Notes: a model not told the origin generated them from the sequence alone. A stretch of 34,593 bases of DNA from a virus (IMGVR_UViG_3300036985_005044:1-34593); one strand, 5' to 3'; counted from the stretch's first letter, positions 1 through 34,593 are shown. A program made the numbers and translations.

Positions 1-233
1 GCTGGCGCTGAGGCCTCGCTGAGCCTGCCAGCCGAGGCCAACGCACGGCAGGGCACGCGCGGCAGGGCGCAGCCTGGGCCAGCCTGGGGCGCGCAGAGGC
101 AGGCGAAGCGCCCGGGCACCACCCCCCACCCTTTCGGGTCCCAGGTCGGCACCGGAGTCGCCAACGAGGGGCGCGAGTCAACCCCTGACCGGGATTTCGA
201 CCTGACGTTTTCGGCCCGACCGACCGACTGACC
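1..233. other. Non-coding leader before terminase; candidate packaging (cos) region
   Basis: This stretch precedes the small terminase gene and holds no convincing gene. It has nested inverted repeats at 12-39 (GGCCTCG pairs with CGAGGCC, with CTG/CAG inside), two GGCAGGGC direct repeats 14 bp apart (47-54, 61-68), two CAGCCTGGG repeats 10 bp apart (70-78, 80-88), and a C-run followed by a small hairpin (ACCC/GGGT, 128-139). In lambda-type phages cos and the terminase-binding sites lie just upstream of the small terminase gene, so this is the natural place for them. That assignment rests on position and repeats only; no nick site can be defined from the sequence. Confidence 0.3.
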
Positions 234-770
234 ATGCCTTCAAAGCGCGACGCACTGACGATCCCCGAGCTGGCGCGCCGCGCCGGCGTCGGGCAGACGG
301 CATGGAAGGCGCACCGGGCAGCAGGCGCACCGGCGCCGCGGAGCGCCAGGAAGGCCGACGTGGACCGCTGGCTGCGCGAATACGGCGAGTGGCGGCAGCA
401 GCACGGCAAGGTGCCGAGCACCGAGCGCGCAGCCGGCGCGACGGCCGCCACCGCGGAGCATCAGCACTGGACGACGAGGAAGCAGAAGTGGCTGGCGCTC
501 ACGGCGCAGCTCCGCCTGGGCCGCGAGACGAAGGCGCTGGTGCCGCGCGCCGACGTGATTGAGTTCGCGCGCCGCGCCGCGCTGGTTTGCCGCGCGCGAC
601 TGAACGAGATGGTGCAGAGCGTGACGCTGCGCGTGCGCGCAGCAGCCGACGACGACGCAGCGCGCGAGCTGTTCCAGGCCGCTGTCGATGAAGCCTGCGA
701 TCAGTTCGAACGCGGCATGATTCCACCCGAGGTGCAAGATGCAGAGCCAGATCCAGAGCCTGCTGAGTGA
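234..770 (+). CDS. Terminase small subunit, gpNu1-like
   Basis: Predicted DNA-recognition subunit of the packaging motor, 178 aa. Residues about 8-50 form an excisionase/MerR-like helix-turn-helix (LTIPELARRAGV, then a recognition segment and VDRWL), as in lambda gpNu1. A charged helical middle (about 75-105) and an acidic tail rich in Pro/Glu/Asp suit contact with the large subunit. The start at 234 has no clear Shine-Dalgarno; the leader reads GACCGACCGACTGACC before ATG, a pattern echoed before genes at 25822 and 30098. The 3' end overlaps the large-subunit gene by 32 nt, which suggests translational coupling. Assignment comes from the HTH, size and immediate neighbour. Confidence 0.8.
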   Translation: MPSKRDALTIPELARRAGVGQTAWKAHRAAGAPAPRSARKADVDRWLREYGEWRQQHGKVPSTERAAGATAATAEHQHWTTRKQKWLALTAQLRLGRETKALVPRADVIEFARRAALVCRARLNEMVQSVTLRVRAAADDDAARELFQAAVDEACDQFERGMIPPEVQDAEPDPEPAE

Positions 771-2616
771 CCCGGCGTGGCTCGTTGGCTGGCGGCAGCC
801 GAGCAAGATCAGCGTCTCGCAGTGGGCCGACGACAACCGCGTGCTCGACGAACGCTACGGTGCGTGGCCAGGACCGTGGAGGACCGAGCGAGCGCCCTAC
901 GCGCGCGAGTGGATGGACAGCGGCTCGACGCGCTGGGTGCGCCGGGTGTCGATCTGCGCCAGCACGCAGGTCGGCAAGAGCGAAGCCTTGAACAACATCC
1001 TCGGCTACTACATCGCGCAGCAGCCGGCGCCGCTGATGTTCGTGGTCCCGCGCCAAGGCGACATCGAGGTGGCGATGCAGCGCCGCATCGACCCGATGGT
1101 GCGCAGCAGCCCGGCACTGCGCGACGAGATGACGACCAGGAAGCGCGACGCCAAGATGCGCGAGATCGCATTCCGACGCGCGTTGCTCTACCTGCGCGCC
1201 GCGACTTCGCCGGCAGACCTTGCCAGCAACCCGATCCGCGTCGCGCTGTGCGACGAGCTCGACAAGTGGCCGGATTGGTCGGGCAAGGAAGCGTCGCCGC
1301 TGGCGCTGGTACAGAGCCGCACGCACACGTTTCCGCTGAATCACCTCGTTGTTTGCGTCTCGACGCCGACCCTCGCCGGCGTCGGAATCAGCCGCGAGTT
1401 CACGCGCGGCGACCAGCGGCGATACCACGTTCCTTGCCCGCACTGCGAGACGCTGCAGGTGCTGCAGTGGAGCCGCATCAAGTGGCCGGCGGACGTGCGC
1501 ACCGAGCGCGAGATGACCGCGCGCCGACAGGTGTGGTACGAGTGCGCGAGCTGCGGCAAAGCGATCGAGGAAAAGTTCAAGCCGGCGATGCTCGCGTCCG
1601 GCGTGTGGGTGCCGAGCGAGTTCACGCCGCAGCAGTGGCTGGCCGGCGAACGCGAACGCGACCGCGACCGCACCGAGCACCGGAGCTACCACCTGTGGGC
1701 GGCCTACTCACCATGGCTGAGCTGGGTCACGCTGGCCGCGGTGTTCCTGCGCGCGCAGGAGAGCGGCGAACCGCAGGACGTGATGGACTTCGCCAACAGC
1801 TACCTCGCAGAGCCGTGGCAGGACCGCGTGGCAGCGGTGACGGAGGCGGAGATCGCACGCAGCGTTGACGACGAGCACCACCACGGCGACTGCCCGGAGG
1901 CCGTGCAGGTCGTTACCGCAGCCATCGACGTGCAGGCCGACCGGCTTGAATGGAGCGTGCACGGCTGGGGCTACGACGAAGAAACGTGGCTTCTGGAGTG
2001 CGGCCGCGTGGAGTCTTGGCAGGACCTGCGCAGCTTGCTGTTCGACAGGCTCTGGGGTCCGAAGCAGCTCCGCATCCGCGTGGCGCTGATCGACAGCCGG
2101 CACCGGCGCGACGAGGTGCTGCAGTTCGCGCGGCAGGAGCAGGTCGTGCGAATGATCGCCGGCGTCGAGCGCGACAGCCCGGTGCCATTCAGCACCGTGC
2201 GCATCGAGAAACACCCGAGGACCGGCGAGCCATTGCCGCAGGCACAGATCGTGTGGACGATCAACGTCGGCATGTTCAAGGACATCGCAGCGGCGCGACT
2301 GCGGCGCGAGGACGAAGCGCAGAAGCGCGGCCGCATCCACCTGCCGGTGGACCTTCCGGCCGACGTGGTGAAGCAGCTCGCCAGCGAGCACAAGGTGCGG
2401 CAGCGCAGCGGCGGCAAGGCGCGCGACCGATGGGTGAAGCGGCCTGGGCACCTGCGCAACGAAGCCTGGGACTTGCTCGTCTACCAACTGGCGGCCGCGC
2501 GCCTCGTTCGCATCGACACGCTGCGCAGCGACCGGCCGGCGACGCCACCACCGGCGGCGCCGCGGCCGATGCGCCGCGGCCGCAGAACTGATTACCCCTC
2601 CTTCGGAGGCCAGTGA
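739..2616 (+). CDS. Terminase large subunit, lambda gpA family (ATPase-nuclease)
   Basis: Motor and nuclease that cuts concatemeric phage DNA and pumps it into the prohead; 625 aa, close to lambda gpA (641 aa). The ATPase Walker A is STQVGKSE (about 75-82) and Walker B is VALCDELD (about 168-175). A CxxC pair (Cys233/Cys236, Cys269/Cys272) forms a zinc-ribbon-like insert. The C-terminal nuclease begins near residue 393 with the family motif AIDVQADRLEW, and DSRHRRDEV follows. ATG 739 lies inside the end of the small-subunit gene and is preceded by GAGGTG at 729-734. Length, motifs and place all agree. Confidence 0.95.
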   Translation: MQSQIQSLLSDPAWLVGWRQPSKISVSQWADDNRVLDERYGAWPGPWRTERAPYAREWMDSGSTRWVRRVSICASTQVGKSEALNNILGYYIAQQPAPLMFVVPRQGDIEVAMQRRIDPMVRSSPALRDEMTTRKRDAKMREIAFRRALLYLRAATSPADLASNPIRVALCDELDKWPDWSGKEASPLALVQSRTHTFPLNHLVVCVSTPTLAGVGISREFTRGDQRRYHVPCPHCETLQVLQWSRIKWPADVRTEREMTARRQVWYECASCGKAIEEKFKPAMLASGVWVPSEFTPQQWLAGERERDRDRTEHRSYHLWAAYSPWLSWVTLAAVFLRAQESGEPQDVMDFANSYLAEPWQDRVAAVTEAEIARSVDDEHHHGDCPEAVQVVTAAIDVQADRLEWSVHGWGYDEETWLLECGRVESWQDLRSLLFDRLWGPKQLRIRVALIDSRHRRDEVLQFARQEQVVRMIAGVERDSPVPFSTVRIEKHPRTGEPLPQAQIVWTINVGMFKDIAAARLRREDEAQKRGRIHLPVDLPADVVKQLASEHKVRQRSGGKARDRWVKRPGHLRNEAWDLLVYQLAAARLVRIDTLRSDRPATPPPAAPRPMRRGRRTDYPSFGGQ

Positions 2617-2891
2617 TGATCCGCCCGACTGACGACCAGACACCGCTCGTTCCGTTCGTTCCGTTCCGCTGCCCGAACTGCAAGCGGCACAAGCCGCGAA
2701 CGCACGGAGTGCGCGGCCGCATCCGCTACCACACGTGCGGAGCGTGCGGCACGAAGTATCGGAGCATCGAGCTGGACCCGCGCGAGTGGCCGCACGAGCT
2801 GCCGGCCGAGCAGCACGACGAACTGCCGCCGGAGGAGTTGCCGCCGGAGGAGCCGCTCGATCCGCACGGCGGATATTCGCCCCTGGCGTGA
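2616..2891 (+). CDS. Small zinc-ribbon protein
   Basis: 91-aa protein with two CxxC knuckles (Cys19/Cys22 and Cys41/Cys44) separated by a basic linker, so a zinc ribbon. An acidic Pro/Glu tail carries near-repeats of DELPPEELPPEE. ATG 2616 overlaps the terminase stop by one base (TGATG) and has GGAGG at 2605-2609 six bases upstream; a GTG three bases earlier is possible but less well placed. Zinc-ribbon proteins in phages are often DNA- or RNA-binding regulators, but the position inside the packaging operon gives no specific role. A strong hairpin with a T-rich tail follows at 2954-2990. Confidence 0.75.
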   Translation: MIRPTDDQTPLVPFVPFRCPNCKRHKPRTHGVRGRIRYHTCGACGTKYRSIELDPREWPHELPAEQHDELPPEELPPEEPLDPHGGYSPLA

Positions 2892-2953
2892 CGACGAGAG
2901 TGAGGTAGCGTTCGTGGGCACGCTTGATGGAGCGTGTGCATGGTCGTTCGTCA

Positions 2954-2990
2954 GCGGCGCCGGGAGCGAGCACCCGGCGCCGCACTTTCT
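2954..2990 (+). terminator. Intrinsic-terminator-like hairpin inside the head operon
   Basis: Arms 2954-2964 and 2973-2983 are an 11-bp perfect inverted repeat (GCGGCGCCGGG with CCCGGCGCCGC), with an 8-nt loop, followed by ACTTTCTCT. It sits between the zinc-ribbon gene and the esterase gene and ends only a few bases before that gene's ATG at 2996. It looks like a Rho-independent terminator or attenuator, though the tail is T-rich rather than a pure T-run. Confidence 0.6.
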
Positions 2991-2995
2991 CTCCA

Positions 2996-5050
2996 ATGGC
3001 TACACGCAAGCTGTTCGTCAATCTCGGCCAGAGCAACGGCGGCGCGCACGCCGACGCGGCGACATGGGAAGTCGCGAACCCCGGGCTCGCCGTCACCTTC
3101 GTCCCGCTGTCAGGGAACAGCCCGACCGGAGCCTACAACGATCGCGTGACCATGCCGGGCACGTGGCCGGCGCGGCATCAGAGCGCACCGATCAAAGGGC
3201 GCGGCGTGCAGGCGCTGCAGTATCTGACCTTCTTCAACCCCTGCGCCACCGGCCTGGGCTACACGCAGTATCCGCACAAGGCGCTGGTCGCGACGATCGT
3301 TGACCACAGCGAGACGCAGACCAGCATCTCGACGCTGAACATTTGGCAGTACAACCCGACGGGCAGAACCATCACCCGCAGCTCGACGGGGACGGAGCAC
3401 ACGATCACCGCGTGGGGCGGCACGTTCGGCCCTGCGTTCGCCGGGCAGATCGCCGTCAGCCCGCCTTTCGACAACCCACCGGCCGTCGGCGAGCAGTTCG
3501 AATACGGCATCTACGCAGGTGCCAACAGCACCGACGCGGGCATGGTGTTATTCGACATGCGATTCGGCGGCGACTACGGCGACGGAGTTTGGCGCGGATC
3601 GCTGGCAGGGATGCGCGCGCGCTGCACCGCCGGCACCAACGTCGGCGTGTCCCGGTCAATCGACGAGATCACGCTGAACGGCGCCGTGAACGTCGAGGTG
3701 AGCTTCCTCACGGACTGGCCGCAGATCCCGCAGGCCGGCGACCGATTCGTCATCGAACCGCACCCGCGCGCAGACGGCACCGCGGTCAGCTTCCCCGAGT
3801 GGGGGCTGTGGCTTCCATACAGCCCGCTGGAAGGGCAGGCGATCAGCGCCGCGACCGCGTTCGCCAGCGTCACCAACGCAGGCGGCCTCGCGCGCATCGT
3901 CGCAGCGAACAGCCTGCTGGCGTACGACGTGGTGCAGATCCGCGGCGGATCACCATACGACAACGACAACGTGCTGGTGGTGGCCGCCGACGGCACCGGC
4001 TTCACGATCAACGTGCCGTTCACGAGCACGGGCGCCGGATCGTTCCGCGTCTACGGCAAGACGAACCCTTACCCACCCGGCTTCAGCTTCCCGAACCACC
4101 ACGATCAGCCACCGCTTTACCAGCCCTACCCGAGCGGCAGCATCATGTATGGCGGCGCCGCGAAGTTCGCGAGCGCGCGCGCGGCTTACCACGTGACGTT
4201 CGCCAACCTGCTGCAGGAGAAGTTCGGCGAGCTCATTTATGTGGCGTCGCTCGCGATCGACGGCACGCAGATCGCGCACACCGAGCTGGCTGCGCCGAGC
4301 ACGACGGACGCCATCGGCTGGTTCGACCCGCGCCAGCAAGTGAGCTGGAGCGCCGGCGAGCCAAACGGCTGTTTCGCCCGCTTGCGCGAAGTGCTGACGG
4401 TGGCGAAGCAGCGGGCGACGGATGCCGGCGACACCCTGGAAGTCGTCGCGATCGGCTCGTGCCTGGGCGAAGGCGACTCGGCGTTCGACTGGAGCAGCGC
4501 ACGGTTCCTCACCGCGATGCGAGGCCTGAAGAACGCGGTGCGCGCGCTCATCAAGGACCTTGGGCTCTACAGCGGCGAGGAAGAAACCATCCCGTGGATC
4601 TGGCCGAAGATCCGCAGCGCAACGCTGTGGGTGTTCCTCGACCGCATCAACGACGCGCTCACGACGGAGCAGGCCGCCGACCCATACATGCAGACCGTCG
4701 AGGTGTCGGACCTGACGGTTCTGACCGAGGTGGGCGGCAACGTGCACTACGACGGCGCGAGCATCACGACGCTGGCGAAGCGCATGTTCACGGCGTACGA
4801 GCTGGCAGCGACCGGCAGCGGCCTGCTGGAAGCGTCGGCCGCATCGGCGACGCCGAGCGATACGCCGGAAGCGATCCTGCGCGCCATCGACGCCGCAATG
4901 GCCGGCGTCACGGACGTCGCCGCATACACCGTCAACGGCCGCATGGTGCAACTGCGCAGCCTCGACGAGATGGTCCGCGCGCGCCGTTATTTCGAGCAGC
5001 TCGTTTCACGCCGCGCCGGACTGCGGCGCACAAAGGTGAGGTTCCTGTGA
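2996..5050 (+). CDS. SGNH/sialate O-acetylesterase-like hydrolase fused to a gpW-like head-tail joining domain
   Basis: 684-aa protein in the slot between large terminase and portal, where lambda has the 68-aa connector gpW. The N-terminus has the block-I motif LGQSNGG (Ser13 as nucleophile) of SASA-type carbohydrate esterases; His584 in NVHYDG near the end of the esterase part fits the catalytic His block. Between them is a long beta-rich insert (about 60-360). The last 66 residues (about 619-684) look like gpW: a helix, a short beta hairpin around YTVNGRMVQ, a second helix (SLDEMVRARRYFEQL) and a basic tail. ATG 2996 was preferred because a TTG/ATG pair at 2924/2927 would put the terminator-like hairpin in the coding region; neither start has a good Shine-Dalgarno. 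The esterase call is firm, the gpW call is by pattern only. Confidence 0.7.
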   Translation: MATRKLFVNLGQSNGGAHADAATWEVANPGLAVTFVPLSGNSPTGAYNDRVTMPGTWPARHQSAPIKGRGVQALQYLTFFNPCATGLGYTQYPHKALVATIVDHSETQTSISTLNIWQYNPTGRTITRSSTGTEHTITAWGGTFGPAFAGQIAVSPPFDNPPAVGEQFEYGIYAGANSTDAGMVLFDMRFGGDYGDGVWRGSLAGMRARCTAGTNVGVSRSIDEITLNGAVNVEVSFLTDWPQIPQAGDRFVIEPHPRADGTAVSFPEWGLWLPYSPLEGQAISAATAFASVTNAGGLARIVAANSLLAYDVVQIRGGSPYDNDNVLVVAADGTGFTINVPFTSTGAGSFRVYGKTNPYPPGFSFPNHHDQPPLYQPYPSGSIMYGGAAKFASARAAYHVTFANLLQEKFGELIYVASLAIDGTQIAHTELAAPSTTDAIGWFDPRQQVSWSAGEPNGCFARLREVLTVAKQRATDAGDTLEVVAIGSCLGEGDSAFDWSSARFLTAMRGLKNAVRALIKDLGLYSGEEETIPWIWPKIRSATLWVFLDRINDALTTEQAADPYMQTVEVSDLTVLTEVGGNVHYDGASITTLAKRMFTAYELAATGSGLLEASAASATPSDTPEAILRAIDAAMAGVTDVAAYTVNGRMVQLRSLDEMVRARRYFEQLVSRRAGLRRTKVRFL

Positions 5051-6807
5051 CGGTGACGTTCCATGGCAAGGCGGCAAAGCGCCGAGGCATCTACACCGGA
5101 GCCGGTGGCGCGCTAGCGCGAGCGGTCGATGCGGTAGTCGGCACGTTCGCGCCGCAGACCGCGCACCGGATGCGCGCCGCGCGCATGAAGAACGAAGCGC
5201 TCTTGGCCTACGAGGCCGTGCGCATCGGCCGGCTGAACCCTGGCCAGAAAAGCGCGGCAGCCGACGCAGAGATCCTGCCGGACCTGGAGAAGCTGCGCGC
5301 CGAAAGCCGCGCGCTGGTTCGCGACGACTCGCACGCGTCGAGCGCCATCGACATCCTCGACGAAGCGATCGTTGGCGACGGCATCCGAGCGCAGTCCGCG
5401 GCGACGGCAAAGGCCACCGGCATGACGGAGGAGCAGGCCGCGGAATGGCGCGCGGCGTGCGACGCCGAGTGGGAGTGCTGGGCAACGGAGTATGCCGACG
5501 TCGCCGGCACCGGCACGTTCTACGACGTGCAGAGCTTGGCCCTGCGCAGCTTGGTCGTGGACGGAGAGTTCTTCGCGCACGCTGTCGTGCGGCGCGACGG
5601 CAGCTACGCCGTCGAGATCGTTGACTGCGACCGCATCGTCAGCCCGCAGGGCATCGACACGGACAAGATCCGCGGAGGCGTCGAGATCGACGACGAAGGC
5701 AGGCACGCGCGTTACTGGATTCTGCTGACGCACCCGAGCGACGTGCAGTGGAACACGCGCTGGCAACTGGAGCCGACCCCGTACGCGAAGATGGACGGAC
5801 CCGTGCAGGTCGTCATGCACGGCTACCGGCGCAAGCGAGCAGCGCAGACGCGAGGCGTGCCGTGGCTGGCGCCCGGCATCGAGTATCTGCGCAACCTCCA
5901 CCACTACCTCGGCTCCGAGTTGATCGCGGCCAGGGCGGCATCGAACTACGCGCTGTTCATCAAGCGCAGCGTGACCGCGCTCGACGGAGATATCCACCCG
6001 GTGCAAGGCACGCCGGACACCGGCCGCACGGCCGACTTCCACGAGACGTTGGAAGCGGGCACGATCGAGTATCTGAACGAGGGCGAAGAACCGTTCGCGT
6101 TCAACCCGAACCGACCCGGCAGCTCGTTCGCGCCCTTCGTCGAGCGGATGCTGCGCGCAATCAGCACGACCATCGGCATCAGCTACGAGGTGCTGTGCCG
6201 CGACTTCGGCCGCATGAACCTGAGCAGCGCGCGCGCGATGCTGCGCGAGTGCCACCGCAACTACGACCGCAGCCGCACCCTGCTCAACCGGCAGCTCAAC
6301 ACGCCGGCATACAACAGCGTCATCACGAAGGCCGTCGCGGAAGGCCAGCTACAACCGCCGGCCGCGTTCCTCGACAACCCGGAAGCATTCCTGGCAGTGC
6401 GCTGGGTCGCGCCGGCGTACGGATTCGTGGACCCGGTGACGGACGTGGAAGGCAGCCGCAAGGCCTGCGACGCGAACATGAGCACGCCGCAGCAGGAGGC
6501 CGCCCGTTACGGCCAGGACGCATACGAGATCCTGCAGCAGCGCGCGGAGTTCTTCGCGGCGGCAGCCAAGCTGGAAAAGCAGTTCAACCTGGACCCGGGC
6601 ACGCTGACGAAGGAAGCGCCCGAGCGCGTCGAGTCGAGCAGCCGGCAGATCAGGAGCGACGGCAAGACTGCCGATCCGCCGGGCACCGGCGATCAGGCCG
6701 AGCAGGACGACGAGCAGAGCGACGACGCCGAAGCGCCGGAGGACGACGCCGAGGACGACACCGAACAACCCGACGACGAAAGCGAGGCCGACGATGAAAG
6801 CGACTGA
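5047..6807 (+). CDS. Portal protein, lambda gpB family
   Basis: Forms the dodecameric ring through which DNA enters and leaves the capsid; 586 aa, near lambda gpB (533 aa). Family features include the N-terminal segment with ALVRDDSHASSAID (about 95-108), a DVQSLALRSLVVDGE block, EIVDCDRIVSP, PWLAPGIEYLRNLHHYLGSEL and the ISYEVLCRDFGRMNLSSARAM helix region. The C-terminal 35 residues are almost purely Asp/Glu/Gln. The open frame extends far upstream inside the esterase gene, but GTG 5047 overlaps the preceding stop (GTGA) and follows GAGG at 5038-5041, so that is the start. The 3' end overlaps the protease gene by 14 nt. Confidence 0.93.
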   Translation: MTVTFHGKAAKRRGIYTGAGGALARAVDAVVGTFAPQTAHRMRAARMKNEALLAYEAVRIGRLNPGQKSAAADAEILPDLEKLRAESRALVRDDSHASSAIDILDEAIVGDGIRAQSAATAKATGMTEEQAAEWRAACDAEWECWATEYADVAGTGTFYDVQSLALRSLVVDGEFFAHAVVRRDGSYAVEIVDCDRIVSPQGIDTDKIRGGVEIDDEGRHARYWILLTHPSDVQWNTRWQLEPTPYAKMDGPVQVVMHGYRRKRAAQTRGVPWLAPGIEYLRNLHHYLGSELIAARAASNYALFIKRSVTALDGDIHPVQGTPDTGRTADFHETLEAGTIEYLNEGEEPFAFNPNRPGSSFAPFVERMLRAISTTIGISYEVLCRDFGRMNLSSARAMLRECHRNYDRSRTLLNRQLNTPAYNSVITKAVAEGQLQPPAAFLDNPEAFLAVRWVAPAYGFVDPVTDVEGSRKACDANMSTPQQEAARYGQDAYEILQQRAEFFAAAAKLEKQFNLDPGTLTKEAPERVESSSRQIRSDGKTADPPGTGDQAEQDDEQSDDAEAPEDDAEDDTEQPDDESEADDESD

Positions 6808-7882
6808 GATGGCAGCAGAACTGCGCGACGCGCAGCCCGGAACGATCAGCCTGCCGCGCAGCGCCTGCTGGCTGCGCGACGAAGGCGACGTGACCGTCGG
6901 CGAAGGCGACTCGCGCGCGTTCTCGATGGTGGCGTTGACCGGCAAGCCGCTCTCGCACTGGTATTACGGGACCCTCGGCATCGACCTGCAGGGCATCCAG
7001 CTTCGTCAGAAGCTGCCGGTGCTGCAGGATCACCGCACCGACCAGCGCCTGGGCTACACCCGCAAGGTGACGCTGGGCGCCGGCGGCCTGCTCGCGGAAG
7101 GCGTGCTGCTCGACAACGAAGCGGCTAACGCGATCAAGGCGGAGGCCAAGGCCGGCTTCCCCTGGCAGGCGAGCACCTACCTGCAGGCGACGCGCGTCGA
7201 GCGAGTAGCCAACGGTGAGACGGCCGAGCTGAACGGTGGGACCCTGACCGGACCCGCGGTAATCTTCCGCGCCAGCATCCTGCGCGAAGTGACCTTCTGC
7301 GTATTGGGTGCTGACGATGACACTTCGGCGACCCCGTTGTCCGGCGACATTGCCGATCAGCGCGTCACCGCAACCTTGAGCGAGAGGCAGAACATGGCGA
7401 AGCAGAACGAGGCCGCGACGGCCGACAAGGGCGCGGCCGCACCGGCCGAGCAGGACAACACCGTGGCGTTGAACGCGGCGCGCAAGGAAGCGCTGGAGCA
7501 GGAGCGACGCCGCGCAGCGGTGATCCTCGGCGCCTGCGCAGCCGAGCAGGCCGAGCTGGCCGCGAAGCTGGTGGCCGACGGCGCCTCGATCGAGGAAGCG
7601 CTGCTGGCGATCAACAAGGACCTGCGTCAACGCGTGACCGACAACGTGGCGCCGCGACGCACGAGCGCGACGCTGAGCTTGGCGCGCGGCAACGCGGCGG
7701 CCGACGAGCCGGTGACGGACGAAGCCGCGAAGCTGGCCGCGCAGCCGGAAGGCGAGAACAAGTGGAAGCAGCAGTGGGCGGCTAGCGCCGAGCTGCGCGA
7801 CGAGTTCAACGGCAGCGAAGCCGCGTGGTGCGCCTTCAAGAAGAACGAGCACCGCTGCCGCGACCACGGCCGCGCGGTCTGA
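6794..7882 (+). CDS. Prohead protease with C-terminal scaffold domain
   Basis: 362-aa protein between portal and capsid genes. Residues about 40-190 resemble the HK97/herpes-assemblin-like prohead protease fold: LPVLQDHRTDQRLGY holds the likely catalytic His80, and FPWQAST the likely Ser127 that follows the second strand block. From about residue 200 the protein becomes an Ala/Glu/Lys-rich helical scaffold, ending in a basic, Trp/Cys-containing tail that could bind capsid subunits. An internal start for the scaffold alone is at 7394. This is the C/Nu3 nested arrangement of lambda in a different protease family. The start overlaps the portal end by 14 nt. Confidence 0.8.
   Translation: MKATEMAAELRDAQPGTISLPRSACWLRDEGDVTVGEGDSRAFSMVALTGKPLSHWYYGTLGIDLQGIQLRQKLPVLQDHRTDQRLGYTRKVTLGAGGLLAEGVLLDNEAANAIKAEAKAGFPWQASTYLQATRVERVANGETAELNGGTLTGPAVIFRASILREVTFCVLGADDDTSATPLSGDIADQRVTATLSERQNMAKQNEAATADKGAAAPAEQDNTVALNAARKEALEQERRRAAVILGACAAEQAELAAKLVADGASIEEALLAINKDLRQRVTDNVAPRRTSATLSLARGNAAADEPVTDEAAKLAAQPEGENKWKQQWAASAELRDEFNGSEAAWCAFKKNEHRCRDHGRAV
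7394..7882 (+). CDS. Internal-start scaffold protein (in-frame, nested)
   Basis: ATG 7394 (codon 201 of the protease-scaffold gene) is preceded by GAGAGG at 7382-7387 with six-base spacing, as good a ribosome-binding site as that of any gene here. It would yield a 162-aa scaffold with N-terminus MAKQNEAATADKGAA, free of the protease. Lambda Nu3 is made in just this way from the end of gene C. The nested product is inferred from the site and domain boundary; the reading frame is the same as the full-length gene. Confidence 0.5.
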   Translation: MAKQNEAATADKGAAAPAEQDNTVALNAARKEALEQERRRAAVILGACAAEQAELAAKLVADGASIEEALLAINKDLRQRVTDNVAPRRTSATLSLARGNAAADEPVTDEAAKLAAQPEGENKWKQQWAASAELRDEFNGSEAAWCAFKKNEHRCRDHGRAV

Positions 7883-7904
7883 CCCGGCAGAGCTGAGCAC
7901 AACC

Positions 7905-7925
7905 GGCTGCGCACCTCGCGCAGCC
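7905..7925 (+). promoter_or_regulatory. Leader hairpin upstream of the major capsid gene
   Basis: Perfect 8-bp stem GGCTGCGC/GCGCAGCC (7905-7912 with 7918-7925) and 5-nt loop ACCTC. It is followed by an unstructured A-rich stretch and AGGAG six bases before the capsid ATG. There is no T-run, so it is not a terminator; an mRNA-stabilising or processing hairpin is more likely. Confidence 0.5.
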
Positions 7926-7956
7926 ACCCGAAAACAAACAACGACAGGAGCAGCAG

Positions 7957-8907
7957 ATGGGCGCAGTTCAATCAATCGGCTACCGCAACGTGAAGGGGAA
8001 CTACTTCCTCGCGTTGCAGGAGCGGGAAGCAGCGAGTTGGGCCGGCCGCGTGGCTAGCATGTTCACGACCGACCAGGAAGTCGAGCTCTACAAGTGGCTG
8101 GCAAACGTCTCTGGGCCACGTAAGTGGACCGGCGAGCGCACGCGTCAGCAGCTCAGCGACTTCGGCCTGCAGGTCATCGGCGACAAGTACGAGAACACCC
8201 TGGAGGTGGACATCGACGACCTGCGCCGCGACAAGATCAACGGCATCATGCCGAAGGTGGGCGATCTGGCGCGCAAGGTGGCGACGCTGCCGCAGCGCCT
8301 GCTCAGCACGCTGATCAACAACGGCGGCAGCACGACCGCATTCGACGGCGGCAACTTCTTCAGCACGAGCCGCGTGGTGAAGAGCAGCGGCACGATCAAC
8401 AACGACATCACCGTGTCGGGGACGACGACCCCGGATGCGCCGACCACGGCCGCGTTCGCCGGAGCGATCCTCACCGCAGTGCAGGGCATGTATGGGTTCA
8501 ACGACGACAGCGGCGACCCCATCAATGATGACGCGCGCAAGTTCGTCGTCATGGTTCCCACCAAGTACTGGCAGGTGGCGCAGAGCGCTGTGCTCTTGCC
8601 CTACACCAGCACCGGCGTCAGCAACCTGATCCCGGCGAGCGACCTGCAGATCAGCGTCGTCGTCAACCCGCGCATGACCGGCACGGCCGCGGCCGCTGGC
8701 CGTCGCTTCGTGATCTTCCGCGAGGACGCCAGCGTCCGAGCGCTGATCTGGCAGGATGAGGACATCGGCGCCGAAGCGTTCAAGACCCTCGGCCCGGAGA
8801 GCGAAACCGGCTTCTGGCGCGACAGCATCGCGTTCGGCGCAAAGCGCATCTGCGCTTGCGCGCCCGGCCTCCCGCAGCTCGCCATGCGAGTCAACCTCGC
8901 CGCCTGA
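7957..8907 (+). CDS. Major capsid protein, Mu gpT-like
   Basis: 316-aa HK97-fold shell protein of the Mu-like major head subunit (gpT) type. Typical blocks are the N-terminal FLALQEREAASWAGRVA, the ELYKWLANVSGPRKWTGER segment, YENTLEVDIDDLRRDKI, an FDGGNFFST loop, and a C-terminal WQDEDIGAEAF...GFWRDSIAFGAKR strand region. The start has AGGAG at 7946-7950 and six-base spacing. It is flanked by hairpins on both sides, which may set its high expression. The pairing of a Mu-type capsid with lambda-type packaging and tail genes shows mosaic ancestry. Confidence 0.9.
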   Translation: MGAVQSIGYRNVKGNYFLALQEREAASWAGRVASMFTTDQEVELYKWLANVSGPRKWTGERTRQQLSDFGLQVIGDKYENTLEVDIDDLRRDKINGIMPKVGDLARKVATLPQRLLSTLINNGGSTTAFDGGNFFSTSRVVKSSGTINNDITVSGTTTPDAPTTAAFAGAILTAVQGMYGFNDDSGDPINDDARKFVVMVPTKYWQVAQSAVLLPYTSTGVSNLIPASDLQISVVVNPRMTGTAAAAGRRFVIFREDASVRALIWQDEDIGAEAFKTLGPESETGFWRDSIAFGAKRICACAPGLPQLAMRVNLAA

Positions 8908-8921
8908 TCGGCGGAACAGCA

Positions 8922-8947
8922 GCCGCTCGGGCGCAGGCCTGAGCGGC
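8922..8947 (+). promoter_or_regulatory. Hairpin between capsid and decoration genes
   Basis: Arms 8922-8932 and 8937-8947 pair over 11 bp with one G-U and a GCAG tetraloop. No T-run follows. It lies 14 nt after the capsid stop and 39 nt before the decoration gene, and may protect the capsid mRNA 3' end or act in transcript processing. Confidence 0.5.
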
Positions 8948-8986
8948 AGACCGCGACCGAACCACACAACCGAACCGGAGTAGAAA

Positions 8987-9460
8987 ATGACCACACTGAG
9001 CGCGAACACCCCCCGACGTTTCCAGGGACCGGAGCAATCGGTCACCGAGTATCCCGTCGATGCCAACCTGCGCGTCTTTGCAGGCGCCGCACTGATCCAA
9101 TCCACCGTCAACGGCTGCGCTATCCTGGCGACGCCGACGGCCAGCGGCGAGTTCCTCGGCTTCTCGACGGAGGAGAAGGACAACCGCACCGGCAGCGTGT
9201 TCGGTGGCACGGCCGCGAGCACGACCGTCGCCATCTCTCAGAAGGGTCTGGCGTGGCTTACCGTCGCCCACACGAGCACGTACGCGCGCACCGACTACGG
9301 CGTCACGGTCTACGCCAGCGACGACGACACGTTCACGCTGAGCGCAGGCACGAACAACATCGTCGTCGGCAAGCTGGTCCTGATCCCCGACTCGGTCGTC
9401 GGCGCCGCGACCGGCGAAGTGTTGGTTGCGTTCGAAGCCACCGGGCTGAGGAGCATCTGA
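8987..9460 (+). CDS. Probable capsid decoration/stabilisation protein
   Basis: 157-aa beta-rich, Thr/Ala/Gly-rich protein directly after the capsid gene. It has no signal peptide or membrane segment. The text resembles small head-decoration proteins that cap HK97-type shells (lambda gpD position, or the DUF2190-like proteins of Mu-capsid phages): alternating strands such as GLAWLTVA and NNIVVGKLVLIPD. The start follows GGAG at 8977-8980 with six-base spacing. The assignment relies on position, size and composition, not on a diagnostic motif. Confidence 0.6.
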   Translation: MTTLSANTPRRFQGPEQSVTEYPVDANLRVFAGAALIQSTVNGCAILATPTASGEFLGFSTEEKDNRTGSVFGGTAASTTVAISQKGLAWLTVAHTSTYARTDYGVTVYASDDDTFTLSAGTNNIVVGKLVLIPDSVVGAATGEVLVAFEATGLRSI

Positions 9461-9461
9461 C

Positions 9462-9674
9462 ATGAGGGTCCGACTGACGGACAACGAAGGCCGCACCCTG
9501 ATGCGCGGCGAGACGGAAGATGGCGTGTCCGTGCACGACCTGCTTCGCACGTCGTGCAAGGGCAAGCTCAACTTCAGCGTCGAGACCGACGAGGACGCGG
9601 ACGTCGTTGCCGCGGCCGCGCCTGAAGGCGGCAGCAAGGACGGCAAGAGCCGGCGCGGAGCCGGCGCGCAGTGA
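9462..9674 (+). CDS. Small acidic/basic protein of unknown function in the connector cluster
   Basis: 70-aa protein. The N-terminal two-thirds (RVRLTDNEGRTLMRGETEDGVS...) could form a small beta sheet; the rest is an Ala/Gly linker ending in Lys/Arg. It starts one base after the decoration gene stop and ends with a 4-nt overlap on the next gene, so it is clearly part of the head operon. I do not recognise a family. In lambda this slot is occupied by gpFI, an assembly catalyst, but no sequence likeness is evident. Confidence 0.6.
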   Translation: MRVRLTDNEGRTLMRGETEDGVSVHDLLRTSCKGKLNFSVETDEDADVVAAAAPEGGSKDGKSRRGAGAQ

Positions 9675-10018
9675 CCCTGCGCGACATGATGGCGCGACAC
9701 GCGCGCACGGTGCTGACCAGCCGCTCCCACCTGGGCGAGCTGGTCGGCTACATCGCGCGTGGCGCGACCGTTGCGCGCGAGATCCGGTGCGGCGTGCAGC
9801 GCCTGGAGGTGGAGCCGAGTGGTCCCGCGGCGCGCGAGATCGGGCGCCTGCGCGCGATCCTCGACATCCCGCGCGACGCCGACATCGGCTGCGAGACGGT
9901 GAGCGCCGGCGACCGATTCGTGGTCGCGATGCGGCTCGGCGGCACGGCGACGAGCTGCCGGCTGAAGCGCATCATCTCGCAGGACGAAGGCATGTTCGTG
10001 GTCGAGGTGGAGGAGTGA
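9671..10018 (+). CDS. Head-tail joining (stopper-like) protein, FII position
   Basis: 115-aa protein. The opening MTLRDMMARHARTVLTSRSHLGELVGYI is the usual start of head-tail stopper/FII-type proteins, in which an N-terminal helix is followed by the residues 'GE.V.Y'; the rest is beta-rich and ends on VVEVEE. It would form the ring that closes the connector after packaging and receives the tail. GTG 9671 overlaps the preceding stop by four bases. The order stopper, tail completion, tail terminator matches lambda FII-Z-U. Confidence 0.65.
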   Translation: MTLRDMMARHARTVLTSRSHLGELVGYIARGATVAREIRCGVQRLEVEPSGPAAREIGRLRAILDIPRDADIGCETVSAGDRFVVAMRLGGTATSCRLKRIISQDEGMFVVEVEE

Positions 10019-10791
10019 GCAAGTTCAGCGTCACCGGAGGCGACGGCAGCTTCCGCGTGGACATCGACACGACGGCCGCCGAGCTGTCGATCCAGGCGGC
10101 GCCGAAAGTGAGTTACTTCCGCCTGCGCGATTACTTCTTCAAGATGCTGATCCGCCACCGTGCCTACTGGCTGAGCACGAAGTCGAGCGGCTTCGGCCGC
10201 GGCGACGGCGACGCCGGCGACCCGATCGGGGTAAGCCGCGTGCAGAGCGAGCGCGAGAGCAGCAAACCGAACGAGGTGCTCTACGTGTTCCAGCCGGCGC
10301 AGAAGCGAGCAGGCACGGCGCGCGAGGCCGAGCTGCTGCTCAACCGGATGAGCGCGAACATCAGCACCGGCAACGTGGTGCTCCCGGTGCACGAGTTCGG
10401 CACCGACATCACGAGCAGCAAATACATGGCGCTGCCGGTGCGCACGCGCCTCGGCAAGCGCGGCCGCGGCCTGAAGGTGACGCCGGAGAACTGGCGCAAG
10501 GCGAACCCCGACAAGACCCTGACCCTGCGGAAAGGCCGCGCCGGCAAGCTGTTCCTCTACGAAGTCGTGCCCGTCTACAGCCGCGCGAACAAGCGACGCG
10601 GCATCACGAAGGAGCACGTGCAGGACCGGCTCAAGATGCGATTCGTGCTGACGAAGCGCGTCGAGATGGACCCGACGCTGCGGTTCTACGAGAGTTGGGA
10701 CAGCCTGGAGGGATACCGCGAGCGCGAGTGGGGCGTGGCCCTGAACAAGATCCAGCAGGACTTCAACAAGTTCGACCCGAGGGACCGCTGA
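10015..10791 (+). CDS. Probable tail-completion/neck protein, gpZ position
   Basis: 258-aa, strongly basic protein between the stopper and the tail terminator, where lambda has gpZ (192 aa). It has an N-terminal helix with FRLRDYFFKMLI, a variable middle, and ends with a helix WGVALNKIQQDFNKF, the usual ending of tail-completion proteins. The open frame starts far upstream, but GTG 10015 overlaps the previous stop and follows GAGG at 10004-10007; that is the chosen start. Family membership is inferred from order and shape. Confidence 0.55.
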   Translation: MSKFSVTGGDGSFRVDIDTTAAELSIQAAPKVSYFRLRDYFFKMLIRHRAYWLSTKSSGFGRGDGDAGDPIGVSRVQSERESSKPNEVLYVFQPAQKRAGTAREAELLLNRMSANISTGNVVLPVHEFGTDITSSKYMALPVRTRLGKRGRGLKVTPENWRKANPDKTLTLRKGRAGKLFLYEVVPVYSRANKRRGITKEHVQDRLKMRFVLTKRVEMDPTLRFYESWDSLEGYREREWGVALNKIQQDFNKFDPRDR

Positions 10792-11249
10792 TGGTGGACA
10801 CGACGACGCCGACGATCCGCGACACGATCATGACCGCGCTGGTGACGCGCATCGCCGCGCAGACCGGCTGGACCGCCCAGCTCCGCAGCGGCAGCAACGA
10901 AGCCGGCGACGGAGTCACCGCGACGGTGTTCATGACCGGCGAGGACAAGAAGCTGGCGAACATCGACCAATACAACTGCACGCTGCTGGTGGGCGTGGAG
11001 ATCCTGGCGCAGGCGGAGGACGCGGACGCGACCATCGACGCCGGCAACCCATACCGCTACCTCGACCGGCTGGTTTCGCAGGCCGAGCAGGTGATCCACG
11101 AACCCGACGACTGGGGGCTGGACCCGGACTACACCGACGTGCAGATCCTTGGGCACGAGGTGCGGCCGCCGAGCGACGACGTAACGCTGGCCGCGCTGCT
11201 TCGCCTGCAGTTCACCTACCGTTGCAGCATCGCAACGCCGCAGGCCTGA
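10791..11249 (+). CDS. Tail terminator protein, gpU-like
   Basis: 152-aa protein expected to cap the tail tube when it reaches the tape-measure length. It has the architecture of gpU-type terminators: an N-terminal helix (IRDTIMTALVTRIAAQTGW), a central sheet including YNCTLLVGVEILAQ, a helix around YRYLDRLVSQAEQVIH and a final strand LLRLQFTYRC. ATG 10791 shares its A with the preceding TGA. The synteny with lambda Z-U-V is exact except for the extra gene that follows. Confidence 0.65.
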   Translation: MVDTTTPTIRDTIMTALVTRIAAQTGWTAQLRSGSNEAGDGVTATVFMTGEDKKLANIDQYNCTLLVGVEILAQAEDADATIDAGNPYRYLDRLVSQAEQVIHEPDDWGLDPDYTDVQILGHEVRPPSDDVTLAALLRLQFTYRCSIATPQA

Positions 11250-11252
11250 CGC

Positions 11253-11600
11253 ATGGTGGACATCGCGAGCAACGCGCTCCCGCGCCCTGGGCAGGTCTAC
11301 TGCAGGAGCCTGCGCATCAGCAGGCGATCGGGCGCCGGCAACATGGTGTTCGGCCGCGAGCCCGACGAGCAGAACCTGCCGCGGCGCTGGCTGCTGTCCT
11401 GGCGCGAGGCGCCCGGCGCCGTCGCCGATGCGTTGCGGCGGCACTACCGGCTGTATCACGCAGCCACGTTTGAGTTCACGATTCCGCGAACTGGGGAGGT
11501 GGTCACCGTGCAGTATGCTGCCGCGCCTCAGATCCGTTGGTCCTCGGCCGCGTTCGCCAGCGCAACCGCCGAGATCGAAGAACCGCTGGCGCACCGCTAG
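11253..11600 (+). CDS. Small gpM-like tail protein between terminator and tube genes
   Basis: 115-aa protein. Residues about 42-112 follow the pattern of the lambda gpM/minor-tail fold: RRWLLSW strand, a helix ending in LRRHYRLYH, an FEFTIPRTGEVVTVQY strand pair, and a last strand FASATAEIEE. A domain of the same layout ends the 597-aa protein at 16067-17860, so the phage seems to carry two versions. It starts three bases after the terminator gene and stops nine bases before the tube gene. No lambda counterpart exists in this slot; a tube-initiating or tube-capping ring is conceivable. Confidence 0.55.
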   Translation: MVDIASNALPRPGQVYCRSLRISRRSGAGNMVFGREPDEQNLPRRWLLSWREAPGAVADALRRHYRLYHAATFEFTIPRTGEVVTVQYAAAPQIRWSSAAFASATAEIEEPLAHR

Positions 11601-11609
11601 GAGCCACGA

Positions 11610-13022
11610 ATGCCTACGAACCGGAAGCAGCAGATCCTTTCCAAGATCGAGTCGAGCGAAGGCGTGGACGCCGCGCCCGGAACGAGTGACGCGATCCAGG
11701 TCTACGAGCCTTCGCTCAGCGATGCGGTGGACATCCAGGACCGCGTGCCGGCAGGCCCGACACTGTCCCGCGACGTGACGCCAGTGGGCCGCAAGACGCG
11801 CACGCTGCAGTTCCGCAGCGACCTGCGCGGCAGCGGCAGCTCGGTTACGGAACCGGACTTCAGCAAGCTGCTGCGCGCAGCCGGATACGCGGCGAGCAGC
11901 CTGAAGGCCGTCGTCGTCGGCGCCGTGACCGGCATCGGGTTCCTGGCCGGCGAGATCGTCACGCAAAGCGCCGGCGCGATCCGCGGCGTCATCGTGGCGA
12001 TCATTCAGAACACCACGAACGCACCGCTGCACCGCACCTCGACGGCAACCGACATCCTCGTCGTCGCCCAGATCACCGGCACGTTCACCGCGGCCGCCAC
12101 CGCCGGCGCGGCCAGCGCCAGTACGAGCACGGCGAGCGCGGTGCTGGCCTACCCGGGCTTCGGCTACCAGCCGACCAGCGTCAAGAGCGTGACCGTCGTC
12201 ACGCCGGCGTGGTCCGCGGCAGCGCCCGCGGTGGGCGACGTCATCGAGGTGCAACAGCCGGCCGGCATCACCGTCGGGCACATCCAGATCCTCGTGGACA
12301 ACGGGTCCATGACCAACTTCGACGTGACCCTGCTGTGGGGCACGATGCTCGCGACCTACACACTGCGCACCGCGGCAGGATCGACGACGACCGTGACCAC
12401 GGCGGTGCAGAACAAGACGCCGAGCCTGAGCTTCCGGCACAACCTGGACGGCCGGCGCCGCAGCCTGCTCGGTAGCCGCGGCGACTTCAGCCTGGAAGGC
12501 GAAGTCGGCGCACCGATGCAGTTCCAGTGGACGTTCAGCGGCGACCTTGGCACCGACATCGACGCGCCGAGCGTGGCGACGACCGGGCTGAGCACCGTGC
12601 GGCCACCGCGCCTGCTGGGCGCGATGATCACGGTGGGCTTCGGCAGCTTGCAGGCGCGGCTACCGGTGAAGCGGATGACGTTCAACAACGGCGGCACCGT
12701 TGCGCCGAACCTCGACGCCGGCCGCGTTGGCGGCAGCACCGGCAGCAACGTCACCGACCGCGACCCGAGCATAACGCTGCAGGTGGACGCCGTGCACGGC
12801 GCCTTCGACTGGGAAAGCCTGCGCGATAACCAGACCTACGTGCGGCTGAGCGCGACGCTGGGCACCGTGCTGGCAAACATGGTCGGGTTCGCAGCCGCGC
12901 AATGCCAAGTGACGGAGGTGGCGTTGAGCGACGCGGACGGTTACGCCACCATGGACGTTACGCTTCGCCCGCGCCGCGTGAACGAAAGCGGCGACGACGA
13001 AGCATTCTTCTTCCAGCTCTGA
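11610..13022 (+). CDS. Major tail tube protein
   Basis: 470-aa protein in the lambda gpV slot, much longer than gpV (246 aa). The N-terminus (KIESSEGVDAAPGTSDAIQV) and the C-terminal half (about 270-470: PSLSFRHNLDGRRRSLLGSRGDF, QFQWTFSGDL, DYNNGG-like loop, DVTLRPRRV) have the usual tail-tube strands. Between them, about 95-235, lies an Ala/Thr/Val-rich beta insert that may protrude from the tube surface. The next genes are the tail chaperones and tape measure, which fixes the identity. Confidence 0.75.
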   Translation: MPTNRKQQILSKIESSEGVDAAPGTSDAIQVYEPSLSDAVDIQDRVPAGPTLSRDVTPVGRKTRTLQFRSDLRGSGSSVTEPDFSKLLRAAGYAASSLKAVVVGAVTGIGFLAGEIVTQSAGAIRGVIVAIIQNTTNAPLHRTSTATDILVVAQITGTFTAAATAGAASASTSTASAVLAYPGFGYQPTSVKSVTVVTPAWSAAAPAVGDVIEVQQPAGITVGHIQILVDNGSMTNFDVTLLWGTMLATYTLRTAAGSTTTVTTAVQNKTPSLSFRHNLDGRRRSLLGSRGDFSLEGEVGAPMQFQWTFSGDLGTDIDAPSVATTGLSTVRPPRLLGAMITVGFGSLQARLPVKRMTFNNGGTVAPNLDAGRVGGSTGSNVTDRDPSITLQVDAVHGAFDWESLRDNQTYVRLSATLGTVLANMVGFAAAQCQVTEVALSDADGYATMDVTLRPRRVNESGDDEAFFFQL

Positions 13023-13035
13023 CCAGACGACGACC

Positions 13036-13434
13036 ATGGCAACCGCTCGCAGCACGAAGGAAGTGTTCGATTACGTCCTCCTCGCAGACCGCAGCTTGCC
13101 CGCGGAGAAGCGCACGACGTTCCATCTCGCGTCGCTGCCGACAGCGACCATGATCCGGCTCCGCGGCCTCGTCGGCGACACCGGCGAGCTGACCGGAGAG
13201 TGGGTGTGGCTGGCCCTGCGCGTCGGCGTGCGCGGCTGGCGGCAGTTCGTGGAGGATGACGGCACCGACATCCCGTTCACGACGGACGCGAAGCCGCAGA
13301 CCATCGGCGGAATCTCGGTGCCGGCGCCGGCGAGCGAGGCATCGCTGAACCGGCTGTCGCCAACGGACGCATTCGAACTGGCCGGCGCCGTCGTGCGCAG
13401 CAACATGGTGACGGTAGACGACGCGGGAAACTGA
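13036..13434 (+). CDS. Tail assembly chaperone, gpG-like
   Basis: 132-aa chaperone that would coat the tape measure during tail assembly, similar in length to lambda gpG (140 aa). The body has the helical G-type block LPTATMIRLRGLVGDTGELTGEWVW and a second helix around SPTDAFELAGAVVRSN. Its last two sense codons lie in the slippery heptamer GGGAAAC directly before the stop TGA, so a share of ribosomes should continue into the next frame and make the longer G-T fusion. The product that ends here is the unshifted form. Confidence 0.85.
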   Translation: MATARSTKEVFDYVLLADRSLPAEKRTTFHLASLPTATMIRLRGLVGDTGELTGEWVWLALRVGVRGWRQFVEDDGTDIPFTTDAKPQTIGGISVPAPASEASLNRLSPTDAFELAGAVVRSNMVTVDDAGN

Positions 13435-13847
13435 TGTTGGCTGCCGCGGCGGCCTGCGCGCCCGGTGGCCCAGGCTGGCAGTCCAACTGCGCGCTGTGCA
13501 AGGACCCGGCGATGCGGCGCGAGTGGGGCTGCGACGAGCCCACAACGGAACCGCAGGCCGAGCTGACGCCGTGCCCGGCGTGCAACGGCAAGGACGCGGA
13601 GTGCCCGCGGTGCGACGGATCGAACCGGATGCCGGTCTACCGATGCCCGAACACGCTGGTGAAGCAGCAGCACCTGGACGTGGTGCAGCAGGTGGCGCTG
13701 ATGGAGTCTGGCGTTTTGCCGGACGCCGGCGGCTGGATGGAGCAGGCCGCGACGTTCACGGCCGCGTATCCGATCGTGCAGCGCGAGATCCAGCACTGGC
13801 GCCGAGTCGCGGAGGAACAGGCGGCACGCAAGGCGCAGCGCAGTTAG
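13036..13847 (+). CDS. Frameshifted tail assembly chaperone, gpG-T-like fusion (270 aa)
   Basis: Join of 13036-13431 and 13431-13847 by a -1 slip on GGGAAAC. It yields residues 1-132 of the G-like protein, one Leu codon (CTG 13431-13433), then the 137-aa T-like frame from ATG 13434; 270 aa, against about 279 for lambda gpG-T. The T part binds tail-tube subunits in lambda. Here it carries a zinc ribbon with Cys47/Cys50/Cys57/Cys60 (numbered in the second frame) plus Cys19/Cys22. The second frame also begins with ATG overlapping the first stop, so re-initiation is an alternative way to make it. Confidence 0.8.
13425..13431 (+). promoter_or_regulatory. Slippery heptamer GGGAAAC for -1 programmed frameshift
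   Basis: Reads G GGA AAC in the zero frame, a perfect X XXY YYZ heptamer, immediately before TGA 13432-13434. Lambda uses GGGAAAG at the same place. A -1 slip enters the frame of the T-like protein. GC-rich pairing segments follow (13440-13475), but a defined pseudoknot cannot be settled by eye. Confidence 0.85.
13434..13847 (+). CDS. T-like second frame of the tail chaperone, zinc-ribbon protein
   Basis: 137-aa frame expressed mainly, by inference, as the C-terminal half of the frameshift fusion. Two DnaJ-like knuckles CPAC and CPRC (Cys47/50, Cys57/60), with Cys19, Cys22, Cys33 and Cys71, suggest one or two bound zincs. A long C-terminal helix (about 75-137) contains QHLDVVQQVALM and an Arg/Lys/Ala-rich end. 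Its ATG overlaps the upstream stop (TGATG), so separate translation is possible too. Confidence 0.75.
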   Translation: MLAAAAACAPGGPGWQSNCALCKDPAMRREWGCDEPTTEPQAELTPCPACNGKDAECPRCDGSNRMPVYRCPNTLVKQQHLDVVQQVALMESGVLPDAGGWMEQAATFTAAYPIVQREIQHWRRVAEEQAARKAQRS

Positions 13848-13856
13848 GATCGCGGC

Positions 13857-16067
13857 ATGGCCACCGCATCTAAGCGCACCCTATGGATCGAGCTGAACCT
13901 GCGCAACGCGCTGACGAAGCCGCTGGGGCTGGCAGGGCGGACGATCCAGTTGTTCGGCAGGGGCGCCGTGGGGTCTCTCAAGGGCGTGGCGTCGCAGGTG
14001 GTAAGCCTCAAGGGGCTGTTCGTTTCGCTCACGGCAGCGCTCGCGGTAGGCCGCATGACGGCATTCGTCCGGGCAACGGCAGATCAGGCCGACGAGCTGG
14101 GCAAACTGGCAAAGAGCACCGGCGACAGCGTCGAGAACCTGAGCGAGCTGCAGGCCGCGTTCGAACTGGACAACGTCAAGGACTTCAACGCGACCATTCG
14201 CGCGCTCACGCAGGCGCAGGCGAAGGCGCTGACCGGCAACGACAAGCTCGCGGAGTCGTTCGCCCGGCTTGGCATCAACCTCGACGACCTGCGCAACCTC
14301 GGGCCGAGCGAGCTGTTTGAGAAGCTGGCCGTCGGCCTGGGCGAACTGGATACCGAGCAGGAGCGCAGCGTGGCGCTCGCCAGCATCCTGAAGAAGCAGT
14401 TCCTCGACCTGCTGCCGATCCTCGGCAACGGCGCGGAGGCATTCCGCAAGTCGATCCAGGCCGTGCGCGCCGACGGAGTCACGATCACGGAGGAGCAGAC
14501 GCGGCTGAGCGACGACCTGGGCGATGCGTTCACCAAGGTGGGCTTCGCGGTCGAGGCCACCGGCCGCGAGATCATCACCGCGTTCGGGCCGCAGGCGACG
14601 GAGCTGCTGACGCGGCTGGCCGGCTTCATCCGCGAGAACCGCGGCGAGATCGTGGCGCTGGCGCAGACGATCGCCGGCGCCCTGGCACGCGCGTTCAACG
14701 TGGTTCTGGAGTCGGTGGCGGGGCTGCTGGGCGCGATCGACAAGATCCCCAGAGTTGGCTTCACCGCGACGCGCGTCGCGGAACTGGAGGAGGAGGCCAA
14801 GCTGCAGGAGGCGATCGCGAAGGACGCGGCCGAATACATCGCCTTCCTGCGGGATCAGGACCGCTCGATCAGCGAGCGCACCGGCCTGACGAAAGAAAGC
14901 ACGAAGGAACTGCAGGCCTACGGCCGCACGCTGGACGAAGCGACCAAGCGAGTCGCCGGCCTGCGCGACGAGCTGATGACCCTGCGCGTGACGCCGAACA
15001 TCGGCGATCGACTGCTCGGCACGCGCGACGAGATCGCGGCCGCGCTGGAGAAGGTGCGCGTGGACATCGAACAGGTCGGCCAGAACAGCGCGAGCAACCC
15101 GGCCGACGGATTCCCGGCGCTGGGGCTGCCCAGCCTGGACGACGTGAAGGCCTACGCGGAGGACGCGCTCTCGACGGCGCGCAGCGTGTTCCGATCGACG
15201 AAAGGCAAGCCGCGCCTGGGCGACCCGGACGATCCGGCAGCAGAGCCGGTGGCAGCCGTGGCCGGCGACGAACGCGGCAACGCGTCAGGGCGCCAGCGAT
15301 TCGCCGAGCTGACGCAGAACACGAAGCTGCTGGCGGAACTCAAGGCGACGGCCGACAGCGTCGAACTGAACGAGCTGTTCACCAGCGGCGCCATCAGCGC
15401 GCACGAGATGGCAGACGGCATCGCCGCGGTGAACGAGCAGTTCCGGCAGACGCAGGAGCTTTCCGCGACCGACGACTTCTTCGGTGGGTTCCAACGCGGC
15501 ATCCAAAGCAGCCTGGACGCGTGGCGCAACTTCACCGCAGCCGGCGCCGAGGCCGGGCAGACGCTTCTGGACAACGGCCTGAACGGCCTGACCGACGCAA
15601 TGGCGGACATCATGACCGGAGCGAAGTCGGCGAAGGACGCATTCAAAGACTTCGCCGTCGCGATCCTCGGCGACATCGCCAAGATCATCGCCAAGCTGGT
15701 GGTTATGCAGGCGCTGAACACGCTGTTCCCCGCGCTCGCGAAAGGCGGCACGACACCCGGAGTCGCGAGCACGGAGCCGGCGCGAGCCTTCGCGCGCGGT
15801 GGCGTGGCCCGGCGGCCGACGCTGGCACTGTTCGGCGAAGGCGGCGCCGAGGCATTCGTGCCGTTGCCCGACGGCCAGCGCATCCCCGTCGTCATGAGCG
15901 GCGGCGGAGGCGGAGGCGGCAGCGTGGTAATCAACATCACCGCGATGGACAGCAAGGACGTGCAGCGCGCGTTGCTGGAGCAGCGCGGCACGCTGCGCAG
16001 CGTCTGGAACAACGACCTGCAGACGCGCACGCGCACGCGGCAAAACGTGCGCAAGGCCGCGAGCTGA
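13857..16067 (+). CDS. Tape measure protein, gpH-like
   Basis: 736-aa protein that sets tail length and occupies the tube lumen; at roughly 0.15 nm per residue it predicts a tail near 110 nm, shorter than lambda's. The N-terminus is helical with a hydrophobic stretch (about 47-67). The middle is long heptad-like helix with repeated TELxxLA-type segments. The C-terminal part has the lambda-family block DAMADIMTGAKSAKDAFKDF, hydrophobic ILGDIAKIIAKLVV, then FARGGVARRPTLALFGEGG and PLPDGQRIPV, which are hallmarks of these proteins. It follows the chaperones by nine bases. Confidence 0.92.
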   Translation: MATASKRTLWIELNLRNALTKPLGLAGRTIQLFGRGAVGSLKGVASQVVSLKGLFVSLTAALAVGRMTAFVRATADQADELGKLAKSTGDSVENLSELQAAFELDNVKDFNATIRALTQAQAKALTGNDKLAESFARLGINLDDLRNLGPSELFEKLAVGLGELDTEQERSVALASILKKQFLDLLPILGNGAEAFRKSIQAVRADGVTITEEQTRLSDDLGDAFTKVGFAVEATGREIITAFGPQATELLTRLAGFIRENRGEIVALAQTIAGALARAFNVVLESVAGLLGAIDKIPRVGFTATRVAELEEEAKLQEAIAKDAAEYIAFLRDQDRSISERTGLTKESTKELQAYGRTLDEATKRVAGLRDELMTLRVTPNIGDRLLGTRDEIAAALEKVRVDIEQVGQNSASNPADGFPALGLPSLDDVKAYAEDALSTARSVFRSTKGKPRLGDPDDPAAEPVAAVAGDERGNASGRQRFAELTQNTKLLAELKATADSVELNELFTSGAISAHEMADGIAAVNEQFRQTQELSATDDFFGGFQRGIQSSLDAWRNFTAAGAEAGQTLLDNGLNGLTDAMADIMTGAKSAKDAFKDFAVAILGDIAKIIAKLVVMQALNTLFPALAKGGTTPGVASTEPARAFARGGVARRPTLALFGEGGAEAFVPLPDGQRIPVVMSGGGGGGGSVVINITAMDSKDVQRALLEQRGTLRSVWNNDLQTRTRTRQNVRKAAS

Positions 16068-17860
16068 TGCCGGCGCTGAAGTATGGCGGTCTGGTGGAGC
16101 AGAGCGGCAACACGACCGTCACCGGGCTCGGCGTGTCGCCTGGGCCGCAAGGCGGAGACGGTTGGCAGATCGTGGCGATCCTGCCCGCGGCCGAGCTGCC
16201 GACCGGCGCAAGCCGGTTCGCGATCTACGTCACCGGCAAGATCCACAACCTGCAGAACATCGTGTCCACCGCGCTGCCGACGCGCGGCGTGCTGCAGGTC
16301 GCGCTAGGATTCGACACCGGCAACGTCTCGCCGGTGCAGCAGTTCGTGCTGCCACTGCGCACGCAGGCCGGCGCGCTGGAGGGCATCCCGTTCGGGTTCA
16401 GCATGGTGCAGTTCGCGGCGCCGGCAGTGAGCGACCCGTTCTTCGGCGCGACGTTCAACCCGGCAGGCGGGAGCCAGTTCTGCATCTGGGCGCGCGTCTA
16501 CACCAACGGCGACCCGCTCACCTACAACTACTCGTTCGACATCAGCGACCTGACGTGGCTGTGGTGGGACACCGGCCGCATCCCCGCCGGCGACGTGCTG
16601 GTCGAGCACTACAACCCGACGACGCCGGTGGCCCTGACGACGACGCCGGCGCTGCTCTACAGCAACCTCAACGCGCCAGGGCTGGCAACCGAGAGCTGGC
16701 TGCACTTCCATTCGGCGGACTACGCACCGCCGGTTGGCCTCCGCGGCACGATGCAGGCGCCGATCCTGCAGTTCGGATACACGACCGACGGCACGCTGGC
16801 CGGCTTCGTCGCGAAGGTAGGGACGAACGGCAGGTGGGCGCAAAGCCACGGCGACGTGAACATCAACAGCGCGAACCCGAGCAGCACGCCGCGCAGCGCC
16901 ATGTGGGGCTGGTGGTATGGCGTGCAGCCGAGCGGCACGTTCCGGCCAGCGCTCCGCGGAGTCGAGCGGTTCGGCCTGGGCGGCAGCTCCGCGACGCGGC
17001 TGCACCGATACACCTACGTCGGCATCCGCCTCGACAACCTGCTGGACCTGCTGGTGCGCACCGACACCGAAGTCGTCGGCGCCACCGCGAACCGCTACAG
17101 CACGCCGGCGGAAGGCTCGGCCTACGTCCCGCTGGAGCGACCCGCGACCGGCATCGTCAGCCAGCCATGCGTCATGGCGACCGGCCTAGTGACGACCACG
17201 GCGCGACACGACTACGAGTGCGAGCTGTGGACGAACCGGCGCAACCTGCGCGGCACGACGTCGCACGTAGTGGCGCGCGCGCAGATCGCCGAAGGCTGCC
17301 CGGCAATGGCGTTCGCGGCACGAGGACTGTCCGCCTCGGCGCCCGACGTGCAATACCGAGTGCGCTTCACCGGAGGCCTCAACGCAGCACCGTTCTCGCT
17401 GCCGGCGCGCGACATCAGCATCGTGCAGTTCAACTTCGTGCGCGACGCGGACCCGGACCCGAACGGACCCGGCACGCCGGGAGCGCCGGTGGTAATCACG
17501 ATCGGGCGCGAGGCCGCAGCGGTGACGACCGACCTGCCATACGCGCCGGACTCCGCCGTGGATGAGGAGTTCGTCGAACCGGAGCGGCAGGCGATTCGCG
17601 GCGCCACCGGCTACGTCCGCACGTGGCCGATGTTCATCGTGGCGCGGCGCCGCTGGACCCTGACATGGGGAGCGCTGCCGGAGGCGCAGGCGCGCACGCT
17701 GCACGACTTCCTGCGAGCGAACAGCACGTTCCGCTGGGCGCCACCGCGCGAAGGCAACGTCATCGTGACGACGACAGACGACCCCGACCTGACGCAGCTC
17801 AGCGCGCAGGCCTACAGCGTGTCGGTGGCCGTCGTCGAACTGATCTGGACCGGACCCTGA
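16067..17860 (+). CDS. Large minor tail protein with C-terminal gpM-like domain
   Basis: 597-aa protein in the lambda gpM slot, whereas gpM is 109 aa. The last 100 residues (about 495-597) have the gpM layout: FIVARRRWTLTWGALPEAQARTLHDFL, a short strand, and a last strand VSVAVVELIW. The preceding 490 residues are beta-rich with many Trp/Tyr/Phe (for example WLWWDTGR and AMWGWWYGVQPSG), like a carbohydrate-binding or jelly-roll region, and have no motif I can name. The frame opens upstream inside the tape measure gene, but ATG 16067 overlaps its stop. The M domain should sit on the tail tip and display the large N-terminal part. Confidence 0.65.
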   Translation: MPALKYGGLVEQSGNTTVTGLGVSPGPQGGDGWQIVAILPAAELPTGASRFAIYVTGKIHNLQNIVSTALPTRGVLQVALGFDTGNVSPVQQFVLPLRTQAGALEGIPFGFSMVQFAAPAVSDPFFGATFNPAGGSQFCIWARVYTNGDPLTYNYSFDISDLTWLWWDTGRIPAGDVLVEHYNPTTPVALTTTPALLYSNLNAPGLATESWLHFHSADYAPPVGLRGTMQAPILQFGYTTDGTLAGFVAKVGTNGRWAQSHGDVNINSANPSSTPRSAMWGWWYGVQPSGTFRPALRGVERFGLGGSSATRLHRYTYVGIRLDNLLDLLVRTDTEVVGATANRYSTPAEGSAYVPLERPATGIVSQPCVMATGLVTTTARHDYECELWTNRRNLRGTTSHVVARAQIAEGCPAMAFAARGLSASAPDVQYRVRFTGGLNAAPFSLPARDISIVQFNFVRDADPDPNGPGTPGAPVVITIGREAAAVTTDLPYAPDSAVDEEFVEPERQAIRGATGYVRTWPMFIVARRRWTLTWGALPEAQARTLHDFLRANSTFRWAPPREGNVIVTTTDDPDLTQLSAQAYSVSVAVVELIWTGP

Positions 17861-17863
17861 ACC

Positions 17864-18568
17864 ATGCCAATCATCCTCCCGAGCACGTTCGCCGACGAGA
17901 TCGAGAAGCCGCACGGCGCGCAGCCGCTGCTGAAGATGGTCGAGCTGCAGGTGGCGCGACCGTACGACGCCGGAGGCGGCACCATCGTGCCCGGCGTGAT
18001 CCTGCGCGCGACCAGCTACCACCAAGACGTGGTTTGGCCGCCGAGTCACCCGGAGAGCTGGACCTGGAGCCCGATCAACTTCGGCTTCAGCGGCATCGAA
18101 GAAACCAGCGAAGGCGACCTGCCGCAGTGCGAGCTGAGCATCGACAACACGACCAGGACGCTGATGCGGTTCCTGCATCAAGGGCAAGGACTGGAAGGCA
18201 ACTACTGCCACCTCTACATCGTGCCCGCGGCCGCGCTGAGCATCGCATACCCGGCGCACGAGTATCGGCGCTGGAGCTTCGTGGTCGGCGGAGCCTACGC
18301 CACCGACGAGGCCGTGAGCTTCCGGCTGGAGCGGCCGAACTGGTACGAGCGCGGCATCCCGACGGACCCCTACGTCGCCGGCAGTTGCCGATGGCAGTTC
18401 GGAGGCGAAGAATGCGGCTACGTCATCAACGACGTCGCCGCGTACACGGCGTGCCCAAAGACCCTCGCAGCGTGCGAAGCGCGAGGCCAGGACCATGCAA
18501 GCCGCGGCCTGCCGGTGTTGCACCCGGCACGGTTCGGGGGATTCCCCGGCATCCCGAGGCAGCGCTGA
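17864..18568 (+). CDS. Minor tail protein, gpL-like, with Cys cluster
   Basis: 234-aa tail-tip hub protein, near lambda gpL (232 aa). The family C-terminus is present: CRWQFGGEECGY, then ACPKTLAAC and RFGGFPGIP. The four cysteines Cys175, Cys184, Cys197 and Cys204 match those that hold an iron-sulfur cluster in lambda gpL. The N-terminal part includes the ELQVARPYD segment usual in this family. It lies between the M-like and K-like genes as in lambda. Confidence 0.85.
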   Translation: MPIILPSTFADEIEKPHGAQPLLKMVELQVARPYDAGGGTIVPGVILRATSYHQDVVWPPSHPESWTWSPINFGFSGIEETSEGDLPQCELSIDNTTRTLMRFLHQGQGLEGNYCHLYIVPAAALSIAYPAHEYRRWSFVVGGAYATDEAVSFRLERPNWYERGIPTDPYVAGSCRWQFGGEECGYVINDVAAYTACPKTLAACEARGQDHASRGLPVLHPARFGGFPGIPRQR

Positions 18569-18987
18569 TGTGGCCCGACATCCTGGCGTCGCGCTACCGG
18601 CTCGGCGGCCGCAGCCCTGGGCACGCGCTCGACTGCGCCGGCACGGTGCTGGAGATCGCGCGCAGGATCGGGCTGTGCATCGAGGACCCGTGGGCGCAGC
18701 TATGCGCAGACTGGGCCGCCGGCCGCGTTGAAATGAGCAGCGCGCTGCCGCACTGCTGGCGCCGGACGGAGCAGGGCGCGACGATGGCGCACGGCGACAT
18801 CGCGCTGTTCTACGAGCAGGCACCGGCGCACCCATGGGTCGCGATCGTCGCGTACGGGCACGTGTGGAGCGCCGACGCGCGAGTCGGCTCGCCATACGGG
18901 CGCCGAGCAACACTGTGGACCCGACAACCCGACGAGCTGTGGCGCCATGATCCGAGTCTTCATCCGCAAGGGCATCCTCGGCACTGA
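18568..18987 (+). CDS. NlpC/P60-type tail peptidase, gpK-like
   Basis: 139-aa peptidoglycan peptidase of the tail tip, corresponding to the NlpC/P60 half of lambda gpK. Cys23 in HALDCAGTV is the nucleophile; His88 in the GDIALFYEQAPAHPWVAIV block is the catalytic His. It would cut stem peptides during DNA entry. The N-terminal JAB domain found in lambda gpK is absent, so this is the short form. ATG 18568 overlaps the gpL-like stop; the 3' end overlaps the J-like gene by 41 nt. Confidence 0.75.
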   Translation: MWPDILASRYRLGGRSPGHALDCAGTVLEIARRIGLCIEDPWAQLCADWAAGRVEMSSALPHCWRRTEQGATMAHGDIALFYEQAPAHPWVAIVAYGHVWSADARVGSPYGRRATLWTRQPDELWRHDPSLHPQGHPRH

Positions 18988-21900
18988 TGGCCGCGAGCTG
19001 TTCGACATCCCGCACCGTCCCGGGCTGAGCGCGCGAGCTCTGGCGCACGAGTTCGCGAAGCTGCTTCCGAAGTCGGTTCCAATCGAGGCCGTCGTCAACG
19101 GCCGGCTGCTCAAGGACGACCAGCTCGACGCCGAGCTAGGCGAGCACGACAACGTGATCCTGGTGCCGGTCACGAGCGGCGCCATCGCGATCGGACCATT
19201 GATCGTTTCGGCGTTGATCGCGGCGACGGTTTCCTTCGCCGTCAACTACGTCATCTCGCTGCTCCTGCCGCGGCCTAAGCCGCCCGGCGTGCCGACGGAG
19301 CGCGGCGACCAGACCAGCGCGACCTACGCGTGGGACGGCATCACCACGAACTACGGCCAGGGATTCCCCGTGCCATTCGTCTACGGCAGGCACGCCGTCG
19401 GCGGGCAGGTCATCTTCACCGACCTGTTCAGCACGACGGCCAGCGCCGCGCCGGCCGACAAGCTGCGCGTCGTGCTGGCGCTGTGCGAAGGACCGATTCA
19501 CGCGATCGGCGACACGGCCGCGGAGGAGCTCGACGGACTGGGCACGCTGGCCGCGCCGCTGCCGAGCAACATCCGCATCGACAACAACCTGCTCGACAAC
19601 ACCGACACCAGCACCGTCGTGCGCTTGCTGCTCCTGGCCGCGCCGTGGACCGGCCCAACACCGACCGGCGCAGGCGACACGCTGCACGTCTACGACTCCA
19701 CCGGCACGGCGCTGCAGGGCACGGTGCAGATCGTCACGGCGAACAACGCGCAGAAAACCAACCTAGACTGCATCGTCCTCACCGGGCTGCTGACGCTCGG
19801 CGCGCCCGGCAACATCGTGCGCAACCTCAACGCAGCGACCATCGGGCAGGCGACGCTGGCGAGCGCTTCGAATCAGACCCGATTCAACAACGACCCCGGC
19901 GCGCTGGCGTGGATCAGGCCCGGCGAACTGGATCAGTCCTCGTTGCCCGGCACGACGTTCCGCGGCAGCAGCAAGACGTTCTCGCCGAACGCGCAGCTCG
20001 CCGAGGCCGGCGAGGAGGCGCAATACAGCTACTTCGGCACCGAGCGACTGACGACCGTCGGGTTCGTCATGGCGTTCCCCGGCGGCCTATACACCGCAGA
20101 CGCGACCGGCGGCCAACTGGCCTACACCGTGCGATTCAACGTCACCTGGAGGCCGCAGGGCACCACGACGTGGCGCAACTTCTATCGGCCGCAGGGCAAC
20201 GGCGCGCTGCTGACGCCGCGCACCATCACCGCGAACACCGTCGCGCAACTGCTCGACACGTTCGGCGGCGACCTGACGCGACCCGGCGACCCGGCGGTGA
20301 GTGGACCGCTCGACATTCGCGTGCAGCGAGAATCGCCGAGCGGCGGCATCGACACCGTGAGCGCAGCACTGTGGCGCAACGTGTTCTTCAACACCGAGCA
20401 CACGCTGACCTACCCGCGCGTGGCGCTTTTGGGGCTGGAGCTGAGCGCAGGAGCCCGGTTCCAAGGCGGCATTCCGAACATCAACGTCCGCATCGACGGC
20501 AAGACGATCCGGGTGTGGGACGCAGTGGACGGCTGGAGCCCGCGGTGCTGGGACATCCCCGCGGCACCGTTCGACTTCATGGCACACGCGCCCGGCAGAA
20601 ACCCGGCGTGGATTCTGCTCGACCTGCTGCTGGCGCCTTGGGGACTGGGCCGATACCTGACGGAGGACGACATCGACCTTCCGGCCTTCCGCAGGTGGGC
20701 CGCGTTCTGCGATTCTGACCCCAGCCCGAGCGATCCATGGAACACGGCAGCGTTCTGCGCCGACGTCGTCGGCGACGTGATCCGGCCAGCGCAGGAGTGG
20801 ATTCTCCTGATCTGCGCAGCCGGCCGCGCGGCGCCCGTCGATGCCGACGGCAAGATCAGCATCGTCTACCACTACCGAGACGCGCACGGCGACGCCGGCA
20901 TCAGCATCGCAGCCAAGACGGTGACGCAACTGTTCACCAGCGGCAACACCGAGAACCTGCAGTTGACGTGGCTGAGCAAGGCCGGCCGGTTCACCGTCCA
21001 CAACTACGAGTTCCTCGACGAGGACCAGTCCTACCTGCAGAGCAAGTGCGTCGTGCCCGATGTGGAAGGCGCGCTCGATAACCCGGCGAGCCTCAACCCG
21101 GACTACTGGCGGCCGCAGACGATCCAGGCCTACGGCGTGACGCGGCGCGCGCAGCTCTGGAGAGAAGGCATGTTCGCGCACCGCGTGACGCGACTGGTGC
21201 GACGCGAAGTCACCTTCCGCACCGGACCCTGGGCGCTAGCCGCGACCGTGGGCGACCTGATCGGCGTGGAGCACGAGATCATGCGCCCGTTCTCGACCGA
21301 CGTGCCGCTGAACATGGCCGTCGTCAGCGACGCCACCGCTTCGAACACCGTCGTGGTGGATCACGACGCGACAGGCGCAACCGCGATCTCGATCCGCGGA
21401 CCCGACGGCGCACCGATCGAGCGCGCGATCAGCGGCATCGTCGTCACGGCCGGCAGCTCGACGCTGACGCTGACCGGCGCCGCGGTCACGGTGGACGCCG
21501 GCGCCACGTGCGTCGTCGGCCTCGCGGACAAGCTCACGCAGCCGTACGAAGTGGTGGCGATCAGCCTGCAGGAGGACATGAAGCGCGAGGTGCGCGCGAT
21601 CCAGTGGGACCCGGCGGTCTACGACGAGCTGACCCCGACCGACTACGCGAACAACGACACCGAGACGACGCCGGATGACCTGCTGCGACAGGCCGACGAC
21701 TCCGATCACGCCGACCTGGACGGACTGCGCGCGACGCGCGCGCGCGGAGGCGCGACATCGCTGAGCTGGAGCCGGCCGGCGAACCGAGCAGGAGCGCCGG
21801 TGCGCGTGTTCGTTCGCGACGACGACCGTGCGACCTGGGCGCTGCTGGGCGAAACGGCCGGCAGCTCGTTCGACTGGCACGGCGCCAGCCCTGGGCGGAC

Positions 21901-22834
21901 CTACCGCGTGGCAGCGACCATGGAGCTGGTCACCGGAGGCTGGCCGCTGCCCGAGGACAGCGCGCAGACGACCTTCGTGGCGGAGGAGTTCGCCCCGTTC
22001 CAGCCGCAGCCGCTGAGCGCCCTGGCCGGCACGGACACCGGCGACGCCGTGGTGCTGACGTGGGACCGGCAGGCGACGCAGGACGTGGCCGGCTACGAAG
22101 GCCGCACGGGCACCTGCTGGACCGCTGGCAAGCTCCTGTTCGATGCGGCGGCCAGCGTCCACCGGCTGGAGCCGGCGCCACTGGGCGGCACCCTGCTCAT
22201 CGCAGCGCGCAGCGCATCAGGGCTCTACGGCCAGCCGGTGACGCTCGCGCTTCCCGACTGGAGGCCGCGCGGCACCGTGCAGGCCGCGACGTTCAACGAC
22301 TTCAGCGGCACGCCGGCCGGCGTGCACAGTGGCACGGCCTACGCCGACGGCGCCATCAGCCTGCAGGCCGGCGTGCTGAGCGGCACCTACACCGGACCCG
22401 AGCTGGACCTGACCTACGAGGCCGAGGCGTGGTGGCAGGTGAGCACCGACCAGCGCGAAATCGACGAGCGAACCGTCGATGAGGAAGACTTCATGTTGGA
22501 CAGCGGCGAGGCCCGGTGGACGACCTGCAACGGCCGGCCGGCGTCACCGGCGCGGCCGGCCGGCGACTGGGACTTGACCATCGACGACGCACCCTGGCTC
22601 ATCGACGACGTGCCCGGCAACCTGCGCGTGCACGGCGAGTTGGGCGAACCCGGCAGCAACACGCAGGTCCTCATCGAAAGCCGCTGGTACACCGGCGGAG
22701 CCTGGGGTTCCTGGGAGGCGCACACAGACCGCTGGCGCGCGGCATCGAAGATGCAGACCCGCGCGACCCTGCGCCGCGACAGCGAGCAGCACGAGCCAGC
22801 CTTGACCGGCCTGCGCGCAGCGGTGAACCTGTAG
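18947..22834 (+). CDS. Tail tip/host specificity protein, fused gpI-J type
   Basis: 1295-aa central tip protein that contacts the receptor. Residues 1-80 form a ubiquitin/MoaD-like fold (VFIRKGILGTDGRELFDIP ... DNVILVPV) and 82-108 a hydrophobic Gly/Ala/Ile segment; together these are the features of lambda gpI. From about 115 on it is J-like: TNYGQGFPVPFVYGRHAVGG, ALCEGPIHAIG, the LLLAPWGLGRYLTEDDID block, and an FN3-like part about 930-1080 containing TSLSWSRPANRAGAPVRVFV. Lambda encodes I and J separately, so the two are merged here. The ATG lies inside the end of the peptidase gene. Confidence 0.88.
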   Translation: MIRVFIRKGILGTDGRELFDIPHRPGLSARALAHEFAKLLPKSVPIEAVVNGRLLKDDQLDAELGEHDNVILVPVTSGAIAIGPLIVSALIAATVSFAVNYVISLLLPRPKPPGVPTERGDQTSATYAWDGITTNYGQGFPVPFVYGRHAVGGQVIFTDLFSTTASAAPADKLRVVLALCEGPIHAIGDTAAEELDGLGTLAAPLPSNIRIDNNLLDNTDTSTVVRLLLLAAPWTGPTPTGAGDTLHVYDSTGTALQGTVQIVTANNAQKTNLDCIVLTGLLTLGAPGNIVRNLNAATIGQATLASASNQTRFNNDPGALAWIRPGELDQSSLPGTTFRGSSKTFSPNAQLAEAGEEAQYSYFGTERLTTVGFVMAFPGGLYTADATGGQLAYTVRFNVTWRPQGTTTWRNFYRPQGNGALLTPRTITANTVAQLLDTFGGDLTRPGDPAVSGPLDIRVQRESPSGGIDTVSAALWRNVFFNTEHTLTYPRVALLGLELSAGARFQGGIPNINVRIDGKTIRVWDAVDGWSPRCWDIPAAPFDFMAHAPGRNPAWILLDLLLAPWGLGRYLTEDDIDLPAFRRWAAFCDSDPSPSDPWNTAAFCADVVGDVIRPAQEWILLICAAGRAAPVDADGKISIVYHYRDAHGDAGISIAAKTVTQLFTSGNTENLQLTWLSKAGRFTVHNYEFLDEDQSYLQSKCVVPDVEGALDNPASLNPDYWRPQTIQAYGVTRRAQLWREGMFAHRVTRLVRREVTFRTGPWALAATVGDLIGVEHEIMRPFSTDVPLNMAVVSDATASNTVVVDHDATGATAISIRGPDGAPIERAISGIVVTAGSSTLTLTGAAVTVDAGATCVVGLADKLTQPYEVVAISLQEDMKREVRAIQWDPAVYDELTPTDYANNDTETTPDDLLRQADDSDHADLDGLRATRARGGATSLSWSRPANRAGAPVRVFVRDDDRATWALLGETAGSSFDWHGASPGRTYRVAATMELVTGGWPLPEDSAQTTFVAEEFAPFQPQPLSALAGTDTGDAVVLTWDRQATQDVAGYEGRTGTCWTAGKLLFDAAASVHRLEPAPLGGTLLIAARSASGLYGQPVTLALPDWRPRGTVQAATFNDFSGTPAGVHSGTAYADGAISLQAGVLSGTYTGPELDLTYEAEAWWQVSTDQREIDERTVDEEDFMLDSGEARWTTCNGRPASPARPAGDWDLTIDDAPWLIDDVPGNLRVHGELGEPGSNTQVLIESRWYTGGAWGSWEAHTDRWRAASKMQTRATLRRDSEQHEPALTGLRAAVNL

Positions 22835-22837
22835 CAC

Positions 22838-23464
22838 ATGGCGCAGAACTGGCAGCTCCCTCTGGTCGGAACGGACCTTCTCAGCACCGCGCTCAAAACC
22901 AAGGTGTCGCAGGCCGCGGAGTCGCTGCGGACCAGTCACAGCGGCGCGACGCAGCCGAGCAGCATGGTGCCATACATGCTCTGGGCGGACACCAGCACCG
23001 GCTACCTGAAGCTGCGGAACAGCGCGAATACCGACTGGGTGACGATCGCGCACATGGCCAGCCCGACACCGTTCCCGGCGCAGGGCACCATCGTGGCCAG
23101 CCTGAGCGCGACGGCGACGATCAAGCTGGGCGTGGCTCCGCGCAGCGGCACCTGCAGCAAGCTGATCCTGGTCACCGACACGGCATCGACGAGCAGCAGC
23201 GGCAACGAATGGCGCTTCGCCCTGCAGAAGCGAACGAACGCGCTGCCGGGCACGCCGGTCGCGTTGTTCAGCGCCAACGTCGGGACGTTCACGGCACTGA
23301 GCGGCGTAGGCGGAGGCGCCGAGACAATCGCGCACGCAGCCTACGTGCTAGTGCCCAACCAAAACGCAGCGATCACCGAGCTCGACGAGCTGGAGCTGGT
23401 GGCGACGAAGGTTGGCACTGGCACAACCCTGGTGAACTTCCTCGCGACGGCCTGGGTGATCTGA
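22838..23464 (+). CDS. Tail fibre/appendage protein
   Basis: 208-aa protein immediately after the tip protein. Residues about 42-70 have the repeated phage-fibre segment PYMLWADTSTGYLKLRNSANTDWVTI; the rest is beta-rich Ser/Thr/Gly/Ala sequence with no enzyme motif. It probably trimerises and decorates the tip or adheres to the cell surface. It starts three bases after the J-like stop and overlaps the next fibre gene (TGATG at 23462-23466). Confidence 0.6.
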   Translation: MAQNWQLPLVGTDLLSTALKTKVSQAAESLRTSHSGATQPSSMVPYMLWADTSTGYLKLRNSANTDWVTIAHMASPTPFPAQGTIVASLSATATIKLGVAPRSGTCSKLILVTDTASTSSSGNEWRFALQKRTNALPGTPVALFSANVGTFTALSGVGGGAETIAHAAYVLVPNQNAAITELDELELVATKVGTGTTLVNFLATAWVI

Positions 23465-24510
23465 TGGCGCTCGACCGCGACGGCAACGTCGTCGCGCTGG
23501 GCGACGTGTTCGTGCTGGCCGGCACAGTCCGCAGGATCGACGGCGACACGCTGGTCGTCGTGCTCGACAGCGGCAAGGCGATGCGCGTGGACGCCGGCGA
23601 CGTCGTTCCGATCGACGCGCTGGGCGGAGGAGCAGGCGTAACCGCGCACAACGCGCTGACCGGGCTGGGCGCCGACGACCACACGCAATACGTGCTCGCG
23701 AACGGCACGCGCGCGTTCAGCGCAGCCGTGCTCGGCGTCGATTCCGCGGGAGCGGCGTCGCTCACAACGCGCGGCTACCTCGACGGCCAGATCAGCACGC
23801 TGAGCCTCTACGCGCTCAGCGTGTTCCAACCGCTCGACGCGACGCTAACCGCGCTGGCCGGCCTGACAACGGCCGCTGGCAAAGTGACGAAGTGGACCGG
23901 CGTCGATACGGCGACCACGATCACGCTCGGAGCCTTCGGCGAGACAATGCTGGCGACGGCAACGGCAGCCGCAGGCCGCGCAGCGTTGGCGGTGGACGAA
24001 GTCTACAGCGACGCGCCGATGCAGGCGATCAACGTCAACGTCGTCGCCTACACCGATCTGGTTTCCAAGTCATTGACGGTCGAAGCCGGAGACACGATCG
24101 AGATCGAGGCGCGCGGCACGCTACGCAACGACAGCGCAGTAGTGCGGACCTACCGAGTGCAGGCCATTATCGCCGTCTTGCCGAACTTCCTCCAGTGCGA
24201 AGTCATCGACGGCGGCACCCTTGCATTCAACGCGACGAACCAAGCCGAGTGGTGGATTCGCGCGACGTTCTCGGTCAAGAACGCGAGCAGTTCCGGCTGC
24301 ACGGTCGAAGTGGACCGATCCGTTCCAGGCGCCGCAAACACCGGGCAAAACACGGCCGCAACAACGGTGCGCCGCGGCTGGCAGGTCAGCACGTCCGACT
24401 TCACCGGCGCAGCGACCGTAGGGCTGCGAATGCGCAGCGACAACGCAACCGCGACGCAGGTGTTCACACTGCATTCTTGGAAACTGACCCGCAAGCCGCA
24501 GCGCCTCTAG
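23464..24510 (+). CDS. Tail fibre protein with N-terminal SH3-like segment
   Basis: 348-aa protein. Residues 1-48 (GNVVALGDVFVLAGTVRRIDGDTLVVVLDSG) look like a small SH3/KOW-type barrel. Residues about 58-100 have the fibre consensus AHNALTGLGADDHTQYVLANGTRAF, typical of tail-fibre connector regions, followed by a Leu-rich coil TLSLYALSVFQPLDATLTALAGL. The C-terminal half (180-348) is beta-rich and likely receptor-binding. The start at 23464 was chosen for the overlapping stop and the loss of likeness upstream. Confidence 0.7.
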   Translation: MALDRDGNVVALGDVFVLAGTVRRIDGDTLVVVLDSGKAMRVDAGDVVPIDALGGGAGVTAHNALTGLGADDHTQYVLANGTRAFSAAVLGVDSAGAASLTTRGYLDGQISTLSLYALSVFQPLDATLTALAGLTTAAGKVTKWTGVDTATTITLGAFGETMLATATAAAGRAALAVDEVYSDAPMQAINVNVVAYTDLVSKSLTVEAGDTIEIEARGTLRNDSAVVRTYRVQAIIAVLPNFLQCEVIDGGTLAFNATNQAEWWIRATFSVKNASSSGCTVEVDRSVPGAANTGQNTAATTVRRGWQVSTSDFTGAATVGLRMRSDNATATQVFTLHSWKLTRKPQRL

Positions 24511-24517
24511 GATCAAA

Positions 24518-24793
24518 ATGGCAGAGCAACCGAACCGCAACATCACCCTCCACGCGCTCGCCATTCCGGCGACCGTCGTGATCTCCATTGTCGGCGGAGC
24601 ACTGCTGATCCAGGCGCGGCTACTGGGCGTCGAGCACGAGCTGAAGCAGGAGATGGCGCAGACGCGCGGCGAGATGCGCGCGCTGAGCGACGCAATCAAC
24701 AGCCGCACCGAGCTAGCGCACGAGCGACTGCGCCTGTTCGCGTCCACCCTCAAGTCGCTGAACCCGAGCCTGAACGTGCCGGAGATGAAATGA
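24518..24793 (+). CDS. Small membrane protein with coiled coil (possible inner-membrane spanin)
   Basis: 91 aa. A single membrane segment (about 12-34, HALAIPATVVISIVGGALLI) is followed by a charged coiled coil (about 38-76, ending LRLFASTLKSL). The topology, N-terminus in and coil in the periplasm, is that of Rz-type i-spanins. It overlaps the next gene, a lipoprotein, by four bases. No catalytic residues are visible, and an unrelated membrane-anchored virion or holin-associated protein is equally open. AGGA (24509-24512) lies five bases ahead of the ATG. Confidence 0.5.
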   Translation: MAEQPNRNITLHALAIPATVVISIVGGALLIQARLLGVEHELKQEMAQTRGEMRALSDAINSRTELAHERLRLFASTLKSLNPSLNVPEMK

Positions 24794-25233
24794 ACCGACC
24801 CAACACCACGACCGCGCTGCTATTCCTGTTCGCCTTCCTGGCCTTCTTCCTCGCCTCGTGCGAGACAACGGCCGCGACCAGCGCCGTCGTCGCAGCCGTC
24901 GGCGCCAGCGCCGTCGGCATGATCGAAGCGATCGCGCCGCTGCTCACGCCGGAGCAGCTCGCGAAGCTGCAGGCCACCGCGCAGAGCATCGACGGCACGG
25001 TTCAGGCGACGCAGAGCGCCATCGGCATTATCGCCGACAGCATCACCGCGATGAAGGGCACGGTAGGCGACCAGATCGCCGCGCAGGCGCGCGCCATGGC
25101 CGAGGCCGCGCACCAAGTCGCGACCCTGCCAACGCGGGAGGAGGTGCTTTACACCAACGCCGGCACCGGGCTGGCCGCACTGGGCGCCAGCCGCGGCCTG
25201 AGCAAGATCAAACACGCGAAGCCGCCGAAGTGA
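24790..25233 (+). CDS. Lipoprotein (possible outer-membrane spanin)
   Basis: 147 aa. The N-terminus has a Lys/Arg-poor but clear signal sequence (LLFLFAFLAFF) ending in the lipobox LASC, so Cys23 should be lipidated. The mature part is a low-charge, Ala-rich amphipathic helix with Gln-rich heptads and a hydrophobic GxGLAALGAS segment before a basic tail. Its place after a TM/coiled-coil protein fits an i-/o-spanin pair, though Rz1 proteins are usually shorter and Pro-rich. The gene is closed by the terminator at 25300-25332. GGAG at 24781-24784 is its ribosome-binding site. Confidence 0.6.
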   Translation: MNRPNTTTALLFLFAFLAFFLASCETTAATSAVVAAVGASAVGMIEAIAPLLTPEQLAKLQATAQSIDGTVQATQSAIGIIADSITAMKGTVGDQIAAQARAMAEAAHQVATLPTREEVLYTNAGTGLAALGASRGLSKIKHAKPPK

Positions 25234-25299
25234 GCGGCGGCTGAGCGGACGCGCATCCGGCAACGCCGGCGGATAGGCGGCACAAGCCGCACAAGGGGT

Positions 25300-25332
25300 A
25301 GAGCCCGGACGGATAGCCGCCCGGGCTCTTTT
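25300..25332 (+). terminator. Rho-independent terminator ending the late operon
   Basis: AGAGCCCGG (25300-25308) pairs with CCGGGCTCT (25321-25329), with an inner CGG/CCG pairing separated by one mismatch and an ATAG loop; TTTT follows at 25329-25332 and TTTT again at 25335-25338. It is the strongest terminator in the window, between the late genes and the first repeated promoter. Confidence 0.85.
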
Positions 25333-25365
25333 CGTTTTGGAGGAACGACGCCGCAGCCGATGAAA

Positions 25366-25419
25366 GAAAACAGAGCTACCCCCTTTACATCCGGGCAACG
25401 CCAGGGCAACATACGCAGG
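25366..25419 (+). promoter_or_regulatory. Repeated phage promoter, copy 1
   Basis: GAAAACAG (25366-25373), GCTACCCCC (25375-25383), TTTACA (-35, 25384-25389), two GGGCAAC boxes 11 bp apart (25393-25399, 25404-25410), and CAACAT (-10-like, 25407-25412) after a 17-bp spacer. The predicted start of transcription, about 25419, is the first base of the hairpin below. The -10 matches the sigma-70 consensus at only three positions, so a phage or host activator may be needed. Confidence 0.7.
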
Positions 25420-25457
25420 TCGGCGATAGGCGCCGACAAGGACAACGACCATGACGA
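25383..25457 (+). repeat. 75-bp perfect direct repeat, copy A (promoter-leader-start codon)
   Basis: Identical base for base to 26695-26769. The repeat covers the -35, both GGGCAAC boxes, the -10, the leader hairpin, the Shine-Dalgarno and the first seven bases of the gene. Identity over non-coding bases implies recent duplication or strong selection. Confidence 0.95.
25419..25437 (+). promoter_or_regulatory. 5'-leader hairpin, copy 1
   Basis: Stem GTCGGCG/CGCCGAC (25419-25425 with 25431-25437), loop ATAGG. The Shine-Dalgarno AAGGA begins at the next base. It would be the extreme 5' end of the mRNA from promoter copy 1. Confidence 0.65.
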
Positions 25458-25777
25458 AGCAGACGAAACTAGCGGCCTTCACGATCCTGACCGACGACGC
25501 ATACCAGGGCGCCAACGCCTGGGCTTGCGGACAGCAGCCGAGCATCTCCAGCAACGACGAGTTCGACGTGATCGTCGCAGCGCCGGACCACGGCCGCAGG
25601 AGCGGCGCAATGGTCTCGGTGGTCCGCTTCAGCGACGAAGGCACGCAAGAGTGGGTTCGGAGCCTGATGGTTTCCGGCCGCGAAGAGGGCGAGATGTGGG
25701 TCGAGCGCTGGATCGGAAACATCAGCCGCGCAACCGGAGGGCAACTCGCCGCCTTCGGCTTCACCCGCATCGTTTGA
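25451..25777 (+). CDS. Hypothetical early protein
   Basis: 108-aa protein of unknown family, first gene after the late terminator and transcribed from promoter copy 1. It is a soluble alpha/beta-like sequence: strand-like FTILTD and DVIVAAP segments, a Trp-containing helix WVERWIGNI and a short C-terminal strand. There is no cysteine cluster, membrane segment or enzyme motif. AAGGA (25438-25442) precedes the ATG by eight bases. Position suggests an early host-takeover or regulatory protein, but nothing in the sequence shows its target. Confidence 0.65.
   Translation: MTKQTKLAAFTILTDDAYQGANAWACGQQPSISSNDEFDVIVAAPDHGRRSGAMVSVVRFSDEGTQEWVRSLMVSGREEGEMWVERWIGNISRATGGQLAAFGFTRIV
25695..25709 (+). 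other. Internal segment of the 25451 gene with no separate feature
   Basis: I checked this GC-rich stretch for a second start or hairpin and saw none; it is simply coding sequence of the early gene. It is listed only to record that the 3' half of that gene holds no nested element. Confidence 0.2.
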
Positions 25778-25787
25778 AACCCCGAAC

Positions 25788-25806
25788 GCCGGCGCCGCGC
25801 GCCGGC
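25788..25806 (+). promoter_or_regulatory. Leader hairpin before the 25822 gene
   Basis: Perfect 8-bp stem GCCGGCGC/GCGCCGGC (25788-25795 with 25799-25806), 3-nt loop, then AAGGA from 25807. Same layout as the promoter-linked hairpins, but no promoter motif is visible upstream. Confidence 0.55.
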
Positions 25807-25821
25807 AAGGACCGACCGACC

Positions 25822-26091
25822 ATGACCGAGACAAAGCAAACCAGCATCGACGTCCGCAAGCCGCGCAAGATCGACGGCGAGTGGCTCGTCCCCGTTTACG
25901 TGAACGGCAGCAGCAGCGAGGCCAAGACCTACCATGCCGACGACCGAGCCGACGCATACGGCACCTACAAGGCGCTGAAGCAGTGGGCCGACGACCTAAA
26001 CGCGGCCGCGGCCGCGCAGGCCGAAGGCGAACGGCAGTTCGCAGCGTTCGAACGCATGGGCCGCGACCTGAAGCGGCAGGAGGGGCTGTGA
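25822..26091 (+). CDS. Hypothetical early protein
   Basis: 89-aa protein, no family recognised. It begins with a Thr/Lys-rich end, a short beta hairpin (GEWLVPVYVNGSSSEAKTY, like a small DNA- or RNA-binding sheet) and then a long helix of KALKQWADDLNAAAAAQAE and RQFAAFERMGRDLKRQEG that could form a coiled coil. AAGGA (25807-25811) lies ten bases before the ATG. The stop overlaps the next gene's ATG by one base. Confidence 0.6.
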   Translation: MTETKQTSIDVRKPRKIDGEWLVPVYVNGSSSEAKTYHADDRADAYGTYKALKQWADDLNAAAAAQAEGERQFAAFERMGRDLKRQEGL

Positions 26092-26741
26092 TGGTCACCA
26101 GACGCGACTACTACGCCCGCGTGAACGCGGCTTGGCCGCAGCAGGTTCCCGCGCTGACGGCCGACGAGGCCGTCATAGCGGCGAAGCGCCTGTGGCGGTT
26201 CGCAACCGGAACGACGCCGCACGAAGTCCGATTGACCAGCGGCAACCGGAGCACCGCATGGATCGGCGCCGTGCACGCCCGCAGAGTGGGCGCCAGCATC
26301 CTGCGCGTGAACCGCGGCGACGACTGGAAGCGCCTCGTCCACCTGCTCTCGCACTGGGCGGCCTACGCCGCGCCGGCGAAGGCGCTCGGCGCCGCGAACG
26401 CGAGCGAGCGAGGCCAGCACACGAAGGCGCACGCGCGGCTGGAGCTGCGCATGGTGAAGCAGGTCGTCGCCCGCGGCTGGCTCGACGGCCGCCTGAAGCC
26501 GCAGCAGGAGGAGCCGGCGGCTGCGCCGGCGCCGCAGGAGGCAAAGGCCCGACGGCAGGCAGCCGACGCGGAGCACGCGCGCGCGATGCTCGCGAAGGCG
26601 ACGACCAGGGCAAAGCGAGCCGAGACGATCCGGCGGAAGTGGGCGCGCCGGCCGGCAGCCCGCGAACGGGCGCTGCGGATTTCTGAGGCAGGGGCTTTAC
26701 ATCCGGGCAACGCCAGGGCAACATACGCAGGTCGGCGATAG
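26091..26741 (+). CDS. Zincin-like protein with HxxxH motif
   Basis: 216-aa protein. Residues about 45-118 hold TSGNRSTAW, a strand ILRVNRGDDW, then the helix KRLVHLLSHWAAY with His84 and His88 (HLLSH, as in the HExxH of zinc peptidases but without Glu), and His110/His114/Glu118 further on. I recall phage proteins with the same VHxLSH and LExxMxxxVxxGWLDG pattern; they look like degenerate SprT/zincin folds. The tail (140-200) is Ala/Arg/Lys-rich coil. The final 15 or so residues are encoded by promoter copy 2 and are unlikely to be functional sequence. GTG 26088 is an alternative start. Confidence 0.55.
   Translation: MVTRRDYYARVNAAWPQQVPALTADEAVIAAKRLWRFATGTTPHEVRLTSGNRSTAWIGAVHARRVGASILRVNRGDDWKRLVHLLSHWAAYAAPAKALGAANASERGQHTKAHARLELRMVKQVVARGWLDGRLKPQQEEPAAAPAPQEAKARRQAADAEHARAMLAKATTRAKRAETIRRKWARRPAARERALRISEAGALHPGNARATYAGRR
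26696..26731 (+). promoter_or_regulatory. Repeated phage promoter, copy 2
   Basis: TTTACA 26696-26701, GGGCAAC 26705-26711 and 26716-26722, CAACAT 26719-26724, predicted start near 26731. It lacks the GAAAACA and GCTACCCCC upstream elements of copies 1 and 3 and lies inside the end of the preceding gene. Confidence 0.7.
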
Positions 26742-26749
26742 GCGCCGAC
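26731..26749 (+). promoter_or_regulatory. 5'-leader hairpin, copy 2
   Basis: Stem 26731-26737 with 26743-26749, loop ATAGG, identical to copy 1; AAGGA starts at 26750. Confidence 0.65.
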
Positions 26750-26762
26750 AAGGACAACGACC

Positions 26763-27071
26763 ATGACGACGACGACGACCTTCTGGAACCTGAACGCGAC
26801 CAGCACCCGCATCGAGCGCCCGACTCAGGGACCCGCGCTGAGCACGAACGACGTGCACGTAGACGACTCGCCCTTCCGCCAGTGCTGGGGCTGCGCGCCG
26901 GAAAGCCTGCCGCCATGCACGTGGCTGTTCTCGGCGGAGCTGAGCAACAACGGACTCGGCCGCACCGCGATCTTCCACGTGCGCGGCGCGCAGACCTACG
27001 CCGAGGCGCTGCAGATCGCCACGAACGAAGCCGCGGAGGGCGGCATCCGCACGATCCAAGTGCTGGCCTGA
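26763..27071 (+). CDS. Hypothetical early protein, paralogue of the next gene
   Basis: 102-aa protein from promoter copy 2. The C-terminal half (about 50-102) has a TWLFSAE strand, an AIFHVRG strand, a helix TYAEALQIATNEAAEGG and a last strand RTIQVL. The protein at 27160 has the same layout: WVFKVE, LLFING, FAEAKKLARAEAAKGG, RFLMV. The two are likely ancient duplicates, and both sit behind the same promoter type. Two near-by cysteines (CWGCAPESLPPC) could bind metal. Function unknown. Confidence 0.65.
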   Translation: MTTTTTFWNLNATSTRIERPTQGPALSTNDVHVDDSPFRQCWGCAPESLPPCTWLFSAELSNNGLGRTAIFHVRGAQTYAEALQIATNEAAEGGIRTIQVLA

Positions 27072-27072
27072 A

Positions 27073-27127
27073 GAAAACACGCGCTACCCCCTTTACATCC
27101 GGGCAACGACAGGGCAACATTCACCGA
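27073..27127 (+). promoter_or_regulatory. Repeated phage promoter, copy 3
   Basis: GAAAACA 27073-27079, GCTACCCCC 27083-27091, TTTACA 27092-27097, GGGCAAC 27101-27107 and 27112-27118, CAACAT 27115-27120, predicted start near 27127. It starts one base after the preceding gene's stop. Confidence 0.7.
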
Positions 27128-27145
27128 CCGGCGATAGGCGCCGGC
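27127..27145 (+). promoter_or_regulatory. 5'-leader hairpin, copy 3, with compensatory change
   Basis: Stem CCGGCG/CGCCGG (27128-27133 with 27139-27144), loop ATAGG. Relative to copies 1 and 2 a T-A pair has become C-G on both sides, so pairing is kept; the outermost pair (27127/27145) is lost. AAGGA starts at 27146. Confidence 0.65.
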
Positions 27146-27159
27146 AAGGACCAAGACCG

Positions 27160-27459
27160 ATGACGACGACGCAGTGCACGTGGCTCAGCCTCCCCGACTA
27201 CCGCCAGATCGACCGACCGATGTTCGCGGAGGCGCCGGTGGCGCCCGCGGCCGTTCGGGTTGGCGCGACCGACTACATCAACGCGCACGGCCGGATGCCG
27301 AGCGGCGCCGGCGCCTGGGTGTTCAAGGTGGAGCGCCGCGTCGATTGCGGCGTAGCGCTGCTGTTCATCAACGGCAGCCTGATGTTCGCGGAGGCGAAGA
27401 AGCTCGCCCGCGCCGAGGCCGCTAAGGGCGGCTGGCGCTTCCTGATGGTGCAGGGCTGA
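27160..27459 (+). CDS. Hypothetical early protein, paralogue of the preceding gene
   Basis: 99-aa protein from promoter copy 3, with the same C-terminal strand-strand-helix-strand layout as the 26763 protein (residues about 48-99; EAAKGG against EAAEGG). The N-terminal 45 residues differ (TWLSLPDYRQIDRPMF, then an Ala/Pro/Val-rich segment). AAGGA (27146-27150) precedes the ATG by nine bases. Function unknown; early expression in duplicate suggests a dosage or host-range role, which is inference. Confidence 0.65.
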   Translation: MTTTQCTWLSLPDYRQIDRPMFAEAPVAPAAVRVGATDYINAHGRMPSGAGAWVFKVERRVDCGVALLFINGSLMFAEAKKLARAEAAKGGWRFLMVQG

Positions 27460-27483
27460 TCGAGCGAAGGCCGCGCCGGCTCA

Positions 27484-27519
27484 GTTACAGGCGCGGCAAC
27501 CAATGCCAGCACGGCCGCT
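27484..27519 (+). promoter_or_regulatory. Possible degenerate fifth promoter copy
   Basis: GTTACA (27484-27489) and a GGCAAC box (27495-27500) resemble the repeated promoter, and the distance to the hairpin at 27522 is like that in copies 1-3. The second box and the -10 are poorly kept (a 17-bp spacer ends on CAGCAC). Confidence 0.3.
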
Positions 27520-27521
27520 GG

Positions 27522-27551
27522 CGCTCCCTGCTGCGCTTCGCGGCAGGAGCG
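27522..27551 (+). promoter_or_regulatory. Leader hairpin before the DUF932 gene
   Basis: CGCTC pairs with GAGCG, then CTGC with GCAG and a further four pairs (one G-U) around a CTT loop; one C (27527) is bulged. AGGA (27571-27574) and the ATG follow. Confidence 0.6.
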
Positions 27552-27581
27552 AGACAAGGCCGACCTGACTAGGACACGACC

Positions 27582-28697
27582 ATGACGACCTTTTCGAACC
27601 CGACCCGCAAGACCAACCTGATGGACCTGAACGCGCAGTGGGCCGCGCGCCCGGCGGACCAGCGCTTCCTGACCATCGCCGAGCTGAAGCAGGCCGTGCT
27701 GAACCGGCGCAATGAGAGCTGGACGACTGCGCACGCGATCGCCGAGGCGCGCGCGCTGCCGAGCGCCAACGGCATCGAGATCGCCCTGCGCCGCAACACC
27801 AACAACGCGCAGGTCGCCGTGCGCCCGAACCACTGGAGCTTCGGCCAGATCAGCAGCGCGGCGAAGGCGCCGGCGAGCTACCTGCGCCGGCTGCCGGCGG
27901 AGCTGGCCGCGATCAACCTGCAGTGGGGATTGGAGAAGCTCTCCGAGAAGGCCGACGGCCTGTTCCTGACGCGCCACCACAGTGACGGCACGCAGGAGCT
28001 GGAAGCCGTGACCAGCACGACCTACGGCCGCATTTGGGACAGCGACGTGGTCGCGGCCGTCGAGCGCGTGAACGAGGATGGCCGCTGGAAGGTGCCGAGC
28101 GCGAGCTATGCGACCAGCAACCCGCGCCGCGCGACGACCCTCTACGCCAGCGACCGCGACGTGTGGATGTTCCTCTGCGACGAGCAGAACCCGATCGAGG
28201 TGGACGGCGAGCGCCTGTTCCGCGGCTTCATGACCTGGAACAGCGAAGTCGGCGCCAGCGCGTACGGCCTCAAGACGTTCCTCTACCGGCACTGCTGCGA
28301 CAACCGGATCGTGTGGGGCGCGCAGAGCGTGAACACCCTGATGATCCGCCACACCGGCGGAGCACCGGAGCGATTCGCGCACGAAGGCCGCAACCTGCTG
28401 CGCAACTACGCCGAGGCGAGCACGCAGGAGATGGTCGCCGGCATCCGCAAGGCGAAGCAGGTCGTCGTCGAGGACCCGGCCGAAAAGAACAGCGTGCAGA
28501 GCTGGCTGCGCTCGCGCGGCTTCCAGGCCAGCGTGGCCGACGCATCGGTGAAGGCCGCCGTCGCCGAGGAAGGGCAAGCGAGGACCCTGTGGGACATCGT
28601 GCAGGGCATCACCGCGCACGCGCGCAGCATCGAGAACACCGACGATCGCGTGGCCCTGGAAGTGCGCGCCGGCGCCCTGCTGGACCGCGTGAACTGA
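27582..28697 (+). CDS. DUF932 / TIGR03299 phage-plasmid protein
   Basis: 371-aa protein of the family found in many phages and plasmids and expressed early, function unknown. The family blocks are all there: an N-terminal domain with QVAVRPNHWSFGQISSAAKAP and SYLRRLP, then LFLTRHHSDGTQELEAVTSTTYGRIWDSDVV, DRDVWMFLCDEQNPIEVDGE, LFRGFMTWNSEVGASAYGLKTFLYRHCCDNRIVWG and a helical C-terminus. Length is usual for the family. AGGA (27571-27574) lies seven bases before the ATG, behind a 13-pair hairpin. Confidence 0.88.
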   Translation: MTTFSNPTRKTNLMDLNAQWAARPADQRFLTIAELKQAVLNRRNESWTTAHAIAEARALPSANGIEIALRRNTNNAQVAVRPNHWSFGQISSAAKAPASYLRRLPAELAAINLQWGLEKLSEKADGLFLTRHHSDGTQELEAVTSTTYGRIWDSDVVAAVERVNEDGRWKVPSASYATSNPRRATTLYASDRDVWMFLCDEQNPIEVDGERLFRGFMTWNSEVGASAYGLKTFLYRHCCDNRIVWGAQSVNTLMIRHTGGAPERFAHEGRNLLRNYAEASTQEMVAGIRKAKQVVVEDPAEKNSVQSWLRSRGFQASVADASVKAAVAEEGQARTLWDIVQGITAHARSIENTDDRVALEVRAGALLDRVN

Positions 28698-28704
28698 CAA
28701 CCCA

Positions 28705-28729
28705 GGGCGCCGCGCAACCCGCGGCGCCC
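28705..28729 (+). promoter_or_regulatory. Leader hairpin before the zinc-ribbon membrane protein gene
   Basis: Perfect 10-bp stem GGGCGCCGCG/CGCGGCGCCC (28705-28714 with 28720-28729), loop CAACC, followed by GGAG (28737-28740). No T-run, so not an ordinary terminator. Confidence 0.6.
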
Positions 28730-28746
28730 GCAACCCGGAGACGACC

Positions 28747-29034
28747 ATGAGAACGAAAGCGCAGAACGAGAAGTGCACCTGCGACGAGCCGGTGACGGAT
28801 GTGATGTGGGAGCAGTGGGACGGCACCTGCCGTCGCTGCAGCGGCTACGTGGACCTGACCGGCACGCAGCCGGAGCAGGACGACGCCGGCGCAATGCCGG
28901 CCTTCCTGGGAGGCCAGGGACGCGACGGCGAGGAAGTGCAGGCGATCGGCGCGCTGGGCTTCTGGCTGGCCGCGGCGCTGCTCACCTTCACCATCACGGT
29001 CGCCATCGTGGCGCTCAAGCGAGGTGGCCTGTGA
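28747..29034 (+). CDS. Zinc-knuckle protein with C-terminal membrane helix
   Basis: 95-aa protein. Cys10/Cys12 and Cys28/Cys31 (CTC and CRRC) make a small zinc knuckle; an acidic linker (40-64) leads to one hydrophobic helix (about 67-90, LGFWLAAALLTFTITVAIVAL) ending in KRGGL. Topology would place the zinc part on one side of the inner membrane. Superinfection exclusion or another envelope role fits a single-pass early phage protein, but no motif proves it. GGAG (28737-28740) is six bases ahead of the ATG; its stop overlaps the next GTG. Confidence 0.6.
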   Translation: MRTKAQNEKCTCDEPVTDVMWEQWDGTCRRCSGYVDLTGTQPEQDDAGAMPAFLGGQGRDGEEVQAIGALGFWLAAALLTFTITVAIVALKRGGL

Positions 29035-29285
29035 AACGCGCAACGACGACGACGAGCTGGACGGAGCTTCTCAGCCTCTACCCAGGTAACTTCAACGCGC
29101 TGGCCGACGACCTGAAGATCAGCCGCGTGAGCGCTTGGGAGTTCCGCCTGCACCGGCACGCGACGCCACCGCACGAGCTGCTGCGCAAGCTGGCCGCCGT
29201 GTTCCGCAAGCGAGGCACGGCCGACGGCAGCAAGGCGCCGACCTACACCGAACTGTTCCGGGCATGGAGAGCCGAAGCGCAATGA
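29031..29285 (+). CDS. Small Cro/YdaS-like HTH DNA-binding protein
   Basis: 84-aa protein with an HTH over residues about 20-55: NFNALADDLKISRVSAWEFRLHRHATPPHEL, in which KISRVSAWEFR should be the recognition turn and helix. The last third is basic and then acidic. GTG 29031 overlaps the preceding stop and follows GAGG (29021-29024). It is a good candidate for a regulator acting on the repeated promoters or on the late operon, but the target cannot be told from sequence. The stop overlaps the next ATG. Confidence 0.6.
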   Translation: MKRATTTTSWTELLSLYPGNFNALADDLKISRVSAWEFRLHRHATPPHELLRKLAAVFRKRGTADGSKAPTYTELFRAWRAEAQ

Positions 29286-29509
29286 CCACACCACTGCGGA
29301 AGGCGTACGACGCCGACGACGAGTTCGCCATGCTGCTGCGATTCCACTTCGGCGCCGAGGCAGCGCAGATGCGCTATCGGCCGAAGGATTGGCCGCCGGT
29401 AGTCGCGCAGGCCTGGGCGCGCATGGAGCGCCTGATGGACGAAGCGAGGACGTGGCTGAAGAACGGCGCACCCGGCTTGCCCGTCGGCGCGCAGGAGCAG
29501 AAGCCATGA
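29282..29509 (+). CDS. Hypothetical small protein
   Basis: 75-aa helical protein with aromatic residues (FAMLLRFHFGAEAAQMRY, WPPVVAQAWARMERLMDEARTWL). It is coupled to the HTH gene by a TGA/ATG overlap and to the next tiny gene by a four-base overlap. No family recognised. Confidence 0.55.
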   Translation: MTTPLRKAYDADDEFAMLLRFHFGAEAAQMRYRPKDWPPVVAQAWARMERLMDEARTWLKNGAPGLPVGAQEQKP

Positions 29510-29604
29510 GCGACCGCAAATACGACCCCCTGACTGTCGCCATCGCACTGTCGCTTTACGCCTACAACGACAAGGGCACCATCGGCGAGCAAGGACGCCG
29601 ATGA
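29506..29604 (+). CDS. Very small hypothetical protein
   Basis: 32-aa frame starting four bases before the previous stop, with AGGAG at 29493-29497 eight bases upstream. The short hydrophobic stretch TVAIALSLYAY may not span a membrane. It stops next to the GAAAACAG element of promoter copy 4. Kept because of the good ribosome-binding site and overlap. Confidence 0.4.
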   Translation: MSDRKYDPLTVAIALSLYAYNDKGTIGEQGRR

Positions 29605-29659
29605 AAACAGCGGGCAGGTGCTTTACATTCGGGCAACGATCGGGCAACATTGGCCGCCG
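29603..29659 (+). promoter_or_regulatory. Repeated phage promoter, copy 4, leading to a leaderless start
   Basis: GAAAACAG 29603-29610, TTTACA 29622-29627, GGGCAAC 29631-29637 and 29642-29648, CAACAT 29645-29650. The predicted start of transcription, 29657-29659, coincides with GTG 29659. There is no hairpin or Shine-Dalgarno as in the other copies. Confidence 0.65.
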
Positions 29660-29919
29660 TGACGACCATCCCGCACGCCGACTCGATCCGCTTCCACAGC
29701 GACTTCACCGAAGCGCTCGGCGCGACGCCGGAAGGCGACCAGCTCTACGTCCTGACCTGCGGCTTCAGCGGCCTGCAGGCGCGCGTGCAGACGACGAAGC
29801 TGCCGAGCGGCCGCACGATGATCGTCGAGCTGCAGCTCACGCCGACGCCGGAGAAGGGCAACCGGCTGTGGGAAACCGCACGCCAGGACGCGCTCGACGT
29901 GCTGGCCTACCTGGACTGA
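29659..29919 (+). CDS. Hypothetical protein, probably translated from a leaderless mRNA
   Basis: 86-aa protein, N-terminus VTTIPHADSIRF. A sheet is likely (QLYVLTCGFSGLQARVQ, TMIVELQLTP) followed by a C-terminal helix with WETARQDALDVLAYL. The longest frame begins with TTG 29650, but that lies in the promoter -10; GTG 29659 is the first codon after the predicted transcription start, so translation would be leaderless. No family recognised. Confidence 0.55.
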   Translation: MTTIPHADSIRFHSDFTEALGATPEGDQLYVLTCGFSGLQARVQTTKLPSGRTMIVELQLTPTPEKGNRLWETARQDALDVLAYLD

Positions 29920-30097
29920 TCCGGGCACGACCCGTTGCGTCGGCGGCCGCAGCCGGCTACAAGATCCAGCATCCCCACCCTCGGGATCGGTCGTGCGCGG
30001 TCGAGGGTCCATGGCCGCGCCGGTCCTTCGCCCTTTTCAGCGGCGGAGCACCGCGGCAGAGTTGGCCGCCCGGCATTTCGCCGGCAGGACCCGACCG
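29920..30097 (+). other. Structured intergenic leader before the wHTH gene
   Basis: 178 nt without a gene. It holds an inverted repeat ACCCTCG/CGAGGGT (29977-29983 with 30002-30008), GCGGC/GCCGC (30053-30057 with 30065-30069) and CCGGC/GCCGG (30070-30074 with 30080-30084); AGGA (30086-30089) then precedes the ATG. I see no copy of the repeated promoter. It could contain a differently built promoter or an RNA switch; nothing is diagnostic. Confidence 0.4.
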
Positions 30098-31315
30098 ATG
30101 ACCGACCCTAAGCCGCGCCGAGGCTGCAGGCACCTGTGGGTGCCGCGCCGACCAGCCACCGAGGCCACAGGAAGGCTGCTGCTCGTCGCCCTGGCCGCAG
30201 ACCGACCGGAAGGGCACCCGGACAACGTGGCCGCAACCGCGCGGCTTCTGCGCGCCTCAGAGCCGAGCGTGCGCACATGGCGCAGCAGCGCCCTGGCCGA
30301 CGGCCTGCTGGAGCGCACGAGCGACGGCCGGCTGGTCCCAGGACCGGCGTGGCAGCAGTGGGAGCGCGACGCGGACGCGGCGCTGCGCGAGGCCGGCGGC
30401 CGCGGCGGATGGGACCCGCTGCCGCGAGCCTTCCTGCGGCGCGGCCGGCGCCCGGCGATCATTCACGCGGCAGCCGTGGTCTACTCCGACGCGGTCGGCT
30501 GGCGCAAGGCCACGGCATACGTGCGCGCCGACGCCGAGCGAGCCGGCCTCGCCGGCACGTGCCGCGCCAGCGTCCGCGCGGCGAGGCGCGAGATGGAGGC
30601 CGCCGGCCTGATCACGGTGCAGCGGCTGAAGCGCGGCCGCGCCGCGCTGTGCGCCGCGCAGCAGGCCGACGGCCGGCCGGCGACGCATGGGTCCCCGATG
30701 GCCGGCAGCCGGGCTCAGACGTTGGCCGAACGAGCAGCCCGGCACCGAGCAGCCATGTCCGGTTTCCGGCCCAGAAACGAGGCGCCGGCTACCCCCAAAT
30801 GGACGACCCCAGCTACCCCCAAATGGACGACCTCACACCATCAGGTTCCTTCGGAACCAATCCCCATCAGAGCGCCGAACGCTCGATTCGATGGTCAGAG
30901 CCGGCTGCGCCAGGACGATGGACGGCAGGCCGTCGAGCAGTGGCTGGCGACCCCGAGCAGGTGCGAGCAGTGGCTCATCGACAGCAGGTCCCGGCCGCAG
31001 CAAGCCGCCGGCGAGCTGCTGGCCCTGACGAAGTGCTGGGACCGCGCGCCGCGGCGCCGCGAACGGTTGGCGGCGGAGCTGGCCAGCCGCTACCGGCGCG
31101 ACGTGGGCACGCTGCTGCTGGCCGTGCTCTGCGACCTGCTCGTCACGAACGGCCGTCACCGGCCGCGGAGCATCGGCGCCGTGTTGGCGATGCGCGTCGC
31201 GCACATGACAGCCGGCAAGGCCTCCGACGGAATCGGCGCGCGGCACCGCACCTCGACGGTGGCGCAGTTGCTGGCCGACGCGCGAGCGCGCGCTAGAGTC
31301 ACCGCAACAGCATGA
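30098..31315 (+). CDS. Two-wHTH protein, possible replication initiator
   Basis: 405-aa protein. A first winged helix spans about 25-82 (NVAATARLLRASEPSVRTWRSSALADGLLE, wing RTSDGRLVP) and a second about 118-185 (KATAYVRADAERAG, RREMEAAGLITVQRLKRG). A linker (about 200-290) contains the tandem octapeptide ATPKWTTP. The C-terminal helical domain (290-395) has RRRERLAAELASRYRRDVGTLL. The first wHTH resembles those of phage DnaD/O-like initiators, and iteron-like DNA repeats lie in the linker region, as in lambda O. A transcription regulator is the alternative. The start at 30098 has AGGA eight bases upstream; earlier in-frame ATGs fall in the structured leader. Confidence 0.5.
   Translation: MTDPKPRRGCRHLWVPRRPATEATGRLLLVALAADRPEGHPDNVAATARLLRASEPSVRTWRSSALADGLLERTSDGRLVPGPAWQQWERDADAALREAGGRGGWDPLPRAFLRRGRRPAIIHAAAVVYSDAVGWRKATAYVRADAERAGLAGTCRASVRAARREMEAAGLITVQRLKRGRAALCAAQQADGRPATHGSPMAGSRAQTLAERAARHRAAMSGFRPRNEAPATPKWTTPATPKWTTSHHQVPSEPIPIRAPNARFDGQSRLRQDDGRQAVEQWLATPSRCEQWLIDSRSRPQQAAGELLALTKCWDRAPRRRERLAAELASRYRRDVGTLLLAVLCDLLVTNGRHRPRSIGAVLAMRVAHMTAGKASDGIGARHRTSTVAQLLADARARARVTATA
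30788..30832 (+). repeat. Iteron-like tandem repeat inside the wHTH gene
   Basis: Two copies of a 21-bp sequence starting GCTACCCCC and ending TGGACGACC (30788-30808 and 30812-30832), 24 bp apart. The GCTACCCCC core also occurs upstream of promoter copies 1 (25375) and 3 (27083). Confidence 0.7.
30844..30858. other. Inverted repeat next to the iterons
   Basis: GGTTCC-TTC-GGAACC, a perfect 6-bp palindromic arm pair 12 bp after the second iteron-like repeat; a possible protein-binding or origin element. Confidence 0.5.
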
Positions 31316-31968
31316 CCACGAAGCAGCTCGCGTGGCCGGCAGCTCTCAAGCCGCTGGCCTTCCCCATCGACCAACTGAAGCCGGACCCCGGCAACGCGCG
31401 GCGTCACAACGAACGCAACATGGCCGCGATCGAAGCGAGCCTGCGGCGGCACGGCTGGCGCGGCGTGGTGGTCGCGAGGCGCAATGACAAGCGCATCCTG
31501 GCCGGGCACGGCCGCATCGAGGCCGCGCGCCGGCAAGGCGAGACCACGGCGCCGGTGCTGTTCGTCGATGGCAACGACGCGCAGGCCGCAGCCTTCGCCG
31601 TCGCTGACAACCGCACGGCCGAGCTGGCCGGCTGGTCGGCGGAGCTGCTCAGCGAAGCGCTCAGCGAGCTGACGCAGGACGAACAGGCCGAGCTGGCTTT
31701 CACGATGGAGGAGATCCACCAACTGACCAACGCGACGCTGCCGGTGCTCGACGACGAGCAGCAGGCACCGCAGAGCACGCCGGCGGCCGCGGCGCCGAGC
31801 AGCCGCACCGACCGGAAGGGCGCCGCGACCGTGCAGCCGCTCAGCGTGCTGTTCCTGTTCGACGCGGCGGAGCACAAGCGATGGAAGGCGGCAGTGCAGC
31901 GCCGGCTGGCAGCCAAGACCCCCGACATGGCGCACGCGATCGTGCAGGCGCTGGAGGCCGCGAAGTGA
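31312..31968 (+). CDS. ParB-like (ParB/Srx-fold) protein 1
   Basis: 218-aa protein. Residues about 13-105 make a ParB N-terminal domain: LAFPIDQLKPDPGNARRHNERN (box I), RILAGHGRIEAARRQGE (box II, residues 61-77) and FAVADNRTAEL. The central HTH of chromosomal ParB is missing, so it is the short phage type, known to have nuclease or NTP-hydrolysing members rather than partition function. The C-terminal third (138-218) is a linker and a helix. It overlaps the wHTH stop and is followed by a second ParB-like gene, then by DNA-base-modification genes; a role in that pathway or in DNA recognition is inferred. Confidence 0.8.
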   Translation: MTTKQLAWPAALKPLAFPIDQLKPDPGNARRHNERNMAAIEASLRRHGWRGVVVARRNDKRILAGHGRIEAARRQGETTAPVLFVDGNDAQAAAFAVADNRTAELAGWSAELLSEALSELTQDEQAELAFTMEEIHQLTNATLPVLDDEQQAPQSTPAAAAPSSRTDRKGAATVQPLSVLFLFDAAEHKRWKAAVQRRLAAKTPDMAHAIVQALEAAK

Positions 31969-32552
31969 CGACCAACACCCTGGGCAAGCTGATGTTCCCG
32001 ATCGCCAAGCTGCGGCCGGACCCGCGCAACCTGCGCACGCACGACGAGCGCAACGTCGAAGCCATCAAGGCCTCGCTGAAGAAGTGGGGCTGGCGCGGCG
32101 TGATCGTGGCGCGCAAGAAAGACCGCGTGGTCATCGCCGGCAACGCCCGGCTGCAGGCCGCGAAGGAACTGGGCATGAAGCAGGCGCCGGTGCTGTTCGT
32201 GACGGACACCGAGGCCGACGGCCGCCGATACGCCATCTCCGACAACCGCACCGCGGAGCTCGCGACATGGGACGCGGAGAAGCTGGCCGAGCAGATCGCC
32301 GGCATGGGCGACGACGTGGAGTTCAGCGGCTTCGCCGACGACGAGATCGAGGCGATGGCGCAGCACGAGGCCGGCGACGACGACGACGACAGCGACGAGC
32401 AGGAGCCCGGAGACGCGGACATTTTCCAGGTGCGCGTGCAGTTCGACGGTGCGTTGCGCAAGCGCTACGAGGCGGCAATCACGGCAGCGCGGCAGCGAGC
32501 GAAGGGACGCAGCGACAGCGAGATCGTGCTGGCCGCGATGTGCAAGCGATGA
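31965..32552 (+). CDS. ParB-like (ParB/Srx-fold) protein 2
   Basis: 195-aa paralogue of the preceding protein. Residues about 8-100: FPIAKLRPDPRNLRTHDERN (box I), RVVIAGNARLQAAKELGM (box II, with Asn where the first has His), YAISDNRTAEL. An acidic Asp-rich linker (about 150-163) precedes a basic C-terminal helix ending CKR. GTG 31965 overlaps the preceding stop, with GGAGG at 31953-31957. The His/Asn difference in box II suggests the two copies differ in activity. Stop overlaps the dioxygenase start. Confidence 0.8.
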   Translation: MTTNTLGKLMFPIAKLRPDPRNLRTHDERNVEAIKASLKKWGWRGVIVARKKDRVVIAGNARLQAAKELGMKQAPVLFVTDTEADGRRYAISDNRTAELATWDAEKLAEQIAGMGDDVEFSGFADDEIEAMAQHEAGDDDDDSDEQEPGDADIFQVRVQFDGALRKRYEAAITAARQRAKGRSDSEIVLAAMCKR

Positions 32553-33415
32553 CGAACATCATCGTGGCGCGCACGCTGCGCAGCGACGACGAGATCAACG
32601 CGCTGGTCGGCAAGCGAGTGGAGCGCGACGACTACGTGGCGCACCTGACCGGCGACGTGGCGGTGTTCGCGCCGAACGGCAAGCTGGCCGCGCGCTGCAT
32701 CCCGCAAGCGATTCCGAAGGACGTGGCCGACCGTTGCCGACCTTGGCTGCGCAGCCTGCAGAAGGCGCTGACGACGAACCGCGGCGAATACAGCGGCGTG
32801 GCGCCGCGCCGGCGCGTGCGCGCCGACGGCACGCTGAGCGACACCGCGGAGTCCGTTGCGGTGCCGAGCGCCGTCGCCGGCTTCATGGACCGCATGGGCG
32901 GCCGGTTCCCCTACTGCCGGCCTTGCGCGCTGAACCGCGGCAGCGGCTGGGCACGGTTCGCACCGTTCGCGCAGGTCGTCAGCGATCACTTCCGCCGAGC
33001 GCTGCCCGACCGCTGGCAGCGGCAGATGGACGAAGCCCGCAAGTGCGACCCGGCGTGGCTGATCCCGGGCACGCCGTTCAGCACGATCACCGTGAACAAC
33101 ACGTTCCCGGCCGCGTGCCACCGCGACGCCGGCGACTACAAGGAAGGCTTCGGATGCATCGCCGTGCTGCGGCGCGGCCGCTACGACGGCGCGTGGTTGG
33201 GCTTCCCGCGATACCGCGCGGCGTTCGACCTGCAGGACCGCGACCTGCTGCTGTTCGACCCGCACGAAGTGCACGGCAACACCAAGTTCACCGACCCGAA
33301 AGGCGAGGCGCGCAAGGACTGGGAGCGCATCAGCATCGTGTTCTACCTGCGCAGCCGGATGCGCGACTGCGGATCGCCCGAGCAGGAGCTGAAGCGAGCG
33401 AGGACCACCAAATGA
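32549..33415 (+). CDS. TET/JBP-family 2-oxoglutarate/Fe(II) dioxygenase
   Basis: 288-aa enzyme expected to hydroxylate the C5 methyl of 5-methylcytosine or thymine in DNA, using Fe(II), 2-oxoglutarate and O2. The double-stranded beta-helix core is clear: VNNTFPAACHRDAGDYKEG with the iron ligands His191 and Asp193, AWLGFPRYRAAFDLQDRDLLLFDP, third ligand His242 in HEVHGN, and Arg260 in WERISIVFYLR for 2-oxoglutarate. An upstream RFPYCRPC segment (about 119-126) is common in phage members. The gene overlaps its neighbours on both sides (ParB-like and glycosyltransferase), as expected for one pathway. Whether the substrate is 5mC or T cannot be told; no methyltransferase is in the window. Confidence 0.88.
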   Translation: MTNIIVARTLRSDDEINALVGKRVERDDYVAHLTGDVAVFAPNGKLAARCIPQAIPKDVADRCRPWLRSLQKALTTNRGEYSGVAPRRRVRADGTLSDTAESVAVPSAVAGFMDRMGGRFPYCRPCALNRGSGWARFAPFAQVVSDHFRRALPDRWQRQMDEARKCDPAWLIPGTPFSTITVNNTFPAACHRDAGDYKEGFGCIAVLRRGRYDGAWLGFPRYRAAFDLQDRDLLLFDPHEVHGNTKFTDPKGEARKDWERISIVFYLRSRMRDCGSPEQELKRARTTK

Positions 33416-34164
33416 AACGCATGGCACGCATCGCAGTGATCAGCGCCGCAAGGCCGGACAACGTGCCGGTGATGCTGAAGCACCTAGCCAAGAGCCGGCA
33501 CGAGGTGGCTTGGTTCGTTGGGGCTGACGACCGACGAGAGTACGAAGCGGCAGGTGCGCGCAACGTGTTTGCCAGCGGCGGCCTGATCGCAGCGCGCAAT
33601 GCAGCGCTCGACTGGGCAGACGAAGGCGACAGCACGTGCGTGCAGGTCAGCGACGACCTTGTTGACGTGAGCGAGTTCGACGCCGCAACGCGGAAGGCAA
33701 AGCCTTGGAGCCTGCGCGCAGCTATCGACGTGTTGGTGGAGAATGCCAACACCGCAGGAGCGCGGCTTGCCGGCATCCCACCGACAGCAAATGCGTTCTA
33801 CGCGAGCCGCGAAGTGAAGGCGGCCGCGTTCTGCATTGGCGACTTGTTCGCGTGCAGGAGGACACCGTTGCGGTTCAGCCACGAAGTGCCGACGAAGGAA
33901 GACTATGACTGGACCTGCAAGCATCTCTCGACGCACGGCGCCGTCGCGCGATGCGACTGGATCTTGGCGAAGTTCCGGCACTACGACGGATACCGGCTTG
34001 GCAAGCGGCCGCCGGCAGGAGTCGGAGGCAACCAAGCGCTGCGCACGATCGAGTTCGAACAGCAGGCAGCAGACGCGCTGATGCGCAGGTGGCCGCACTG
34101 GATCAAGCCGCACCCGAAGAACCGTGGTGAGGTAGTTTTGCGAGCGCGAGCGAAGCTCACTTGA
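33412..34164 (+). CDS. TET/JBP-associated glycosyltransferase (TAGT-like)
   Basis: 250-aa GT-A-type glycosyltransferase. The N-terminus has a Rossmann-like strand and loop (RIAVISAARPDNVPVMLKHL), AWFVGADD, then GGLIAARNAALDWADEG and VQVSDDLVDV, in which Asp81/Asp82 stand where the DxD-type metal- and sugar-nucleotide-binding acidic pair lies. Later blocks are ALRLSHEV-like RFSHEVPTKEDYDWT and a C-terminal basic segment. Adjacency and overlap with the dioxygenase match the reported TET/JBP plus glycosyltransferase pairs of phages. The likely job is to put a sugar on the hydroxymethyl base. AGGA (33401-33404) lies seven bases before ATG 33412. Confidence 0.8.
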   Translation: MKRMARIAVISAARPDNVPVMLKHLAKSRHEVAWFVGADDRREYEAAGARNVFASGGLIAARNAALDWADEGDSTCVQVSDDLVDVSEFDAATRKAKPWSLRAAIDVLVENANTAGARLAGIPPTANAFYASREVKAAAFCIGDLFACRRTPLRFSHEVPTKEDYDWTCKHLSTHGAVARCDWILAKFRHYDGYRLGKRPPAGVGGNQALRTIEFEQQAADALMRRWPHWIKPHPKNRGEVVLRARAKLT

Positions 34165-34189
34165 CTTTGTAGCGCATCGCCGGCAGACT
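34161..34189 (+). promoter_or_regulatory. Possible sigma-70 promoter before the nuclease gene
   Basis: TTGACT (34161-34166) overlaps the glycosyltransferase stop; 17 bp later is CAGACT (34184-34189). The -35 matches five of six bases, the -10 three of six. The following gene starts about 110 nt on. Confidence 0.35.
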
Positions 34190-34299
34190 TCCGCGCGCTC
34201 GCCAGGATCAACGCTAGTAGACGGACGCGACGAACCCCGCGAACACCGGCGAGCAACCTTCTTCCCCCGTCGTCCCGCAAGGGAGTGCTGAGGAGCCAA

Positions 34300-34593
34300 G
34301 TGACCGATAACCCGTTGACCAGAACGTTGGCGCGCATGTCCCCGAGCAAGGTGGATTGCGCCGCGAAGTGCCTCGCGCAGTTCGCCTTCCGCTACATCGA
34401 GCGAGTCACGCATCCGCTGTGGAACAGCAGCATCGTGCTGGGCCGAGCGCTCGACACGGCCACCGGCGCCGCATACGCCGCGAAGGCCGTCACTGGCACG
34501 ACCCCGAGCGCCGACGACGTAGCCGCACGCTTCGCCGCCGAGTGGGACATGGAGTCCGAGACGGTCGAGCGGTGGGACGACGGTGACACGGCC
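34300..34593 (+). CDS. RecB/Cas4-type PD-(D/E)XK nuclease, N-terminal part (truncated by window end)
   Basis: 98 codons are visible and the frame is open at the end of the window. Residues 14-33 (SPSKVDCAAKCLAQFAFRYI) are the opening motif of RecB-family exonucleases, in which a Ser-x-Ser, a Cys and an aromatic pair start the first helix, and LGRALDTATG (about 43-52) matches the next block, with Asp where His is usual. GTG 34300 follows AGGAG (34291-34295) with a four-base gap; ATG 34336 is an alternative. The catalytic D/E-x-K lies beyond the window. In phages such enzymes act in recombination or DNA processing; a role with modified DNA is possible. Confidence 0.65.
   Translation, partial: MTDNPLTRTLARMSPSKVDCAAKCLAQFAFRYIERVTHPLWNSSIVLGRALDTATGAAYAAKAVTGTTPSADDVAARFAAEWDMESETVERWDDGDTA

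Follow-up and report, generated by a model that had tools for sequence, protein, structure and literature searches.

Four overlapping genes at the right end of a viral DNA record very probably constitute a DNA hypermodification cassette, in which two ParB-like proteins are encoded together with a TET/JBP-family dioxygenase and a TET-associated glycosyltransferase (TAGT). The record, IMG/VR IMGVR_UViG_3300036985_005044, is 34,593 bases long and was analyzed in its entirety (hereafter, the window). Because it is classed linear, the window is probably a fragment. Its gene content reads as that of a siphophage, including a gpA-type terminase, a Mu gpT-like head protein, and lambda-type tail genes. 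The cassette lies on the + strand and encodes ParB1 (31312–31968, 218 aa), a ParB_N-domain protein with a ParG-like (RHH) C-terminal module; ParB2 (31965–32552, 195 aa, GTG start), a paralogue of ParB1 with a ParB fold in its model; a TET/JBP-family Fe(II)/2-oxoglutarate dioxygenase (32549–33415, 288 aa); and a TAGT with a predicted GT-A fold (33412–34164, 250 aa). The four consecutive genes with overlapping stops and starts described in the original prediction are present at exactly the coordinates given there, and every junction is a 4-nt NTGA overlap (ATGA, GTGA, ATGA, and ATGA, from the boundary of ParB1 with the gene before it at 31312 through that of the dioxygenase and the glycosyltransferase). 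Such overlaps suggest translational coupling. The operon extends beyond the four genes and includes, upstream, an HTH-domain gene on the + strand (30098–31315, start inferred, within the ORF 29993–31315; HTH_29, E = 3.9e-5) that likely has a replication or regulatory role. The gene after the glycosyltransferase runs from 34285 to the contig end, and its N-terminal part resembles a PD-(D/E)XK nuclease. Elsewhere in the window, positions 27582–28697 encode a DUF932 protein (PF06067, E = 1.8e-7; phrog_1362, E = 1e-44). Scans of the window for tRNAs and Rfam families were both negative.

The dioxygenase matches the Tet_JBP family (PF12851) with an E-value of 6.4e-22 and 78 bits, above the curated cut-off of 34.9. 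The residues named in the original prediction (His191, Asp193, His242, and Arg260) are as stated; they correspond to the HxD...H iron ligands and the 2-oxoglutarate-binding arginine, are intact in the window, and are kept across 156 TET sequences. Judged from these residues, the protein should be an active oxygenase. A profile made from four TET sequences also matches human TET2 (E = 6e-4), with H191 and D193 aligned with the HRD motif of TET2. Relatives of the dioxygenase occur in GenBank phages and in at least 579 IMG/VR loci. Several Tet_JBP relatives are publicly labeled "queuine tRNA-ribosyltransferase" or "SNF2 DNA repair protein," including phrog_6059/RefSeq mycobacteriophage cluster B gp2 and proteins of DLP6, Cr30, and S-CBWM1, and these labels look like misannotations.

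The TAGT profile PF20691 matches the glycosyltransferase over nearly the full profile length with an E-value of 8.4e-4 and 19.8 bits, below the curated cut-off of 27.5; several accepted relatives likewise score under this cut-off. An AlphaFold model built from 38 sequences (mean pLDDT 93) has a named TAGT protein as its top Foldseek match (TM 0.86, E = 3e-23), and its PDB matches are GT-A enzymes. Since this confident model matches a named TAGT, the assignment is independent of the weak Pfam score. Acidic sites are present at S80-D81-D82 (metal-site motif) and K162-E163-D164 (xED motif), and D81, D82, E163, and D164 are invariant among the 38 relatives, which bears out the GT-A-like acidic pair that had been predicted. 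Where other TAGTs have a DDD motif, the window enzyme has a serine in place of the first aspartate. Taken from the sequence and the predicted fold, the enzyme is a member of a diverged TAGT subfamily of GT-A type.

Approximately 155 IMG/VR and GenBank phage loci were compared for partner genes. Single-sequence scans of viral contigs with the dioxygenase or the glycosyltransferase gave no match, and alignment queries were required; a DNA-level search of GenBank phages and a scan of genome contigs with the glycosyltransferase were also without a match. An alignment of TET sequences, used as the query, matched at least 579 viral loci; the 80 best were retained and, with the window, make up a set of 81. 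From the search with the glycosyltransferase, 80 of 155 relatives were kept. Neighboring genes were labeled using home-made HMMs and simple ORF calling. A ParB gene was present within 6 kb of the TET gene in 77 of the 81 loci (the best 80 of at least 579, plus the window) and directly upstream of it in 52, and ParB genes were 7.4 times denser within 1.5 kb of TET than in the remainder of these loci. When loci were found through the glycosyltransferase alone, 71 of 80 contained a TET gene, in agreement with the predicted location among TET/JBP-associated glycosyltransferases, and 54 of those 71 also contained ParB. Chance is excluded, as homologous cassettes occur in a large number of unrelated phages. 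Overall, the proposed cassette for hydroxymethyl-pyrimidine formation and glycosylation is well supported as a prediction by an intact Tet_JBP active site, a GT-A enzyme of TAGT fold, and the recurrence of this gene set in dozens of phages.

The double ParB had been regarded as the less usual part of the module, and here the survey points the other way: ParB is the most constant partner of the TET clade, and tandem ParB genes occur in 10 other loci (11 with the window), mostly alongside TAGT. Contiguous ParB-ParB-TET-TAGT genes as in the window are present in three loci (L108, L109, and L110), and two others (L100 and L118) contain all four genes as well, separated by gaps or inserts. In a tree of ParB sequences the window pair joins together, as does the L118 pair, and the pairs of L026 and L063 form a separate group. 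These pairings indicate that ParB was probably duplicated more than once, tentatively so in view of the long branches. Several loci contain additional genes. In L104 (4697–5971; also in L113 and L114), an ORF of about 420 aa that lacks Pfam matches but carries a radical-SAM-like CxxxCxxC motif lies between a second ParB and TAGT and is a possible extra step in a ParB-TET-ParB-x-TAGT cassette. L119 encodes a group-1 glycosyltransferase (PF13524; 2163–3170) between TET and TAGT, which suggests a second sugar in some relatives. A ParB-TAGT-TET locus (L184, 6533–8861) was found in the genome of an isolate of Haloechinothrix alba and is probably a prophage. Two loci (L144 and L147) have the arrangement ParB...TAGT-FkbM...ParB with no TET detected, and their oxygenase may have been replaced or may have diverged.

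The genes that accompany TET in these loci also bear on the base that is modified. Across the 81 TET loci, a 5hmU-type P-loop kinase (PF18751) and/or an amino acid:DNA transferase (ADDT; PF18724/PF18746) was present in 52 and TAGT in 19, and no locus combined TAGT with either (Fisher p = 1.3e-11, relatedness of loci ignored). On the TET tree (IQ-TREE, 52 rows) the kinase and glycosyltransferase labels switch at least 15 times, and well-supported mixed pairs include L036 (TAGT) with L068 (ADDT), at 99% support, and L025 with L038. The window TET groups with those of L018, L019, L032, L044, L113, and L119 (SH-aLRT 90), which are mostly kinase-linked; its nearest row, L018, is 44% identical and has both kinase and ADDT (Pfam-confirmed). 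In the window, a fragment searched with home-made HMMs, neither kinase nor ADDT was found, and TAGT stands in their place. The annotation of Rhodococcus phage Tonitrus combines ParB, a TET-like protein, aGPT-PPlase, and a 5hmU kinase as a thymidine hypermodification system (PMC11955845), and enzymes of both these types, kinase and transferase, are part of thymidine hypermodification (Lee et al. 2018, 2022, cited in PMC11955845). A C5-methyltransferase (PF00145) was not found in the 34.6-kb window fragment; in the survey it was present in 5 of 94 records and was not found in the other 89, including most records longer than 40 kb. Dedicated HMMs, which cover short forms such as those of L100 and L143, likewise gave none in the window. 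Because related TETs occur with kinase and ADDT, and because C5-methyltransferases are rare in the relatives and were not found in the window, thymine is favored over 5mC, and a route from thymine through 5hmU to glycosyl-5hmU is fairly probable on this genomic context. The residue five positions after the HxD motif was considered as a marker of base specificity and rejected. At this position TET2 has N1387, which presumably contacts the pyrimidine, and the window TET has D196. Aspartate or asparagine here defines two deep TET clades, each with kinase-linked and glycosyltransferase-linked members, and since either residue is found in both contexts it does not settle the base.

The main alternative, clearly less probable but a serious possibility, is a cytosine route in which a C5-methyltransferase, encoded by the phage past the contig end or by the host, would form 5mC, TET would convert it to 5hmC, and TAGT would glycosylate the product. 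As the window is a fragment, the part of the genome that it lacks could encode such a methyltransferase. Burke and colleagues reportedly described in 2021 phage cytosine hypermodification clusters with C5-methyltransferase, TET, and glycosyltransferases, and the phage TETs characterized in that work are said to act on 5mC. Such clusters resemble the window in combining TET with a glycosyltransferase on a 5-methylpyrimidine (predicted for the window) and differ from it in their C5-methyltransferase, of which none was found in the window, and in that ParB is the constant partner here. PMC12730594, which summarizes this work, also gives 5mC as the substrate of characterized phage TETs, for which this chemistry is established. 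The T6-type TAGT (beta-glucosyl-HMC alpha-glucosyltransferase, PF20691) acts on a modified cytosine, adding a second glucose to already glucosylated hmC (PMC13216743). It shares the GT-A fold and the TAGT family with the window enzyme, and a phage homologue so named matches the model with TM 0.73; the window TAGT, in contrast, would have the TET product itself as its substrate. In addition, L100, whose glycosyltransferase is 41% identical to that of the window and among its closest relatives, has a small C5-methyltransferase-like gene between TET and TAGT inside a ParB-ParB-TET-x-TAGT cassette, and C5-methyltransferases also occur in L143 and in the L101 record. The TET of L100, however, falls outside the deep clade of the window TET, in the one with asparagine at HxD+5, the main partners of TETs related to that of the window are 5hmU-type kinase and ADDT, and the scarcity of C5-methyltransferases across the records also stands against this route. 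The methyltransferase-like proteins of L100 (2589–3299) and L143 (5767–6438) are very short, carry SPPC and ENV motifs, and lie near TET/TAGT; one scores below and one above the PF00145 cut-off.

ParB1 and ParB2 are 39% identical over 185 aa. ParB_N (PF02195) matches both at E-values of about 1e-4 (1.5e-4 for ParB1), below its cut-off. Among the PHROG ParB families, phrog_620 matches ParB1 (E = 4e-32) and phrog_498, a family of ParB-DNA methyltransferase fusions, matches ParB2 (E = 4e-36). The ParB family profile matches ParB/Noc structures with an E-value of about 2e-16, and the model of ParB2 (pLDDT 87) matches CTP/CDP-bound ParB structures with TM 0.55. Canonical ParB nucleotide-binding boxes are QPR, GxRR, and ENxxR. 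Those of the window family are related yet altered (NxR, G[NH]xR, and DN[RK]), with N22 and N94 invariant and G59 kept in 38 of 39 sequences. A module common to the family makes up the C-terminal 45 residues, and its profile matches ParG, a ribbon-helix-helix partition protein, over residues 34–69 (E = 6.4e-5, PDB profile search). Pfam scans gave no consistent family for the C-terminal module and no HTH domain in ParB1 or ParB2. Of the three functions proposed for the pair, namely DNA recognition, nuclease, and kinase, the first has gained from these results: a ParB CTPase-like N-terminal domain together with a ParG-matching C-terminal module makes DNA targeting likelier than nuclease or kinase activity. 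We infer that the window ParBs bind DNA and guide the enzymes encoded beside them.

It is unlikely that the ParB pair are unrelated partition or regulatory genes merely adjoining TET and TAGT. Phages commonly carry ParB-like genes, the proteins of the window resemble true ParB folds, and their C-terminal module resembles a plasmid partition protein; the authors of the DLP3 study have interpreted its ParB domains as serving phagemid maintenance (PMC7326821). Set against this are the position of ParB directly upstream of TET and its enrichment there in diverse phages, the fusion of ParB_N of the same kind to DNA methyltransferases (phrog_498 and PADLOC MTase_II), and the absence of ParA among the Pfam-annotated window genes and the recurrent neighbor families. 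A direct enzymatic role, as a ParB/SerK-type kinase or a nuclease acting on the hydroxymethyl base, is more doubtful still. The ParB/Srx superfamily includes serine kinases, profile matches to SerK and SbnI are weak, and Foldseek aligns 76–82 residues to SerK, but CTP-binding ParB/Noc proteins give the best matches in both fold and sequence, ParB is found both with and without a separate P-loop kinase, and the C-terminal RHH-like module suggests DNA binding.

The reading that we favor, with moderate confidence, is that a TET recruited by ParB makes 5hmU from thymine after replication and that TAGT glycosylates it, hiding the DNA from restriction. The ParBs would bind phage DNA through the N-terminal ParB CTPase-like fold and the C-terminal RHH module and may recruit the oxygenase or spread it along the DNA. 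The TET/JBP enzyme would convert thymine in DNA to 5-hydroxymethyluracil by oxidizing its 5-methyl group, a chemistry suggested by its family and intact residues, with thymine as the substrate suggested by genomic context. TAGT would transfer a sugar from a nucleotide-sugar to the 5hmU hydroxyl to give a base-J-like glycosylated 5hmU, and the product would most likely hide phage DNA from host restriction nucleases. Modification of host DNA or another nucleic acid, for regulation or takeover, is very improbable, for although a ParB-directed substrate could be sequence-specific, the nearest analogues (thymidine hypermodification and T-even glucosylation) act on phage DNA, and the operon has a coupled HTH-type gene. 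In kinetoplastids, base J is formed when JBP1/2 hydroxylate thymine in DNA and JGT glycosylates it. The predicted logic of the window is the same, with a different glycosyltransferase and with ParB proteins here in contrast to a J-binding domain there. More tentatively, the tandem ParB may be a CTP-gated RHH DNA clamp that loads on phage DNA and carries a thymine-hydroxylating TET along it, with TAGT glycosylating the 5hmU. The modification would then be base-J-like and made by a ParB-guided oxygenase, on a core for which phages use different, interchangeable finishing enzymes.

Parts of this arrangement are already known. Thymidine hypermodification with ParB and TET appears in a published annotation (PMC11955845), and the ParB-TET-TAGT order is present in GenBank Arthrobacter phages. 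Prairie and Altadena (MW601223 and OR521058; ParB-TET-TAGT-PIG-L) encode ParB-like, Tet_JBP, and TAGT proteins in the order and strand of the window, and differ from it in having one ParB, a small gene between ParB and TET, and an additional PIG-L deacetylase; the TET of Altadena is in the other deep clade, and the glycosyltransferase of Prairie is only 26% identical to that of the window. The ParB-TET core is also shared with the ParB-TET-ADDT/aGPT-kinase systems of Rhodococcus phage Tonitrus, mycobacteriophage Hangman, and IMG/VR loci such as L018, in which the second step is performed by a P-loop kinase and an amino acid:DNA transferase instead of TAGT. To these the survey adds ParB as a near-constant partner, its RHH-like module, mutually exclusive and repeatedly swapped finishing enzymes, and a recurrent double ParB. 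No paper stating any of these four points was found in the literature that was searched; key papers lay outside that search, and priority is uncertain. TAGTs have been described as GT-A enzymes, and those without partner glucosyltransferases, in 288 of 753 phage genomes, as functionally open (PMC13216743); the many TAGT relatives that lie in ParB-TET cassettes bear on this question of solitary TAGTs. Kinase/ADDT and TAGT exclude each other and are swapped on one oxygenase core, from which follows the testable prediction that the base is 5hmU and the product glycosyl-5hmU. What ParB contributes to base modification becomes directly testable in culturable ParB-TET Arthrobacter phages and mycobacteriophages.
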